From: Aggregatilinea lenta
Lineage (GTDB): Bacteria > Chloroflexota > Anaerolineae > Aggregatilineales > Aggregatilineaceae
Reading direction: 5' to 3'
Assembly (NCBI RefSeq): GCF_003569045.1
Contig: NZ_BFCB01000003.1
Coordinates: forward strand, 1,240,001 to 1,304,000
Length of the DNA stretch: 64,000 nt
Position 1 is the first letter of the stretch. Each line of letters begins with the position of its first letter. The position numbers and the translations under genes were made by a program. Under the pieces are notes generated by a model, which saw nothing but the letters and a program-made list of their open reading frames with translations, had not been told where the DNA came from and did no database searches. Below, one piece after another: positions 1 to 64,000 of the stretch.

Positions 1-287
1 TCGCCAGTCGCGTCGGCAATACAGAGCGTAATATGGTCATGGCCGAACTCTACACCCACGACATAGCCAGCCTCAGGATTGATGCTCAATGCAACCGAAG
101 GCCTCCCGCGCCCGGCATAAGGTTCGCTGAGACGGTCTTCGGTCACATAGTTTCGCTCGCGCAGGTCGCCGACCAGACGAGCAATTGTAGCAGCGCTCAA
201 CTGCGTGAGGTCGCCCAGATCAGTTCGCGTAATCTCAGGCTGACGGTGGATATGTTGAAGCACAAGGAGATGATTGGCCGATAACAT
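1..287 (-). CDS. ROK-family transcriptional regulator, N-terminal part (cut by window edge)
   Basis: The reading frame runs from an ATG at 287 off the left edge, so only about 95 residues are visible. They begin MLSANHLLVLQHIHRQPEIT and form a winged helix-turn-helix (about residues 5-60), followed by the wing GRGRPSVAL and the first strands of the ROK ATPase fold (GYVVGVEFG). This is the standard N-terminus of NagC/XylR-type ROK repressors, which bind DNA and a sugar ligand. Its own promoter lies just upstream at 326-354 with a palindrome across the -10, suggesting autoregulation (inference). The target genes lie outside the window. Confidence 0.85.
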   Translation of the reverse strand, partial: MLSANHLLVLQHIHRQPEITRTDLGDLTQLSAATIARLVGDLRERNYVTEDRLSEPYAGRGRPSVALSINPEAGYVVGVEFGHDHITLCIADATG

Positions 288-325
288 GTGAACACCAGGG
301 TGGTATCTGGAGGGCTAATAATTTC

Positions 326-354
326 ATCTTACCGGTAAATCGACCTTTAGTCAA
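326..354 (-). promoter_or_regulatory. Sigma-70-type promoter with palindromic operator for the ROK gene
   Basis: Read on the minus strand: TTGACT, a 17-base spacer, then TAAGAT, about 40 bases upstream of the ATG at 287. The perfect 10-base palindrome TTACCGGTAA (329-338) covers the upstream half of the -10 box, a classic repressor position. Both are seen directly; autorepression is inferred. Confidence 0.6.
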
Positions 355-733
355 GGGACTTAACAATCATGTTGAAATTAAATTTTCGGGCATGTGATGT
401 GACAACGATCTTGCGCTAAGGTGGTGACAGCATATGCACTCAAGCCGCGTAAGGCAAATGCGTGGAACAAACACGCCGCGACTTGCCGCTGCGTCAGTTG
501 GGCAAACCTGGGCGACGGTCCTGGAGAACCGCGCCAGTGCAATCTGGACATGCGATTTCGTGCGAGGCTACGACCTGTTCTCCGCCCCATCTTCGTTTTC
601 TTCATCATTGAGTTGGGTTCACGCCGAGTCGTACGCTCCGGCGTGACACGGTCATCGAGTGACTTGTGGGTTGCTCAACACCTGCGCAGCTCAACACCAA
701 TCGGGGAGGGGCCGCGATTGGTGCGTCGTGAAC

Positions 734-768
734 AGACATCTCCCCGGCCATCACCCGGGGAGATGTTT
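734..768 (-). terminator. Strong hairpin, probable terminator
   Basis: Perfect 11-bp inverted repeat CATCTCCCCGG / CCGGGGAGATG (737-747 and 755-765) with a 7-base loop, extendable with one mismatch. It lies about 20 bases after the stop of the minus-strand gene at 788. There is only a short T-run, so it may be a weak or bidirectional terminator. Confidence 0.6.
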
Positions 769-787
769 GTTATAGAACCGTTTTTGG

Positions 788-2056
788 CTATGGTGCCGGA
801 CAGCGGAAGCGCTCGCAGATGTTATCCGGCAGATTGCCCCGGTTGCACAACCGGCATACCGGGCGCAGTGACAATGGCGGCAGGATGATGGTGATAATCA
901 CAATCCCGACACCAGATCCCACGATAATGATCGGGATGACGATGCGATAGTGCAGAATGTTGATCGGCAGCAGATTCAGGAAGATGAGAAACTGCAGGTT
1001 GGCTTCCGTGAGCGGATCGGGCGGGCCGAACGGGCAGAGTGCATTCTGGGCGGCGGCGCCATTCGTGCCACCCGGTAGGCTGCGATTCACCTGACAGCCA
1101 ACGGAGCGATGCCCTGGCGGAACAATGACTTGCCGCAGCGTGCCGGGGAACAGGTAGAGCAGCCCGTCCAGCACGATGACCTCGAGGGTATCTCCGGGCG
1201 GCAGCACTCGGAGCAGGACCGTCGATTCCAGGCGCATGTCGATATCGTTGATGCGCAGGTCAACCTGGGTGTTCTCCGGGGCCTGGATGAGCATCATGGG
1301 CGCGAGGGCTTCAGAGCAGTCGGGCGTATCGTACCCATTGCTTAAGTAGATATTCTGCATCGACGCAAAGGTATCTGCGTCAACCGTAGGCAGAGAGTCG
1401 AGATTGAGACTTGCATCGAGCGCCGCAAGCTGTACCCACGCGGTATACGTCACCAGCTCGTCGCTGTAGAGAATGCGTCCCCACTGGCCGTTCGGGCTGA
1501 CCGCATCGACCTGGACTTCAGTCCCTTCGAGCACAACGCCGAGTTGTTCCGACGTGGCATCCGCCGCGCGGTAGACGTCCGCATCCGACGTCGTGGTCGC
1601 GCTGACCGGTTCGACCGGTTGCAGCGCATCCTCTGGAGCAACCCGGTTCTCTATCTCCACATCCCCAAACAGAATGTAGGTGACGTTCTCGTCGAGGGCA
1701 TTGTGAATGTTGGCGCGGGTATTGACGAGGGCGAGGCCCCACTCAGAGTCGTCCGGATTGAAGGGCGCGGTGGAAATACTCGCCAACGACGTGATATCAG
1801 TCTGGTTCCCTGGCTCGCTGAAGACATCGTCTGTGGTGGTTTCATCGACAAACAGCCGACTAACCCGTTGCGAGGCGTAGCAAGCGGTATTGGGTCCGAT
1901 GTCGGCGCAGTTTGTCCCCATGTCGGTTAGCACTTGCTGGACGAGTTGACCGCAGCTCTCTGATTCTTCGTCGCCTTGCGCCAGGGCAGGGTTGACGGTC
2001 GGTCCGAGACCAATTGCAATCAACGCGATGATCAAAATAAGATGAATGGCACGCAT
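788..2056 (-). CDS. Secreted SH3-like / FecR-like protein with C-terminal membrane segment
   Basis: 422 residues. I chose the ATG at 2056 because AAGGAG lies just upstream and the product then begins with a clear signal peptide (MRAIHLILIIALIAIGLG, cleavage near ALAQ). Residues ~150-215 resemble a bacterial SH3-like domain (VYRAADATSEQLGVV ... GQWGRI ... TAWVQ). Residues ~255-320 (VDLRINDIDMRLESTVLLRV ... LFPGTLRQVIVPPG) resemble the FecR-type sheet. A hydrophobic segment near 370-395 would anchor it, leaving a short Cys-rich tail. It is probably a cell-surface binding protein, ligand unknown. A TATAGT -10 box sits at 2116-2121 on this strand. Confidence 0.7.
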   Translation of the reverse strand: MRAIHLILIIALIAIGLGPTVNPALAQGDEESESCGQLVQQVLTDMGTNCADIGPNTACYASQRVSRLFVDETTTDDVFSEPGNQTDITSLASISTAPFNPDDSEWGLALVNTRANIHNALDENVTYILFGDVEIENRVAPEDALQPVEPVSATTTSDADVYRAADATSEQLGVVLEGTEVQVDAVSPNGQWGRILYSDELVTYTAWVQLAALDASLNLDSLPTVDADTFASMQNIYLSNGYDTPDCSEALAPMMLIQAPENTQVDLRINDIDMRLESTVLLRVLPPGDTLEVIVLDGLLYLFPGTLRQVIVPPGHRSVGCQVNRSLPGGTNGAAAQNALCPFGPPDPLTEANLQFLIFLNLLPINILHYRIVIPIIIVGSGVGIVIITIILPPLSLRPVCRLCNRGNLPDNICERFRCPAP

Positions 2057-2242
2057 TCTTATCTCCTTACGTTCCCACCCGTAGATCTTTGGCAAGCTAA
2101 ATGAAAGACATAATCACTATACACTAATTTTCTGCTAAGCAACATTAAATGAGATGAACTTAGTAATTTATTTCATTAATCTTTGTGATTTTGCCCATTC
2201 TATAGGTTGCGCGCCTTCATGACGACAAGTAAAATCACGCAA

Positions 2243-2281
2243 GTTAGTGGCGTGTGTACGCTGGTTAGTCACGTGTATAAT
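2243..2281 (+). promoter_or_regulatory. Exopolysaccharide operon promoter with direct repeats
   Basis: A consensus -10 TATAAT at 2276-2281 lacks a good -35 hexamer. Overlapping the expected -35 region are two 16-base direct repeats (GTTAGTGGCGTGTGTA at 2243, GTTAGTCACGTGTATA at 2264; 13 of 16 identical) spaced 21 bases, two helical turns. That arrangement fits an activator bound as a tandem dimer (inference). Confidence 0.45.
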
Positions 2282-2323
2282 GATATAAACGCAGTTCAGG
2301 CAAATCATCAAGTAGTACGCGGC

Positions 2324-2382
2324 GGGTTCGAAACCCTGGGGTGAACTTCTCCATATTACTTCAAGCTCCTGAGGAACTTGAA
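2324..2382 (+). promoter_or_regulatory. Two hairpins in the exopolysaccharide mRNA leader
   Basis: GGGTT-CGA-AACCC at 2324-2336 and TTCAAGCTCC-TGA-GGAACTTGAA at 2360-2382 (one mismatch) lie between the -10 at 2276 and the start codon at 2427. A NusG paralogue sits in the same cluster, so a processive-antitermination signal is possible, but no known element was recognised. Confidence 0.3.
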
Positions 2383-2426
2383 TATTAGGCGTGGTTGCCG
2401 TTCCCAGCCTTAGCTCAGGATAGTGC

Positions 2427-4100
2427 ATGGAACTCATTGCTTATATACAGTTGTTCCGTAAATGGTTCTGGCTCCTCCTGCTTGGCGCATTCCTGGCCGG
2501 TGGCGCTGCTTTCTTGTTTCGCAGCCAGCAGGCGAAACAGTATCAGTCTCATGTGACCATTGCAGTTGGGAACTTCATCGACACCCCTAATCCGAACTCC
2601 TCTGAAATCCAGACGGGGGTAGACCTCGCACAAACCTATGCGGTTCTCGCAACGACCTATGATGTGCTCGACGCGACGGTGAATGCGGGCGAGTTTCCCA
2701 TTACCCCCGCTGAGCTAAAGGACGCGCTCGGAACACGCGTGATCGCGGATACCTCGCTGCTGGAATTGACCATCACGTATACGGACCCCGTCCTGGCTGC
2801 CGACATGGCCAATGAACTGGCCCAGCAGCTCATTCTGAACAGCCCCAGCAACCTGACGCCTGAGCAGCAGCAGCAGCTCGATCTGGCGACTACGGAGATC
2901 CAGCGGCTCAACCAGGAGCTGGAACAGGCGCGCCTGCAACTGCGTGACATTGATGCGAATCTGGCGATCGAGACCGATCCGGCGGAGATCGACCGGCTGA
3001 CCGAGCAGCGCAACACGCTGACCGGCCAGATAAACGAGAAGTCCGCCACGATTGCCGATTTCTCCAGCACGATCACCACGCTCCAGCGCCGCACCAATTC
3101 GCTCGATATTGTAGAGCGAGCGCGTATTCCTACCGCGCCAACAGGCGCGAGCATCGTTTCGACGACCCTGTTGGGCGCGATGGTTGGCATCGCTCTGGCA
3201 GGCGGTATCGCCTTGCTGATTGAATACCTCGACGATACGGTGAAGACCAGCGAAGAAGCGGTTCAAATGCTTGAGCTGCCCGTCTTGGGCGCGATTACGC
3301 GATTCGGAAAGCCGCGTGATACGTACCGCCAGCGCTTGATTACCCAACACGAACCGGGATCGCACGTATCCGAGCAGTACCGGTCTCTGCGTACAAACCT
3401 GATGTTTGCCTCGAACGGTCATGGGCCAAAAGAAAAAGATGTCCTGGTCGTCACCAGCCCTGGGCCATCCGAAGGAAAGAGTGTTACGGCGGCGAATCTG
3501 GCGGTGGCCATGGCCATGGCGGGGTGGCGTATCCTCCTGGTCGATGCCGACCTGCGACGCCCGCGAGTCCACGACCTGTTTGGTCTGGACAACAGCTGCG
3601 GATTGTCTACCCTGCTGTCGGCTGAACCCAGCGGGATGCATATGAACGGCAGCAGCCCTGATCCGGATCCGGATCTCTTGTCCTGCTTGCAGGACACGGA
3701 CATTCCAGGGCTGCGGGTCATTACCAGTGGCTATATTCCGCTGAATCCAACTGAGGTGCTTGGCTCGGCAGTGATGAAGCGCTGGGTACAGGAGTTCCGG
3801 TCGTCTGCGAACATCGATGTCGTTCTATTCGATACGCCGCCTGCGCTGGTTGTGGCCGACAGCTCGGTGCTGTGCTCTGCGGTCGATGCGTCCGTGGTGC
3901 TGGTTATCGAGGCGGGGCAGTCGCGCCGGGGTGCAGTCCTGCGGGCCAGGGACCAGTTTGTGCAGTTGGGCATCGATATTCGAGGGATTATTCTGAACGC
4001 GGTCAGCCCGAAGGATCAAGGCAGCTACGGCTACGGATACGGCTACTACTATTATGATGATGGCAAGGTGCCACCCAAAGAACGGCTGAAACGACCGTAA
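2427..4100 (+). CDS. Wzz-type chain-length regulator fused to bacterial tyrosine kinase
   Basis: 557 residues. An N-terminal Wzz domain has membrane segments near residues 12-31 and 242-262, flanking an extracytoplasmic part with a coiled coil (~145-215, Gln/Leu/Glu-rich). The cytoplasmic BY-kinase follows: Walker A in SPGPSEGKSV (~346-355), Walker A' ILLVDADLRRPR, Walker B VVLFDTPPAL, and a C-terminal tyrosine cluster (YGYGYGYYYY) that is the usual autophosphorylation tail. In this family the phosphorylation state controls polymer length and export of capsule or exopolysaccharide. It heads the exopolysaccharide cluster and is followed 21 bases later by the DUF4012 gene. Confidence 0.9.
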   Translation: MELIAYIQLFRKWFWLLLLGAFLAGGAAFLFRSQQAKQYQSHVTIAVGNFIDTPNPNSSEIQTGVDLAQTYAVLATTYDVLDATVNAGEFPITPAELKDALGTRVIADTSLLELTITYTDPVLAADMANELAQQLILNSPSNLTPEQQQQLDLATTEIQRLNQELEQARLQLRDIDANLAIETDPAEIDRLTEQRNTLTGQINEKSATIADFSSTITTLQRRTNSLDIVERARIPTAPTGASIVSTTLLGAMVGIALAGGIALLIEYLDDTVKTSEEAVQMLELPVLGAITRFGKPRDTYRQRLITQHEPGSHVSEQYRSLRTNLMFASNGHGPKEKDVLVVTSPGPSEGKSVTAANLAVAMAMAGWRILLVDADLRRPRVHDLFGLDNSCGLSTLLSAEPSGMHMNGSSPDPDPDLLSCLQDTDIPGLRVITSGYIPLNPTEVLGSAVMKRWVQEFRSSANIDVVLFDTPPALVVADSSVLCSAVDASVVLVIEAGQSRRGAVLRARDQFVQLGIDIRGIILNAVSPKDQGSYGYGYGYYYYDDGKVPPKERLKRP

Positions 4101-4121
4101 AGTCTTATAAGGACTGGTCTT

Positions 4122-6152
4122 ATGCCAGAGCTGGACTCGACGACAGCGCACGATTTCACCCCCACACGTACCCGGCACCGGCGACACCATCATCGCCGGT
4201 TTCGTACGCTGCGCCGCCTGACACGACCTATTCGTAAGCTCAACTGGCGGGCTGTTTTTGCAGTGGTGCTGACGCTTGTGGTCGTGCTGGTCATGAGCGG
4301 GCTTGTCCTGGCCAGCAATGCCCGCAACGGGGTCAACGATTCCTGGTCCAGCCTCAAACGGATTCTGAACACAGTCAACACTACACCGGGCACAGAACTA
4401 ACGCTGGCCGACTTCGAACGGCTGCACCTGGGAGTAAATGACCTGAGCAGCAGCCTCGCCAGCGCCCGGCATCAGACGTTTTTCCTGCGGCCTCTTACCC
4501 CGCTGTCAGCAGATCTTCGGGCGACGATGGACTCGCTCGATATCGCACAGGAACTGGCCCTGGCCGCCGACGATGTGCTGACCGGCATGCAGCCCACGCT
4601 CTTTTTCCTGACACAAGGTGAAGAAGATGAAACGGTCGCCGCGCAGCTTTCGTCTGGCGACCGGCTCGTGGAGCTGTTGACACTGGGGCGGGGGCAGTTC
4701 TTAAGCGCTCAGAGCCATCTTGCACGCGTGCAGCAGCACCTCGACGGGTTAAACCTGGATAACCTGTCGCCGGATATGCTTCTTACGGTGGATAGTCTGC
4801 GGCGGCAGTACGACTATCTGCAGCAAATCAATGACACCCTGCTGGATGCCCCCGACCTGTTGACGCTTGCGTTAGGCACGGAAGAAACACAGACCTATCT
4901 GGTGCTGTCGCAGAATAGTGATGAGATCCGTCCCTCAGGCGGCTACATCAGCACGTACGGCTGGATGACGGTCCGCAACGGGCGCGTGGCGAATTACAAC
5001 TACAGCGCAACGACCACGACCAGCCCGAATCCGCCGTTGGCATCGATGGGCAGCGATATTGCGGTGCCCGATTGGTGGCTCAGGTATGGCGAACCGATCT
5101 ATGCTGCCTGGGACGGCAGTTGGTACGCCGATTTCCCCTCCACCGCAGCGATGGCCGCCTGGTATTACGACAATGGACATAATCCCGAATCGCCTGTGGA
5201 CGGGGTGCTTGGCATCGATATTGTCGGGTTCGAGTACCTGCTGGAGGGTCTGGGCAGTGTCACCGTGCCGGAGTATCACGAAACCGTGACACCGGATACC
5301 TTCCGCGACGCCGTGTATCGCATTCGCGCAGAAGGCTCGGCGGATCGTGAGCACAAGCAGTTCGTCGCGGCGCTGTACCACCAGATCATCTCGGATTGGC
5401 AGAATGCCACTCAGGAGCAGACTCAGGCCCTGCGAGGGGCAATCCTGCGCGCTTTACAAGAGAAACATATTATGCTGTACTTTAAGGACGAGGATCTGAA
5501 TCGCGCGGCCTCGTTGTTAGGATGGAATGGCGAGCAAGACACGGCAACCGACCATGACTACCTCATGGTAGCGGATGCGAACCTGGGGAGTAAGTCAAGC
5601 CGGTCGGTGATGCGCCAGATTACTTATGATGTGCAGCTCCAACCCGACGGCTCTGTGCAGGGCAGGGCATCCATTGCCTACGATTTCTCGGCCCGCGTCG
5701 CTGACCAGGACCCCGCAGTGAGGCCCGCGCATTACGGCAGTGACATTAACTACAACAACCTGTTCCAGGTTTTTGTGCCTGCCCAGAGCGTGCTGACCGG
5801 AACGAACAATCTTGATCCCGATCCGACGATTGTTTCGACGGACACGCATGTACTATTTACGTCTCTCGTTCGCATTGAGTACAATCAAAACGAACGCTAT
5901 CAGCTCTCCTATACGACTCCGGTGCTGGTCGAGACAATGGGGCCATATCGTCGCTACAGGCTCCTGCTTCAAAAACAGCCCGGCACCATCGGGGAGTTGG
6001 CCAACGTTCAGGTGACGCTGCCCCCTGGCGCGGAGATGATCAGTGCGACACCTGCGCCCGCCGCAAGTTACCAGTTGGACCAGTCAGTGCTTGAATTCCG
6101 CGTTGAACTCCTGACCGATCAGTGGATCGAGGTTATCTATTCTCAGCCTTAA
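4122..6152 (+). CDS. DUF4012 domain-containing membrane-anchored protein
   Basis: 676 residues. A basic, His/Arg-rich cytoplasmic N-terminus (1-43) precedes one membrane segment (~44-64), with the rest predicted outside. The family signature LVLSQNSDEIRPSGGYISTYG lies near residue 262-282 and defines DUF4012. The function is unestablished, but members recur beside exopolysaccharide genes, as here, and a role in polymer assembly or attachment is an inference. The short gap to the kinase gene and a Shine-Dalgarno AAGG support co-transcription. Confidence 0.85.
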   Translation: MPELDSTTAHDFTPTRTRHRRHHHRRFRTLRRLTRPIRKLNWRAVFAVVLTLVVVLVMSGLVLASNARNGVNDSWSSLKRILNTVNTTPGTELTLADFERLHLGVNDLSSSLASARHQTFFLRPLTPLSADLRATMDSLDIAQELALAADDVLTGMQPTLFFLTQGEEDETVAAQLSSGDRLVELLTLGRGQFLSAQSHLARVQQHLDGLNLDNLSPDMLLTVDSLRRQYDYLQQINDTLLDAPDLLTLALGTEETQTYLVLSQNSDEIRPSGGYISTYGWMTVRNGRVANYNYSATTTTSPNPPLASMGSDIAVPDWWLRYGEPIYAAWDGSWYADFPSTAAMAAWYYDNGHNPESPVDGVLGIDIVGFEYLLEGLGSVTVPEYHETVTPDTFRDAVYRIRAEGSADREHKQFVAALYHQIISDWQNATQEQTQALRGAILRALQEKHIMLYFKDEDLNRAASLLGWNGEQDTATDHDYLMVADANLGSKSSRSVMRQITYDVQLQPDGSVQGRASIAYDFSARVADQDPAVRPAHYGSDINYNNLFQVFVPAQSVLTGTNNLDPDPTIVSTDTHVLFTSLVRIEYNQNERYQLSYTTPVLVETMGPYRRYRLLLQKQPGTIGELANVQVTLPPGAEMISATPAPAASYQLDQSVLEFRVELLTDQWIEVIYSQP

Positions 6153-6205
6153 GCTGGGTATTTGATCGACGCTCTACCCCTTGCAGTTCGCTGCTATCGC
6201 GTAGA

Positions 6206-6225
6206 ATCCACGCTCAGGCGTGGAT
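6206..6225 (+). terminator. Short hairpin after the DUF4012 gene
   Basis: ATCCACGC-TCAG-GCGTGGAT, an 8-bp perfect stem with a 4-base loop, 54 bases after the stop codon. No long T-run follows, so termination would be weak or factor-dependent. Confidence 0.4.
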
Positions 6226-6331
6226 ACCTTCGTGCCTTGACGTGCCTATTCTTTCACATCTTGTGATTAATATATTTAAATTAAATACTCATAAGTAAAT
6301 TTCACGCCAAAGAAATATATAAGTTATATAC

Positions 6332-6360
6332 TTGTGGTGAGATGGTTGTTAAGATATACT
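6332..6360 (+). promoter_or_regulatory. Promoter before the FlaA1/CapD-type gene
   Basis: TTGTGG (6332-6337), 17-base spacer, TATACT (6355-6360), in a very AT-rich stretch. Transcription would start near 6367, which argues against the upstream GTG at 6365 and for the ATG at 6425 as the true start. Confidence 0.5.
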
Positions 6361-6424
6361 GATTGTGTTACCGCTAGCTAATGAGCGGGAGCGGGATCAA
6401 AATAAATGGGTAGTGGGGACTTCC

Positions 6425-8323
6425 ATGATTTCGCTACGACAATCGACTGTCTACCAGCACACCACCAGTCGAGTGAGGCGCGTCCTACCGCTTCTCTCCG
6501 CCGATCTTACCATTCTACTGGGTGCATATGCGCTCACGTATACGGTCCGCACCCTCACGATCCCTCTGGATGCGGCTCGGGCTGCCGGGTTTTTCGCCAC
6601 AGCCGCCGTCTTCACGATCGTCGCGCTCTACGTGTTTGGGGCCTATCACCGGATCTGGTCGCGCACCAGTGGGCACGACGTTGTCGTTTTGATCAAGGCC
6701 GCGGCGATATCTGGAATATTCCTGGCCAGCCTGGACTTTGTCCTGCGCCCGCGGCCCATTCCGCTTAGCGTAGTCCTGGTTGGTCATCTGTTGGCATTCA
6801 CCGGATTCGTCGCTGTTCGATATCGCTCGCGCCTGCTCAGTGGACTGGAATGGCGCTGGCGTGCCGTCTGGCATCAGGAATTTCCCGCACAGGCGACGCG
6901 CGTTTTGATTGTCGGGGCGGGAGATGCCGGGCAGGTGACGGCCTGGCGCTTAAAGCACCGTTCCCCTGGCGACACGTACAAGATCGTGGGCTTTGTCGAC
7001 GACGATCCTGCCAAGCAGAAGATGTATATCGAAGGCTGTCAGGTGCTTGGAACGCGCGAGGATCTCGCCCGTTTGGTAGAGCGCCATGCTGTCGATCTTA
7101 TTGTCGTCGCCATCCACAACATCTCGAAGCCCGATTTTCGAAGCATTCTGGCGCTGTGCGAGCCTACAAAGGCCCGCATCAAGCTCGTGCCAGATGTCCT
7201 GGCGGCGATTAAAGGCAACACACACGTGCCGCTGCTGCGCGACATTACGGCGGAGGATCTGCTGGGACGCCCAACAATCTCCTGGTATCCCGATGTGGAC
7301 GCTACGCACGTGCTCCATAAAGTTGTGCTGGTGACGGGAGCCGCCGGTTCAATAGGATCTGAACTCTGCCGGCAGATGTTGACCTTTCAGCCGAGCAAGC
7401 TCATCCTGCTGGACAATAACGAGAGCGGGCTTCACGACCTCTTTACCGAACTCAGCCTCAAAACTGAGACGGACAACATCGTTCTGGCCCTCGTCGATAT
7501 TACGGATCGTCATGCGCTGAAACAGCTTTTTGATGATTACCACCCGCAAGTGGTGTTCCACGCAGCCGCCTATAAACATGTGCCCATGCTGGAGCTTTAC
7601 CCGCGCGAATCGATCCGGGTCAATATCGGCGGCACGCTGCAAGTGGCAAAACTGGCACAGGTCTATGAGGCCGAACGCTTCGTCCTGATTTCGACTGATA
7701 AAGCCGTCAATCCGTACTGCGTCATGGGGGCGAGCAAGCGGGTCTGCGAGCTGCTGATGCATGCGCTGTCGTCCAGGACCTCCGCGACCCTGTTTACCGC
7801 TGTGCGCTTCGGAAATGTTCTGGGAAGTCGCGGGAGCGTGGTGCCAATTTTCAATCGACAGATCGATGCTGGCGGCCCGGTGACCGTGACAGACAAGGAG
7901 ATGACTCGCTACTTCATGAGCATCCCCGAAGCCGTAAGCCTGGTTATTCAGGCCGCTTGTGTCACGACCGGTGACGACCTGTTCATGCTGAAAATGGGGG
8001 AAGTGGTCCAGATCGTGGAATTGGCCGAGCGCATGATTCGCATGCACGGGTTGCGCCCCTATATCGATATCCCCATTACGTTTACGGGGGTACGCCCTGG
8101 GGAGAAGCTGCATGAGGAACTGTATACGTCGCTCGAGTCTCTGCACGCGACAGTCCACCCGGACATCGTGCAGCTTGTGAGCCAGCGGAACGGACTGGAG
8201 CCTGTGAGATTTGTTGAACGGCTCCACGATCTGGTAAGCACCGGTACTGACTCGAATGCTGACGTGTTGAGCCATTTACAGACCATCATCCAGGCAGCCG
8301 AATCCGTGTATGTCGAGGGGTGA
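6425..8323 (+). CDS. FlaA1/CapD-type polysaccharide nucleotide-sugar 4,6-dehydratase
   Basis: 632 residues from the ATG at 6425 (GGGGA upstream; a GTG at 6365 would add 20). About four membrane helices fill the first 150 residues. A CoA-binding-like Rossmann domain follows (VLIVGAGDAGQV), then the SDR catalytic domain with GAAGSIGSE (~306), STDKAVNP (~424) and MGASK. The active-site tyrosine of ordinary SDRs is replaced by Met (MxxxK), as in WbpM/FlaA1-type UDP-GlcNAc 4,6-dehydratases. It would make a 6-deoxy-4-keto amino sugar for exopolysaccharide. The exact nucleotide sugar cannot be read from sequence. Confidence 0.88.
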   Translation: MISLRQSTVYQHTTSRVRRVLPLLSADLTILLGAYALTYTVRTLTIPLDAARAAGFFATAAVFTIVALYVFGAYHRIWSRTSGHDVVVLIKAAAISGIFLASLDFVLRPRPIPLSVVLVGHLLAFTGFVAVRYRSRLLSGLEWRWRAVWHQEFPAQATRVLIVGAGDAGQVTAWRLKHRSPGDTYKIVGFVDDDPAKQKMYIEGCQVLGTREDLARLVERHAVDLIVVAIHNISKPDFRSILALCEPTKARIKLVPDVLAAIKGNTHVPLLRDITAEDLLGRPTISWYPDVDATHVLHKVVLVTGAAGSIGSELCRQMLTFQPSKLILLDNNESGLHDLFTELSLKTETDNIVLALVDITDRHALKQLFDDYHPQVVFHAAAYKHVPMLELYPRESIRVNIGGTLQVAKLAQVYEAERFVLISTDKAVNPYCVMGASKRVCELLMHALSSRTSATLFTAVRFGNVLGSRGSVVPIFNRQIDAGGPVTVTDKEMTRYFMSIPEAVSLVIQAACVTTGDDLFMLKMGEVVQIVELAERMIRMHGLRPYIDIPITFTGVRPGEKLHEELYTSLESLHATVHPDIVQLVSQRNGLEPVRFVERLHDLVSTGTDSNADVLSHLQTIIQAAESVYVEG

Positions 8324-8389
8324 CTGGAACCGTCCGGACTCAGATAAGGACGCGCGATACATCGAGGCTGCCAATCAGAGGGGCAGAGT

Positions 8390-8905
8390 ATGGGCACCTT
8401 AGCATGGTATGTAATTCAGAGTAAGCCTCACAAAGAGAATCAGGTCTGTGCCTATCTTGAAGCGCAGGACTTCGAGGTCTTTTTCCCGACCTTTCGCGTG
8501 CAGCAGACGGGTTCTCGAGCGGCCAAGCCGCGCCCCTTTTTTCCACGATATATGTTCGTTCACACGGATCTCGATGAAGTAGGGACGTCTGCTTTGCAGT
8601 GGCTTCCCGGTGCGATTGGACTGGTGCAGTTCGATGAGTGTCCGGCGACCGTGCCCGATACGGTGGTCCATCAATTAAAGCAGCGCGTGGAAGCCATCGA
8701 TACGGGCGGATTGATCTTTGAGGATCTGAAGCCCGGCGACCTGGTGCGAATCATCAACGGCCCGCTGGCTGGTTATGACGCCATTTTTGATTTGCGCCTG
8801 AACGGGTCAGAACGCGTTCAGGTGTTGCTTACCTTGCTGGGCCGTTTGGTCAGAATGCAGATCAGTGCCAACGACATCGAGAAGCGGCGAGGGTACCACC
8901 TATAA
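8390..8905 (+). CDS. NusG-family specialised antitermination factor (RfaH/UpxY/LoaP-like)
   Basis: 171 residues. It has an N-terminal NGN domain (WYVIQSKPHKENQVCAYLE ... FFPRYMFVHTD) and a C-terminal KOW motif near 119-135 (LKPGDLVRIINGPLAGYDAIF). NusG paralogues of this kind bind RNA polymerase at particular operons and suppress premature termination, usually in long polysaccharide clusters. Here it is the last rather than the first gene of the cluster, 66 bases after the dehydratase. It may act on the leader at 2288-2426 or on operons elsewhere (inference). A main housekeeping NusG would normally sit beside secE and ribosomal genes, which are absent here. Confidence 0.85.
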   Translation: MGTLAWYVIQSKPHKENQVCAYLEAQDFEVFFPTFRVQQTGSRAAKPRPFFPRYMFVHTDLDEVGTSALQWLPGAIGLVQFDECPATVPDTVVHQLKQRVEAIDTGGLIFEDLKPGDLVRIINGPLAGYDAIFDLRLNGSERVQVLLTLLGRLVRMQISANDIEKRRGYHL

Positions 8906-9142
8906 CGTGAACCTGTGGGGCCAAAAAGTCGATCCGTAGGCGATTCTTCGCTCAAGCCACCCTCCGCTAGTCGTGATGCAAACCCCTGTTCCTTGATGGA
9001 GGCGAGTAGACAGACGGTGACGGAAGATGAACTCTTCCAACCCACAGTATACGTATGGCAATAGTCTGTCTTTCCTCCCTTGTGCGCATACATTATCCGG
9101 ATTCATTTTGGGAGCAGGGCACCAAGGCGAGCGGCTCGTGGA

Positions 9143-10414
9143 TCACTCCAGTGCTAGATCTGGCGTGATAGTGCCCACCATCACCGCATGAACAACAAGA
9201 GTCGCTGCCCCAACGGTCGCCGAATCCGGCAACAGCGTGGAGGCGATCACCTTGGTTGAACCGAGCAACTCGTGGAGGATCGTAAGGCGCTGGATGGCAT
9301 GCTGTGCGGCCTCGAGCGCTTCGGGACCACCAAAGTGTAAGGTGGGACCCCCTACTATCAACAGATTTGCGCTGTAAAGTTGGATGGCGCCGGTGACGGC
9401 AATGCCAAGATTCTCGATGAAGCGATCGCGAATTTGTAGCGCGAGAGCATCGTTCTGCCGTACAGCTGCGATTAAGTTTTCAAACGTCGGCGCGTGATCT
9501 TCCCAGAAAAGCCCAATGCCATGCCCGCGCCCCAATGTGAGAAATTCTCCGAGTTGCGCAGTCAGTGCCTGGATCGTAATTTCGTTGTGCAGGCAGCCAA
9601 TGTTGCCGCAGAAACACGGCCTTGAGGACCGCGATGTCAGGACGTGGCCCAGCCCACCGGTGATCCCGGCAGGCTGCGTGCTCGATCGCACGAGTGCGCC
9701 TGACGAAACGGTGGCGGTCGCAATCCCGGTGTCGATATTGAGGTACACGAAGTCCTGAATGCCCCGCGCCGCGCCATACGAAGCTTCCGCCAGCGCAGCG
9801 GCATAGACCCGGTAATCGATCATCACCGGTAGCCGGAAGCGCTGCTCGAGATAGGCGCGAACAGGCACATCCTTCCACTTGGAGCGGAACAGCATCCACA
9901 GCGATTCCCCGGTTTCGGGACTGACGAATCCTTCCAGCGCCACGCCCAGACCTAGCAAGCTCATATTGAGTTCTTGTGTGCGCTCAATCAGGTCGTCGAG
10001 CAGATTTCCGGCAATGTCTAACACATCTTCGGCAGCCAGATCTTCCGGAGCAGGGGCGGAACCCTGCGCGACGATGGTTGCATCCAGCGTCATAATAATG
10101 GCCGTTACCGAATTGGACGCGATCTGAATTCCAGCCGCCAGCCAGCGCGCGGTACTCAGCCGGTATAGACTGGCCGGACGGCCTCGAGTTGTCCCCGCAA
10201 GCGACCCCGTTTCATTTACCGTTTCGACCAGACCCTCAGCTAACAAACCGTCGAGAATGGTGGCAATCGTGGTGTTGGTACGATCTGTGAAGCGCACCAG
10301 ATCGCTCTTTGAGAGAGGATCGTGATCGCGTAGCAGACGCAGGACGGCGAAACGATTACGCTGCCGGATATCGGCAGGTGTTTCGGCAGTGGGATATAAC
10401 TGCGATATCAACAT
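9143..10414 (-). CDS. ROK-family transcriptional regulator of the downstream carbohydrate cluster
   Basis: About 423 residues from the ATG at 10414 (a GTG at 10435 is also possible). An N-terminal winged helix-turn-helix (~15-75: LSKSDLVRFTDRTNTTIATI) is followed by a ROK domain. The zinc-site motif is CFCGNIGCLHNE, close to the family CxCGxxGCxE. The kinase phosphate loop is degenerate (DTGIATATVSSGAL instead of GTGIGxG), so it should act as a sensor/regulator rather than a glucokinase. It is divergent from the ABC operon starting at 10881 and is the likely repressor or activator of it (inference). Confidence 0.85.
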   Translation of the reverse strand: MLISQLYPTAETPADIRQRNRFAVLRLLRDHDPLSKSDLVRFTDRTNTTIATILDGLLAEGLVETVNETGSLAGTTRGRPASLYRLSTARWLAAGIQIASNSVTAIIMTLDATIVAQGSAPAPEDLAAEDVLDIAGNLLDDLIERTQELNMSLLGLGVALEGFVSPETGESLWMLFRSKWKDVPVRAYLEQRFRLPVMIDYRVYAAALAEASYGAARGIQDFVYLNIDTGIATATVSSGALVRSSTQPAGITGGLGHVLTSRSSRPCFCGNIGCLHNEITIQALTAQLGEFLTLGRGHGIGLFWEDHAPTFENLIAAVRQNDALALQIRDRFIENLGIAVTGAIQLYSANLLIVGGPTLHFGGPEALEAAQHAIQRLTILHELLGSTKVIASTLLPDSATVGAATLVVHAVMVGTITPDLALE

Positions 10415-10880
10415 GGTCGTTCCAAAGCCCCTCACACCAATGCCGCACCGGATGCAGACTGCTCACAGTGCCAGAGTGCGACTCGCACACACGCTTACCG
10501 ACGTTTGTTTTCTGCTTAATTCTACGGCTCCCTACGTTGTGTGTCAAATCAACTTACAAAAAGCGGCGGCGTTAATTGAACGTTTTGGAAAGGATTTAGT
10601 CTGAGAGGAGGTTGTTTTTGAAACTTCATTTTAAAAAGACGCGAAATAGCTTGCATTATGGCGGAAAATATGAGATATTGAGAAACGAAGTGTTATAAAG
10701 ATGCCAGATTACCTCTCGCCATATTGGCTGTGGACCTTGCCGCGCTATATCGCCGAGCTACGGGTACATGGAGAAGGGAGACCGGCTATCGCACAAGAAT
10801 TAAAGGCTCGCGTTCCCCGTCTCGCGCAGATCTGTACCAAACTATACTCATGATGATTTGTTCTGGTTAGGAGAAACAAC
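10415..10880. other. Divergent regulatory region of the first carbohydrate cluster
   Basis: Lower GC than the flanks. It contains a TTGCAT-17-GATATT promoter-like pair (10651-10679), a -10-like TATACT at 10843-10848 just before the importer, and a tiny frame at 10618-10698 (TTG start 6 bases after GAGAGGAGG, 26 codons, beginning MKLHFKKTRN). The tiny frame could be a leader peptide or chance. No clear ROK operator was recognised; CGTT-AATTG-AACG at 10570-10582 is a weak candidate. Confidence 0.4.
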
Positions 10881-12317
10881 ATGAAGGACACCCTCACCCG
10901 TCGCAGTATGCTCAAAATGTTGGCTGCCGGATCGGCTGGATTGGCCAGCACCGTCCTGGTCGGCGAGGCGGGCGCTTCGGCTGCTGCCAGGTCAAAGCCC
11001 AGACTTCGCCAGACCACCGAAATCACGTATTGGACGCCGCCGCACTGGCGGTTCGGGGCCGACAACAAAACCGTGGCTGGCACGGGGTCGGACGCATGGA
11101 TTAAGGATGCGATTGCCCGCTTCGAATCGGAATATCCTTCCTACAAAGTCAATCTTGAGTTGATCCCCTGGGATCAGTGGAGCCAAAAGATCACGACCGC
11201 GTTCGCCAGCGGCGACCTGCCTAACGTGCTCTATGCCAACCTTGCCGCCGATAAGATCGATGCGGGCCTGTACGATCCTATCGACGAGTTCCTGACGCCG
11301 GATATGCTGGCCGACTGGATGCCGGGCGTTCAGGAAAACCTGACTTTCTACGGCAATATCTATGGCGTTCCGGCGTTCCAGAATCCGGACATGACTGCTC
11401 TTTCTAAGTCCGCCCTGGAACAGCATGGGGGCGCAGGTATTCTGGATGCGATCGGGGCCAACCGGGGCGGCCTGACATTCGACATGATGAAGTCGTATGG
11501 TGAGGAGTTCGGCGACGGCGCTCGCCGGTTCTTCCTGGGTGTGCCTACCGATCACGGTTCAATCGTCTATTGGACGTTCGGCGCATGGCTTACTGGCTGG
11601 GGCGCGAATTCGTGGTCCGAAAACCATGATCGCTGGGTACTCCACGAGCAGGAAAGCGCGATTCAAGCCTTCCAATGGTATCTGGACGCGCAGAACGATT
11701 GGAAGATCATGATCCCCAACCTGCCCAAGTGGTCGGATGTGGACAGCTTCTACTGGAACCTGAACTCGGCCATGCGGACCCAGTGGCCGGGTATTGCGGC
11801 GGAACTCGCTGTGGCGCAAGAAGCGGGTCAAGCGCCAGAAGACTTTGAGATCGTTCTGGCTGGCCACCCGCACCTGGAAGGGATGGATCCCTTTGTTCCC
11901 GGCAGCCTGCCCGGTCACCACGTCATCACCCACACTGATGACCCGGCGAAGCGCGAGGCGGCGTTTGCCTGGGCGTACTGGCTGGGTATGGACAACTCCA
12001 ATGCAGAGGCATGGCTGGTGAACGGCACTTGCCCGGCGTCACTGTCCGGTGCGAAGGCCGTAGAAAATCACGAGCTGATGCAGGATCCCAACTACAAGTG
12101 GATTCTGCAGGAGTACCTGCCTAACTTCAAGACCAGCGGCCCCGGCGGCAACTGGCAGCCCGCGCTCAATGCGCGTACCAGCCAGATCTGGAACGAGCTG
12201 AACCCGTGGGACTACTACGTGCAACAGTTCCAGTCGCTTCTGCTTGGGCAGAAGTCACCGGAAGAAATGCTCAATGAGATGGCGAATCGTATCAATGGCG
12301 CGCTGGGCGTAGATTAG
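10881..12317 (+). CDS. Sugar ABC transporter substrate-binding protein (CUT1), Tat-exported
   Basis: 478 residues, ATG preceded by AGGAGA. The N-terminus has a twin-arginine signal (TRRSMLKMLAAGSAGLAS), so it should be exported folded. The rest matches extracellular solute-binding protein family 1: ITYWTPPHWRF, VNLELIPWDQWSQKITTAFASGDLPNV, and many aromatic residues suited to stacking on sugar rings. It is the capture subunit for the two permeases that follow. No ATPase gene is present in this operon, so a shared MsmK-like ATPase elsewhere is needed. The ligand is unknown, but downstream enzymes point to an oligosaccharide. Confidence 0.9.
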   Translation: MKDTLTRRSMLKMLAAGSAGLASTVLVGEAGASAAARSKPRLRQTTEITYWTPPHWRFGADNKTVAGTGSDAWIKDAIARFESEYPSYKVNLELIPWDQWSQKITTAFASGDLPNVLYANLAADKIDAGLYDPIDEFLTPDMLADWMPGVQENLTFYGNIYGVPAFQNPDMTALSKSALEQHGGAGILDAIGANRGGLTFDMMKSYGEEFGDGARRFFLGVPTDHGSIVYWTFGAWLTGWGANSWSENHDRWVLHEQESAIQAFQWYLDAQNDWKIMIPNLPKWSDVDSFYWNLNSAMRTQWPGIAAELAVAQEAGQAPEDFEIVLAGHPHLEGMDPFVPGSLPGHHVITHTDDPAKREAAFAWAYWLGMDNSNAEAWLVNGTCPASLSGAKAVENHELMQDPNYKWILQEYLPNFKTSGPGGNWQPALNARTSQIWNELNPWDYYVQQFQSLLLGQKSPEEMLNEMANRINGALGVD

Positions 12318-12331
12318 GGTAGCCCGGTTAG

Positions 12332-12368
12332 CACGGTGGACGGCAGCCAACCATTGCCGTCCACCGTG
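12332..12368 (+). terminator. Intra-operon hairpin after the binding-protein gene
   Basis: A perfect 14-bp stem (CACGGTGGACGGCA / TGCCGTCCACCGTG) with a 9-base loop begins 15 bases after the stop. There is no T-run, so it is likelier an mRNA-stabilising or attenuating structure that raises binding-protein output over the permeases. Confidence 0.6.
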
Positions 12369-12402
12369 TTGTGGCCCTCGGAACAAGGAGGGGGCTACCG
12401 GA

Positions 12403-13422
12403 ATGTCGTGGTCAAAAGAGGATCGAATGACCTACGGTAAGCTTACGAACTATGACACCACAAGCATGCACGGCTCAAATCGCGCTGTCGCCCGACCTCC
12501 TGACCCGCGCGAAAACCGCCTGAAAGCGCACTTCCGCAAAGCCCGCCGTGAGATCGCGCGCAGCAACAAGTGGGCTTACGTTTTCATTGCGCCGCTGCTC
12601 ATCGACTTCATCGTCTTCACCGTCTACATGATAGGCCGCGTTCTGGCGATGTCGTTCCAGGACGTCAACTATGGCACGTCCACCTGGGTGGGCTTGAAGC
12701 ACTACGACTTCATTCTGCACGACGCGCAGTTCTGGAACGCAATGCAGAACACGCTCGTCTACACTCTGGCGACCGTGCCGCTCGGGATTCTGTTGGCGCT
12801 GGCGCTCTCTGAGCTGATCTACCGGCGCAGTACGCGGATTCAGGTCTTTTACAAGAGCGCCTACTATCTACCCTCCGTGGTTTCGACCGTCGTGTTGTCC
12901 ATCGTATGGATGTGGATCTACCAGCCGTTTAACGGCATCCTGAACTATTTTGGCGAGCTGCTGGGTGCAGCGCCCGTCAACTGGCTCGGTAACCCCAGTT
13001 ATGCGTTGGGGGCGATCATCGTCATGAGCGTCCTGGGCGGCGTGGGGGTTTCGGTGGTATTTATTACGGCGGCGATGGGCGGCATTCCGCACACGCTGTA
13101 TGATGCCGCGCGCATTGACGGGGCCGGAGAATGGGTTCGTTTCTGGCGCGTGACTGTGCCGCTGCTGCGGCCAACGTTGCTGTACCTGTCCGTCGTGGGC
13201 TTCATCGGCAATTTTCAAGTGTTCGAGCAAATTTACGTGATGACGCAGGGCGGGCCGGGGTATCCGGGTGCGACGGAAACCGTCGGCTACTTGATCTATA
13301 GTGCAGCCTTTACCTCGATGAACCTGGGTCGAGCAGCAGCAGAATCGGTGGTGCTGTTCCTTGCGATTCTGATCTTTTCCGTCCTGCAGTTCAGGATGTT
13401 CGCATCTGAAACGGAGTTTTAG
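12403..13422 (+). CDS. Sugar ABC transporter permease, MalF-type
   Basis: 339 residues with an unusually long polar N-terminus (~55 residues) before six predicted membrane helices. The EAA loop that docks the ATPase is seen as YDAARIDGAGEWVRFWRVTVPLLRP (~227-250), typical of CUT1 permeases. A good AAGGAGGG precedes the ATG at 12403; a second in-frame ATG at 12427 is possible. It pairs with the next gene to form the transmembrane channel for the sugar delivered by the protein encoded at 10881. Confidence 0.9.
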   Translation: MSWSKEDRMTYGKLTNYDTTSMHGSNRAVARPPDPRENRLKAHFRKARREIARSNKWAYVFIAPLLIDFIVFTVYMIGRVLAMSFQDVNYGTSTWVGLKHYDFILHDAQFWNAMQNTLVYTLATVPLGILLALALSELIYRRSTRIQVFYKSAYYLPSVVSTVVLSIVWMWIYQPFNGILNYFGELLGAAPVNWLGNPSYALGAIIVMSVLGGVGVSVVFITAAMGGIPHTLYDAARIDGAGEWVRFWRVTVPLLRPTLLYLSVVGFIGNFQVFEQIYVMTQGGPGYPGATETVGYLIYSAAFTSMNLGRAAAESVVLFLAILIFSVLQFRMFASETEF

Positions 13423-13480
13423 CGGCAAGCGGAGAATGCGCGTTTGCTGCCAGCTTTAATTTAAGAAAGTTGTAGCTGCG

Positions 13481-14362
13481 ATGACCACGTATCCGTCAAA
13501 ACAGTTTGGAACCCGCTTAAAGCCCAGTAATCTTCTGACCCTGTTCGCCTACGCGATCATCACGCTGTGGGCGCTGCTCGCGCTCTTCCCGATCTACTGG
13601 ATGATCAAAAACAGTCTGGAGCCAAATCAGCTGCTTTCGGTCTGGCCGCCGCGCATCCTGCCTCGGTGGGATGCTTTAACGCTCCACAACTATCAGGCGC
13701 TTTGGGAGCGTTTCCCCATTCCGCGCTGGTTCTTCAACAGCATGATGGTAGGTGTGGCTCGTACTATCAGCGCCGTGTTCTTTGGCTCGCTGGCAGGGTA
13801 CGCCTTCGCAAAGCTGCGCTTTTATGGACGGGAGACGATTTTCTGGATCCTGATGGCCGTGCTCATGATCCCATCGTTCATCCTGATCATTCCTCAGTAT
13901 CAGATTATCCGCAGCTTCGGCTGGTACGATACTTTTTGGGCGCTGCTTATCCCCAATTTTACCGGCGGCGTGTGGGCGATGTTCCTGATGCGACAGTTCA
14001 TGCACGCGCTTCCCTCCGAGCTGATCGAAAGCGCCCGGATCGACGGGGCGGGGGAGTTCACCATCTTCTGGCGCGTGATCGCGCCGCTGGCAAAACCCGG
14101 TATGGCGGTGCTGGCGATCTTCCAGTTCATAGGCAACTGGAATAACTTCATCTGGCCCCTGGTCGTGACCAGCAGCAAGGAAATGCGCACGCTGCCGGTC
14201 GGGCTAAGCCTGCTTACCAGCCCTAAAGATACCGGCCAGGTGGTTCCGGTGGGCGAGATAATGGCCGGGGCGGCTTTCGCAGCTATCCCCATGATCATTA
14301 TTTTCCTGTTCTTCCAGCGATACTTCTTACGTGGCATTACAGTCGGAGCAGTTAAAGGTTAA
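13481..14362 (+). CDS. Sugar ABC transporter permease, MalG-type
   Basis: 293 residues with about six membrane helices and the EAA motif IESARIDGAGEFTIFWRVIAPLAKPG (written here only as landmark, ~182-200). The C-terminus FFQRYFLRGITVGAVKG is characteristic of MalG/CUT1 second permeases. It starts 58 bases after the first permease and ends 2 bases before the large multidomain gene, so transport and breakdown are transcribed together. Confidence 0.9.
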   Translation: MTTYPSKQFGTRLKPSNLLTLFAYAIITLWALLALFPIYWMIKNSLEPNQLLSVWPPRILPRWDALTLHNYQALWERFPIPRWFFNSMMVGVARTISAVFFGSLAGYAFAKLRFYGRETIFWILMAVLMIPSFILIIPQYQIIRSFGWYDTFWALLIPNFTGGVWAMFLMRQFMHALPSELIESARIDGAGEFTIFWRVIAPLAKPGMAVLAIFQFIGNWNNFIWPLVVTSSKEMRTLPVGLSLLTSPKDTGQVVPVGEIMAGAAFAAIPMIIIFLFFQRYFLRGITVGAVKG

Positions 14363-14364
14363 TC

Positions 14365-17300
14365 ATGGCACACCATGCAGTTCCTTCCATGCTGCCGCGT
14401 CACACGAATGCGGTGGTGGCGTTGGCACAAGCGAGCCGGTCGGACGCGACCGTTGTGTATCCAGCGGGCGAAGCGGAATATCGCGTTCTGGCCGAGCGGC
14501 TGGTCTCGTTGGTTGAGCGGCACGGTGGGGCGCGGCCCGCTATCGTGGCGGACACCGACCTCATGCCGACCTACGATACACCGCTTCCCGTGGCCTTGCG
14601 CGCACATCCGTTGGTTTTGCTGGGTAGTTTGAACACCAACCGGGCGTTAATGCCGCTTTATGCGAATTTGGACTGCGCGACGGACGCTACTTTTCCGGGG
14701 GCGGAAGGCTACGATCTGCGCACTATCGCCAACCCATACGGCACCGGCAGCAATGTGCTGCTGGTTGGCGGCAGCACGCTGCGCGGCGTAGAGCGCGGGA
14801 TCGAGCGACTTCAGATTTACATCGAGCGCAGTGCGGGGCCGGATGGCGTGGCGCTGCCTTTCATCCTCGACGTGGATCTGGAGCCAGAACTGGCGCGCAA
14901 GTTAGCTGAATGGCCGGATACCCCGTTGGATGTTCCGCTGCCGTCGATGGCCCAGGGAATGAAAAAGGCGGTGGGCTTCAACGTCGGACTTTTACATGCC
15001 GTCGGCTCGTATGGACTGATGTTCGGTCTGACGGGCGACCGGCGTTACGGTCTGTATGCCCGCGACTGCTTGCGGCTGCTGAACGAGGCCATGACCGATA
15101 GTTACGGCGACTGGCACTATCGCGCGGAGCGCATCATGCGCACGCTGCCGTGGCTGACCGCCAGCGGCCTCTTGAGTGACGAAGACATCCAGCGCACCGA
15201 TTCGCTGCTGCTGAATACGGCGCTTGGCACGGAGGGCATGTGGTGGCGTATGCGCACCGGCACGCCGCCGCTCGGACACCGTCATCACGGCAAAGGCACT
15301 TATGAGTTCCTGCTCATAGCGCGGTACCTGTTGGGACAGTGCCAGCCCAACGACACGGCGCGGGCCTTGTGCGAAACGTGGATCGAAGAGTGCCATGCTT
15401 TCCTGGATGCTATGGCCGTCGCGCGGGTGGATGACCAGGATGATGAAACGGCGCTCAACAATGCCTCGACCCTGTACTGGTACGCGTTGGGCGAGGAGCG
15501 CTACGATTTCTTCACGAGCGGCAATGCCCGGCTGGTTGCCGAACGCGCGGTAGCGCTGCACGACAGTATGGGCGCAGGCGCGGGCTGGGGCGGGTATGGC
15601 GAAAGCCACAGCGGCGTCATGTATCTCCAGAATGAGGCGACGACCGCGCTGGCGGCCAGCGCCTTTTTCTACCAGGACGGACGCTATAAGTGGATTCTCG
15701 ATACGATGCCCAATCTGGCATTGCCGCTGCGCCTGGGATTTCTGGACTTCGTGCCGCCGTACCTTCATAAGTTTGATACTGGCCCAGAGCTGGCGCCTGC
15801 CCGGCCCGAAGGGTTGATCGGCGTGCAAGCGCTGTCCGCCACGCCGCACCAACTGACTATCAACGCGTGTCCGCCCGAACACATTGAGTATCGGGGACAC
15901 ATGGTGAATGCACCCGAAACGTGGCTGCTCGGTGAAGGCGTCGGCCCGAGCACTGTGCCGGGCGAGCGCGCGCTGGATAAAGTCGTGCTGCGGGGCGGCT
16001 TCGAGCCGGAGGCGGCGTACCTGCTGCTGCAAGGCTACCAGGGCGGCTACCGTTGGCAGGGCTTCATGCAGGCGGCCAACTGCATTGTGCGCTACACGCA
16101 GCACGGGCACATATTCCTGATCCAGAACACCGGGCGACATTCCCAGTTCTACAAGAACGGGCTGTACATCAGTGATGGCTACAACAACACGCCGCTGCCG
16201 CCGTTTGCGGAACGGTTTGCGATCGCGGACTTCGCGCACATTGGCATCACCGCCACGCGCACCAGCGGCTACCACAACGCAGATTGGACGCGGCATCTCT
16301 TCTGGTCTAAGCGAGGCGATGGCTTTTTTGTCGTGCTCGATTCCGTCGTGACGCGCGCGGAGGGGCCGTTCTCCTTCACCTGTACGTGGCGCACGCCGGG
16401 CTTTGCCACCCTGGAAGGCCGGGTGTGGCAGGCTGATCAGGGTCGCCATCATTTCATGCTGTGCGCATCCGAGGATCTGGATGCTGCCAGCGTCGAGGAG
16501 CCGGAAAACGGCGCGTCTCGCCCGACTGTGTTGCGCCAGGTCAAGGCGGGCCACTATGCCGACGGCGCGCACGAGTGCTTCCAGAACCTGTTTTATACCC
16601 GCCCACAGGCGACCCCGGCTGCGCTCGACCTGCGGCATATCAGTGCCTCGCAAGCGCTCGTCATGCGTCAGGGATACCCGGTGGCGCTGTGTTCGATCAG
16701 CACTGACGGAGAGCCTATCGACGTAGGTGGGTTGCTGGCGCAGGGCCATAGCGCATGGATCACAGAGTCCGAAGTCGCGCTGGCAGGTGTCACCGCACTG
16801 GAGCTGCCGGGCCTGGACTGGTACATCACGAGCGATCAGCCGCTGAACGTGCTGTTCGACCTCGATGCCTGTTCGCTGCGTCTGATCGTAGAGCACCCCT
16901 TACCAGAAAAACCGGATGTCGCGGTTTCGCTGGGTGAGCAGGGTCCGGTCGCTGTGGGTGACGGGCACATCGCGCTGTCTGCGGACGACAGCAAGGCGCT
17001 TGCCAAACTTGTGCACGCGATCTTGAACGATGCACGCCCTCAGGATGGTGAACAACATCATATGCGGGTGGCGGAGGGCGGTTGGCAGCCTGGCTGGCAC
17101 TACGACATGGGCACACGCTTGCCGGAGCGCATCCGCAACGTGACGGTCGAAGCGACGCCACCGCCTGCCGATGGGTTCGCCGATCAGTTGGTGGATACGA
17201 TGCTGCCGGAGCGCCGCGAGGCGTGGATCCAGTGGCCGCCAGCGGATGCGTACGACATCACTCTGACTCTGCCCGGTACCCCCTACGTCGATCACCTGCG

Positions 17301-18663
17301 CGTGGTCGGCGACAGCCAGGACGATCCCACGCTTCGCACTTTCTTCCCGCTGCCGGATGGCATTCAGGTTACGGCGCGGACACATGATGGCAGCCGTACC
17401 GTCGCGGCCCCTCCTGAGCCGGGTTGGGCCGGTTTCAAGCGCTACCGTGACATGGAAGATCAACTGCAAGCGGTGACGTTCGAGATCGGGCAGCGGGCGG
17501 ATCGCCTCGACCTGCACGTGCCGTCTCCCCAAACGCATCCGCTGGTGCTGCATGAGGTCGAGATCTATGGCAAGCGAACTGCTCCGGCGGAAGTACTGCG
17601 CTGGATCGTCGAAGACCTGGATGGTGATGGGCGTGCTGAGATCGTGCTGGCAAACGCCGCTCATGAGCTGATTGTGCTGGATGACGCCGGGCAGGAGCGC
17701 TGGCGGCGGACGCTGCCCAACCGTGTAACCCATCTCTCCTGCCAGCAGCTTAGCAGCGGGCCGGAGCGGTCAATCTGCGTGGGGGTGTTGGGCGGTAGGC
17801 TGTTGGTCCTCACACCCTGGGGCGAATCTCTGTTGGACGTGAATCTGGCCGAGCAGTTCCACCAGCGGGTCGATGCCTACGCGGGCTGGTTGAACGCGAT
17901 CCACGAGATCGCCGTCTGGCAACGCACGCCGGATGGCCGCGCGGCGCTGGCCGTGGGTGGCTACGCGATTGTCGTCTTCCTGGACCTTGAAGGCGCTATC
18001 CTCGGCCACAGCTGGCTCGACAGTGCCTGGGCGCTGAACATGCTCGTCGCGCCGGACTCGGCCCCCAACCCCGGCGACTTGTGGGTACGCAGCGGCTGGA
18101 ATCACGGCATCGGGTTCTATGAAGGTCGTCCAGGGCTAGCGCCGAGTGGCGAAGCGGTGTCGTTTGGAGGCGTGCAGCAGCCGATGTTCCGCATGCTGCG
18201 CCGTATGATCCCGTTCGTGACGGGGGAAACGGTCGCGTTCGAATGGCTCGAGCCGGGCGTGTCGATCCTGGCGGCGGCGGAGGTGGGCTTTGGCGTGCTC
18301 TCCGCAGCGGATCGCGATTGGCGCTGGAAGATCGAAGGCGGAACGCCGCTGGCCACATGTCTCGCGCAGAACGGAGTCGTGATTACCGGCGGGGAAGACG
18401 GTTTTATCGCTGCGTATAACGCCGCGACCGGGCAACCGCTGCACCGCAAATACCTCGGTGCGCGCGTCGTTGGGCTGGCGGTGTTGGACGCCGGTACTCT
18501 CGTCGCCGCGACGCGCAGCGGCGTGCTGCTGCTGGATCAGGACTGGGCCATCACCGGATATCATGCCATCGCTGCGCGGGGCTTGAAGCGATTGGACCCG
18601 CAGCGCGTCATCGTGCTGCGCGACGACCAAACCCTGCATATGCTGGCAAGAGAGGAGGCGTAA
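14365..18663 (+). CDS. Giant cytoplasmic multidomain protein, probable polysaccharide lyase/hydrolase with C-terminal propeller
   Basis: 1432 residues, start 2 bases after the MalG stop, no signal peptide. I do not recognise a named family. Residues ~1-160 look like the alpha/beta N-domain found before some glycosidase and lyase catalytic domains (VVYPAGEAEY, VLLVGGSTLRGVERGIERLQ). Residues ~190-470 are helical with Trp/His-rich segments (MWWRMRTGTPPLGHRHHGKG, GAGWGGYGESHSG), as in alpha/alpha-barrel heparinase-type enzymes. Residues ~480-860 look like a beta-sandwich (DWTRHLFWSKRGDGFFVVLD). About 900-1080 resembles a galactose-binding fold, and ~1090-1432 is a propeller-like part with a calcium-type loop (DLDGDGRAEIVLAN). 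Being cytoplasmic, it should act on imported oligosaccharide. Confidence 0.6.
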   Translation: MAHHAVPSMLPRHTNAVVALAQASRSDATVVYPAGEAEYRVLAERLVSLVERHGGARPAIVADTDLMPTYDTPLPVALRAHPLVLLGSLNTNRALMPLYANLDCATDATFPGAEGYDLRTIANPYGTGSNVLLVGGSTLRGVERGIERLQIYIERSAGPDGVALPFILDVDLEPELARKLAEWPDTPLDVPLPSMAQGMKKAVGFNVGLLHAVGSYGLMFGLTGDRRYGLYARDCLRLLNEAMTDSYGDWHYRAERIMRTLPWLTASGLLSDEDIQRTDSLLLNTALGTEGMWWRMRTGTPPLGHRHHGKGTYEFLLIARYLLGQCQPNDTARALCETWIEECHAFLDAMAVARVDDQDDETALNNASTLYWYALGEERYDFFTSGNARLVAERAVALHDSMGAGAGWGGYGESHSGVMYLQNEATTALAASAFFYQDGRYKWILDTMPNLALPLRLGFLDFVPPYLHKFDTGPELAPARPEGLIGVQALSATPHQLTINACPPEHIEYRGHMVNAPETWLLGEGVGPSTVPGERALDKVVLRGGFEPEAAYLLLQGYQGGYRWQGFMQAANCIVRYTQHGHIFLIQNTGRHSQFYKNGLYISDGYNNTPLPPFAERFAIADFAHIGITATRTSGYHNADWTRHLFWSKRGDGFFVVLDSVVTRAEGPFSFTCTWRTPGFATLEGRVWQADQGRHHFMLCASEDLDAASVEEPENGASRPTVLRQVKAGHYADGAHECFQNLFYTRPQATPAALDLRHISASQALVMRQGYPVALCSISTDGEPIDVGGLLAQGHSAWITESEVALAGVTALELPGLDWYITSDQPLNVLFDLDACSLRLIVEHPLPEKPDVAVSLGEQGPVAVGDGHIALSADDSKALAKLVHAILNDARPQDGEQHHMRVAEGGWQPGWHYDMGTRLPERIRNVTVEATPPPADGFADQLVDTMLPERREAWIQWPPADAYDITLTLPGTPYVDHLRVVGDSQDDPTLRTFFPLPDGIQVTARTHDGSRTVAAPPEPGWAGFKRYRDMEDQLQAVTFEIGQRADRLDLHVPSPQTHPLVLHEVEIYGKRTAPAEVLRWIVEDLDGDGRAEIVLANAAHELIVLDDAGQERWRRTLPNRVTHLSCQQLSSGPERSICVGVLGGRLLVLTPWGESLLDVNLAEQFHQRVDAYAGWLNAIHEIAVWQRTPDGRAALAVGGYAIVVFLDLEGAILGHSWLDSAWALNMLVAPDSAPNPGDLWVRSGWNHGIGFYEGRPGLAPSGEAVSFGGVQQPMFRMLRRMIPFVTGETVAFEWLEPGVSILAAAEVGFGVLSAADRDWRWKIEGGTPLATCLAQNGVVITGGEDGFIAAYNAATGQPLHRKYLGARVVGLAVLDAGTLVAATRSGVLLLDQDWAITGYHAIAARGLKRLDPQRVIVLRDDQTLHMLAREEA

Positions 18664-18665
18664 TT

Positions 18666-19595
18666 GTGGCGCGTGAGGTGACGGTTGCGACGGTTCAGCT
18701 CCCAGCGTTTCGGCGCGGGCGCGACAATGCCGAGAAGCAAGAAGAAAACTTCCGCGCTGCCGAGCACTGGCTGTCGGTGGCCGGGCAGCGTGGCGCGGAT
18801 ATCGCCTGCCTGGGCGAGACGTTCAATACGCTGGGGCTGGATCTTAGCAAAGAAACCGTGTTGTCCGAAGTGGAAAGCGCCTGCTCGCAGGCGGTTGCAC
18901 GGCTGGGCGGGCTGGCACGGACGTACCGTATGGCAGTGATCGCGCCCGTCCTCGGCCTGATCGACGGCGTGCCGCGCAACGTTGCCCTGGTCCTCGATCG
19001 CAATGGACAGCATATGGGCAGCTACGTTAAGGTTCACTGCATCGAAAACGAGCGCAGCCTGGGCGTCGTGCCAGGGGATGCGTGGCCCGTCTTCGAGCTG
19101 GATTTCGGCACAATCGGCATTCAGATCTGCCATGATAACTCGTTCCCGGAAAGCGCCCGCTGCCTCACGTTGAATGGCGCAGAGATCATCTTCTGGCCGC
19201 ACGTGATGGGCGGCTGGGGCGGCGAGTTCATGGACATCCTGCTGCGCGCGCCAGCGATCCACAACGGTGTTTATCACGTTCCGACCTGTTTTGGCTGCGA
19301 TCCCGACCGCGCGTGGCAGCCCGGCATGTTGATCGGGCGCAGCAGCATCATCGCGCCGGACGCGACCATCGTCGCCGATGCCGGGCGCTACGTCGGATTG
19401 GCAATGGCTCGGATCGACCTCGACCGGCCCCGTCTTGCCACCAGCTTCACGCGCGGCGGCGATTACGTATGGGGAATCGACATGCGCAACGACCGTCGCC
19501 CGGACACGTACGCGCCGGTCGTGCGGCCCCACACACCGGTTCCCCCTGTAGCAGCGCAATTCTCGGATGATATCGACCAAGAGGAGCTTTCGTGA
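18666..19595 (+). CDS. Carbon-nitrogen hydrolase (nitrilase/amidase superfamily)
   Basis: 309 residues from a GTG preceded by GAGAGGAGG inside the end of the previous gene. The catalytic triad is visible: Glu51 (CLGETFN), Lys122 (GSYVKVHC) and Cys155 (GIQICHDN). The family cleaves amides or carbamoyl groups. Placed among sugar enzymes, it could remove an amide or carbamoyl substituent from an imported sugar derivative (inference). Its stop overlaps the next start by four bases (GTGA), so it is translationally coupled to the oxidoreductase. Confidence 0.85.
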   Translation: MAREVTVATVQLPAFRRGRDNAEKQEENFRAAEHWLSVAGQRGADIACLGETFNTLGLDLSKETVLSEVESACSQAVARLGGLARTYRMAVIAPVLGLIDGVPRNVALVLDRNGQHMGSYVKVHCIENERSLGVVPGDAWPVFELDFGTIGIQICHDNSFPESARCLTLNGAEIIFWPHVMGGWGGEFMDILLRAPAIHNGVYHVPTCFGCDPDRAWQPGMLIGRSSIIAPDATIVADAGRYVGLAMARIDLDRPRLATSFTRGGDYVWGIDMRNDRRPDTYAPVVRPHTPVPPVAAQFSDDIDQEELS

Positions 19596-20572
19596 CTGCA
19601 ATTAACGTTGCTTTGATCGGCTGCGGTGGATTTGTGTACCACACGCATCTCGCCAATCTGATTGCCAATGATAACTTCAGGATTCATGCAGCGGTGGACG
19701 TGAATCTCGACGCCGCCCAGGACGTCGCGCAGCGTGGTGGAGCAGCTTACTGGACGGCTGATGCTGACCGGGCGCTCAATGATCCCGACGTGGAGCTGGT
19801 GTTCATCGCGACCCCACACCATACACATGCTGACCTTTCGATCCGTGCCGCACGCGCGGGCAAGCACATCTACTGTGAGAAGCCGATGGCGCTCGACGAA
19901 GCAGGCTGCCAGGCTGTGATCGAGGCGGTGAATGCTGCCGGAGTCAAGTACATGGCGGGCTACAACCGGGCCGTCGCGCCCTTTACGTTGGAGGCGCGCG
20001 CGCTGTTGGCCGAGCTTGACGCACCCATGATGATCTATCACCGCTTTGCGGATTGGAACCCTTATGGACATGGTTGGCCGCTCGACGAAGCGTTGAGCGG
20101 CGGTCGTCTGGTGGGCGAAGGCGGGCATGCGCTGGACTCTATCTGTCGCCTTACCGGGCAGGACCCGGTCCGTGTATATGCGGAGGGTGGCAACTTCGCT
20201 GAGCCAAGTGTCACGCAAGCCCCGGACAGCGCTTTGATCACATTGGGCTTTCCCGACGGCTCGACCGGCGTTTTGTACCTGTCGAGCATCGCCAACAACG
20301 GCTTCCCCAAAGAAGAAATACAGATCACCTGCGCAAACCACACCATTGTGATCTATGGCTACGAGCGCATGGTCATCTACGCGCCGGATGGTGTCCGCGA
20401 GCGCACGTTGCCCGAAGCGGATAAGGGCCTCGCGCACCTGCTCGACATGATGGTTCGCGTCATTCGTGAGGACGCGCCCGCTCCGGTGGGCCTGGATGAC
20501 GCGCTGCGCACGTCGCGCTGCACGTTCGCGGCGGTCCGCGCGATCCGTACACGATCTCTTCAACACCTTTAA
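19592..20572 (+). CDS. Gfo/Idh/MocA-family sugar oxidoreductase
   Basis: 326 residues from a GTG overlapping the upstream stop. An N-terminal Rossmann fold (VALIGCGGFVYHTHLANL) is followed by the family's VFIATPHHTHADLSIRAARAG and the catalytic-lysine motif YCEKPMAL near residue 92-99. Members oxidise or reduce sugars, inositols or their derivatives with NAD(P). The substrate is not evident. In this operon it would act on a monosaccharide released by the large enzyme or by the GH172 enzyme. Confidence 0.88.
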   Translation: MTAINVALIGCGGFVYHTHLANLIANDNFRIHAAVDVNLDAAQDVAQRGGAAYWTADADRALNDPDVELVFIATPHHTHADLSIRAARAGKHIYCEKPMALDEAGCQAVIEAVNAAGVKYMAGYNRAVAPFTLEARALLAELDAPMMIYHRFADWNPYGHGWPLDEALSGGRLVGEGGHALDSICRLTGQDPVRVYAEGGNFAEPSVTQAPDSALITLGFPDGSTGVLYLSSIANNGFPKEEIQITCANHTIVIYGYERMVIYAPDGVRERTLPEADKGLAHLLDMMVRVIREDAPAPVGLDDALRTSRCTFAAVRAIRTRSLQHL

Positions 20573-20595
20573 ACCCTACACGGCGGAGCAGATCC

Positions 20596-21636
20596 TTGAC
20601 CTTATCATTTCCTGACCTTATCGAAACTGAAGAACAGCGCGTCAACGTTTTGACGCAGCCCTCTCCTGCTCTCGTAGAGGCTATGCGTACGGTGCAAAGT
20701 CCGTTGGTGATCCTGGGGGCGGGTGGCAAAATGGGACCCACCCTTGCGGTGCTGGCTCGCCGCGCCGCCGATGCTGCCGGGCATGCTCTGGACGTGGTCG
20801 CCGTCAGCCGCTTTTCGGACCCTACGGCACGCGGCTGGCTGGAGTCGCGCGGGGTCCGTACCATCAGCGCGGATCTATTCGATCGCGCGGCAGTGGCCCG
20901 GCTGCCGGAGAGCGCCAACGTCCTCTACCTCGTTGGCTTGAAGTTTGGCACGCAGCAAACACCCAGCCTCACCTGGGCGGCGAATACGCTCATTCCGACT
21001 TATGTGATGGAGCGTTATCGAGGCGCGCGTGTTGTGTCCCTATCCTCGGGCAACGTCTATCCTCTCGTCTCAATCCACAGCAGCGGCTCAGTAGAAAGCG
21101 ATCCCCTGACGCCGCTGGGCGAATACGCCAATAGCTGCGTGGGGCGCGAACGCATCTTTGAGTATTTCGCGCAGCGTGATGGCACGCCCGTCGCGCTGAT
21201 CCGACTCAGCTATGCCGTCGATTTGCATTACGGTGTGCTGGTTGATATCGCGCGGAAGGTGTTCCAGCGGCAAACGGTCGATGTGACGATGGGGCACCTC
21301 CCGTACATCTGGCAGGGAGAAGCCAACGACCGCATCCTTCGTGCGCTGGCGTTGGCCGCTGTGCCCGCTTCCCCACTGAACCTGACCGGAGACCAATCGC
21401 TGGAAGTACGCGATGTAGCCTTGCGGTTTGGCGCGCTAATGGGATGTCCGGTGCAGATCAGTGGCATGGAAGCGGATACGGCCTACCTGAGCGATATCTC
21501 GCGGCTGCGCGAGACGTTAGGTGCGCCCAAACTATCACTTGACACGCTGATCCGGTGGACGGCGCATTGGGTGATGCAGGGCGGTTCGCTGCTCGATAAA
21601 CCAACGCACTTCGAAGTGCGTAACGGGAGGTATTAA
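20596..21636 (+). CDS. NAD-dependent epimerase/dehydratase-like protein with altered active site
   Basis: 346 residues from a TTG at 20596 with GGAG upstream. An extended-SDR cofactor loop is present (LVILGAGGKMGP, ~37-48), as is the serine strand (VVSLSSGNVYP), but the expected YxxxK reads YANSC, so the catalytic lysine is replaced by cysteine. The rest (EANDRILRALALA, PLNLTGDQSLEVRDVALRFG) matches sugar-nucleotide epimerase C-domains. Either it is catalytically divergent or it binds NAD for another role. It lies between an oxidoreductase and an aldolase, pointing to a keto-sugar or sugar-acid intermediate (inference). Confidence 0.75.
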   Translation: MTLSFPDLIETEEQRVNVLTQPSPALVEAMRTVQSPLVILGAGGKMGPTLAVLARRAADAAGHALDVVAVSRFSDPTARGWLESRGVRTISADLFDRAAVARLPESANVLYLVGLKFGTQQTPSLTWAANTLIPTYVMERYRGARVVSLSSGNVYPLVSIHSSGSVESDPLTPLGEYANSCVGRERIFEYFAQRDGTPVALIRLSYAVDLHYGVLVDIARKVFQRQTVDVTMGHLPYIWQGEANDRILRALALAAVPASPLNLTGDQSLEVRDVALRFGALMGCPVQISGMEADTAYLSDISRLRETLGAPKLSLDTLIRWTAHWVMQGGSLLDKPTHFEVRNGRY

Positions 21637-21637
21637 G

Positions 21638-22711
21638 GTGGATCACTTCCCCATGCCTCCTCAGTTCGTCGTGGATCGGATGCGTGAAGGGATCGTGATT
21701 CCCGCCCATCCACTCGCGCTGACGGATGAACGGCAGTTTGACGAACGCCGCCAGCGCGCGTTGACTCGCTACTACCATGCTGCGGAAGCGGGGGGCGTGG
21801 CTGTGGGCGTGCACACGACCCAGTTTGAAATCCGCGACCCTGAACACCGGCTGTACGAGCCTGTCTTGCGCTGCAGCGCCGAGGTGCTGAGCGAGCAAGA
21901 CGCGGCAACGGGCCGCCAATCCGTGCGTATTGCCGGGCTATGTGGCCCTACGGAGCAGGCGTTACAGGAAGCGAAGGTGGCACGCGTCCATGGATATCAC
22001 CTGGGGCTTCTGTCACTAACGTCGTTCGAAGGCGCGAATGATGACGCGCTGATTCGGCACTGCACTGGGATTGCGCAGGAGATCCCGCTCATGGGCTTTT
22101 ATCTCCAGCCGGCTGCAGGTGGACGGATCTTGTCCGAAGCCTTCTGGCGGCGGTTCCTGGAAATCCCAAATGTGATTGCGATCAAAATCGCGCCGTTTAA
22201 TCGCTACCAGACGCTCGACGTGATCCGCGCTGTGGCTGATGTTGGGCGCGCGCAGGACGTTGCCCTGTACACCGGCAACGACGACAACATCGTGATCGAT
22301 CTGCTGACCCGATTCCGGGTACAGGTGGGTGGCCATGCTGTCGAGCTGCAATTTGCGGGCGGCCTGTTAGGCCACTGGGCCTACTGGACTCGCCGGGCTG
22401 TCGAGCTGCTGGCCGAGTGTAAGCGCGTGCGAGCAAACGGCTGTGTGCCTTCCGAACAGCTTGTCCTGGCGGCTCAGGTCACCGACAGCAACAGCGCCGT
22501 TTTCGACGCTGCTCACCAGTATCAGGGCGCAAATCCAGGCATTCATGAAGTGCTGCGCCGACAGGGTTTGCTGGCGACCAGCCTATGCCTGGCGCCCACT
22601 GCCAGGTTGTCACCTGGTCAGGCTGAGGAAATCGACCGGGTCTGCCGGGTCTATCCGCACCTGACGGATGACGACTTTGTCCGTGAGCACCTCTCTGAGT
22701 GGCTTGATTGA
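21638..22711 (+). CDS. DapA-like (dihydrodipicolinate synthase family) aldolase or dehydratase
   Basis: 357 residues from a GTG one base after the previous stop, with GGGAGG upstream. The sequence IPAHPLALTDERQFDE ... AEAGGVAVGVHTTQFE matches the N-terminal half of the class I aldolase barrel, and IAIKIAPFNRYQT (~180) carries the expected Schiff-base lysine. It is longer than typical DapA (about 290-300). Family members cleave or dehydrate 2-keto-3-deoxy sugar acids, sialic acids and similar compounds. Here it is the candidate carbon-carbon cleaving or dehydrating step of the pathway. Confidence 0.8.
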   Translation: MDHFPMPPQFVVDRMREGIVIPAHPLALTDERQFDERRQRALTRYYHAAEAGGVAVGVHTTQFEIRDPEHRLYEPVLRCSAEVLSEQDAATGRQSVRIAGLCGPTEQALQEAKVARVHGYHLGLLSLTSFEGANDDALIRHCTGIAQEIPLMGFYLQPAAGGRILSEAFWRRFLEIPNVIAIKIAPFNRYQTLDVIRAVADVGRAQDVALYTGNDDNIVIDLLTRFRVQVGGHAVELQFAGGLLGHWAYWTRRAVELLAECKRVRANGCVPSEQLVLAAQVTDSNSAVFDAAHQYQGANPGIHEVLRRQGLLATSLCLAPTARLSPGQAEEIDRVCRVYPHLTDDDFVREHLSEWLD

Positions 22712-22771
22712 CGCGTGATAGTCTGCTGCACTTAACACTCCGCCAAGAGTGTCGTTACCCCATCCCCCGAA

Positions 22772-22793
22772 CCCCTTTCCCTCGGGGAAGGGG
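22772..22793 (+). repeat. CCCCTTTCCC/GGGGAAGGGG hairpin, repeat-like
   Basis: A 10-bp stem with one G-T pair and a 2-base loop, within CCCCGAACCCCTTTCCCTCG, 60 bases after the aldolase stop. It resembles the interspersed CCCC...GGGG hairpin elements of Chloroflexota genomes (recalled, not searched). It could act as a processing site or terminator inside the operon. Confidence 0.45.
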
Positions 22794-22873
22794 AGTAGTT
22801 GTCGCAGTGAATCACATAGCGCACCGTAGGCGGGGTGATTATTTTCTGGGGATGGACTGACAGGATGACGTCT

Positions 22874-23752
22874 ATGAAGGTGATCGTATTTTCGAAAATG
22901 CTTAGCGAAAAGTCGATTGGTGAGCTGATCGAATTGGGACACAGTCACGATCTCGATGGCTACGACCTGTGCATCCGGCCCGGCCATCCTGTGACGCCGG
23001 AAAACGTCAGGGATACGTTGGTTCCGGCTGTGCGCGCGCTCAGTGATGCAGGCCTCTGCGTGCCGATGGCGACCGCGGATATTACGCTCACGTCGCCGGA
23101 CGATCCGACCGCCGAGCCGATTCTGGCCGCCCTGGATACCGCCAACGTGCGTCTGCTCAAGCTCGGCTACACGTTTTTCGACCCGGTGCGCCAGCGTTAT
23201 TGGGACGAAGTAGATCGCATTCGCCGTGACAATGAGCGGTGGGCGATTCTCGCTCAGCGCTACGACGTCAAAGTCTGCTATCACACCCATAACGAGCGCG
23301 TGATCGGGTTGAACGCGGCGGCGCTGTGTCACCTGATCAACGGCTTCGATCCGCAGTACATTGGCGCCTATCTCGATCCGACTCACTTGATTCTGGAAGG
23401 CGAGGAATTCGCCTTCGGGCTGGCGATGATTCAGGACTATTTGAGCATCGTTGCGGGAAAGGACGTGCTCAAGTTTCGCGTGGACAAGGCCGATCATGGC
23501 GCGTACAGCTATCATGGCGTGCCCGCCGGAAAGGGCATGGTGGATTGGACCGCTGTATTCGCGGATCTCAAGCGCATCGGCTACGATGGTCCACTGTCGG
23601 TGCATTGTGAATGGCACGATGCCGGTACCCAGTTCTTTGATATTTTGCGCCGCGAGATCGCATTTTTTAAGCGCCACCGTGAGGCGGCGGGCATTCCGGC
23701 TAATGCCGGTGATGTAGGAGGCCAGACACATGAATCCACAGGTTCCCTTTAA
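22874..23752 (+). CDS. Sugar phosphate isomerase/epimerase (xylose-isomerase-like TIM barrel)
   Basis: About 292 residues from the ATG at 22874, chosen because AGGA lies 8 bases upstream; ATG at 22865 is the alternative. It has the AP-endonuclease-2/IolE-like barrel landmarks: HDLDGYDLCIRPGHP, VCYHTHNER (metal His), IGAYLDPTHLILEG, FRVDKADHG and SVHCEWHD. These supply the Glu/Asp/His metal site of sugar epimerases. Its 3' end overlaps the GH172 start by 23 bases. The substrate is likely a keto-sugar of this pathway. Confidence 0.82.
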   Translation: MKVIVFSKMLSEKSIGELIELGHSHDLDGYDLCIRPGHPVTPENVRDTLVPAVRALSDAGLCVPMATADITLTSPDDPTAEPILAALDTANVRLLKLGYTFFDPVRQRYWDEVDRIRRDNERWAILAQRYDVKVCYHTHNERVIGLNAAALCHLINGFDPQYIGAYLDPTHLILEGEEFAFGLAMIQDYLSIVAGKDVLKFRVDKADHGAYSYHGVPAGKGMVDWTAVFADLKRIGYDGPLSVHCEWHDAGTQFFDILRREIAFFKRHREAAGIPANAGDVGGQTHESTGSL

Positions 23753-24836
23753 CGGGCTGGGTATGTCGCTTGGCACGCTGTCCCGATTGTCAAAGGCACA
23801 GACTCGCTCAATCAGTGCGGAAAATCCAACCGGTGCCAAAGGGCAGGGCGGTATGGCCACCGAGGGCACAACGGCGGCCTTTGCGCGGGAGCTGGGACAG
23901 GGTTGGAAACTCTCTCCCAGCATTTCTATTGCAGGCGATACGACAGCGGTCCTTGCCGACATTGATGGCCCCGGCGCCATTCAGCGGATTTGGATTACGA
24001 CCCACCCCGAGCATTGGCGTCGCCTGCTGCTGCGGTTTTACTGGGACGGAGAGGATGCGCCCTCGGTCGAAGTGCCGCTGGGAGACTTCTTCTGCTGCGG
24101 GTGGTGCGAGCGCACCAACGTAAATTCGCTGCCGGTGGCGGTTAATCCTGCCGGAGGCTTCAATTGTTACTGGGAGATGCCGTTCCACACTCACGCGCGC
24201 GTCACGATTGAGAACCTCAGCCCAGACGCCGTCGAGAACTTATTCTACCAGATTGATTATACGCTGACAGATGTGCACAAGGATTGCGCTACCTTTCATG
24301 CGCAGTGGCGGCGTAGTAATCCCGTGCCGTACATGGATGTGCACACGCTCCTGGATGGCGTTCAGGGCTGGGGACATTACGTAGGAACCTACCTCGCGTG
24401 GGGATCAAATAACAACGGCTGGTGGGGCGAAGGCGAAGTGAAGTTCTACCTGGATGGTGACACTGACTGGCCGACGATCTGCGGCACCGGCACGGAAGAT
24501 TATTTCGGTGGCGCGTGGTGTTTCGAACAGCCTGAAGGCCGCTACGCGACGTATTCGACGCCGTTTCTCGGCCTGCCGCAGATCATCATGCCGGATGGAT
24601 TGTGGCGCTCACAGCAGCGCTTCGGGATGTACCGCTGGCACGTTATGGACCCGGTTCGTTTTGAGCGCGATCTGCGCGTCACCGTGCAGGCGTTAGGCTG
24701 GCGCTCTGCACTCAACGGACAGCGCCGTTTCTTGCCGCTTCAGGACGACATCGCCTCGACCGCGTTTTGGTATCAGGCTGAACCACACGCTCCCTTTCCA
24801 CAAGCGCCGACATTTAACCAGGTGGAGGTAATCTAG
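23730..24836 (+). CDS. GH172 (DUF2961) glycoside hydrolase
   Basis: 368 residues, AGGAGG upstream. The motif GTGTEDYFGGAWCF (~251-264) and the jelly-roll sequence IDGPGAIQRIWITTHPEHW define DUF2961, now GH172. That family includes a difructose-dianhydride I enzyme and alpha-D-arabinofuranosidases acting on furanoside linkages. No signal peptide is seen, so it works in the cytoplasm on imported sugar. It is the last gene of this operon and is convergent with the DUF305 gene. Which furanoside it cleaves cannot be read from sequence. Confidence 0.85.
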   Translation: MNPQVPFNGLGMSLGTLSRLSKAQTRSISAENPTGAKGQGGMATEGTTAAFARELGQGWKLSPSISIAGDTTAVLADIDGPGAIQRIWITTHPEHWRRLLLRFYWDGEDAPSVEVPLGDFFCCGWCERTNVNSLPVAVNPAGGFNCYWEMPFHTHARVTIENLSPDAVENLFYQIDYTLTDVHKDCATFHAQWRRSNPVPYMDVHTLLDGVQGWGHYVGTYLAWGSNNNGWWGEGEVKFYLDGDTDWPTICGTGTEDYFGGAWCFEQPEGRYATYSTPFLGLPQIIMPDGLWRSQQRFGMYRWHVMDPVRFERDLRVTVQALGWRSALNGQRRFLPLQDDIASTAFWYQAEPHAPFPQAPTFNQVEVI

Positions 24837-24858
24837 AAAAAACTGGCGGGGATTAAAC

Positions 24859-25494
24859 TCACCTTGCGGGCGATAGCGTGACGATCAGGTCTTCCATCTG
24901 CTCGATCTCGGCGGTCTGGTCGTCAATGATCTGCTGCGCTAGCGCGCGCAGATCGTCGTGTTCAGCATAAAGTAGTACGCGCTCGGACATGTGCAGCGCG
25001 TCATCGTGGTGATCGATCATCGCTTCCAGCCAGGCCGCGTCATAGTCTGCACCATCGATCCGGTCGAAGCCGGACATCATGCCCATCATCAGCGGCATGT
25101 CGGTCAGGGGATTGGATGTATGATCGCCGTGTCCCATGTCCGTCATGCCGCTGGCCGCGCCCAGGCCCATCCACTCCATAAGCTGCGCCATCGGGACCGG
25201 CGTGTAGTCGATGCCGTACCAGTCTTTCAGCCAGCCGCGCATCAGCTCGATCTCCGGCGTCTGCGCGTCGATCACACCCTGACACAACGTCTGCACCGCA
25301 TCTGTAGTCGTCTTTTCAAGGCAATGTTCTGCCATGTCCAGCGCCATCTGGTGATGGTCAATCATGCCTTCCATGAACCGCACTTCAGCCCGTCCTGCGC
25401 GCCCAGTCACGTCACCCTGCGCGTAGGCCATCTGCGTCATGAGCGCTACCAGCGCCACAACCAAAACCAGCAGCATTCGTTTCAGCATGAACAT
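24859..25494 (-). CDS. DUF305 (ferritin-like, metal-associated) exported protein
   Basis: 211 residues, ATG at 25494 after AGGAGA. A signal peptide ends near AYAQ. Two DUF305 repeats carry the motifs FMEGMIDHHQMALDMAE and LEAMIDHHDDALHMSE, and a Met/His-rich linker (MGHGDH, MPLMMGMMSGFD) joins them. DUF305 proteins form a four-helix fold often linked to copper or silver handling. Metal binding is likely from the His/Met content. It is convergent with the GH172 gene and functionally separate from the sugar cluster. Confidence 0.85.
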   Translation of the reverse strand: MFMLKRMLLVLVVALVALMTQMAYAQGDVTGRAGRAEVRFMEGMIDHHQMALDMAEHCLEKTTTDAVQTLCQGVIDAQTPEIELMRGWLKDWYGIDYTPVPMAQLMEWMGLGAASGMTDMGHGDHTSNPLTDMPLMMGMMSGFDRIDGADYDAAWLEAMIDHHDDALHMSERVLLYAEHDDLRALAQQIIDDQTAEIEQMEDLIVTLSPAR

Positions 25495-25940
25495 TATATC
25501 TCCTGAACCAGATCTACGCGTACGATGCGGCGATCATATCATATAAGGAGACGCAGCGGCCTGTATATACGCCAAATGGCGTGTTGCTGTGATGCCGCAA
25601 GCAGTATAGCACGCGAAAGTGACAGATCGCGCAGGCGCCTCTACGCCAAATGGCGCATTCCTCAGGCTCTCCGATCTTTTATCGTCGGGGGGAACTTGTT
25701 CCGAAGTTCACGACGCGGACCTGGGACAACCCCACGACATCGACCGCCTGCTGGACGTCGCATTCTCGTAGTTCAACTGCAACCAGGCATCGCCAGGAGC
25801 GCCTTCCGGTGCCAGTTTCCTGCTGCGCTTGCGTGTCTGGTCCGCAACGCAAAAACGTTTCGCCCAGAAGTAATCTGGTACAATCGCAGCAGAGTCCGTA
25901 CTCACATTCGGAAGCATGGGCTCAATTGAGGAGGCAAATT
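25495..25940. other. Intergenic region with duplicated CGCCAAATGGCG palindrome
   Basis: Between the divergent DUF305 gene and the 61-residue gene. It holds two identical 14-base tracts TACGCCAAATGGCG at 25568-25581 and 25642-25655, each with a 5-2-5 palindrome, 74 bases apart. The rest contains only short frames without ribosome sites; I see no gene. Confidence 0.5.
25568..25655. promoter_or_regulatory. Paired palindromic operator candidates upstream of DUF305 gene
   Basis: Two copies of CGCCA-AA-TGGCG (25570-25581 and 25644-25655) lie 75-160 bases upstream of the DUF305 start and also upstream of the 61-residue gene on the other strand. Such paired dyads suit a dimeric regulator, possibly metal-responsive given DUF305 (inference only). 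Confidence 0.35.
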
Positions 25941-26126
25941 GTGACGCAGAAAGTGTACTTCTTCGGACCTCGTAGTATCGTCAAAGCACAACAACACGTT
26001 CAGAAACATCCCGGACAAACCTTAGTGATGCTCAAGGCTCCGGATCGGCGCATCGCGGTATGCGGGCCGAGCATGGCAGCAGAACTCAAAACACAGGGAT
26101 TCGCTCCCATTGATGCCGAGGCATAG
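25941..26126 (+). CDS. Small protein of unknown function (61 residues)
   Basis: GTG start at 25941 with an ideal GAGGAGG 8 bases upstream; the longer open frame upstream of it looks non-coding. The product (starting VTQKVYFFGPRSIVKAQQHV) has a strand-helix-strand-helix pattern with one Cys and no membrane segment or signal. I do not recognise a family. The strong ribosome site and the very strong hairpin 84 bases after the stop suggest a real, independently expressed gene. Confidence 0.6.
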   Translation: MTQKVYFFGPRSIVKAQQHVQKHPGQTLVMLKAPDRRIAVCGPSMAAELKTQGFAPIDAEA

Positions 26127-26209
26127 ATCCTGATTTCGTCCCGTAACAGGTAACGGACGACCAGGCCGCGTCAAACGATTGTCGCGTAGCGCTGGTAGAT
26201 GCACAAGCC

Positions 26210-26245
26210 GTGCGCCCTGGAGCTTTATTAAGCTCCAGGGCGCAC
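26210..26245 (+). terminator. Very strong hairpin after the 61-residue gene
   Basis: A perfect 16-bp stem (26210-26225 with 26230-26245; arm GTGCGCCCTGGAGCTT) with a 4-base loop TATT. No T-run follows, but stem stability suggests a terminator or mRNA 3'-end barrier. Nothing else is seen between 26127 and 26428. Confidence 0.6.
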
Positions 26246-26428
26246 TCTCTAGTGGTCCGATCAATCAGGTTTCAAAGGCCAGTTTCGGCTCAGGTTCATT
26301 CGAGCGCCAGATGGGTGTCCTGCTAACCTCAGTCTGCAGTTCACTACCTGATGAGTACCGTTTTTGCGCATGAGCCAGGTATTGGGCCAGTCACATAATG
26401 CCGTTTTATCGTAATGTTTCTGTGTCTC

Positions 26429-27463
26429 TCAGGGCTTCAGAGATCCCTTTTCTTTCGACCCGCACGAATCGCGCACAATGAGTTCGCTATAGACTACACT
26501 CTTGAACGCAGCTGTGTTCTCGCCCATGATGATGCGATTGAGCTTCTGCATGGCTAGCATACCAATTTCGTATTTTGGAATATGGACAGTCGTGAGTGGG
26601 GGGCGCGCAAACTGGCTTTCCCTGGTGTTGTCAATGCTCCCAATCGCGATGTCATCCGGGATGTGCAAACCCGCTTCCCGAATTGCCTCCATGGCACCGA
26701 TAGCGGTCTTATCGCTGATCGCAATCACTGCGGTTGGGCGGTGGTCCAACGCCAGAATCTCCTGCATCTGAACGTACCCCTTGATCGGATGGCCGGACAA
26801 CGGTTCTGGCATCCACTCTGGGGGGAAAAGCAAATGTTCTTCGGCCATCGCAGCCATACACCCATGCAGGCGATCCACCAGACTGCTGTATTTGGATGGG
26901 CCCCTCAGAATCGCGATATCGCGGTGCCCCAGATTCAGGATGTGCCGTGTGATTTGGTAACCTGCCATGAAGTTGTCGCCAAGCACACATGGAAGGCTCT
27001 GGTCAGCGATATAACTCTCTATCAATACTACCGGCATATCCAGGGCTTTCAGTTGTAGCACGGCCTGGGCGGGCAGGTCACCATCATTGGCCACAACCAC
27101 TCCGCTAACATCATGGATCAACCCATTGAGATCGAAACCACGTTTGTTCCGGTCAAAAACCGAGAGGACCACGCGCATACCCAGGCGTTCGGCTTCCGAT
27201 TGCACCCCCCGAATTACATCGCCATAAAAAACGTCGCTGATTGCCGGAATCGATGACTGTTCGATCAACAGCCCCACCGTTTCCAGCTTTGAGCTGCCGT
27301 CGGACTTACGCGGTTTGTAGTTCAAGTTGCTGATGGCCGACCAGACCTTTTCTGCGGTCTGGGGCGAGATCCCCGATTTGTTGTGAATGACCATCCACAC
27401 GGTGGTCACCGACACATCAGCCGCCAAGGCGATGTCACGCATAGTCGCTTTAGATTTGCTCAT
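26429..27463 (-). CDS. LacI-family repressor of the pentose/arabinoxylan cluster
   Basis: 344 residues. It has the N-terminal LacI helix-turn-helix (MRDIALAADVSVTTVWMVIHN) and hinge, followed by a periplasmic-binding-protein-like ligand domain (TVGLLIEQSSIPAISDVFYGDVIRG ... HILNLGHRDIAILRG ... AIGSIDNT). It is divergent from the importer operon starting at 27768. A 13-base perfect palindrome, TGTTTACTAAACA, lies 25 bases upstream of its own start, and related sites precede the importer, so it likely controls both. The effector is probably a pentose or an oligosaccharide. Confidence 0.9.
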   Translation of the reverse strand: MSKSKATMRDIALAADVSVTTVWMVIHNKSGISPQTAEKVWSAISNLNYKPRKSDGSSKLETVGLLIEQSSIPAISDVFYGDVIRGVQSEAERLGMRVVLSVFDRNKRGFDLNGLIHDVSGVVVANDGDLPAQAVLQLKALDMPVVLIESYIADQSLPCVLGDNFMAGYQITRHILNLGHRDIAILRGPSKYSSLVDRLHGCMAAMAEEHLLFPPEWMPEPLSGHPIKGYVQMQEILALDHRPTAVIAISDKTAIGAMEAIREAGLHIPDDIAIGSIDNTRESQFARPPLTTVHIPKYEIGMLAMQKLNRIIMGENTAAFKSVVYSELIVRDSCGSKEKGSLKP

Positions 27464-27487
27464 AGATCGTTTCAGTCTTTGTGCTGG

Positions 27488-27500
27488 TGTTTACTAAACA
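27488..27500. promoter_or_regulatory. LacI-type operator O1
   Basis: TGTTTACTAAACA is a perfect odd-centred palindrome immediately upstream of the LacI gene. Its arms recur before the importer gene (27665-27695). Autoregulation is inferred. Confidence 0.55.
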
Positions 27501-27571
27501 GAATCGAATTTCATCTTACAATAAATTGGCAAATATGACCAGAGGGAATGTCGTAAAAGCAGTTTGACCCT

Positions 27572-27600
27572 TTGACAAGCCCCCCAGATCGCCTTAAAAT
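27572..27600 (+). promoter_or_regulatory. Strong sigma-70 promoter for the pentose importer operon
   Basis: TTGACA (27572-27577), 17-base spacer, TAAAAT (27595-27600). Transcription would begin near 27607, giving a leader of about 160 bases that contains the operator-like sites at 27665-27695. Confidence 0.7.
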
Positions 27601-27664
27601 GGAGTATGAAGTGTCGTTTCTGAACATATACTTTTCGAAACAAATGTTACGGACCGGGTACTTC

Positions 27665-27695
27665 CTAAACAGTGTTCGCATTTGTTTAGTGAATA
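27665..27695. promoter_or_regulatory. LacI-type operator region O2 in the importer leader
   Basis: CTAAACA (27665-27671) and TGTTTAG (27683-27689) form an inverted repeat with an 11-base gap. The 13-mer TGTTTAGTGAATA (27683-27695), read on the opposite strand, matches O1 at 11 of 13 positions. Placement downstream of the promoter suits a roadblock or a DNA loop with O1. Confidence 0.45.
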
Positions 27696-27767
27696 CCTGT
27701 GTGGAGCATTGCTGAACGCCTCTCCGTCAACCCCTTATTGCCCTGTTTCTATATTTGGAGGAAAAGG

Positions 27768-29714
27768 ATGAACAAGTATAGATTATCGAGACGGCAGTTT
27801 TTGAAGCAGGCTGCCGCAGTCACCGCGGCAACTGCCCTTCCTGGTCAGTTGTTGGGGGTCCCCGCAACCGTTCTGGCTGCCCCCCGGAGACAGGAAGTTG
27901 CTCCAGGCGTGCTCAGGGAGGAGTGCCTGATCCTGGAGAACCCATCCGGGACTGTGCTACCGGCAGATGACTTCAACCGTTGGCGGAGCGGCTACAGCGC
28001 CGTCTGGGTAGGCGGCCTCCAGCAACTGGCCCTGGATGCGCTGTGGTACATCGATCCGGATGCGGGCGTTGACGGCGTATGGGATAATGCCCTGGCAGCC
28101 GAGATGCCGATCTACAATGACGACTTCACCCAGATGACCGTCAAGCTGCGCGAGGGCCTCTACTGGAGCGACGGCGTCGAGTTTACCGCGGATGACCTGT
28201 ACTTTACCGTCGAACTCCTGAAGAACACGCCTGGAATGCAGTATCAGGGCCTGTTCGATGGCAGCATCGACCACATGGAACAGCCCGACCGGAATACCGT
28301 TATCTTCTACCTGAAAGCCCCCAACTCCCGCTTCCACTCTGCCTTCACGGTGCGCTGGGGCGCCTGCTACATCATGCCCAAGCACATCTGGGAACAGGCA
28401 GAGGACCCGGTGGCGTTCACATTCAATCCTCCGGTCAGCCTGGGCGCCTACACACTCAGGGATTTCGATCCGAACGGCAAATGGACCCTCTGGGAGCGCC
28501 GCGAAGACTGGCAGCGGACCTCGGTCGCCCTCCTGGGTGAAGTGTCCGTTAAGTACGCCATGTACATTGATCCAGGCCCCAGCGACAAGCGCGTGATCGC
28601 CCAGATGGCACACGAACTGGACGTGATCCACGACATCACCCCCGAAGGCCGTATTACCCTGGCCCGGGAAAACCCATCCTCGATTGGCTGGTTCCCTTCG
28701 TTCCCCTGGGCGCATCCGGATCCCACCCTGCCGGCTGTCATTTACAACAACGAAAAACCCGGTCTGGACAAGAAGGAAGTCCGCTGGGCGTTGACTCTGG
28801 CGATCGATATCGTCCAGGTCGCCCTGGCCTCGTATAGAGGCGCGGCAACCATCTCCGCCATTCACGTTCCGCCGACTGGTATGTACCCTGAGTACTATCA
28901 CGCGCCGCTGGAACCCTGGTTGAATGACTTCACCATCAAGGTGGGTGGAGAGGACTACAAGCCTTATGATCCAACCGCCGCTCAAAAGATCGCCGACTTG
29001 GCTCGCGAGAGCCTGGGCGACCTAGTGCCGACCGATCCCGAGATCATCAAGCAGTACATTGGGGCCGGTTGGTGGAAACACGATCTCGACGCCGCTGAAC
29101 AGCTCATGCTGGACGCCGGCATGCAGAAGATAGACGGCAAGTGGGCCTTGCCCGATGGCTCGGAATTCAAAGTGCCGCTGATGAGCATGAATGAATCAAA
29201 CCCGACCATGAACCGGGCGGCTGCCATGGTTGCCGAGAACTGGGAGGCATTCGGCATCGATACCTCCCTCGATGCGCAGGCTAACCCCTGGCCCATCATG
29301 ACGGCTGGTGAGTACAGCGCCAATCTGGCCTGGACGATCGAGACGTGGGGTGGCCATCCCGACCTGTTCTTCTTCCTCCAGTACTGGCACTCAAGGTTGT
29401 ACGTCCCGAGCGGCGAAAACGCTGCGGGCAGCAACAGCATGCGCTGGAAGCACCCCGAACTCGACCGGATCATTGAAGAAATCGAGATGATTTCTTTCGA
29501 CGACCCGAGGGGCGTCGAGCTGGGACTGGAGTTCTGCAAGCTCGCCGTCCAGGAGATGCCGATTACCCCACTCATGGCGTACAATGTCTTCACGACCATG
29601 GACACCACCTACTTCACCGGGTATCCATCGATCGATGAACCCTATACGGATCCGGTGCCGAACTGGGGTAATACCAAATATATGTTCGTCAAGATCAAGC
29701 CCAACACGATGTAA
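27768..29714 (+). CDS. Family 5 ABC substrate-binding protein, Tat-exported (oligosaccharide/peptide type)
   Basis: 648 residues from the ATG at 27768, placed by GGAGG upstream; the upstream in-frame ATG adds a non-signal extension and is rejected. The Tat signal is SRRQFLKQAAAVTAATALPG. The body matches DppA/OppA family 5 binding proteins (LREGLYWSDGVEFTADDLYFTVELL; LTLAIDIVQVALASYRGAA). Although the family is named for peptides, such proteins also bind xylo- and arabino-oligosaccharides. The flanking GH51 and Weimberg genes favour a pentose oligosaccharide ligand here (inference). Confidence 0.88.
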   Translation: MNKYRLSRRQFLKQAAAVTAATALPGQLLGVPATVLAAPRRQEVAPGVLREECLILENPSGTVLPADDFNRWRSGYSAVWVGGLQQLALDALWYIDPDAGVDGVWDNALAAEMPIYNDDFTQMTVKLREGLYWSDGVEFTADDLYFTVELLKNTPGMQYQGLFDGSIDHMEQPDRNTVIFYLKAPNSRFHSAFTVRWGACYIMPKHIWEQAEDPVAFTFNPPVSLGAYTLRDFDPNGKWTLWERREDWQRTSVALLGEVSVKYAMYIDPGPSDKRVIAQMAHELDVIHDITPEGRITLARENPSSIGWFPSFPWAHPDPTLPAVIYNNEKPGLDKKEVRWALTLAIDIVQVALASYRGAATISAIHVPPTGMYPEYYHAPLEPWLNDFTIKVGGEDYKPYDPTAAQKIADLARESLGDLVPTDPEIIKQYIGAGWWKHDLDAAEQLMLDAGMQKIDGKWALPDGSEFKVPLMSMNESNPTMNRAAAMVAENWEAFGIDTSLDAQANPWPIMTAGEYSANLAWTIETWGGHPDLFFFLQYWHSRLYVPSGENAAGSNSMRWKHPELDRIIEEIEMISFDDPRGVELGLEFCKLAVQEMPITPLMAYNVFTTMDTTYFTGYPSIDEPYTDPVPNWGNTKYMFVKIKPNTM

Positions 29715-29806
29715 GCTCGGCAAGGGAAAGATCGCGCTGAGCATTGAGTTGGTGCCAAGGAACTCGAAGCGATAATCGAGGTAGCCAGCAGGTCCAACGT
29801 ATTACT

Positions 29807-29852
29807 CCTCCACTGCGGTTGTCTTCACCGGCAGTCGCGGTGGAGGTTTTTT
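29807..29852 (+). terminator. Rho-independent-type attenuator between binding protein and permeases
   Basis: A 12-bp stem (29807-29818 with 29835-29846; arms CCTCCACTGCGG / TCGCGGTGGAGG, with G-T pairs) is followed directly by TTTTTT. It lies inside the operon, so partial read-through would give excess binding protein over the membrane subunits. Confidence 0.75.
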
Positions 29853-29870
29853 CTTAAGGGAAATGGCCCA

Positions 29871-30884
29871 ATGCGAAACTTTGTCCTCCGATATTTGATT
29901 CCACGCGTTGTCCAGTACCTGACGATCATTTTTGTCGGGATCACGGTAACTTTCATCATTCCCAGGCTCGCGCCTACTGACCCGGTAGCAGCGCAGGTAT
30001 CCATGATGATCGCGAGGGGCAGCTCCCTCGACCCGGCATCTATCGAATCAATGCGCGCCGCTCTGACCGACCTTTACGGGCTGTCAGGCAGTCCGGTCGA
30101 GCAGTACTTCGCGTTTTGGGGTCGCCTGTTCAGGGGCGATCTTGGCCCTTCGCTCGGTAACTTCCCGACCCCCGTATCCAAGATGATTGGCCAGGCTTTG
30201 CCGTACACCCTCAGGCTGTTGATCCCCGCGGTGATCATCTCGTTCATACTTGGCAACTTCTTCGGGGGCCTGTCCAGCTACTATCCGCGTAACATAGGAT
30301 TGAAGGTGATCGAAGTGGTGGGCCAGGCGGTCCGATCAATTCCGTACTACATCGTGGCCATCGTGCTGCTGGTGGTGTTCGCGTACTTCATCCCGATCTT
30401 TCCATTCAGTGGAGCCTACCCGATCGGCACTCGTCCCGATTGGTCCTCCCCTGAGTTTATCTGGACATACATCGAGCATAGCGTGCTCCCGGCAGCCACG
30501 CTGGTGCTGGTTGGGTTTGGAGGCTGGTTTGTTGGCATGAAGTCCCTCACCTCCAACATCATCTCCGAAGACTATGTGGTGTATGCCGAAACCGCGGGGC
30601 TGAAAAAGAACAAGATCCTCGTCCATTACATTATGCGCACCGCTATGCTGCCGCAGCTCACTGCACTGGCCATGTCGCTTGGAACAATCTTCAGTGGCGC
30701 CCTCATCATGGAGGTCGTTTTTGGTTACCCCGGGATTGGCAGTCTGGCCATCGTGGCGGTTTACAGGAACGATTATTCCATGATCATGGGCATTACCATT
30801 TATTCGATCATCGGGGTTGCAACCACCGTTTTCCTCATGGACTTACTCTACCCACTCTTCGACCCACGGGTGCGCTATCAATAG
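29871..30884 (+). CDS. ABC transporter permease, DppB-type
   Basis: 337 residues with about six membrane helices. Family landmarks are the N-terminal [21 protein letters not shown], the [26 protein letters not shown] segment (a long DppB feature between helices 1 and 2; shown only as landmark) and the EAA-like [19 protein letters not shown]. It pairs with the next permease and starts 18 bases after the attenuator. Confidence 0.9.
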
Positions 30885-30894
30885 GAGATAAACA

Positions 30895-31752
30895 ATGCTC
30901 AAAGTATTGCGGGATCTCCTTAGATATGATGGCCGTTTCCGTCTCGCTGTCATTCTCCTGGGAGGCGTGGTGGTGATGATTATCCTGTCCTACGACTCTC
31001 CCTACGATCCGGGCAAGACCTTTGTCGTGCCGTGGGATCTACCTCCATCGCGGGAACATCTTTTCGGCACGACCTCTCGCGGTCAGGACCTCTTCTGGTG
31101 GTTGACCTTTGCCGTGCGCAATTCCCTTTACGTGGGGGTGGTGACCGCGATTATCTCGCGTGTGATATCTGTTCTGGTCGGTCTGACCGCCGGATACCGG
31201 GGCGGATGGCTCGACAAGGTGCTGATGGCGATCAGCGATACCTTCGTGGTTTTGCCCCTGCTTCCCATCCTTATCTTGCTGAGTTTCTTGCTCCGAGACA
31301 GCATGAATTTGCTTACTTTGGCAATTATCCTGGGGCTTTTCGGCTGGTCGTTTGACGCCCGCCTGATACGCTCCCAGGTGCTGAGCTTGAGGGAGCGCTC
31401 GTTCACGCGCACGGCGGTCTATTCTGGAACCAGCGGATTTCGGATCACGATCCAGGAGCACCTTCCCTTCGTGCTGCCGATCGTGTTTGCCACCACCCTG
31501 AATAACATCCTGTGGTCAATCGGAATGGAAGTGACCTTGAGTGTTCTTGGGCTTTCAGACTTGACCACGCCTACCCTTGGAACCGCCCTCTATTGGGCTA
31601 ACCAGCATGGAGCGTTGGTGGCGGGGCTATGGTGGTGGATCACCGCACCGGCCCTGATAGCAGTTGTCCTGTTTCTCGGTCTGTACTTGCTCTTCACGAG
31701 CATCAACGAATTCATCGATCCGCGGACCCGTCTGCGCTTGATTGGAGGATAA
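30895..31752 (+). CDS. ABC transporter permease, DppC-type
   Basis: 285 residues, AGGAGA upstream. DppC-type landmarks are the extracytoplasmic segment [20 protein letters not shown], the conserved [18 protein letters not shown] and [19 protein letters not shown] before the ATPase-contact loop. It forms the channel together with the protein encoded at 29871. Its stop lies 5 bases before the likely GTG start of the first ATPase. Confidence 0.9.
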
Positions 31753-31756
31753 CCGC

Positions 31757-32749
31757 GTGACCCTGTTAAGCGTACAAAACCTCCGTGCCTATTACCGGAC
31801 CGAGGCTTATGGAATTTCCCGGACTGTGCGGGCTGTTGACGGGGTTTCTTTTGACCTCTTTCCAAACGAGATTTACGGTGTGGCGGGCGAGTCGAGCTGC
31901 GGCAAAACCACCTTGATCAAAGTGATCTCGGGGAATATCAAACCCCCATTAAAGGCTCTTGATGGGAGCGTGAACTACAACTTTGGTGAATACGAAGTTG
32001 ACATGCTGAAGATATCACAAAACGAACTCCGCGAGAGCGTGCGTTGGAAGGAAATCTCGTACGTCATGCAAGGCTCGATGAGCGTCCTCAACCCGGTGCG
32101 CAAAGTGATTAAGACGTTCCAGGATATTGTGGATACGCACGAGCACATAACGGACAAAAAGAAATTCCTTGAAGAAACGCGCGCGCATATCAATCAGTTG
32201 GGACTCCCGCCCGATGTGCTTAACGCTTATCCGCACCAACTCTCTGGCGGTATGCGCCAGCGGGTGGCAATCGCCCTGGCAACTGTGTTCAAGCCCGCCC
32301 TGATTATTGCGGACGAGCCTACGACGGCCCTGGATGTCGTCGTGCAGCGGGGTGTCCTGCAAATGATCAAGGATATTCAGGCCGTGAGCAACAATACGGT
32401 TCTCCTGGTAACGCATGATATGGCAGTGCATGCCAATGTAGCCGATCGCGTGATGATCATGTATGCGGGCCGGATTGTCGAAGAAGCGCCAACCGAGAGC
32501 ATCTTCAACGCGCCGCTCCACCCGTACACCCAGCATCTGACCAGCTCACTGGCAGTGATCGGCGAAAAATCGACTAGAGCGAGCCTGAAAGGCACACCGC
32601 CCAACCTTGCCGATCCTCCAGGCGGCTGTCGGTTCCACCCCCGCTGCCCTTACGTGATGGAGGTGTGCCGCACCGTCGTACCCGATTTGGTCCTGGTCAA
32701 AGAACGTCATCGCGTGGCCTGCCATCTCGTGGAGGCGGAATCACTATGA
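31757..32749 (+). CDS. ABC transporter ATP-binding protein, DppD-type
   Basis: 330 residues from a GTG at 31757 with GGAGG correctly spaced inside the previous gene's end; a TTG at 31742 would overlap that ribosome site. It shows Walker [10 protein letters not shown], signature [13 protein letters not shown], Walker [13 protein letters not shown] and the switch histidine in LVTHDMAV. The C-terminal oligopeptide-transporter extension has a four-Cys pattern ([14 protein letters not shown] plus CHL). It heterodimerises with the next gene product to energise uptake. Confidence 0.9.
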
Positions 32750-33765
32750 GCGCAAACGGAACACTACTGGATGTCCAGCACGTGACGGTCGAATTCCATA
32801 TTGGAGGATTGTTGGGGGGCACCGTTCTCACGGCGGTGAATGATATTTCCTTCTCCCTGGAGAGTGACAAGCCAGAAATATTCACCCTCGCCGGTGAAAG
32901 CGGCAGTGGCAAAACCACGCTGTCTCGCCTGCTGCTTCGCGATCTTGAACCCACAAGGGGCAAAGTGCTGTTTCAAGGCCGCGATGTGTCAACGATCCGC
33001 AAACGATCCGAGTTTATTGAGTTTGTGAAGAAAGTCCAACCGGTTTTCCAGAATCCGTTCGAGACCTTCAGCCCCTTGCGGCGGGTGGATGCGTACCTGT
33101 TCGACACGGTCAAGAACTTTGGGATGGCGTCGAACCGTCACGATGCGGCCAGGGTCGTGGATGAGGCTCTCCACAATGTGGGGCTGTCGCTGGATGAAGT
33201 GAGGCAGCGCTATCCGCATGAACTTTCCGGCGGTCAGATCCAACGCGTGTCGGTGGCGCGGGCGCTGATCTCAAAACCCAGGCTAATCCTGGCCGATGAG
33301 CCTGTATCGATGGTCGATGCATCGCTGCGCATGGAGATCGTGAACCTGTTCCAGAAGCTGCGGGATGAACAGCAAGTGAGCGTCGTCTACATCACGCATG
33401 ATCTGGCAACTGCTTACTACATCAGCGACCGGATTGGAATCATGCTGCGTGGATACGTGGTTGAATCGGGTCCGGTTGAGGACGTCCTGGAACGGCCTGC
33501 GCACCCGTATACGCAACTGCTAAAGGAATCAGTTCCCGAGCCTGCTCCCAAGAAGCGCGAGTCCTGGGCAAAACATATTGAGCTTGGAACAACCGAAGTC
33601 AAGGAGTACGGGCGAATCGGGTGCAAGTTTGCGGGCCGCTGCCCCAAAGTGATGGATATCTGCCGCGAGGCTGATCCGCCGGATGTGCAGGTTGGACGGC
33701 AAACCGTGAAGTGCTACCTGTATACGGAACACACCGAGAAAGCCGACGCTGGACCACAATCCTGA
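32746..33765 (+). CDS. ABC transporter ATP-binding protein, DppF-type
   Basis: 339 residues from an ATG overlapping the upstream stop (ATGA). It shows Walker [12 protein letters not shown], signature [15 protein letters not shown], Walker [13 protein letters not shown], switch [11 protein letters not shown] and the C-terminal Cys-containing extension ([14 protein letters not shown]). It is the second ATPase of the importer. The gene ends the transport part of the operon, 139 bases before the first GH51 gene. Confidence 0.9.
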
Positions 33766-33904
33766 TCTCAATCTAGCCGGTGATATTCAGCCAAGTTAGT
33801 GCGTGACATGCACCCCTGACAATTGATTACGGATGTCGTTGTGCCATCTGCTGTCGCGTATCGATTCTTTCCGGAATATTCTTTTTATATGAGGAACCCA
33901 GAAT

Positions 33905-35395
33905 ATGGCACAAGCTGCGGTATACATTGATACGAACCGGGTTATCAGCGCCATCTCGCCCTTGCTCTTCAGTGGGTTTGCCGAGCATATGGGGCGGTGC
34001 ATCTATGAAGGCATCTACGATCCGGCTTCACCTCATGCCGACGAGCACGGCTTGCGCCGGGATGTGCTGGCTGCACTGCGCGACCTCAACTTGCGCTCTG
34101 TTCGCTATCCCGGCGGCAATTTCCTCAGTGGATATTCCTGGGAAGACGGCATTGGTCCCAAAGCCCAGCGTCCACGCCGCCGTGACCTCGCCTGGCAGTC
34201 CATCGAAACCAATCAATTTGGTACCGACGAGTTCCTGCATTTTTGTCGCGAACTCAATACCGAGCCGATGTTGAGCGTCAACATGGGCACGGGCACCATT
34301 CAGAATGCCGCCAACCTTGTCGAATACTGCAACGGGCCGGTTGGTACAGCCTATGGAGATCTGCGCGCCCGTAATGGTCACGCTGATCCTTACGGTGTGA
34401 AATTCTGGTGCGTCGGCAACGAGATGGATGGCCCCTGGCAAATTGGGCACCTGGAAGCCGAAGATTATGGCAAGAAAGCGCTGGAAGCCGCCAAAATGAT
34501 GCGCTGGCACGATCCCTCCATTGAGACTATTTTGTGTGGGTCATCCAATCCACAGATGCCGACCTATCCTGAATGGGATCGCACGGCGCTTGAGATCGCA
34601 TGGGAACATGTCGACTATCATTCGATGCACTACTACGCCATGAATGAAAACAACGATACTGCCAGCTATCTGGCGCTCAGTGCTGACTTTGAAGATTTCG
34701 TGGATACGCTGGCGGGCGTTTTACGGTATGTCAAAGCCAAGAAACGCTCGAAGCATAATGTGTATCTGTCGTGGGATGAATGGAATGTCTGGTACAAGGA
34801 TCGCAGCGGCAATGGGAACTGGGCCGAAGCGCCCCATCTTAGCGAGGAAGTCTATAACCTGGAAGATGCGCTCGTTGTGGCGCAATGGATGAATGTGTTC
34901 CTGCGCAAGTCCGATGTGCTGAAGATTGCATGTCTCGCGCAAATCGTCAATGTGATTTCACCGATCACTACCACCCGGAATGGGCTGCTCAAACACACAA
35001 CCTACTACCCGATCATGCTTTTTGGCCGGATGGCGTCGGGTAATGCACTGGACGTGGCAGTCAAGGCTCCGCTGTATGCGACCCACGAGTTCGGTGACAT
35101 GCCAGTCCTGGATGTGGCGTCATCACATGATATGGAAACCGGAACCAACGCGATCTTTATCGTCAATCGGAACCAGACCGATCGTGTGACAGTTGATCTA
35201 TGCTGGCAAGCGCTCACACCGGCCCGCGTTACGTCGGCCTATCAGATCGCCGGAACAGATCCCAAGGCCGTTAACAGCTTTGAGGATCCCGACTGCATCG
35301 CAGCCCGCGCGATCAAGGTTCAGGATGTTGCCGATGGTAAGGTCACACTGCAACTCCCGCCCCTTTCTTTCACGGCGATCGAGGTGGCGTTCTGA
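33905..35395 (+). CDS. Alpha-L-arabinofuranosidase, GH51
   Basis: 496 residues, GAGGAA upstream, no signal peptide, so cytoplasmic. A TIM barrel begins with [16 protein letters not shown] and [19 protein letters not shown], both hallmark GH51 stretches. The acid/base is Glu173 (VGNEMDG) and the nucleophile Glu292 (SWDEWNVWY). A C-terminal beta-sandwich follows. It would remove terminal L-arabinofuranose from imported arabinoxylan or arabinan oligomers. It is followed by a second, distinct GH51 gene. Confidence 0.95.
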
Positions 35396-35489
35396 TCGGC
35401 GGTGTATCGTCGAACACGCAAGTAAGGGCTGATGTTTTGAGCCATTGGATACGCGCCGTAAGGTGAAAATAGTTCGCATGCGGACTGAG

Positions 35490-35517
35490 TTGACAAACGC
35501 GCGCGGGGTAGTAGACT
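35490..35517 (+). promoter_or_regulatory. Promoter for the second GH51 gene
   Basis: TTGACA (35490-35495), 16-base spacer, TAGACT (35512-35517), giving a leader of about 50 bases before the ATG at 35576. It indicates the second arabinofuranosidase can be expressed apart from the importer operon. Confidence 0.5.
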
Positions 35518-35575
35518 GCGGGCGTTTTTTCACACCTGAACCGGGTGGCTTTGTTTCATAGAGGGGGCTGAAAGT

Positions 35576-37048
35576 ATGAACCGACTCACAATTTACTCCG
35601 ATGGGAATGGCCCGACGATCAATCGTCACATATACGGACATTTCGCGGAACACCTGGGCCGCTGCTTCTACGATGGCATATGGGTAGGGGAGGATTCCCC
35701 GATCCCCAACACGCGTGGCATTCGCGACGATGTCGTGGCCGCGCTGCGCGACATCAATACTCCCAACTTGCGGTGGCCGGGCGGTTGTTTCGCCGATGAT
35801 TATCACTGGCGTGACGGAATCGGCCCACGAGCCAGGCGTCCAGGCCGAGTCAACACGCATTGGGGCAATGTCATTGAGACAAATCACTTTGGCACCCATG
35901 AATTTCTGGATCTATGTGACCAATTGGGTTGCGAGCCATATATTTGCGGCAACGTGGGTAGCGGCACGGTGCAAGAAATGCGCGACTGGTTGGAGTATAT
36001 GACCTTTGCCGGCGACAGCACCCTGTCTAATGAGCGCCGCCAAAATGGGCAAGATGATCCCTGGTCGATTACCTACTGGGGGGTAGGTAATGAGAACTGG
36101 GGATGTGGTGGCAACATGCGGGCTGAATTCTACGCGGATGCATACCGGCGCTATGCGACATACTGTCGCCACTTTGATGATCGCAAGTTGTACCGGATCG
36201 CTGGTGGGCCGCACGACACCGATTATCACTGGACGGAAGTGCTTATGCGAGAAGCGGCGTCTCAAATGGAGGGGCTTTCCCTACATTATTACAGCCTGAT
36301 CCAATGGGATAACAAGGGGTCCGCGACTGCTTTTGATGAATCCGGGTGGTTTACAATTTTGAAAAAGGCCCTTTACATGGACACGATCATTGGTCGGCAC
36401 GGCGCGATCATGGATCGTTACGATCCGGATCGGCGCGTGGGCCTGATCGTGGACGAGTGGGGCACCTGGCATGATGCCGAACCGGGCACCGATCCGGCCT
36501 TTCTGTACCAGCAGAACACGCTGCGCGATGCGCTGGTTGCCGCTTTGACCCTGCACATTTTCAATAGTCACTGCGAGCGCGTCCATATGGCGAATATCGC
36601 GCAGACGGTGAACGTGCTCCAGGCGATGGTGTTAACCCAGGGCCAGCACATGATACTCACGCCGACCTATCACGTGTTTGAGATGTTCAAGGGACATCAG
36701 GACGCCACCCGGCTGCCCATCTTGCTGGAGACTGCGGATTATGTATTCAGCAACACCGCAATTCCGCAAGTAAGCGCGTCAGCTTCGCGGGATGCTGCAG
36801 GAGAAATACTGGTAACGCTCTGCAATACGAGTCCGACGCAGCCTGCTGAGTTGGCCTGTGATTTGCACGGAACTGGCGCTGCCAATATCACCGGGCGAGT
36901 TCTCACAGCCGAATCGATGAGTGCCCACAACACCTTCGAGTCGCCTGAGGCAATCCAACCTAATCAGTTTGACCAGTTTTCGAGGAGTAATGGCAGGCTG
37001 ACGATCTGGCTTCCAGCCATGTCGGTGGTCGCTTTGACGTTAACGTGA
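35576..37048 (+). CDS. Alpha-L-arabinofuranosidase, GH51 (second copy)
   Basis: 490 residues, GAGGGGG upstream, no signal peptide. GH51 landmarks are [34 protein letters not shown], acid/base Glu173 (VGNENWG) and nucleophile Glu294 ([10 protein letters not shown]). It differs considerably from the neighbouring GH51 and resembles the clade with NENWGCGG, often active on differently linked arabinose. Keeping two paralogues side by side suggests cleavage of different linkages. It is convergent with the xylonate dehydratase gene. Confidence 0.95.
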
Positions 37049-37070
37049 ACGTGCAGCGCCGGGGCCGGTG

Positions 37071-39038
37071 CTACACCGCCAGGCCCGCCTCGATGACTGC
37101 CACGATGCGATCCACATCGTAGATGCAGCCATTCCAGACGCCGCCGCCCACCTGCTGGAGGGCAGCCCACAGACGCGAATCGTCAGGCAGCTTCGCATGC
37201 GCGTGCAGGTTCGGGTGCGGGGTTCGCTGGCTCAGCAGAAGGGCGGCTTCCGGCGGCGCAAGCTCACGCCCATCCGCCGCAACCAGGGAGACGCGCCCTT
37301 CGAGGGTATTGCGATCGATCACAATATCTATCTCGTCACCGTCGCGCAGTTTGCCAATCGGACCACCGGCCAACGCTTCGGGGCCAACGTGCCCGATGCA
37401 CGCCCCAGTCGAGACGCCGCTGAAGCGTCCATCGGTGATGACCGGCACGTGTTTTCCCCAGGGGATGTACTTGAGCGCGGAAGTGAGCTGATACGTCTCT
37501 TCCATGCCGGTTCCCAAGGGGCCAATGCCAATCAAGACGATGATGTGGCCGGGTTCTACCGGCGCGCCGGTCATGCCTTTTACGGCGTTGACGGCATCTT
37601 TTTCGCTGGTGAAGATCCGCACGGTGCCGCGTTTGCGATAGACATTGTCCAGGCCGATCACATCGGGGTTGATGGCGGTTGCCTTGACGACGGATCCCTG
37701 GGGCGCAATGTTGCCCGTTGGGAAAATCATGGTGCTGCTCAGTCCGTTGGTGCGGGCCTGATCGGCGCTCATGATCACGTGATCGGGATCGACCCGTGCT
37801 TCGTTTGCCAGCCGCTCACGGCAAAGAAGCCGCCGCTGGCTCTGCGCCCACCAGTCCAGGTTGTCGCTGAGCGTCTGCCCGGAAACTGTCAGGACGTCCA
37901 GATGTAGCAGCCCCATGTCGCGGAGGTGAAGCATGACTTCGGGTACGGCTCCCGCGAAGAAGACCTGCACGGTTGGGTGGTTGCGAGGGCCGTTCGGGAG
38001 GACATCCACCAGGCGCGGCACGCTGCGGTTGGCGGCCTGCCAGTCCGCGACGGTGGGCAGACTCAGGCCAGCCGCGTGCGCGATGGCGGGCAGATGCAGC
38101 AGTAAATTCGTGCTGCCACCGACTGCCGCGTGAACGAGCATGGCATTTTCCAGCGCATGCTGCGTCAGGATATCGTGCAGGCGGATGCCGCCAGCCTTCA
38201 GGTGGAGCAGCGCCAGCGCGGAACGATGCGCCACATCCAGCCAGACCGGTTCGCCTGATGGGGCCAGCGCGCTGTGTGGCAGTGCCATCCCCAACGCCTC
38301 GGCGATCACCTGAGACGTGGCCGCGGTGCCCAGGAACTGGCAGCCGCCGCCCGAAGAGGCGCAGGCCCGGCATCCCATTTCGGCGGCGTAGTCCAGCGTG
38401 ATCAGTCCATGTGCAAACCGCGCGCCGATCGTCTGGATGATGGCGGTATCCTCGGCCTCAGGGTCAGGCAGCGTCACGCCGCCAGGGACCACGATCCCCG
38501 GCAGATCAGCCGTGCCCGCGAGCGCCATCATGATCGCGGGTAGGCCTTTGTCGCAGGTGCCAATGCCTATGACGCCCTGGCCCGTCGGCAGCGACCGGAT
38601 AAGCCGGCGCATCGTTATGGCCGCGTCGTTGCGGTAGGGCAGGCTGTCGAACATTCCCTCCGTGCCCTGGCTGCGCCCGTCGCACGGATCCGAGCAGTAG
38701 ACGGCGAAGGGAATACTGCTATGGTCGCGCAGTGTTGCGGCGGCACGCTCGACGAGCAGGGAAATTTCCCAGTGCCCGGTATGGTAGCCCAACGCCAGCG
38801 GCGAACCATCTTCGGCGCGTAAGCCGCCGTGCGTGCTGACGATGCAGTAGTGATCGCGGCCAACCTCCTCCGGATGCCAGCCCATCGCCACATTCTGCGT
38901 CATGCCAAACAGGTTGCCGCTCGGTTCCTCGCGCAGTGCGTCGGCAGTCAGGGGCAGGCGTCCTTGCGGACCCTCGCCGAACAATCGCGTCCCCTGCACA
39001 GGGGTCTCATTGCCAAGAATGTCGTCTCTGGTGGTCAT
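37071..39038 (-). CDS. Xylonate dehydratase, YjhG/YagF type (IlvD/Edd family)
   Basis: 655 residues from the ATG at 39038, which overlaps the stop of the upstream gene (TGATG). The length and sequence match the YjhG/YagF branch, with cluster cysteines in YCSDPCDGRSQGTEG, GTCDKGLPAIMMA and CRACASSGGGCQFLGTA, and near-complete agreement in GRFSGVSTGACIGHVGPEAL. It dehydrates D-xylonate (or a related pentonate) to 2-keto-3-deoxypentonate using an iron-sulfur cluster and a divalent metal. It is the first Weimberg-route enzyme present here. Confidence 0.92.
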   Translation of the reverse strand: MTTRDDILGNETPVQGTRLFGEGPQGRLPLTADALREEPSGNLFGMTQNVAMGWHPEEVGRDHYCIVSTHGGLRAEDGSPLALGYHTGHWEISLLVERAAATLRDHSSIPFAVYCSDPCDGRSQGTEGMFDSLPYRNDAAITMRRLIRSLPTGQGVIGIGTCDKGLPAIMMALAGTADLPGIVVPGGVTLPDPEAEDTAIIQTIGARFAHGLITLDYAAEMGCRACASSGGGCQFLGTAATSQVIAEALGMALPHSALAPSGEPVWLDVAHRSALALLHLKAGGIRLHDILTQHALENAMLVHAAVGGSTNLLLHLPAIAHAAGLSLPTVADWQAANRSVPRLVDVLPNGPRNHPTVQVFFAGAVPEVMLHLRDMGLLHLDVLTVSGQTLSDNLDWWAQSQRRLLCRERLANEARVDPDHVIMSADQARTNGLSSTMIFPTGNIAPQGSVVKATAINPDVIGLDNVYRKRGTVRIFTSEKDAVNAVKGMTGAPVEPGHIIVLIGIGPLGTGMEETYQLTSALKYIPWGKHVPVITDGRFSGVSTGACIGHVGPEALAGGPIGKLRDGDEIDIVIDRNTLEGRVSLVAADGRELAPPEAALLLSQRTPHPNLHAHAKLPDDSRLWAALQQVGGGVWNGCIYDVDRIVAVIEAGLAV

Positions 39039-39928
39039 CACACAACTCTTACTGTGTTGATCAGTGTATCCACGCCCTCAATGGCGACGCGCACCGTGTC
39101 ACCGGCGTGCAGCGTGAAATCATTGGGCGGCACGATGCCTGTTCCGGTCAGCAAGACTACTCCCTGTGGAAACGTCAGACTGTGCCCGAGATAGGCGAGA
39201 AGCTCGCGCGCGCGCCGCCGGATGTTTCGCGTATTGGTTTCGCCGGAAAAAACCACGTCATCGCCACGCTGGATTTCCAGGCGGATCGGAACGTGCGGGA
39301 AATCCGCGGCGGTCTGGAGCCGGATGCCGTGCCCCAGGGCACACGCGGCCCTGTAGATTTTGGCCTGCGGCAAATAGAGCGGATTTTCACCTTCTATGTC
39401 GCGGCTGCTCATGTCGTTGCCAGCGGTCATCCCCACGATCTCCAGGGCCGGATTCATCACCAGGGCCAGTTCCGGTTCCGGCACGTTCCACGTCGCATCG
39501 GACCGGATACCGACCTCGCCGTACTGGCCCACGACCCATTCGCCTCTGGCCTTGAAGAACAACTCCGGGCGCGCCGCGCCGTACACGCGCAGGTAGACGT
39601 CACCGCCGTCGTCTGCTTCTTCCTGACGGGCCTCGCGGCTGCGGGCGTAGGTGACGCCAGCAGCCCACACGTCCTGGATATCCACCGGTGCCAGCCAGTG
39701 GGGGACGTCAGGTGATGGCGTGTTGTCGAACATCGCGGCGGGGTATCTGCTCGGCGCTGACTCGGCGATGCTCGCCAGCGCGTCCAAAGCGGTCTGTGGA
39801 TCGCCTACCGACGATTGCAGCCACGCGCTGATGGTTGGGACCTGCTGGCTTATATCGTATACGGTGTCAGCGAGATGCACACCGATTCTTATGCCACCGT
39901 CAGGGACAAAAACACGCACAAGCCACAT
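39038..39928 (-). CDS. FAH-family 2-keto-3-deoxy-pentonate dehydratase
   Basis: About 296 residues from the ATG at 39928; the upstream open frame is not protein-like. It has fumarylacetoacetase-fold motifs: metal ligands in PEPELALVMNP and SSRDIEGENPLYLPQAK, and the C-terminal LLTGTGIVPPNDFTLHAGDTV. XylX-type members dehydrate 2-keto-3-deoxy-xylonate to 2-oxoglutarate semialdehyde, the step between the two flanking enzymes. Context makes this assignment strong. It is divergent from the dehydrogenase gene and translationally coupled to the xylonate dehydratase. Confidence 0.85.
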   Translation of the reverse strand: MWLVRVFVPDGGIRIGVHLADTVYDISQQVPTISAWLQSSVGDPQTALDALASIAESAPSRYPAAMFDNTPSPDVPHWLAPVDIQDVWAAGVTYARSREARQEEADDGGDVYLRVYGAARPELFFKARGEWVVGQYGEVGIRSDATWNVPEPELALVMNPALEIVGMTAGNDMSSRDIEGENPLYLPQAKIYRAACALGHGIRLQTAADFPHVPIRLEIQRGDDVVFSGETNTRNIRRRARELLAYLGHSLTFPQGVVLLTGTGIVPPNDFTLHAGDTVRVAIEGVDTLINTVRVV

Positions 39929-40071
39929 AGTAGTTTGCTCACTTTTAGTTTCACAAGTTACGATAGGTGATTGTAGCCGATCACGCTGTGAGAACAAACC
40001 GATTTGACAGCGTTCACGTAATCGGTAACGCGAGTTTCGTACATACGCGAATTTGCACTGAGGACTGTGAC

Positions 40072-41667
40072 ATGATCTCGGGACAAAATCTGATCGCGGG
40101 TCAGTGGTCCGCACAAGGAAACGAAACGTTCGCCAGCGTCAATCCCCGCACGAAAGCCGAGGGTAGCATTCCGCATTTCAACGCCACGGACGGCGAGATC
40201 GATCTGGCAGTGCGCCAGGCAGCCAGGGCCTTCAAAACGATGCGCCTGTTCACTGCCGATGCACGCGCCGCATTTCTCGAGTCCGCTGCCGATGAGATCG
40301 AAAAGCTAGGCGCGGAGCTAATCGAGACGTCTGACGCTGAGACTGGCCTGGGGCAGTCCCGGCTGGAAGGCGAGCGGGGCCGGACCACGTCACAACTGCG
40401 CCTCTTCGCTAACCTGCTGCGCGAAGGCTCTTTTGTCGAAGCCATCATCGATACGGCGATTCCAAACCGGACACCAGCGCCGCGCCCCGATATCCGGCGC
40501 ATGTTGATCCCGTTGGGGCCGGTGGCGGTGTTTGGGGCGAGCAACTTCCCGCTGGCCTTCAGCGTTGGCGGCGGTGATACGGCCTCGGCGTTTGCCGCCG
40601 GATGCCCGGTCATCGTGAAGGCCCACCCGGGCCACCCTGGCACGTCCGAGCTTGTCGCGCGGGCTATTCTGGCGGCGGGAGAAAAGCAAGGATTTCCACC
40701 AGGATTCTTCTCGATGCTTCAGGGCGATACGGTGAGAGTCGGGCAGACCCTGATCGAGCATCCCCAGCTCGAAGCGGTGGGATTCACGGGGTCGCTGCGC
40801 GGTGGGCGTGCACTGTTCGACACCGCCGCCAGGCGTCCGCGCCCGATCCCGGTCTTCGCCGAGATGGGCAGCATCAACCCGATCGTGATTTCGCCCCAGG
40901 CGCTCGCGGTGCGCGGTGATGACATCGCCGCCGGACTGGTGAATTCGGTCACGCTGGGGGGCGGTCAGTTTTGCACCAAGCCGGGCCTGGTGTTCGTCGT
41001 GGATGACGCCGCAAGCCAGGCGTTCATCGCCCGCGTGGCCGAACTGATGGATCAGCGGCAGCCGGGCGTGCTGCTGAACCAGGCGGTCCTGGCCCATCTG
41101 TCGGCGGACGTCGAACGTACCTGTGCCACGGGGCATGTATCAGAGCGGACTGCAACCGATGCTGTCACCCGGGAGGGGTATAGTTTTCCCAACACTGTAT
41201 TTCAGACCACCGGGGAGCAGTTTATCCGTGATGAGTCGCTGCAAAACGAGCATTTCGGCCCGGTGGCGATATTCGTGACGTGTCCCACGCCCGACGTGTT
41301 ATTCGAGGCCGTGGAGTCGCTGCATGGCAACCTGACCGCGACCGTCCATTCTGAAGCGGAAGAAACAGGTTTTACCGGCGAATTGTTCTCACGGCTGCGC
41401 GAAAAGGCCGGGCGCCTGATCTGGAATGGCTTTCCAACCGGCGTCGAGGTGGTGTACGCGATGCAGCACGGTGGTCCGTATCCCGCTACGACCGCACCGC
41501 AGACGACATCGGTGGGGATGACAGCGATCAAACGCTTCATGCGCCCGGTTGCATTTCAAGACCTCCCTGATTCCCTCCTGCCGGATGCGCTCCAGGATGC
41601 CAACCCGCTCAACATCTGGCGCATCGTTGATAATGAGCTCACCCGCGACCCACTCCGCCGGCAATAA
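40072..41667 (+). CDS. 2-Oxoglutarate semialdehyde (2,5-dioxovalerate) dehydrogenase
   Basis: 531 residues from the ATG at 40072 after GAGGA. The ALDH fold shows LGPVAVFGASNFPLAFSVGG, the catalytic Glu in VFAEMGSINPIVI and the catalytic Cys in GGGQFCTKPGLV. These variants are typical of the KGSADH subgroup acting after pentonate or glucarate dehydratases. It would oxidise 2-oxoglutarate semialdehyde to 2-oxoglutarate with NAD(P), completing the Weimberg route. The divergent spacer 39929-40071 contains TTGACA at 40004 with only a poor -10 (TAACGC). Confidence 0.9.
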   Translation: MISGQNLIAGQWSAQGNETFASVNPRTKAEGSIPHFNATDGEIDLAVRQAARAFKTMRLFTADARAAFLESAADEIEKLGAELIETSDAETGLGQSRLEGERGRTTSQLRLFANLLREGSFVEAIIDTAIPNRTPAPRPDIRRMLIPLGPVAVFGASNFPLAFSVGGGDTASAFAAGCPVIVKAHPGHPGTSELVARAILAAGEKQGFPPGFFSMLQGDTVRVGQTLIEHPQLEAVGFTGSLRGGRALFDTAARRPRPIPVFAEMGSINPIVISPQALAVRGDDIAAGLVNSVTLGGGQFCTKPGLVFVVDDAASQAFIARVAELMDQRQPGVLLNQAVLAHLSADVERTCATGHVSERTATDAVTREGYSFPNTVFQTTGEQFIRDESLQNEHFGPVAIFVTCPTPDVLFEAVESLHGNLTATVHSEAEETGFTGELFSRLREKAGRLIWNGFPTGVEVVYAMQHGGPYPATTAPQTTSVGMTAIKRFMRPVAFQDLPDSLLPDALQDANPLNIWRIVDNELTRDPLRRQ

Positions 41668-42098
41668 GAACCGGTATCACCCGCTGCTGTGCGTCCGGGG
41701 TGTCCTCCGAATCAAGGGTGGTTAATTCAGCGGGAGGGAAAAAAGACCCCAAACCTTGACGAACAAGCGCCTGAGACGACTATCGTCCAGGCGTTTTCTG
41801 TGGCAATCAAGCAACGGGGCAATGGTGCGGACCGAACGGATGATCTTCGGCCCTCTAACCTGTTGTTCCTTAACGATCTGCAAAGCTTACCGATAAAGGA
41901 AAACGCACTACCACAAGCGCTAGCCATACCGCGCATTGTGTCCGGCGAGTGCCACCACTGACGCCGTTACCAGACACTGGCTTCTGACGGCTGGCCGACA
42001 CAGTGCTGTTGCTTCGGTTGCATGGCTCAATACGGGACAACCTTGGGGGGTAACTAGCGCCAACTATTGTGACATCGCCTTGAGTGACTGCGGAGTAT
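41668..42098. other. Intergenic region between dehydrogenase and kinase fragment
   Basis: It holds a terminator at 41768-41797. Short frames on both strands lack ribosome sites and family resemblance, so I see no gene. Confidence 0.55.
41768..41797 (+). terminator. Rho-independent-type terminator after the dehydrogenase
   Basis: The stem CGCCTG-(A)-GACG / CGTC-CAGGCG with a 5-base loop and one bulge is followed by TTTTCT. It lies about 100 bases after the stop codon and is correctly oriented for the dehydrogenase gene. Confidence 0.6.
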
Positions 42099-43186
42099 CT
42101 AGAGTATGGACTTTTGCGGGTTAGTTCTAGAGGACATAAGCGTCATTATCTTGTCGAAGCGAAACTCGTTGACCAGAGTACATAGGCTCGCGGCTAGCGC
42201 CGTATTATCCTGGCGAATCTCATCGATGAGGCTCAGCGAGCCTTCTGAGTCCGCCATGCTTGCCGCCTGACACAACCGTGTGACCCACTCCGGTGAAACG
42301 TTCTGCAGTGCTTCCAGGGCAATGTCATGGCCTTTGGCTGCTGGCGCCGGTGGGACGGACTCATAGAGAAATTGCACGCCCAGGTGTTTTGTCAATTTGT
42401 CAAAGATGACAGACTCGCGAAACGGCTTGCGAATGAAATCATCGCAGCCGTCTTCCAGGACCGACCGATGTTCGTGTTCGAACACGCTGGCCGTTAATGC
42501 AATGATCGGAATGGCCTTTCCCTGGTCGGTGGCTTTGATCCGGCGCGTGGCCTCGTGCCCATCCATCGCTGGCATGCGCATGTCCATGAAAATCAGGTGG
42601 GGTTGCCACCCGCCGAGTATGTCCAGCGCTTCCTGGCCGTTGGCGGCGTCGCGCAGCTCAAAGCCGAAGGGTTCCAACAAACGATGCAGCAACGTGCGGT
42701 TTTCCCACGTGTCTTCTGCGATCAATATCCGGTAAGGGATCTGTTCGCCGGAGATCCCCGTGACACGCCGTGCTGATTGCATGGTGAGTGAGTCTTGTTT
42801 GTCCGCCACGGTTGCGATTAAGTCGAATGAGAACACGGAGCCGCTTCCCGGTTCGCTTTGTGCCTTTATGTCGCCACCCATCAACTGCGCAAACTGGCGG
42901 CTGATCGCCAACCCTAACCCCGTCCCTGTCTGCGACTTTCGGCCACTTTCCGTCTGGGAAAACGCCTCAAACAATTGGAGCATCTCGGACGGTGCAATGC
43001 CCTGCCCAGTATCGATCACCTGGAACGACAACTTGCACGATGACCGATCGACGTGATCACAGTCTACATGCAGTGTCACGCCCCCTTCATCGGTGTACTT
43101 AAGGGCATTGCTCAACAGGTTCAACAACACTTGGCGGACCTTGCTTTCGTCACTGCGGATAAAGCGCGGCACGTTCGGCCCTGCAG
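42099..43186 (-). pseudogene. 3' fragment of a hybrid histidine kinase/response regulator
   Basis: The frame encodes the HATPase domain from PRFIRSDESKVRQVLLNLLSNALKYTD onward (N box; landmark), with G boxes DTGQGIAP and GTGLGLAI, then a receiver domain (ILIAEDTWENR, phospho-acceptor Asp in FMDMRMPAMDG, Lys in IRKPF) and a short helical tail. The sensor part and the HisKA dimerisation helix with its phospho-His are missing. Upstream the frame turns into meaningless sequence, exactly where the start of a STAS gene abuts. It therefore looks like a truncated relic and probably cannot autophosphorylate. Confidence 0.75.
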
Positions 43187-43231
43187 CGTGAAAACGCTGA
43201 TGTCGTCGTGATGGACTTGCGAGATGTTCAT
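43121..43231 (-). pseudogene. 5' fragment of a STAS-domain (anti-anti-sigma-like) gene
   Basis: Behind a perfect GGAGG, an ATG at 43231 opens a frame beginning MNISQVHHDDISVFTLQGR, which fits the first strands of a STAS domain. After about 19 codons the resemblance stops and the frame ends at 43121, while the kinase homology begins in another frame. The junction is near 43176. A deletion fusing two genes is the simplest reading. Confidence 0.55.
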
Positions 43232-43273
43232 GTCTCCCTCCTACTTGTAGTCCGTAATCCGCAAGAGTTGGGA

Positions 43274-43308
43274 GCGATGGGTGCTCCCGAGTGCGGAGCA
43301 CCCATCGC
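43274..43308 (-). terminator. Strong hairpin after the ABC ATPase fragment
   Basis: A perfect 14-bp stem (43274-43287 with 43295-43308; arm GCGATGGGTGCTCC) with a 7-base loop sits 8 bases after the stop of the ATPase frame. There is no T-run on the minus strand. Confidence 0.5.
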
Positions 43309-43315
43309 CTTGACC

Positions 43316-43968
43316 TTAGTTGTCGGCGACCAGTCGCGGATCTACGTTCTTGACGATGCAGCCGTCACGCACTTCGACGACGTGCGGAACCTGGCCCGCC
43401 AGATCGCGGTCATGCGTCACCACGACAATCGTGGTACCTTGCGCGACCAGTTCCTCGAACAGGGCAAACATGAGTCCCGCCGAGACCGTGTCGAGATTGC
43501 CTGTCGGCTCATCGCCGACGATCAACTGCGGCTCGTTCGCCAGGGCGCGGGCGATGGCAGCGCGTTGCTGCTGCCCGCCCGAAATCTGGCTGGGGTACTT
43601 GTTTGCCACGTCCGGTAGATCGACCCGCTCGAGCAGTTCCATCGCGCGCTGGCGGCGCGTTCCCCTGTAAGTGCCCACGTAGTTCATCGGCATCATGACG
43701 TTCTCCACGATGGTCAGGGTCGGCAGCAGTTGGAAGAACTGGAAGACTACGCCGACATTGCGACCGCGCCACTTGGCGATCCGGTTTTCGCTCATGTGAG
43801 TCAGGCGTTCGTTGGCGACGCGCACTTCGCCTTCGGTCGGGCGGTCGATGCCCGTGATCATGTTAATGAGCGTGCTCTTGCCACTGCCGGATGGCCCGAC
43901 GATGGAGACGAACTCTCCCGCTCCGACCTGGAAGTCGATGCCCTTCAGCACTTCCAACGCCCCCACGA
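43316..43968 (-). pseudogene. MacB/LolD-type ABC ATPase missing its 5' end
   Basis: From [19 protein letters not shown] onward this is a clear ABC ATPase: Walker [12 protein letters not shown], signature [15 protein letters not shown], Walker [13 protein letters not shown], switch VVTHDRDL. These variants fit the MacB/LolD group that powers lipoprotein or peptide export. Homology stops near 43968, where transposase-like sequence on the other strand begins. The first ~25 residues, including the base-stacking aromatic and the original start, are gone. No permease partner remains nearby, so it is probably inactive. Confidence 0.7.
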
Positions 43969-44179
43969 AGAGCGCCTGGAAACGGCGATCATCCTCAACG
44001 AGCGCCGCCTGCGCCGTGTGTTGCAAGAGTACATCGAGTACTACGATTCCCGGCGGCCCCATCAAGGACTTGGACAGGACAGTCCAATTGACATGCTCCC
44101 GGCTTCACAAGAGGGCGCGGTGCGTTATCGAAATGTGTTGGGTGACATCATTCGGGATTACTACCGCGAGGCCGCTTAG
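43969..44179 (+). mobile_element. Transposase (integrase-core) C-terminal remnant
   Basis: The plus-strand frame reads [22 protein letters not shown] followed by [10 protein letters not shown], the end of a DDE integrase core as in IS3/IS481-like transposases, and stops at 44179. Nothing of the upstream transposase is present, so the element is a fragment. It directly adjoins the broken end of the ABC ATPase, suggesting insertion followed by deletion. Terminal inverted repeats were not recognised. The 44180-44378 stretch is otherwise featureless. Confidence 0.7.
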
Positions 44180-44378
44180 GGCCAGATTTCCCCGCAGATT
44201 AATTTTTGGATACTACGTGAGTCCGTCGCGCTCGATTTTTGGGGTCATCGTCGCCCGGTCCGTGAGGGAAATCGAGGGAGATGACCTCAACCAACCCCCG
44301 TGCCGATCGCTATCATCCCCCCTACTTCTGCTACAATCTCATCACCTTCTGCCCGACCAGCCAACAGGATACTCTCCC

Positions 44379-45890
44379 ATGCACCGGTTTCTCATCCTGC
44401 TCACGCTCCTGGCTCTTCTGCTGATCGCGCCTACACCCGCACCCGCCCAACGCAGCGATCAACTCGGCGAATTTCTGTTCACAACGGACAGCATTGTGTT
44501 CGCTATCAATCCTGACGGGACCAACCGCCGCGAGCTGTTCTCCTCGTCCGGCTACGGCTACGATGGTGACGCGGCGTGGTCGCCGGATGGGTTGTTGGTG
44601 GCGTTCAATTCGTATAGCTACGAACAGGCTGGCGATGTGATACTCATCGGTGACCCGCGCGATCAATCTGTGCGACGTGTAACCGCGCTCGCCGCATTCC
44701 AACTCGATACCGTGCCTTCCTGGGCCCCGGATGGATCGCGTCTCGTGTTCGTGGCGACACCCCTCGGTGCCAGCGAGTCGTCGCGCTCGATCTACGTCAT
44801 GAACCGTGATGGCAGCGATCAGCGCATCCTACAAGACCAGACGCGCGAAGGATTCGTCCTGGATACGCCGGTCTGGTCGCCGGATGGCACCCAGATTCTC
44901 TTCGTGGAGACCCAAGACGATCCCCCCTACGGAGGTGGCCAACCCACGCGCGTCATGATCATGGACGCAGATGGCTCCAACGCGCGGCGGTTATTCGAGA
45001 TCGAGTCCTACATCAGTCGTATCGCGTGGTCGCCAGATGGATCGCGGCTGGCGTTTCTGGCGGATTTTGCGAGCTTCCAGGGAATGGATGGTGTGCCCGG
45101 TTTGTATATCTCCAACCTGGATGGCAGCGACCTGCGTTCGCTTCCTGCTGGGGATCCGAGTTCGCCGCCGGTCTGGTCGCCAGATGGCAATTTCGTCGCC
45201 TATACCGGCTATCGCAGCGCAGATCAGCGCGGCATCTTCATCATTTCGGTGGATGGTTCCGATGAGCGCCTCGTGCCTGACACGTTTGGCACGAACCAGA
45301 TCGATTGGACCGCTGGATCGGTTGAGACGCAGCTTACTGGCATCTCTGTCACCGACCGCGATCTGTCCACGATCATCGACTCGGACGAATATGTGCTGGA
45401 CAACTGCGGCAGCCCGGCGCGGCGCACCGACTCGTGGCGCATCGAACACCACCTGACGCGCCGCGTCTCGTTCGTCACCAGCACAAGCGGTGGCACGGAA
45501 ACCGCCACTTGTAACGGTACGAACCACACCGCGACATGGGACGTCGGGGGCGGCATTGGCCCGATCAAGGAGATCATCAACATTTCAGGCGGCTACTCCG
45601 ATTCCACTGAGGAAACGTCGGAAACGTGCACAGCCGTCATCAACGAACTGACAACCGCCTACCAGCTCGACGAGGAACGCACCGTGATCGAAAGCCGCGA
45701 GTTCTCTGTCGAACTGCCGCCCAACGAGATCGTGAAGTATGAAATCGCGGTGTATGAAGTCGCGATTCGCGGCTATGTCACGATGGCGCGCACGAATGGA
45801 TTTTATGCGGACGAGGTGCAGATTCCGTTTATCCTGCACGACCGGATTCGCATCGACGCGCGTCCAGTTCCGGCAATATGCGCAGACTAG
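44379..45890 (+). CDS. Secreted TolB-like beta-propeller protein with unfamiliar C-terminal domain
   Basis: 503 residues from the ATG at 44379 (AGGA upstream), giving a signal peptide (MHRFLILLTLLALLLIAPTP, cleavage near APAQ). Five WxPDG blades follow (AAWSPDGLLVAF, PSWAPDGSRLVF, PVWSPDGTQILF, IAWSPDGSRLAF, PVWSPDGNFVAY; ~50-310). From ~330 a separate C-terminal part contains paired cysteines (NCGSP, ATCNGTN, ETCTAV) and an ISGGYSDSTEETSE segment I do not recognise. It is likely an exported surface protein. It starts just after the transposase remnant. Confidence 0.75.
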   Translation: MHRFLILLTLLALLLIAPTPAPAQRSDQLGEFLFTTDSIVFAINPDGTNRRELFSSSGYGYDGDAAWSPDGLLVAFNSYSYEQAGDVILIGDPRDQSVRRVTALAAFQLDTVPSWAPDGSRLVFVATPLGASESSRSIYVMNRDGSDQRILQDQTREGFVLDTPVWSPDGTQILFVETQDDPPYGGGQPTRVMIMDADGSNARRLFEIESYISRIAWSPDGSRLAFLADFASFQGMDGVPGLYISNLDGSDLRSLPAGDPSSPPVWSPDGNFVAYTGYRSADQRGIFIISVDGSDERLVPDTFGTNQIDWTAGSVETQLTGISVTDRDLSTIIDSDEYVLDNCGSPARRTDSWRIEHHLTRRVSFVTSTSGGTETATCNGTNHTATWDVGGGIGPIKEIINISGGYSDSTEETSETCTAVINELTTAYQLDEERTVIESREFSVELPPNEIVKYEIAVYEVAIRGYVTMARTNGFYADEVQIPFILHDRIRIDARPVPAICAD

Positions 45891-46237
45891 ATACGGTGTA
45901 CGGTTGAAAAACCCGATCTAGGCGAACATAGCGGTCACGCAGCTTGGCGGTAGCGATCATACAGAAATACACCCAGCCGCCGTACTCCCAAAAAACCGCC
46001 GTCACGTGTGAATTGCGTGACGATCATCTCCGGTCCTGCTGGCAGAGGGGGACGATTTTTACTGTCGGAAAAGGAAGCGCTCTACTCTGATTCATCCGCC
46101 GTACGCTTGACAGTACGAGTCGCCCTAAATTACGATACGGCACATGTTCCTTTCGGCTTTGAAACCTGGACTATCCGGTTCTATAAGGACGAAAAAAGAA
46201 GCCATTTTGTTCTGCTGGCGGGGCGTTGCATGATGTC
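45891..46237. other. Convergent intergenic region
   Basis: Lies between the ends of the propeller gene and the nuclease gene. A short open frame at 46008-46268 runs into the nuclease end and lacks a ribosome site. I see no gene, repeat or clear terminator here. Confidence 0.5.
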
Positions 46238-46765
46238 TCAGCCTAAACGTTCCTCGCACCGATCATAGTACCCGCAGGCAGCGCAGACGCGCGGATTGGC
46301 GTGGCTCCGATGCACCTCCACCTTGCGTCTCAGCCGCCGCATATCGTCGAGCACGTTCGCCAGAAGTTGTTCGTAATCGGGCGTGAAGTCCACCTCAAAC
46401 GACCTGCCGGACGCCTCAAACAGGATGATGCCATACGGGGGCCGGATGCCCGTGTTCTCCTCGACGAGCACGCAGTAGGCAATGAGCTGCATCACCTGAC
46501 TCCAGTACGGCGTGCTCGGCGTGCGGCCCGTTTTGACCTCAACTGGAATATACGCGTCCCCATTCCAGAAGACATGGTCGGGGCGGCCTGTGAGGTGATA
46601 GCGCTGTGAGTAGAGCGTCTTCTCCAGCCGCGCTACCGTGTCCTGATATACCAGCTCACCGGAGGGGATTCCCTGCTGCGCCCGGCGTCGCTCAAGTCGC
46701 CGTTGGTATGCCACCAGCAGGAGCAGCAAAGCGACCAGGGCGACTAGAACCGGTCCGGCGCTCAC
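46238..46765 (-). CDS. Cas4-like PD-(D/E)XK nuclease, C-terminal half as separate membrane protein
   Basis: 175 residues from a GTG at 46765 whose codon overlaps the stop of the preceding gene (GTGA). One membrane helix spans ~5-20, followed by a basic segment. The nuclease core shows GRPD (Asp63), VEVK (Glu76, Lys78) and QLIAYCVLVEE (Gln motif). The C-terminus carries Cys161, Cys164 and Cys170 (VCAACGYYDRC), three of the four ligands of a Cas4/AddB-type iron-sulfur cluster. The N-terminal Cys and His of the fold are encoded by the preceding gene, so the two products probably form one composite nuclease. No cas genes or CRISPR are nearby. Confidence 0.75.
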   Translation of the reverse strand: MSAGPVLVALVALLLLLVAYQRRLERRRAQQGIPSGELVYQDTVARLEKTLYSQRYHLTGRPDHVFWNGDAYIPVEVKTGRTPSTPYWSQVMQLIAYCVLVEENTGIRPPYGIILFEASGRSFEVDFTPDYEQLLANVLDDMRRLRRKVEVHRSHANPRVCAACGYYDRCEERLG

Positions 46766-47034
46766 AACAGCCCCAGCGTGAGGCCCAACACGAGCACCAC
46801 AATAGTCATAACCAGCAGCCAAAGCAGTATTCGTATGAGCGCTTGCAGGCGTTCAAGCGCCCGCACCTCGCCTGCGAAGCGTTCATGCCGCCGCGTGCCT
46901 TGTTCCAGCGCCTCGAGATGGCTGCTCTCCTCGCCGTGGAGGCTGTACCACCACGAACGCTCGCAGTAGAGAAAGCGGCCAATCTCACTGGCGGAGATCG
47001 GCTTCCCCCGGCCTCGGTGCTGTTTGGCGTCCAT
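46762..47034 (-). CDS. Cas4-like nuclease, N-terminal half as separate membrane protein
   Basis: 90 residues, ATG at 47034. It begins with the Cas4-type opening ISASEIGRFLYCERSWWY (first cluster ligand Cys24) and EQGTRRHERF (active-site-type His50), then ends in a membrane helix (~66-90, LIRILLWLLVMTIVVLVLG). It lacks the Asp/Glu/Lys residues, which are in the overlapping downstream gene. Together the two would form a membrane hairpin between the halves of a Cas4 fold. A 4-base stop/start overlap argues for coupled translation rather than a random frameshift. Confidence 0.7.
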   Translation of the reverse strand: MDAKQHRGRGKPISASEIGRFLYCERSWWYSLHGEESSHLEALEQGTRRHERFAGEVRALERLQALIRILLWLLVMTIVVLVLGLTLGLL

Positions 47035-47148
47035 GTCGTCTATCCAGCCGAAATCTCTGCCGTTAGCCCATCATGTTGAGATCTTAGCAGCGAAGACGAA
47101 CAAGAACACCCGTGCTATCCCCAGCAGCAGATCCGCAGATCAATGCAC

Positions 47149-48576
47149 TCACGGCATATCGTCGTTCCCACGCAACAGCGCCAGGGCGTCGGGCATGACG
47201 GCATCGAGATCCAGCGCTGTGCCCTGCTCGACGAAGTGGCGGTATCGTGCAGTCCCCAACGTGGATTCCAACCGCTCGCATACGGGCTGCAAATCGAAGC
47301 GATCCGTGTCCGGATGATCCATCAAAAAGCCAACCCACACCGCCGCCTGCTCGCTGCAGCCAACGGCATGCCCGTACGCGGCGGCGCAGTTCAGCCCCTT
47401 GACTTTTTCCGGCTCCATCTGAAGCGTATGTGCGATAGTCAGGGACTCGAACAGGGCGCGCCGCGCATGTTCAAGATCGCGCAGAGCGAGATAGGTGTAG
47501 GCCCGGTTGCGTTGCACGTAACACACGGAATAGGGCAAACCAGTCTCTTGAGCGAGCACCAGTGCCTGCTGCAACTGCTCGACGGCGGCGGCGAGCTTTC
47601 CCTGGCGGAAGCGCAGGTAGCCCAGGCTCGACAGCCCGTAGATCAAATCGCGGCGCGCACCGTGATGACGAACGATCTGCACGCCTTCTGCCAGATAATC
47701 TGCAGCCGCATCCAGGTTGTCCTGTTCGACGGCGCACACTCCCAGCGCGATCAGACTCATGCCCAGCGCCAACGGGTAGTCCAGAGCGCGGCAGATCTGC
47801 ACGCTCCTTTGCAGGTACGCCTCCATCTCGTCGTAGCGCTTCAGCATGCGCAGTACTTCGCTGACCGCGACCAGCGCGAAGCACAGGTCCGCTGTGTTAC
47901 CGCCCGCTTCGACGATCTCAAGATAGGCCACAAAATAGCTGTAGGCCTTCGGGTAATCACCGGTGATGGTGGCAACCGACCCAAGCCCCAGCAACGCCCG
48001 GCCTCGATCCACGTCCAGGCCAAGTTCCTCGAAGAGCTGCAAGCTGCGTTCGTAGTAGTGGATGGCTTCGGCATGGTTGCCGATGTCTTCGAGAATGGTC
48101 GCCAATTGGTAAAATGCCTTACTGATGTGCCGCCGATCCTCGGCACGATGCGCCAGCTCCAGGAGTTGGCGCACGTACTGTTCCGTTCTTTCGAGATCGC
48201 CCAGGGCGGAGAACGAGGCGGCAAGATTCGGCAGGATGGCGCGCTCCGCATCACGATCCTCAAGCCGCCGGGCCGCGTCGAGGGCAGCCTCCCACCAGTC
48301 CCGGCGCTCCGCCGGGGAATGGCGAATCGCTAGCATATCGGCCCCGGCGAAGGACAGGTCGATACACAAGCGCGCCCAATCGTCCAGCATTGTGCCATAT
48401 GTGACCGAATACGCATGCCAGTGTTCGATCTGCGGCCACTCCTGGTCCAGTGCGCGCAGGCCGTACGACAGATTCGCGGGTCCGCGTCGAACCGCCTCGG
48501 CTGCCGTGCGGAGCTTGCCCAGATAGTGCTGCGCGAGGCGAAACTGCGCCGCTTGAACCGGCGAGGCAGCGGTCAC
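47149..48576 (-). CDS. TPR-repeat protein, detached sensor arm of an AfsR-like regulator
   Basis: 475 residues, ATG overlapping the stop of the upstream BTAD/NB-ARC gene (ATGA, 48573-48576). Almost the whole chain is helical tetratricopeptide-like repeats (AFYQLATILEDIGNHAEAIHYYERSL; GRALLGLGSVATITGDYPKAYSYF; LGMSLIALGVCAVEQDNLDAAADYL). The start VQAAQFRLAQHYLGKL matches where the TPR arm begins in single-chain AfsR/MalT-like proteins. It probably binds the NB-ARC protein and senses a ligand or partner. Confidence 0.82.
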   Translation of the reverse strand: MTAASPVQAAQFRLAQHYLGKLRTAAEAVRRGPANLSYGLRALDQEWPQIEHWHAYSVTYGTMLDDWARLCIDLSFAGADMLAIRHSPAERRDWWEAALDAARRLEDRDAERAILPNLAASFSALGDLERTEQYVRQLLELAHRAEDRRHISKAFYQLATILEDIGNHAEAIHYYERSLQLFEELGLDVDRGRALLGLGSVATITGDYPKAYSYFVAYLEIVEAGGNTADLCFALVAVSEVLRMLKRYDEMEAYLQRSVQICRALDYPLALGMSLIALGVCAVEQDNLDAAADYLAEGVQIVRHHGARRDLIYGLSSLGYLRFRQGKLAAAVEQLQQALVLAQETGLPYSVCYVQRNRAYTYLALRDLEHARRALFESLTIAHTLQMEPEKVKGLNCAAAYGHAVGCSEQAAVWVGFLMDHPDTDRFDLQPVCERLESTLGTARYRHFVEQGTALDLDAVMPDALALLRGNDDMP

Positions 48577-50405
48577 AGGCTGTTTCCTTCTTCTTCCAAC
48601 AGCGCGCGCGCGTGCACCACAAGCAGTGCGTGCATCTGGAAGCGCCCACCGCTGGTCGGCTCAAGCAGCCCGCGATTAACCAGGGTGCGTACCGTTGGTT
48701 TTGGATCGGCCACGTTCCATGCCGCCGCCATCGCGGCCAGATCGAACGTGGCGGGTTTGGGAACAAACAGGCCGAGATAGGCGAAGCGCTGGCGGGTCTG
48801 CGCATCGAGCAGATCGGTGCTGCGCCGGAGCAGCGCGGCAATGGTGGGCGACGTCTCGCGCCCGACGCCGAGCATGTCGCTTGGAACCTGCGCCTGCAAG
48901 AGCGCCGAGCCAGTTTGAAGGTCGGCCAGCAGCTCCTTGATGCCCCAGCCCATAATCGTCTCGGTGTGGAGCAAACGGCCCGCCACGTGAATAGCCAGGG
49001 GCAGACCTTCCAGGTTGCGCACGAGGTTCCGCGCTTCCCTGGGGTATTCTGCGACGGTCGCCGGGGTCAGCTTGCGCAGCAACTCCAGGCCCGCCGGTTC
49101 GGTAAGCACGGGTAAACGATAGATATCCTCGGCAGCAGGCGCGAGTGCACTGGCTACGTCGTTTAAACGGCTGGTCATGACCAGCGCGCACGACTGCCCG
49201 CCGACTCGAAAGGGCACCGCATGCTCGCTCTGCCAGATGTCATCGACGATCAGCAGCGCGCGCTTGTCGCGCAGCGCCGCCGTGATTTGAGCGCTCACGT
49301 CCTCGGTTCTGGGAGCGGATCCGGGTAGGCCCAGGTTGAGCGCCTTGGCCCAGGCGGCAATCGCGCCCGAAATATCGGGCGTTTCGCCTGAAGACGCCCA
49401 GAGAATGCCGTCTGGAAACTGGCGGGCGACGTCCGCATCGTGGGCGAGCAAGGCCAGAATCGTGCTCTTTCCCACGCCCGGCCACCCCTGAATCACCGTG
49501 ACGGCGTGCATCGCCGTGCCGTCAATGCCGAGCCGGTGCTTGATGTCGCGCAGCGCACGGTCCCGACCGACGGTCAGGGCGGGCAGCGGCGGCAGCACAT
49601 GGGCGGTAGGTGACACGACTGCCACAGGGTCCTCGGCCCTCTGAGGCAGACGATTATGCTGAATGGCGTGGTAGAGCTGGTTGGTTTCGTCGTCCGGCAG
49701 GGATACCAGCTCTTCATCGAGCAGACGCACGCACTGGTGGTACTGGCGCAAGGCTTCTGATCGCTGGCCATTTACCGCCAGGAGGCGCATAAGCTGACGG
49801 TGAGCCGGTTCGTGCAGCGGATCGACTGCGAGCCACGCTTGGGCATGGACGATGGCGCGCTCGTAGTGCTGCGCCTGAGCATCATGGTCCGACAGCCGCC
49901 GGTGCAAGCCCGCGTATTCACGACTCAGCCACTGGCGCTGCGCGCGCTGCCATTCGTCAAACTCCAGGCTGTCCGGCAGGCTGAACCCGGCCATGAAGGC
50001 GCCGCGATAGAGATCGACGGCCTGGTGATACCGCGCGGCGCAGCGGTCACAGGCGTCGTCGACGGCATGCTCGTGAAGGCTGCAACCGGACAACAGCCCG
50101 GCAAACTCGTGGACATCGACCGAGACACGCTCCCGGTCCAACGTCACGGTGCCTTGCACAACACGGATCCAGGGGACGGGTGTGGGGGCGGTCAGCGCAT
50201 GCAAAGCGCTCCGTAAAGCGGAGCGCCCGTGTTCGTGATCGAGGCTGGGCCACAGCAGGCTGGCGAGCAGTTCGCGGCTTTGAGGCTGCTCCGTTACCCC
50301 CAGGTAAGCGGCCAGCGCCACGGCCTTACGCCGTTCAATCGGGATCGGATTCCCGGCGTGCTCCAGGTGCGGCATGCCAAAGAGAAGTAGCCGCAGTTCG
50401 CTCAT
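48573..50405 (-). CDS. SARP/AfsR-like transcriptional regulator: wHTH-BTAD-NB-ARC
   Basis: 610 residues. An OmpR-type winged helix lies at ~1-95 (RLLLFGMPHLEHAGNPIPIERRKA; landmark), and a BTAD helical domain at ~100-245 (HEFAGLL ... LYRGAFMAGFSLPDSLEFDEWQ). An NB-ARC ATPase follows with Walker A GWPGVGKSTI (~305-314), Walker B ALLIVDDIW (~385) and the GLPLAIHVAGRLL motif. A winged-helix-like tail ends the chain where TPRs would normally continue; those are in the next gene. It should switch transcription on in response to a signal. A promoter with matching SARP repeat geometry lies upstream at 53285-53327. Confidence 0.88.
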   Translation of the reverse strand: MSELRLLLFGMPHLEHAGNPIPIERRKAVALAAYLGVTEQPQSRELLASLLWPSLDHEHGRSALRSALHALTAPTPVPWIRVVQGTVTLDRERVSVDVHEFAGLLSGCSLHEHAVDDACDRCAARYHQAVDLYRGAFMAGFSLPDSLEFDEWQRAQRQWLSREYAGLHRRLSDHDAQAQHYERAIVHAQAWLAVDPLHEPAHRQLMRLLAVNGQRSEALRQYHQCVRLLDEELVSLPDDETNQLYHAIQHNRLPQRAEDPVAVVSPTAHVLPPLPALTVGRDRALRDIKHRLGIDGTAMHAVTVIQGWPGVGKSTILALLAHDADVARQFPDGILWASSGETPDISGAIAAWAKALNLGLPGSAPRTEDVSAQITAALRDKRALLIVDDIWQSEHAVPFRVGGQSCALVMTSRLNDVASALAPAAEDIYRLPVLTEPAGLELLRKLTPATVAEYPREARNLVRNLEGLPLAIHVAGRLLHTETIMGWGIKELLADLQTGSALLQAQVPSDMLGVGRETSPTIAALLRRSTDLLDAQTRQRFAYLGLFVPKPATFDLAAMAAAWNVADPKPTVRTLVNRGLLEPTSGGRFQMHALLVVHARALLEEEGNSL

Positions 50406-50596
50406 CAGCGCTATGCCGTTGCCCCGCTGCTAGCACAGTGTTCGTTACCTCCTGATTCTATACCACCTTTTGTAATTTAAGGCTAAGGCGGCGGCGTTAT
50501 GGGCAAGGCTTGCTGCGTGAGGCTCTCGTCCGCGCCGGAGCGCAGACGAGAGGTGTCGCTGAGGTAAAGCAGTTCAACCGGCACAAGTCGATCCGG

Positions 50597-51268
50597 TCAG
50601 GTCGCCGGACCAGGCGGGACCGGGTCCAGCAGTCGCTGCACACGCACCCGTACGGGTACGCCGCAGGCAAACACAATGGTCTGTCCGGCAGCAATGCGCA
50701 AATTGTCTTGCGAAAAGCCGTTTTCACCGATCCCGACGATGACTGGCTCCAGTTGTCGAGGGTTGCCGGGGCGTGCAGGCGCACGCACGACCGTAATGGG
50801 CAGGCGGGACGACGTGTTGGTCTCCAGGGCGGCATAATCGCCCGGCAGGAGCAGCATCGTGCTGATCAGATCGCCAGCAGGCATGCCCTCTTCGTGGTTG
50901 AAGACGACGTTGGGATCGGGACCCGCGCGCTGGACATACACCGTGTAGGGCAGCGATCCCTTCGAGGAAAAGAAGCCGACCACGCCGCCCTTCAGGACTG
51001 TCGTCGTGCCGTCGGTGGGGCCGCACGGACAGTCAGGTTTTTCTCCAGAAGCCTCGGCCACGTCGATGTTCACCTGATGCGGGGCGTTGGATGACGCGAC
51101 GTGGAGGCTGATCTGCTGGACGATCCGCCCACGGCTCCGCACGAAGGCCGTGAAATCCCCCGCCTCATTGAAACGGTGATACAACGCGATCCGGGGCACG
51201 ATGGCGGTGCTTTCCAGCGGCTCCGGCCTGAAAATGCTTTGATCAATCGACACAGTTGACGTGGTCAT
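50597..51268 (-). CDS. Protein of unknown function, third gene of an unrecognised three-gene cassette
   Basis: 223 residues, ATG overlapping the previous stop by four bases. No signal peptide or membrane segment. It appears all-beta. One Cys pair (DCPCG) is near residue 80, and the C-terminal segment EPVIVGIGENGFSQDNLRIAAGQTIVFACGVPVRVRV (landmark) resembles the last strands of cupredoxin-like folds without evident copper ligands. I do not recognise a family. Co-expression with the two upstream genes is certain from the overlap and spacing. Confidence 0.6.
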   Translation of the reverse strand: MTTSTVSIDQSIFRPEPLESTAIVPRIALYHRFNEAGDFTAFVRSRGRIVQQISLHVASSNAPHQVNIDVAEASGEKPDCPCGPTDGTTTVLKGGVVGFFSSKGSLPYTVYVQRAGPDPNVVFNHEEGMPAGDLISTMLLLPGDYAALETNTSSRLPITVVRAPARPGNPRQLEPVIVGIGENGFSQDNLRIAAGQTIVFACGVPVRVRVQRLLDPVPPGPAT

Positions 51269-52230
51269 GAGACAGCTCCTATGGTCGCCTGCACGATCAG
51301 CTCATCGGTATTGATTTCGACGGCGAGATCTTCGATCGGGATTTTGACTGCCATTAGTTCAGGCTCGCCGCGGATCAGCGTGAACGGATCGTCGATCCGC
51401 ATGATCGGCACACACTCCTTGAACACGTCCAGCAGCAGATCGATCAGGAAGTTGATCTTCCCCCAACTGACGTTGAAAAAATCACTGATGACCTCATTCA
51501 GGTCGTCGCCGATGTCGAGCAGGATGCGGACCAGATCATCCACATAGTCGAGAATCTGCTCTACGAGATTGCCGATCGCGCCATGCAGCAAGGGATCGAT
51601 CGCGGCATCAATCGCGGCTTCCAAGGCGTTCCCGGCGATATCCGCAAAATCGAACAGGTCGATATCCACGGTATCGCGCCGGGGGCCAAAGTGGATATGC
51701 CACTGGTTGCGGTTTTCAGGAAAATCCTTAAGGATGTTTTGCTTGACCAGCACATCGCGGAGATCACCACAAGGATCGAACACCGGGTCGGGCAGGCTCG
51801 CGTTATAGTAGCGGACGTCGAATTCCCCGGTAAAGCTCACCTCTTGCGCGACAAAAAAGCCCAGATCGATGTAAATCTGAATCGGGTTGCTGTTCTGGAA
51901 AGGGCACCACTGGGGCAGGCAAATGGAGCCGAAGTTGATGCCGAAGATGCGAATGTCCCCGGTACAGCCCCCGCCGATGCATATGTTGGATAGGTCCACC
52001 TGCACATAAAACTTGAGCATATCCCAGCGGATATCGAGTTCACCCACTCGGAACGTGCCGTCGTCGCGCAGCGTCAGCGTGCCGCCTTCAAGGTGGCCCT
52101 GCATGTCATAGCCCACCCCATATGTCCCATAGTCGCTCATGCCCGAGTCGGCCCACGAAACATTGTTGACAATGACATCGAGGAACTTCTGAAGCGCATC
52201 TTCCGATACTGCGGCAGTTAGATGTGACAT
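51265..52230 (-). CDS. Protein of unknown function, second gene of the three-gene cassette (possible lipid-binding TULIP-like fold)
   Basis: 321 residues, AGGAGG upstream. No signal peptide. The pattern is long beta strands (GVGYDMQGHLEGGTLTLRDDG ... VGELDIRWDMLKFYVQVDL) with a conserved-looking Cys cluster (NICIGGGCTGD ... ICLPQWCPF), then long amphipathic helices (ALEAAIDAAIDPLLHGAIGNLVEQILDYVDDL). The strand-then-amphipathic-helix make-up is reminiscent of TULIP lipid-binding proteins. I recall similar hypothetical proteins in other bacteria but know of no assigned function. The fold idea is a low-confidence inference. Confidence 0.6.
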   Translation of the reverse strand: MSHLTAAVSEDALQKFLDVIVNNVSWADSGMSDYGTYGVGYDMQGHLEGGTLTLRDDGTFRVGELDIRWDMLKFYVQVDLSNICIGGGCTGDIRIFGINFGSICLPQWCPFQNSNPIQIYIDLGFFVAQEVSFTGEFDVRYYNASLPDPVFDPCGDLRDVLVKQNILKDFPENRNQWHIHFGPRRDTVDIDLFDFADIAGNALEAAIDAAIDPLLHGAIGNLVEQILDYVDDLVRILLDIGDDLNEVISDFFNVSWGKINFLIDLLLDVFKECVPIMRIDDPFTLIRGEPELMAVKIPIEDLAVEINTDELIVQATIGAVS

Positions 52231-52242
52231 CTCTCGATCCTC

Positions 52243-53214
52243 CTACTTAACGACTAAACGAATGTAGGCTTTGAGCTGGTTGTCCTCGACGGCGGGATTG
52301 TGCTCCACATCCTGAGGGACACGCGACGGCTTTAAGCTCACCTGCTCATTCAGAATCAGATCTTTGTCCGCGAGCAAGCTCGTGATATCCAGAATGAGCT
52401 TTTCCATAGGGAGCATCAGCCGGGGGAAGACGCTGAGCTTCAGCACGGTCTTGAGGAAGCATTCGAAGAGGTCTTCAAGGTCGTCCTGGCCCAGATCGAC
52501 TACCTCGATTTGTTTCAGGCGTGGCTTGAGCCACTGCTGCGCATCGGAGCCGACTGTGCCCCATTCAAACGCCCCTTCGGCGAACAGTTCCAGAGAGAAA
52601 CACTGCAGCCCGCTGAAGGGCAGGGGCCACATACCAATGGCAACCGCCCCTTCCACTTGTCCCGGCGCAGAGGCCTGTTCCGCATCGGTGTAATCGCCCG
52701 CATTGGGATCGATCCGCGCGGCCAGGGTTCGCGTGCTGTCTTCTTCGTCGCCCAGGTTGACCACCGTTTCGTTGTTTTGTACGGCGAGGAGTTCCATCAG
52801 CTCAATGTACCGGTCCATTGTCTCCGTGTCGGGACAATCGATGCCGAGATGGCCGCGCAGGCGCAGGGCGAAACGCTGATTGTTTAGCGGGGCAATCTGA
52901 TCCGGCAGGTTGATGATATCGGCGGGGTGAAAGTCGAATTCCGCATCCGTGAGCTGCAAGCAGTAGTGCAAGCCTCTCGGTGAGACCATTCCGGGGATTT
53001 CGAGCGGCGACTCGACCGTATGGAACAGTGGATAACCCTTCTCAATAACCTCGTCACTCGCTTCAATCGGTACGCACAAATCGTCGATGTGCCATTTGAA
53101 GTAAGCCGTCGCAAAGTTGAATAGTGAGGGTCGCTGGCGCATGATGTGCTGGATGAGCACGTTGACGCCTGCCTGGTTCATAGATGCGAACAAATCGCTG
53201 CTGCTGGTATACAT
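52243..53214 (-). CDS. Protein of unknown function, first gene of the three-gene cassette
   Basis: 323 residues, GGAGG upstream. The opening ASMNQAGVNVLIQHIMRQRPSLFNFATAYF (landmark) looks like a conserved family start. Mixed alpha/beta sequence follows, rich in Asp/Glu and without a signal or membrane helix. The middle (VEGAVAIGMWPLPFSGLQCFSLELFAEGAF) and the helical segment DDLEDLFECFLKTVLKLSVFP suggest an amphipathic, possibly lipid- or assembly-related protein. I do not recognise the family. It is transcribed from the SARP-type promoter at 53285-53327. Confidence 0.6.
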   Translation of the reverse strand: MYTSSSDLFASMNQAGVNVLIQHIMRQRPSLFNFATAYFKWHIDDLCVPIEASDEVIEKGYPLFHTVESPLEIPGMVSPRGLHYCLQLTDAEFDFHPADIINLPDQIAPLNNQRFALRLRGHLGIDCPDTETMDRYIELMELLAVQNNETVVNLGDEEDSTRTLAARIDPNAGDYTDAEQASAPGQVEGAVAIGMWPLPFSGLQCFSLELFAEGAFEWGTVGSDAQQWLKPRLKQIEVVDLGQDDLEDLFECFLKTVLKLSVFPRLMLPMEKLILDITSLLADKDLILNEQVSLKPSRVPQDVEHNPAVEDNQLKAYIRLVVK

Positions 53215-53284
53215 CGTCCTGTTCCTCCGTTAGGGCATGGGCTGCCGTCCGCCCCTTTCGAGCGAAATGTCTGTAACAGTCTGT

Positions 53285-53327
53285 ACTATAGAAGGCTTGC
53301 GCCACGACATCGTGACAGAATCGTGAC
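53285..53327 (-). promoter_or_regulatory. SARP-type promoter: three heptamer repeats 8 bp from a -10 box
   Basis: On the minus strand: GTCACGA (53321-53327), 4 bases, GTCACGA (53310-53316), 4 bases, GTGGCGC (53299-53305), then exactly 8 bases to TATAGT (53285-53290). Heptameric direct repeats with an 11-base period, the last 8 bases from the -10, are the known arrangement for SARP activators. It would drive the three-gene cassette. The third repeat matches the others at 4 of 7 positions. Confidence 0.65.
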
Positions 53328-54013
53328 GCGATTTGCGAGCCGCGATTGACGCTGCAAGCAAGCCGCATTGCGCTGGCACGGAGCGAGAGCCGCGCGGAGT
53401 GGGATATCCCCGCCTGTCAAGGTAATGTCACAATGAGGGTGAGGCCAGGGGATGCGGCGTAGCTGGTTTTGAGCGGGGTTACTTTTATGCTTGATCTTAC
53501 CGGCGCGGTATCGAGCGCGTTGGCAAAGGATCCGGGAAACTAAGGTGACGATCAAAAGAGATTGGCATTCGAGGCGGCGCGCAATTCACCTCATGCCTTA
53601 ACTCCGGACCCCTTTTCCCCGTGTAGTTCACTTTGGCGTCACGCGTTTATCGAGTGATGCTTGGGGTAACCCGGCATCGGCGCGACGCCACGTCGTTTGG
53701 CGAAGGACCGCGCTGTCTGAGCTGCGACAACGACGGCCAGCTTGGTAGTCAGTTCGAACGCGTCGCCGAGGGCACTGGCATTGATGTGATCCATGTAAGC
53801 AGCCGGCACAGGTCAGAACGGGAGCGACGGGGCTCGCATTCTCGTAGTCCAACTTCGATTTGAAACACGCCGGGCGGGCAACATATGGCTTATTCTCTAT
53901 ATATGCTGCAGATCTCTAACACCTGTTCCGGCATGTAATGGCCTTCTTGCCCGCCGTGGCACGAGTCTTCAATTTGGTAATCCTCGCACAACTGTAGCGC
54001 ACGAGGGCCTGTG
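53328..54013. other. Gene-poor region between cassette promoter and corrinoid gene
   Basis: Only short frames without ribosome sites are present (for example 53628-53863 on either strand). Downstream of the corrinoid gene a minus-strand frame ending at 53890 reads CHGGQEGHYMPEQVLEIC but has no start of its own; it may be a degraded gene end. No terminator was recognised. Confidence 0.45.
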
Positions 54014-54649
54014 TCACGATACCAGCGACTTCGCAACCGCGACTGCCCGGCTTGCGTCGGGCGCATACCCGTCCGCGCCGATCTCTTTGGCGAAACGATC
54101 TGTTACGGGCGCGCCCCCGACCAACAACTTGACCTGATCTCGCACGTTCGCTGCCTGGAGCGCCTCCTGTACCCTGCCGAGATTGAGCATCGTCGTGGTG
54201 AGCAAAGCCGACAGGGCGATGATGTCCGGATTGTGTTCGTGGACCGCCTGCACGAACTTTTCGGCAGGAACGTCTGTCCCCAAATCGATGATCTTGAATC
54301 CAGCGCCTTCCAACATAACGCTTACCAGGTTTTTTCCGATGTCGTGTAAGTCGCCTGCGACCGTGCCGACGACCACTGTTCCTGCCTCTTTAATGTTCGC
54401 AGTGCTAAGCAGCGGTTTGACCTCACTCATACCCGCTTGCATGGCACGTGCGGCCACTAGCATTTCCGGGATGTAGTAGTCGCCGTTTTCGAAGCGGCGA
54501 CCGACTTCGCCCATCGCCGGGATCATGCCTTCGTTGATAATATTTTCCACGGGAACGCCCGCGTCAAGCGCAGTGTGAATGGCAGCCAGCACATCATTGC
54601 GCTTGCCCGCAACCACACCATCAAAAATCTGTTGGATCGTTTCGTCCAT
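54014..54649 (-). CDS. Corrinoid-binding methyltransferase protein (MtbC/MttC-like)
   Basis: 211 residues, GGAGG upstream. It has an N-terminal helical cap (GVPVENIINEGMIPAMGEVGRRFENGDYYIPEML, landmark) and a Rossmann B12-binding domain with the DLHDIGKN (DxHxxG) motif whose His replaces the lower cobalt ligand. A second corrinoid contact, SALLTTTM, and the GG of LVGGAPV follow. Such proteins carry a methyl group between a substrate methyltransferase and an acceptor. It ends an operon containing a URO-D-family gene, its likely partner, plus a sugar importer. No reductive activator gene is seen. Confidence 0.9.
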   Translation of the reverse strand: MDETIQQIFDGVVAGKRNDVLAAIHTALDAGVPVENIINEGMIPAMGEVGRRFENGDYYIPEMLVAARAMQAGMSEVKPLLSTANIKEAGTVVVGTVAGDLHDIGKNLVSVMLEGAGFKIIDLGTDVPAEKFVQAVHEHNPDIIALSALLTTTMLNLGRVQEALQAANVRDQVKLLVGGAPVTDRFAKEIGADGYAPDASRAVAVAKSLVS

Positions 54650-54741
54650 TACCAGCCTCCACGGCGTTGATTGTTGAATGAAGCGTGTCTCAAAAATTCC
54701 GGTCGGTGCCTTCCGGCCAGAATCGTACTTTCAAAGGGTAT

Positions 54742-55539
54742 TTAGGCCATCACGACGCATTCAGTCAGTTCTTCGAGTGTCATCTCTTCTTTCGGGACGT
54801 CACACATCTTTTTGCCGTGACTCATCACCACGAAGCGGTCGCATACCTGAAAAGCGTGATAGAGATTGTGCGTGACCAGCACGCTCGAGACGCCCTCTCC
54901 TTTTAGCTCGCGGATGTACTGCAACAGTGCCTCAGTGGCTCGGACGGCCAGCGCGCTTGTCGGCTCGTCCAGCAGCAGCATCAGTCGCTTGAAGTAGACA
55001 GCACGGGCAATCGCGACTGCCTGCTTCTGCCCACCGGATAGTTCGCCGACCATCTGGCGTGGGTCTTCGATCCCGCCGATGTGGACGGCGCTTTTCAGCA
55101 CGTCCAGCGCGATGGCGTGCATTTTGCCGTGTTGCATCAGGCCGATGGAGTTGGTCAGTTCGCGGCCCATGAATATGTTGCGTGTGATAGACATGGTATC
55201 TACCAGGGCAGTGTCCTGGTAGATGGTCTCGATCCCTAGGCGCTCGGACTCACGGCGCGAATTCAGTGTGACCTCTTTGCCGTTCGCCAGGATCGTCCCT
55301 TCGTCGGCTTGCGCCACGCCGGACATCAGCTTGATCAGGGTGGACTTACCCGCCCCATTGTCGCCGAGCAGCCCGATGATCTCGTGTGGGTTGATCTTGA
55401 AGTCAACACCGCTCAGCGCCTCCACCGGGCCGTAACGCTTGCAGACGCCGCGCAGCTCGAGCAGCGGAGGTGGACTGATCGGCGATGAAGCAGCCGATTG
55501 CACCCTGGCGATGTTTTCTTCCTGAGTCATATTAGGCAT
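54742..55539 (-). CDS. Sugar ABC transporter ATP-binding protein, single-domain CUT2 type
   Basis: 265 residues from the ATG at 55539, which overlaps the permease end by 8 bases (ATG at 55530 is possible). Walker A GDNGAGKSTLI, signature LSGGQKQAVAIAR, Walker B LMLLLDEPTSALA and switch LVTHNLYH are present. Unlike RbsA or XylG it has only one nucleotide-binding domain, as in FrcA-type importers, so it must homodimerise. It belongs with the permease and binding protein upstream. Confidence 0.9.
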   Translation of the reverse strand: MPNMTQEENIARVQSAASSPISPPPLLELRGVCKRYGPVEALSGVDFKINPHEIIGLLGDNGAGKSTLIKLMSGVAQADEGTILANGKEVTLNSRRESERLGIETIYQDTALVDTMSITRNIFMGRELTNSIGLMQHGKMHAIALDVLKSAVHIGGIEDPRQMVGELSGGQKQAVAIARAVYFKRLMLLLDEPTSALAVRATEALLQYIRELKGEGVSSVLVTHNLYHAFQVCDRFVVMSHGKKMCDVPKEEMTLEELTECVVMA

Positions 55540-56518
55540 GGCTCCGCCTCCGCACTGCTTCGTTGAACACTGCCGCCCCGACGATGAGCATGCCAACAAA
55601 AATGTCCAGGTAGAACCCCGGCGCGCGCAGCAGCAGCAGGATGTCCTGGATGGTGTAGATCAGAGCCGCGCCGAGAAAAATGCCCAGGATGGTGCCCCGC
55701 CCGCCGTTCAGAGCCACGCCGCCTATAACACAAGCTGCAATTGCTTGAAGCTCAAGGCCTGAACCCTGGCCAGGCTGGATGCTGCCCACGCGGGAAGCAG
55801 CCAGAATGCCCGCCAGCGCGGCGCAAAACCCGGTCAGGCCGAAGGCAATCATCTTGACCCGGTTCGGATTAATCCCGATTACCGTCGCCGCACGCTTGTT
55901 GCCGCCGACGGCGTAGAAGTGATTGCCGAGTTTATGGTGGTGCAGCAGGGCATAAAACAGCAGGGATAACACGACAAACCAGATAAACTGCGCTTGCAGC
56001 AGCCCGATGTTGCCCGCCATGAGGTTCTGGAACGTCTCGCCGGGCCGGAAGCGCATCGCGCGCGCACCATGATAGAACAGCGTCATGCCCTGCCAGAACA
56101 GCATGGTGCCCAGTGTGGCGATGAACGATGGGATGCCAAAACGAATCGTGATGAACCCATTGAGCAGGCCCATCAGCACGCCAATTGACAGTCCAATCGG
56201 TGCGGCCAGATAGGGCGACATGCCGCCCTCGACTTGCTTAGCCACCACGATGCCCGCGAAGGTGTAAATCGCTCCCACCGAAAGGTCGAATTCGCCTGCG
56301 ATCATCAGGACCCCGACCCCCAGCGCGATCACGCCCAGATTCGGAATGGCCTTCAGCATCACCGAGACGTTTGCTTCCGTTAGGTAGCGGAAACTATCGG
56401 GACTGATCAGGGCGTAAATTACGCTGCCGAGCTGCACCAGAAGGAACAGTATCAGGATGTCGATCGCAGCGTCCTTGTTGCGCTGCAGAAATCGGGTCAT
56501 GGTCAAGGTTACATTCAT
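55532..56518 (-). CDS. Sugar ABC transporter permease, RbsC/FrcC type
   Basis: 328 residues with about eight to ten hydrophobic segments and CUT2 landmarks: NLGVIALGVGVLMIAGEFDLSVGAIYTFAG (landmark), GIPSFIATLGTMLFWQG, AVGGNKRAATVIGINPNRVK and ACVIGGVALNGGRGTILG. It forms a homodimeric channel for a monosaccharide. It lies between the binding-protein gene and the overlapping ATPase gene. Confidence 0.9.
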   Translation of the reverse strand: MNVTLTMTRFLQRNKDAAIDILILFLLVQLGSVIYALISPDSFRYLTEANVSVMLKAIPNLGVIALGVGVLMIAGEFDLSVGAIYTFAGIVVAKQVEGGMSPYLAAPIGLSIGVLMGLLNGFITIRFGIPSFIATLGTMLFWQGMTLFYHGARAMRFRPGETFQNLMAGNIGLLQAQFIWFVVLSLLFYALLHHHKLGNHFYAVGGNKRAATVIGINPNRVKMIAFGLTGFCAALAGILAASRVGSIQPGQGSGLELQAIAACVIGGVALNGGRGTILGIFLGAALIYTIQDILLLLRAPGFYLDIFVGMLIVGAAVFNEAVRRRSHA

Positions 56519-56553
56519 TCGGTTTTGTCTCGCTTCTCAGACGTGCGTGGAGA

Positions 56554-56585
56554 CAAGGCAGCGCGTCGCGAGACGCGCTGCCTTG
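56554..56585 (-). terminator. Intra-operon hairpin after the CUT2 binding-protein gene
   Basis: A perfect 14-bp stem (arm CAAGGCAGCGCGTC) with a 4-base loop GCGA lies in the 84-base gap between binding protein and permease. No T-run follows. A role in mRNA stabilisation or partial attenuation is likely. Confidence 0.65.
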
Positions 56586-56602
56586 AACACCTGCCGTATC
56601 GC

Positions 56603-57568
56603 TTAGCGGATGGTTCCCACCAGTTCCTTGACGGTCGCGACGTTGCTCGCGTCCACCAGGCCCAGGCCGCCCGTATCCATATCTGACGGGTACAACCCGT
56701 ATTCCAGGTACAGCACTAACTGGGTCACCGCATAGAAGCCCTGCGAATAGGGCTGCTGGTCCACGGTCGCCGTGATGACGCCGTCTTCGATCCCAGCGAT
56801 GATGTCGTCGGTCAGGTCATAGCCACCCATCGGGATGTCCATCCCTGCTTCTTGCACCGCCATCGGCGCGACACTCAGGTTGACCGAACCGAGGCCGATG
56901 ATGGCATCTGTCTCAGGATGGCCGAGCAGGTACTGCGCTTCGGTGGTCTGCGCGTCGGCCAGGTTGAAGCCGGTCCCGACCAGTTCGGAGGTGATACCCG
57001 CTTCGTCCAGGGCCTTCTTCACGCCTTCAAACCGCAGTTGTGCATAGACCGCTTCGGGCGCTTCCACGGGCACGAACACGTGATCGCCCTCTTTCAGGCC
57101 ATGTTCCTCGATCATGTGCGATGCGATCAGGTAGCCGGTGTCCACGAAGTTCTGGCCCATGAACGCCATACGGCAGTTCCCCGCCGCGCCTTCAGCGTCG
57201 TCTACGTTAAACGAAACCACCGCGATCCCGGCGTCGATTGCCTTGCAAACCACTTCGTCGAAGGCATCGTTGTCCTGGATTGACACTGCGATGCCGTCCA
57301 CTTCGTTGACGATGGCTGACTCGATCAGGTCATTCTGCTGGACCGGATCGCTGTTGCCATACTGCACGTCCAGATCCACGCCGAACAGCTCGGCGGCATC
57401 CTCAGCGCCCTGCACGACGGGGACGAAGAACTCGACACTGGCGTCGGCGTACACGATGAAGGTGATCTTGAGCGGGTCGTCTTGAGCGGCGGCGTTGCGC
57501 GCTATCGGCAAGCCTGCCAGGACCGCGACCAGAGTAACGAGGGTTATCAGGCGAATAAGGGTTTTCAT
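56603..57568 (-). CDS. Sugar-binding periplasmic-type protein, RbsB-like (CUT2)
   Basis: 321 residues from the ATG at 57568 (GGGAG upstream), giving the signal peptide MKTLIRLITLVTLVAVLAGL with cleavage near AAAQ. The two-lobed family 1/4 periplasmic fold is evident (ITFIVYADASVEFFVPVVQGAEDAAELFGVDLDVQY; landmark, then AIDAGIAVVSFNVDDAEG and AIIGLGSVN). It delivers a monosaccharide-sized ligand to the permease encoded at 55532. The gap of about 130 bases after the URO-D gene carries an AAGGAGGAAAGGAGGAG purine tract without an obvious gene. Confidence 0.9.
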   Translation of the reverse strand: MKTLIRLITLVTLVAVLAGLPIARNAAAQDDPLKITFIVYADASVEFFVPVVQGAEDAAELFGVDLDVQYGNSDPVQQNDLIESAIVNEVDGIAVSIQDNDAFDEVVCKAIDAGIAVVSFNVDDAEGAAGNCRMAFMGQNFVDTGYLIASHMIEEHGLKEGDHVFVPVEAPEAVYAQLRFEGVKKALDEAGITSELVGTGFNLADAQTTEAQYLLGHPETDAIIGLGSVNLSVAPMAVQEAGMDIPMGGYDLTDDIIAGIEDGVITATVDQQPYSQGFYAVTQLVLYLEYGLYPSDMDTGGLGLVDASNVATVKELVGTIR

Positions 57569-57701
57569 TAGGAAATCTCCCATCACGACAATATAAGTAA
57601 ACGAAGCTTGACACGGTGTTTCTTTGAGCTGGCTGTTCTCCTCCTTTCCTCCTTGTGTCCGGCGCGCAAACCGGTTCGCTATGTCGTCGTCAAAGTCTAG
57701 T

Positions 57702-58937
57702 TCAGTCGCCGTAACTATCGATTAGCTCGTTCAGGCGGGTCCGGTAGTACTTAAAGCCGTCCCATGAAACATCCGGCGGGATAAAGTGGTCGCCGTAGGG
57801 GATGTAGCCGCCGGTCTTTAACACTTCTGCCACTGGCTTCAGAAACTCGTCGATGGCCTGTGGGCCAAGCCCGATTTGGGACTTGGGGATGCCGCCCATC
57901 ATTTGAAGCTGCGGGAAATCCTTGCGCACCTTGACGATGTCCATCCCGGCGTGCGTTTCGAAGGGATAGATGCCCGTCGCACCGCCTTCGATGAACAGCG
58001 GGATGATGTCGTGGCAGTAGCCGTCGGTGTCCACGAAGATGATGTCGATGCCTTCACTGCGCAGGAAGCCGGTGAAGCGCTTGTAGTAGGGCAGCATGAA
58101 CTCGCGGATGGTCGCGGGCGAGACCATCGGCCCGCTGCCGTACGAAATATCTTCCCAGATCTGGACGAGATCGGGTTTGACGTAGGTAAATACTTCGGAG
58201 TAAATCGCGATCCACAACTCGGTAAAGGTGTTGACGACGTCGTGGATCAGGTCGGGGTCGTCAATGTAGTTATAGAACAGCGTGTCATAACCCATCAGGT
58301 TCGCCAACGTGCCGAAGAACCCGTGCGGGTAGCCGCCAATCGCCAGCGGGTAGTCGCGATTCTTGTAGTCGTCGACCAGCTTGGCCCAGTCCTTGGGGAA
58401 GCGCCCTTTTATGTCGTCAAAGTTGATGCGCTCTTCCTTGAGCTTCTCCCAACTGGCGCGGTCGGTGAGCGGGTACTTCTCGCCGGAGGGCATCGTCTGC
58501 GTCGCCTTGATGAAACGTCGCTGGACGCCGTCCACGTCGCGCGTGACGAAGTATTGCGCGTTATCTTCCAGGACCTGCACCTCAAACATGGGGTGGAACA
58601 GCAGGTTCACGTCGATGAGCACCTGCGTGTGATCCATGCCAAAATAGCTGCGCACATCCCGGTCAATCGGGAAGCCCTGCGTCGGCCAGTACAGCCCACC
58701 GGCCATGACGGCAATACCCTTGGGCAGCTTATCGCCATCAACACAGTTCCAGGCCGGGGTGTAGAGCGTCGAGGTGGGGGTGCGTATCGCCGTCTCGATC
58801 TCGGGCGGATTGACCTTGGGCAGCCCTTCCGCATACCAGCGATCCATGACCTCGCCCCAGTAACCGAACTCCCACTTGATGCTGTGGACGTCTGTGTTAA
58901 AGGCCATAACTTCCAGGAAGCGTTCTCGTAGGTTCAT
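57702..58937 (-). CDS. URO-D-family protein (methyltransferase-like, MtaA/MtbA-related)
   Basis: 411 residues, GGAGGAG upstream. It matches the uroporphyrinogen-decarboxylase-like branch rather than HemE: IIFVDTDGYCHDIIPLFIEGGATGIYPFETHAGMDI (landmark), QMMGGIPKSQIGLGP and GGYIPYGDHFIPPDVSWDGFKYY. Known members move methyl groups between corrinoid proteins and thiols or substrates using zinc. Haem-pathway neighbours are absent and a corrinoid protein gene is present, favouring methyl transfer. The substrate is unknown; a methylated sugar is a hypothesis. Confidence 0.82.
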   Translation of the reverse strand: MNLRERFLEVMAFNTDVHSIKWEFGYWGEVMDRWYAEGLPKVNPPEIETAIRTPTSTLYTPAWNCVDGDKLPKGIAVMAGGLYWPTQGFPIDRDVRSYFGMDHTQVLIDVNLLFHPMFEVQVLEDNAQYFVTRDVDGVQRRFIKATQTMPSGEKYPLTDRASWEKLKEERINFDDIKGRFPKDWAKLVDDYKNRDYPLAIGGYPHGFFGTLANLMGYDTLFYNYIDDPDLIHDVVNTFTELWIAIYSEVFTYVKPDLVQIWEDISYGSGPMVSPATIREFMLPYYKRFTGFLRSEGIDIIFVDTDGYCHDIIPLFIEGGATGIYPFETHAGMDIVKVRKDFPQLQMMGGIPKSQIGLGPQAIDEFLKPVAEVLKTGGYIPYGDHFIPPDVSWDGFKYYRTRLNELIDSYGD

Positions 58938-58991
58938 AGTGTGTCTTCTCCTCCACGACGGGTTGCGCTGCGCCCGTCCGCTGTAGTTCGC

Positions 58992-59936
58992 TTACGCCAG
59001 CAGTTCGTCTTCGCGCTCGCGGAAGTAGCGCGCGGTCTGCAGCACCATGTCGTCGAGCGTCTTCTTGTCCGGCTTGCCGTACATCGCCGGATAGGGCGCG
59101 CCGCCCGGCCCCAGCGGTTCCGGCGTGCAGTAGTGCCCGGCCTGATTGAAGCCGATCACGTACAGCGCCATGATGATCGTGTCCAGGTCCATCGCGCCCC
59201 AGCCGAGCGCGAGGCGGTTGCTGTCGGCCAGATGCAGGTTGATCAACTGCTCGCCCGCGTTCACCAGCGCCTCACCGATGTGCGACTCCTCGACCTGCAT
59301 GTGGTAGATGTCGGCGTTGATATGCTGCACGCCGGGATGATCGACCGCGTCGATGTACGCCTTCGCGTCGGCCACGCTGCGCACGAGGCTGACTTCCGCC
59401 GAGCGGATCGGCTCGATCGCCGCCTTGACGTTGTGCTGCGTGAACAGATCCGCCACGGAACGCAGCGTCGCGGCGCTGCGCTCGAATTCCGCGTCGTCGT
59501 ACTTTTCGGGGCGACCCACCGCACCCGGCACGACCAGGATATACGAGCCGCCGACCGCCGCCGTAAAGGGCACTTCGCGCTTGAGGTAATCGATTGCGGC
59601 CTGACGCTGAATGGCGCGGTTGCTCGACAGGTCGTTGTCGTCGCCGAACATGCCGCATACGCCCGCCACGGTGATGCCGTGATCGCTCAGGACTTTCAGC
59701 GTCTCATCGACCTTGTAGCCCAGGTCCGGCCCGTAGTGGTTGCCGTGCAGCTCGATAGTGCGGATGCCCGCCTTCTCCAGCCGCGCCGCCGAGTCGTCCA
59801 GCGACTCGATGCCGAAGCCCCAATTGCTCCACGACAGGTTGAGCCGCTGCTGCAGACGCTCCGGGTGCTCCTGCTTGAGCGCCTGGAAAGCGGATTTGAT
59901 CTTCTCGTTCTTCACTTCAAACGTCTGTGGTTTCAT
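58992..59936 (-). CDS. Sugar phosphate isomerase/epimerase (AP-endonuclease-2-like barrel)
   Basis: 314 residues from the ATG at 59936. TIM-barrel landmarks are NWGFGIESLDDSAARLEKAG, IELHGNHYG (metal-binding His), VAGVCGMFGDDNDLSSNRA, AAIEPIRSAEVSLV (Glu), NADIYHMQVEE and NLHLADSNRLALG. These give the Glu-Asp-His-Glu metal site of tagatose-3-epimerase-like enzymes. The C-terminal tail follows the barrel normally. It probably interconverts the imported sugar or its keto form within this operon. Confidence 0.85.
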   Translation of the reverse strand: MKPQTFEVKNEKIKSAFQALKQEHPERLQQRLNLSWSNWGFGIESLDDSAARLEKAGIRTIELHGNHYGPDLGYKVDETLKVLSDHGITVAGVCGMFGDDNDLSSNRAIQRQAAIDYLKREVPFTAAVGGSYILVVPGAVGRPEKYDDAEFERSAATLRSVADLFTQHNVKAAIEPIRSAEVSLVRSVADAKAYIDAVDHPGVQHINADIYHMQVEESHIGEALVNAGEQLINLHLADSNRLALGWGAMDLDTIIMALYVIGFNQAGHYCTPEPLGPGGAPYPAMYGKPDKKTLDDMVLQTARYFREREDELLA

Positions 59937-59957
59937 GTTATTGTCTCGTTCTTTCAA

Positions 59958-61163
59958 CTACTCTGCGGTGGGAACGTGTGTAGGAACGTCAGGGTGGCTG
60001 GGGCCGAAGTGCTTGAGGATGACCATCGGTTCCCAGCGGCTGGCGTTGGTAATGGTGATGCCCGCTTTAGCTGCTGCCTCCCCGACGAAATACTCATCTG
60101 CGCTCAACTGCCCAAAGCGCAGCATCACTGCTGCTTCGGCTTCATAGGCACCGAAGCGCCCGTGCCCCTGGAGCAGGATGCACCCATAGGCCGCACCGTC
60201 CGAAACGACGACCGTTTCGCCCGGCATGATCGTCAGCTCCTTGGCGCTGAAATGATCGTTGGCGTAGACGATCCATTTCTCGATGTGGCGCTCGTCCGAG
60301 TGTTCACAGACCACCGGCGGACGGAAGTATTTGGCGCGGTAATCGGGATCGACGTTCTTTTCCCAGTCCATCAGACTCATGACGTAATCGATATCCTGTT
60401 TTTTGCCCTCCGGGCAGTTCTCGACCAGGAAGTCGTACGGGTAGACCTCGCCTGACGCGACGTTCTCGTAAACGGAGTTCACGTCGCTGTTCCACTGCGG
60501 TTCGTAAGTGAGCACCGATCCCGGCGCGTGGAGTACACCCGGCGGGGTGTACCAGCCGGTGCCCAGTTCGATCCGGAACGCGCGTGACAGATCCGTGATC
60601 CGCGTATCTCGCTTCTCAAAATCGAGCAGCCGTTGGCGAACCTGTGCTTTGGTGATGGTTGGATCAAAGCCGAAATACGTGGCCGGGAACGTGCCCAAAT
60701 GGTTGTTTAGCTGCGGCGGGAAGTAATACGCTTCTGGTTTGCCCTTACGCCCTACGCGGGCTGCCGCTTCATCGCTCAGGTGCAGGTGGAAGAACAGGGG
60801 GAGGTTGAAGTCGAAGAATTTTGAGTACATTGGCCAGGTACCATAACGGTCCATCAGCGTCTGACCAATAATTTCTGCCCCTAATTCCTCGACCGCGTCC
60901 CTGAACAGGAATTTTTCTTCCGTGCTGTCGAACGGCGCGACGTAACTCATGCCTTCGTCTGAGGGCGCCAGCGGGCCGTTCATGGCTGCTATTACCGACG
61001 AAAACCAACGCTCCTTGATCGCGCCGCGCGGCGTGCCCAGCGCGTAGTAGTCGTCCGGATGCAGGCGCAGGCGGTGCCCAGGCTGGCTGAATCGACGTGG
61101 CACAAAGTTTGGGATCAGGCGTAGAACGCCCTCACCACATTCAAAAGTATGGCGAATACTCAT
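59958..61163 (-). CDS. Phosphomannose-isomerase-like cupin protein
   Basis: 401 residues from the ATG at 61163 (GGGGACGG upstream). The N-terminal half resembles class I phosphomannose isomerases: zinc ligands in FFHLHLSDEAA (two His), Glu in GKPEAYYFPPQ and His in YTPPGVLHAPGS. A second cupin-like part ends with TIMPGETVVVSDGAAYGCILLQGHG (landmark). It is therefore a candidate sugar isomerase, but the phosphate-binding residues are not obvious and the substrate may be an unphosphorylated sugar. Confidence 0.75.
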   Translation of the reverse strand: MSIRHTFECGEGVLRLIPNFVPRRFSQPGHRLRLHPDDYYALGTPRGAIKERWFSSVIAAMNGPLAPSDEGMSYVAPFDSTEEKFLFRDAVEELGAEIIGQTLMDRYGTWPMYSKFFDFNLPLFFHLHLSDEAAARVGRKGKPEAYYFPPQLNNHLGTFPATYFGFDPTITKAQVRQRLLDFEKRDTRITDLSRAFRIELGTGWYTPPGVLHAPGSVLTYEPQWNSDVNSVYENVASGEVYPYDFLVENCPEGKKQDIDYVMSLMDWEKNVDPDYRAKYFRPPVVCEHSDERHIEKWIVYANDHFSAKELTIMPGETVVVSDGAAYGCILLQGHGRFGAYEAEAAVMLRFGQLSADEYFVGEAAAKAGITITNASRWEPMVILKHFGPSHPDVPTHVPTAE

Positions 61164-61286
61164 GAGATCGTCCGTCCCCTTTTCGGCAATCGATAGACGC
61201 ACTGATGAGCGAGAGCCATCTGACCGGGCGGCAGCTGGGGCCGCCGAGTCAGTTCGCTTGAATGATGAGGAGATAGCCCGTGCGGA

Positions 61287-62318
61287 TCAGATCTGTACGG
61301 GCACCGGACAGGTAGAATCGCGCTTGATCAGAATCGGGGTGATGATGATACGGCTTGACTGCTGCTGGCGCGTCTCGATGATTTCGAGCAGTAGTTCGAC
61401 GGCACGCGTGCCCAGTTCCGCGAACGACTGGCGCAGCGTGGTCAGAGACGGCATCTGAAAAGCTGCCACTTCGATGTCGTCGATACCCAGGACGGAGATA
61501 TCCTCCGGCACACGAAGTCCGGCTGACTTGATCGCACGCATGGCACCAATCGCCATCCGGTCATTGGCGCAGAAAACGGCGGTGACCTGAGGGTAACTAT
61601 CCAGAATGCGCGTCATCGCTTCCGCGCCAGAGCTGCACGTCCAGTCACCCTCCGCCATTGCGCATTCACTCACCGAAAGTCCGTGGCTCTCGATCGTTTG
61701 CACGAATCCCGCCCTGCGTTCGCGCACGATATGCAGGCGCAGCGGGCCGGTGATGGTTGCAAGATGGGTATGTCCGAGGGCGATCAGGTGTTCGGCGGCG
61801 AGCCGCCCGGCCTGAATGTTGTCCAGCGTGACCGACGGGCCATCGTAATCCTCCGGGATACGGTCGATGGCGACAGTGGGGGTGCCTGCGGCCTGGAAGG
61901 CGACCAGATTGGGCATGCTGTCGGCAGCCGAAACGAACAGGACGCCGTCGATCCAGCGTTGAGCGACAGTGCGCACGTAGCTGGATTCCCGCTCGATATC
62001 ATCGTGGGTGTTGTAGACGATCAGGCTATAACCATACTGGTGCGCGTAGTTTTCGGCAGCGCTGGCCATCGTGGCGAAGGAGGGGTTGGCGATGTCAGAG
62101 ACGATGAGCGCCAGGGTGCGGGTCTGGCGAGTGCGCAGGCTTCGAGCCACGGAGTAGGGCCGGTAGCCCAGTTGCCTGATGGCTTCCAAAACACGTGCGC
62201 GAGTGTCGTCACTAATTCCTGGCTTATCATTAATGACAGCTGAAACGGTTTGCAGCGATACGCCCACCAGGTCGGCGACATCTCGCATGGTAGGCGCGCG
62301 CTCAGGTCTGTGACCCAT
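61287..62318 (-). CDS. LacI-family repressor of the corrinoid/sugar operon
   Basis: 343 residues with the LacI helix-turn-helix and hinge (TMRDVADLVGVSLQTVSAVIN ... GYRPYSVARSLRTRQT) and a sugar-sensing domain (TLALIVSDIANPSF, AIDRIPEDYDGPSVTLDN, VFCANDRMAIGAMRAI, ISVLGIDDIEVAAFQMPSLTTLRQ; landmarks). It lies 123 bases before and on the same strand as the operon it likely controls. A perfect 26-base palindrome lies about 75 bases upstream of its start and is the best operator candidate. Confidence 0.9.
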   Translation of the reverse strand: MGHRPERAPTMRDVADLVGVSLQTVSAVINDKPGISDDTRARVLEAIRQLGYRPYSVARSLRTRQTRTLALIVSDIANPSFATMASAAENYAHQYGYSLIVYNTHDDIERESSYVRTVAQRWIDGVLFVSAADSMPNLVAFQAAGTPTVAIDRIPEDYDGPSVTLDNIQAGRLAAEHLIALGHTHLATITGPLRLHIVRERRAGFVQTIESHGLSVSECAMAEGDWTCSSGAEAMTRILDSYPQVTAVFCANDRMAIGAMRAIKSAGLRVPEDISVLGIDDIEVAAFQMPSLTTLRQSFAELGTRAVELLLEIIETRQQQSSRIIITPILIKRDSTCPVPVQI

Positions 62319-62875
62319 AGTCGCTATATCCTAAGTTCATTTAGAGAACAATAGTATGCTTAAATTTATTCAAGATCGTTTTAAATGTTGGGATGATCGA
62401 TCATATGATCGATCATCTGCCCATGAGGGTATAACGGAGCACTATAGTGTGTCAATCATCCCCGTTCCAGATGTGACAGGCTGCGAAGATTTGCGTGACA
62501 AATGTCAGTGGTCACCGGGCGGTGCAGAGATCTGACCTGGAACTAGAATTTGTGCCACCGGTTGAGTTGGGCGTGGGGGTCATTGCCAGAAGCACTATGA
62601 TCAAGGAACGCGAGGTGACGATCGGCTTTGGTTGACTGAGGGCGTGGGGCATCAAAGCGATGTCCGAATCCTCAATCCAAACCTCATGCTAAGCAATTAC
62701 GAAGGCGTGCGTCCGACATTGAATCACGACCATTTTCGTAGCAGACGATGGTCGCCAAGCCGTAGCCGGAAGAACAAGATCAATCCCTCGAGTACTCCAC
62801 GATATGATGGAAGACGAACTGAACGCGGCAACGACAGCGCGGTGTTCAATGCGCATTGGGCGATGTTCCGAGAGG
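62319..62875. other. Intergenic region upstream of the LacI gene
   Basis: It holds the long palindrome at 62392-62417 and an AT-rich stretch (62340-62390) suited to a promoter. The rest (62420-62875) contains only short frames without ribosome sites and nothing I can name. Confidence 0.5.
62392..62417. promoter_or_regulatory. Perfect 26-base palindrome, probable LacI-family operator
   Basis: Two identical 10-base palindromes TGATCGATCA (62394-62403, 62406-62415) are joined by TA and extended by GA / TC so that the whole 26 bases equal their own reverse complement. It lies upstream of the LacI gene's AT-rich promoter region. Confidence 0.6.
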
Positions 62876-64000
62876 CTAGGTGTAGCTGATGGCCGGTTCG
62901 CGCACGATCTGGTCGATCACCAGCGCGACCGCGCCTTTGATGCACGGGCTCATACCCTGCGACGAGAGCGCCAGCGTCACCATGCGCGCCGGCTCCGGCA
63001 TGGCTTCGGTGGCGATAATGTGGCTGATGGTGGGCAGCAGGTAATCCCCAGCCAGCGTCAGAGAGCCGCCGAGCACGATCATGGCGGGATTGAAGATGTT
63101 GATCAGGTTGGCGACGCCTTTGCCCAGGTGATGCGCGACACTCGCCAGCGTGGAGCGGGCCAGTTGATCGCCCCGGTCGGCAGCAGTGACGACCACCTGC
63201 ATCGTGATCTGGTCAAGCTGGTCGCCGACCAGTTGCGGGATCAGCGACGGCATGCCGTCGTCCAGCGCCCGCACGATGCTGCGGATCACGGCGCGCGGGC
63301 CGACCAGCGTCTCCCAACAACCCCGCTGACCACAGCCGCATAGCTCGGTGCCGCCTTCGACGAGGATGTGGCCGATTTCGCCCGCATAGCCGCCCGCGCC
63401 CCGGTACAGCTCGCCGTTGAGCATCATGCCGCCTGCCAGGCCGATCCCTGTACCGAGGAAGAGGAAGTCCTGGCAGCCTTTCGCCACCCCGAAGTAATAT
63501 TCGCCCAGGGCGGACGCGTTGCCGTCGTTTTCGATGTACAGCGGCACGCCAAATTTGTGGCCCCACAGGTCACGGAACGGGACGCTGCGCCACTGGAGAT
63601 TCGGCGCGTACACCAGCGCGCCGCGGTGGGTATCCACTATACCCGGCACCGCCAGCCCGATGCCAAGCGGCTTGAGCTGGTGAGCTTTACCGGCTTCCAG
63701 CGCGCGGCAGATGAGGTCTTCGGCCAGCGTCAGAAAGCGGCTGTGCGGCGTGCCTTCGGGGACGTCGATGCGGTGGCTCCAAAGAGGGTGCGCCATAAAG
63801 TCGGTGAGCACCACCCAGAGATAATCGACGTTTATCTCAATACTGACGACGCAGCCCGCCGCCGGGTTGAGTTCTAACAGCATGCCGGGGCGACCGCGCG
63901 AAGACGCGGGTTCGAAGCCGACTTCGCGGATCAACTGCTGGGCGACCAGATCACTCACCAGCGAGGAGATGGTGCTGCGGTTCAACCCCGTCACCTGGGC
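62876..64000 (-). CDS. ROK-family regulator/kinase (5' end cut by window edge)
   Basis: At least 373 residues; the true start lies beyond the right edge. The visible part begins inside the winged helix (TGLNRSTISSLVSDLVAQQLI) with the wing SSRGRPGMLLEL. The ROK ATPase domain has an intact phosphate loop (LGTGIGLAGGMMLNG), the GEIGHILVEGG motif and the zinc site CGCGQRGCWE. Unlike the ROK protein encoded at 9143, its sugar-kinase residues look preserved, so ligand phosphorylation cannot be excluded. Targets are not visible. Confidence 0.88.
   Translation of the reverse strand, partial: AQVTGLNRSTISSLVSDLVAQQLIREVGFEPASSRGRPGMLLELNPAAGCVVSIEINVDYLWVVLTDFMAHPLWSHRIDVPEGTPHSRFLTLAEDLICRALEAGKAHQLKPLGIGLAVPGIVDTHRGALVYAPNLQWRSVPFRDLWGHKFGVPLYIENDGNASALGEYYFGVAKGCQDFLFLGTGIGLAGGMMLNGELYRGAGGYAGEIGHILVEGGTELCGCGQRGCWETLVGPRAVIRSIVRALDDGMPSLIPQLVGDQLDQITMQVVVTAADRGDQLARSTLASVAHHLGKGVANLINIFNPAMIVLGGSLTLAGDYLLPTISHIIATEAMPEPARMVTLALSSQGMSPCIKGAVALVIDQIVREPAISYT

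Follow-up and report, generated by a model that had tools for sequence, protein, structure and literature searches.

Are two small overlapping genes in the genome of Aggregatilinea lenta the halves of one nuclease, or the remains of a gene that has been broken? They lie in a stretch of 64,000 nucleotides, referred to here as the window. An earlier note on this DNA had described their products as a Cas4-like nuclease split into two membrane-anchored subunits, which would have to share an iron-sulfur cluster and an active site.

The gene pair and its relation to Cas4

Both open reading frames (ORFs) and the GTGA overlap between them were found on the minus strand where the earlier note had placed them, and the residue numbers that it gave were correct for the Cys and His of chain N and for the Asp, Glu, Lys and three Cys of chain C (Table 1). 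Hydropathy bears out its further claim that a single membrane helix ends chain N and another opens chain C, with mean values of 2.92 for residues 69-87 of chain N and 2.62 for residues 1-19 of chain C. An ORF on the plus strand (43730-44179), some 2 kb downstream of the two genes, has a C-terminal part that resembles a transposase or integrase-core remnant; it is overlapped on the opposite strand by an ABC transporter ATPase ORF (43316-44065).

Table 1. Features of the cas4N-cas4C locus, numbered from the first nucleotide of the window.
Feature	Position	Strand	Description
cas4N (chain N)	46762..47034	-	ATG start, 90 aa; Cys24, W28, G46, His50; C-terminal membrane helix
cas4C (chain C)	46238..46765	-	GTG start, 175 aa; N-terminal membrane helix; D63/E76/K78, Q93xxxY97, Cys161/164/170
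GTGA overlap	46762..46765	-	TGA stop of cas4N and GTG start of cas4C
Membrane helix of chain N, residues 69-87	46774..46830	-	predicted cytoplasm to outside (positive-inside pattern)
Membrane helix of chain C, residues 1-19	46709..46765	-	predicted outside to cytoplasm (positive-inside pattern)

With the NCBIfam cas4 model TIGR00372 (cut-off 65) chain C reaches 69.6 bits, covering positions 58-179 of 180, and with PF01930 (cut-off 22.7), for which it is the only match in the genome, it reaches 48.5 bits. Chain N aligns with positions 2-44 of TIGR00372 (E 0.0018), alone under the cut-off. The two chains thus cover complementary parts of a single Cas4 model, a result well beyond chance that supports the earlier note in reading them as halves of one Cas4-type enzyme. 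When profiles were compared with all PDB sequences, the best match of both chains was 8d3l_I, a Cas4: residues 102-201 for chain C (E 2e-6) and residues 4-50 for chain N (E 0.015). A model of the window's chain C on its own (pLDDT 92.2) gave Cas4 proteins as the top PDB structure matches.

The residues that characterize Cas4 are all present, distributed over the pair. The Asp, Glu and Lys of the PD-(D/E)XK core and the QxxxY motif are on chain C, where D63, E76, K78, Q93 and Y97 are invariant in alignment A4. The RecB-type His that is expected upstream of the core corresponds to His50, yet it is carried by chain N. In Sulfolobus Sso0001, a solo-Cas4 with single-stranded DNA 5'-3' exonuclease activity, the cluster is bound by four Cys, one of them N-terminal and three C-terminal, and the protein is not soluble if any of the four is missing (PMC3466216). 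The same arrangement of one plus three is provided here by C24 of chain N, the predicted fourth Fe-S ligand, together with C161, C164 and C170 of chain C. Cys24 is found in 117 of 118 N chains, and D63, E76, K78 and the three Cys of chain C are near-invariant among relatives. Directly after the QxxxY motif (AYC98), chain C has a further Cys, Cys98. Although not among the known cluster ligands of Cas4, it shows no variation in alignments A4 and A7.

Where the pair departs from the family is in the number of polypeptides, since everything that Cas4 carries in one chain is divided between two, which are unlinked in some complete genomes. Like solo-Cas4 genes it is located outside cas loci, and it does not adjoin cas1 or cas2 as a CAS-Cas4 gene would.

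Distribution of the split form and its single-chain relatives

The class-wide search covered 396 Anaerolineae genomes, in which each half was sought separately. Chain C was found in 261 and chain N in 264; 255 genomes have both halves, 6 have only C, 9 have only N and 126 have neither, although these genomes are related by descent, so that the counts of co-occurrence are not independent events and a Fisher value drawn from them would overstate the probability. Occurrence of either half alone, which the earlier note had regarded as evidence against its proposal, is therefore rare. Chain C without chain N was observed in four fairly complete genomes (G102, G285, G293, G329), all of them fragmented. 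Outside Anaerolineae, 56 more Chloroflexota genomes contain chain C, and 48 of these also contain chain N; a sensitive local search revealed chain N in three more, and it was absent from all 10 such genomes that lack chain C. A scan of 84,980 species yielded 80 named loci, nearly all from Chloroflexota, among them Anaerolineae, Thermoflexus, Anaerolinea thermophila and Leptolinea. These loci comprise 62 that are split with chain N in the locus, 4 that encode a single chain and 14 with no chain N in the stretch examined.

The distance between the halves varies. Positions were listed for both in 98 genomes: the genes are adjacent in 60, separated by 0.6-5 kb in 23 and placed on different contigs in 15. 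An overlapping or abutting pair is found also in homologues of the same order, and in some loci another gene, for example an L,D-transpeptidase-like one, stands between the halves. Four single-contig genomes keep both halves despite a separation of some 390-710 kb (G276, 434 kb; G344, 411 kb; G283, 387 kb; G426, 709 kb). The two-piece form is the normal state of the enzyme in Chloroflexota and recurs in several classes, a breadth that the earlier note, confined to one locus, did not see.

These data bear directly on the idea that the pair is a single gene that has decayed or undergone a frameshift, or the product of a sequencing error, which the earlier note had named as a possible refutation. 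The overlap of only four bases is compatible with it, and one genome (G028) does have a broken N chain. However, 111 other loci show the same two-ORF layout; in many of them the ORFs are spaced by a positive gap, have another gene between them or lie at separate places, and conserved residues are found in both chains. Phylum-wide recurrence led us to reject this explanation, which can be virtually discounted.

One membrane helix is predicted in 111 of 111 N chains and in 147 of 148 C chains. Within the 15 residues flanking the helix, N chains have on average 3.5 Lys and Arg before it and 0.5 after it, and C chains have 0.4 before and 3.7 after; the segments on the outer side have a median length of 3 residues. 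By the positive-inside rule, this pattern places the soluble parts of both chains in the cytoplasm. The break between the chains would then coincide with the outer loop of a helical hairpin.

A single-chain homologue with such a transmembrane hairpin, which the earlier note suggested looking for, was found in two Chloroflexota genomes (G053, locus L033; G457, locus L269), where two helices form a hairpin at the split point. Four archaeal loci (L176, L188, L214 and L232) encode one chain of about 335-350 residues with 3-4 predicted membrane helices; archaeal-type Kae1 and triosephosphate isomerase genes adjoin L176. In these proteins the helix bundle separates the helix that carries the His from the core, and all motif residues are kept. 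Our alignment placed the N-chain helices on the fourth archaeal helix, the details of the membrane part being uncertain. As modelled by AlphaFold (pLDDT 85.5, pTM 0.79), the L214 protein superimposes on the Cas4 structure 7mi4_A with Z 20.2 and an rmsd of 2.4 A for 179 residues, over the model range 2..334. In this model, then, the parts flanking the membrane bundle form one Cas4 fold. Directly upstream of the archaeal gene in three of the four loci is a gene for a lamin-tail-domain and phospholipase-D-like (LTD-PLD) protein, which is probably exported (L176:3552-5522, L188:3290-5413, L214:3307-5286).

Loss of catalytic residues provides a further link between the chains. Among loci where both chains could be aligned, 98 have both His50 of chain N and Glu76 of chain C, 8 have neither, and in 1 the two residues disagree. 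In the N chain of this last locus (L031, G028:C24:461500-481000) an indel seems to disrupt the sequence beyond about residue 33. The losses are spread over two families or more (f8 and f3) and thus represent few events, and they leave the Cys residues in place. Joint disappearance of His50 and Glu76 is as expected if both serve one active site. The resulting proteins are apparently dead forms that retain the cluster ligands. Glu76 and His50 are lost and the four Cys kept in L032, L034, L035, L036, L038 (single chain, no membrane helix), L033, L037, L039 and L040; such loci encode apparent pseudonucleases, some of which are also without a membrane helix.

The same residues allow us to weigh the alternative that chain C is self-sufficient, holding a cluster with its three Cys and Cys98, or a degenerate cluster, while chain N, derived from an old N-terminal part, acts separately as a regulator or anchor. 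The best argument for it is the invariance of Cys98, a possible fourth ligand that would make chain N dispensable, and the few genomes with C but no N point the same way. Yet chain N keeps precisely those residues that serve Cas4 as ligand and in the active site (C24, G46 and H50), and it loses His50 when chain C loses Glu76 while retaining C24, which fits a place for His50 in the active site of C. Moreover, the archaeal single chains carry both Cys20 and the equivalent of Cys98. We consider a self-sufficient chain C improbable.

Genomic context and the CRISPR question

In many relatives the gene order is ssb, DUF3467, TRAX-like gene, cas4N, cas4C, followed by genes that, from their sequences, we take to be hisS, nadK and recN. 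Of the 48 loci with sufficient sequence, 34 have a TRAX-like gene that ends no more than 400 nt before cas4N and usually overlaps it or is at most 20 nt away; SSB is encoded farther upstream in 20 of 29 loci. Where the halves are separated, chain N can remain beside the TRAX-like gene (L154, L159, L163). The TRAX-like protein is homologous to AfTrax (E 3e-28 in the PDB profile search), and the Pfam Translin model alone misses most of these proteins. Like the breadth of the split and the loss of the active site in some lineages, this association went unseen in the earlier note.

A TRAX/C3PO-like protein is widespread in Anaerolineae, being encoded beside ssb, often with a DUF3467 gene, in 44 of 61 relatives (loci include L075, G000:C1:746501-760500, and L029, L030, L031, L033, L040, L117 and L119). 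This is far more than carry the pair, and we rejected the TRAX-like protein as an obligate partner. In the window's own genome the ssb/TRAX-like cluster (L075) is on contig C1, and the pair is on C3 among unrelated genes, so that the pathway link comes from the relatives.

The earlier note had remarked on the absence of CRISPR genes nearby. Indeed, there is no cas gene in the window neighbourhood of the pair, and the nearest one found, cas1 (G000:C3:1559134), although on the same contig, is about 272 kb away. A CRISPR locus of this genome (L245, G000:C3:1552001-1570000) contains repeat arrays, cas1, a reverse-transcriptase-like gene and type III-like effector genes, and no cas4. The pair could in principle trim prespacers at the membrane for CRISPR adaptation, acting in trans with Cas1, given that this genome combines cas1, a reverse transcriptase and type III-like genes with no other Cas4-family gene. 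A first small sample, in which 19 of 20 pair-bearing genomes had cas1, suggested a strong association, which was weakened class-wide: in raw counts not corrected for kinship, cas1 is present in 151 of 261 Anaerolineae genomes with chain C (58%) and in 43 of 135 without it (32%). The remaining 110 of the 261 have no cas1 match, including the single-contig genomes G426 and G297, which makes a part in CRISPR unlikely as the main role, although some additional use there is conceivable. In addition, none of the neighbourhoods examined places the pair within a cas locus, and it is a near-universal single-copy feature in a housekeeping context. Of the functions considered here, adaptation strikes us as very unlikely.

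A membrane tether that faces the cytoplasm would also suit an enzyme that degrades or converts incoming DNA, from uptake or phage entry, and the position of the single-chain gene immediately after an LTD-PLD gene in three of the four archaeal loci agrees with such a role. On the other hand, no competence gene adjoins the pair, and ComEC is present in 56 of 61 relatives, with or without the pair, a comparison that has no power. A role of this kind is unlikely, less so than one in adaptation.

A probable two-subunit membrane Cas4 and known nucleases

We conclude that the pair is probably a two-subunit, membrane-tethered nuclease of the solo-Cas4 type. The architecture is strongly supported by sequence, and from it we infer physical association of the chains, a shared cluster, nuclease activity, a substrate and a cellular role. 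Each chain would span the membrane once, the two helices making a hairpin whose tiny outer loop has been cut. Both soluble parts would lie in the cytoplasm and fold together into one Cas4 domain, so that the chains would meet through their helices as well as through this domain. One iron-sulfur cluster would be held jointly by Cys24 of chain N and Cys161, Cys164 and Cys170 of chain C, and His50, as the RecB-type His, would complete the active site to which chain C contributes Asp63, Glu76 and Lys78. The likely reaction would be metal-dependent trimming of the ends of single-stranded DNA, or possibly RNA, at the inner face of the membrane. The cellular role is the weakest step; we tentatively propose housekeeping nucleic-acid processing or repair, not CRISPR, with SSB and the TRAX-like protein acting in that pathway too.

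With Cas4 and solo-Cas4 (TIGR00372, PF01930, COG1468; Sso0001; the Cas4 of 8d3l and the Cas4/Cas1 of 7mi4) the pair shares the PD-(D/E)XK core, QxxxY, the RecB-type His, the 1+3 Cys, the fold and a location outside cas loci. It differs from solo-Cas4 in being encoded as two chains with a membrane helix each, in the link to SSB and the TRAX-like protein, and in having lineages without an active site. The archaeal Cas4-like proteins have the same motifs and the same point of membrane insertion, whereas they consist of one chain with a larger number of helices and mostly have the LTD-PLD gene upstream. AddB, Exo5, Dna2 and MGME1 have a related PD-(D/E)XK fold, as judged from fold matches, but are soluble single chains, some of them fused to a helicase or another domain. 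AddB, Exo5 and Dna2 carry a four-Cys cluster. AfTrax and archaeal C3PO (3zc0, 3zc1) are homologous to the upstream TRAX-like neighbour and not to the pair; the Asp that distinguishes 3zc1 from 3zc0 is Glu in the TRAX-like protein.

A monophyletic solo-Cas4 group in many Chloroflexi was reported by Hudaiberdiev et al. 2017 (PMC5704561), where all Cas4 proteins are said to keep the catalytic motifs and four Cys. This group may correspond to the C chain of the pair, and the main text describes no split, N-terminal partner or membrane helix (PMC5704561). In the literature searched we did not find a Cas4 that is split, membrane-anchored or linked to translin, an absence that is not proof of novelty, and the split arrangement seems so far undescribed. 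By model score, chain C would be named "CRISPR-associated protein Cas4" and chain N would be left as a small hypothetical protein; the enzyme is thus probably mis-annotated throughout the phylum.

In its widest form our proposal is that of an ancestral, widespread two-subunit membrane Fe-S PD-(D/E)XK nuclease of several Chloroflexota classes, acting with SSB and a TRAX/C3PO-like protein and serving as a non-catalytic scaffold in some lineages; we rate its chances as a little short of even. Nature offers variants for comparison: split, single chain with a hairpin, single chain with a membrane bundle, soluble, and catalytically dead. If the proposal is true, an iron-sulfur cluster and a nuclease active site are assembled from two chains. 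The function of solo-Cas4 is unsettled, and the layout of the pair says where it works, at the inner membrane face, and with whom it may work, namely SSB and the TRAX-like protein.
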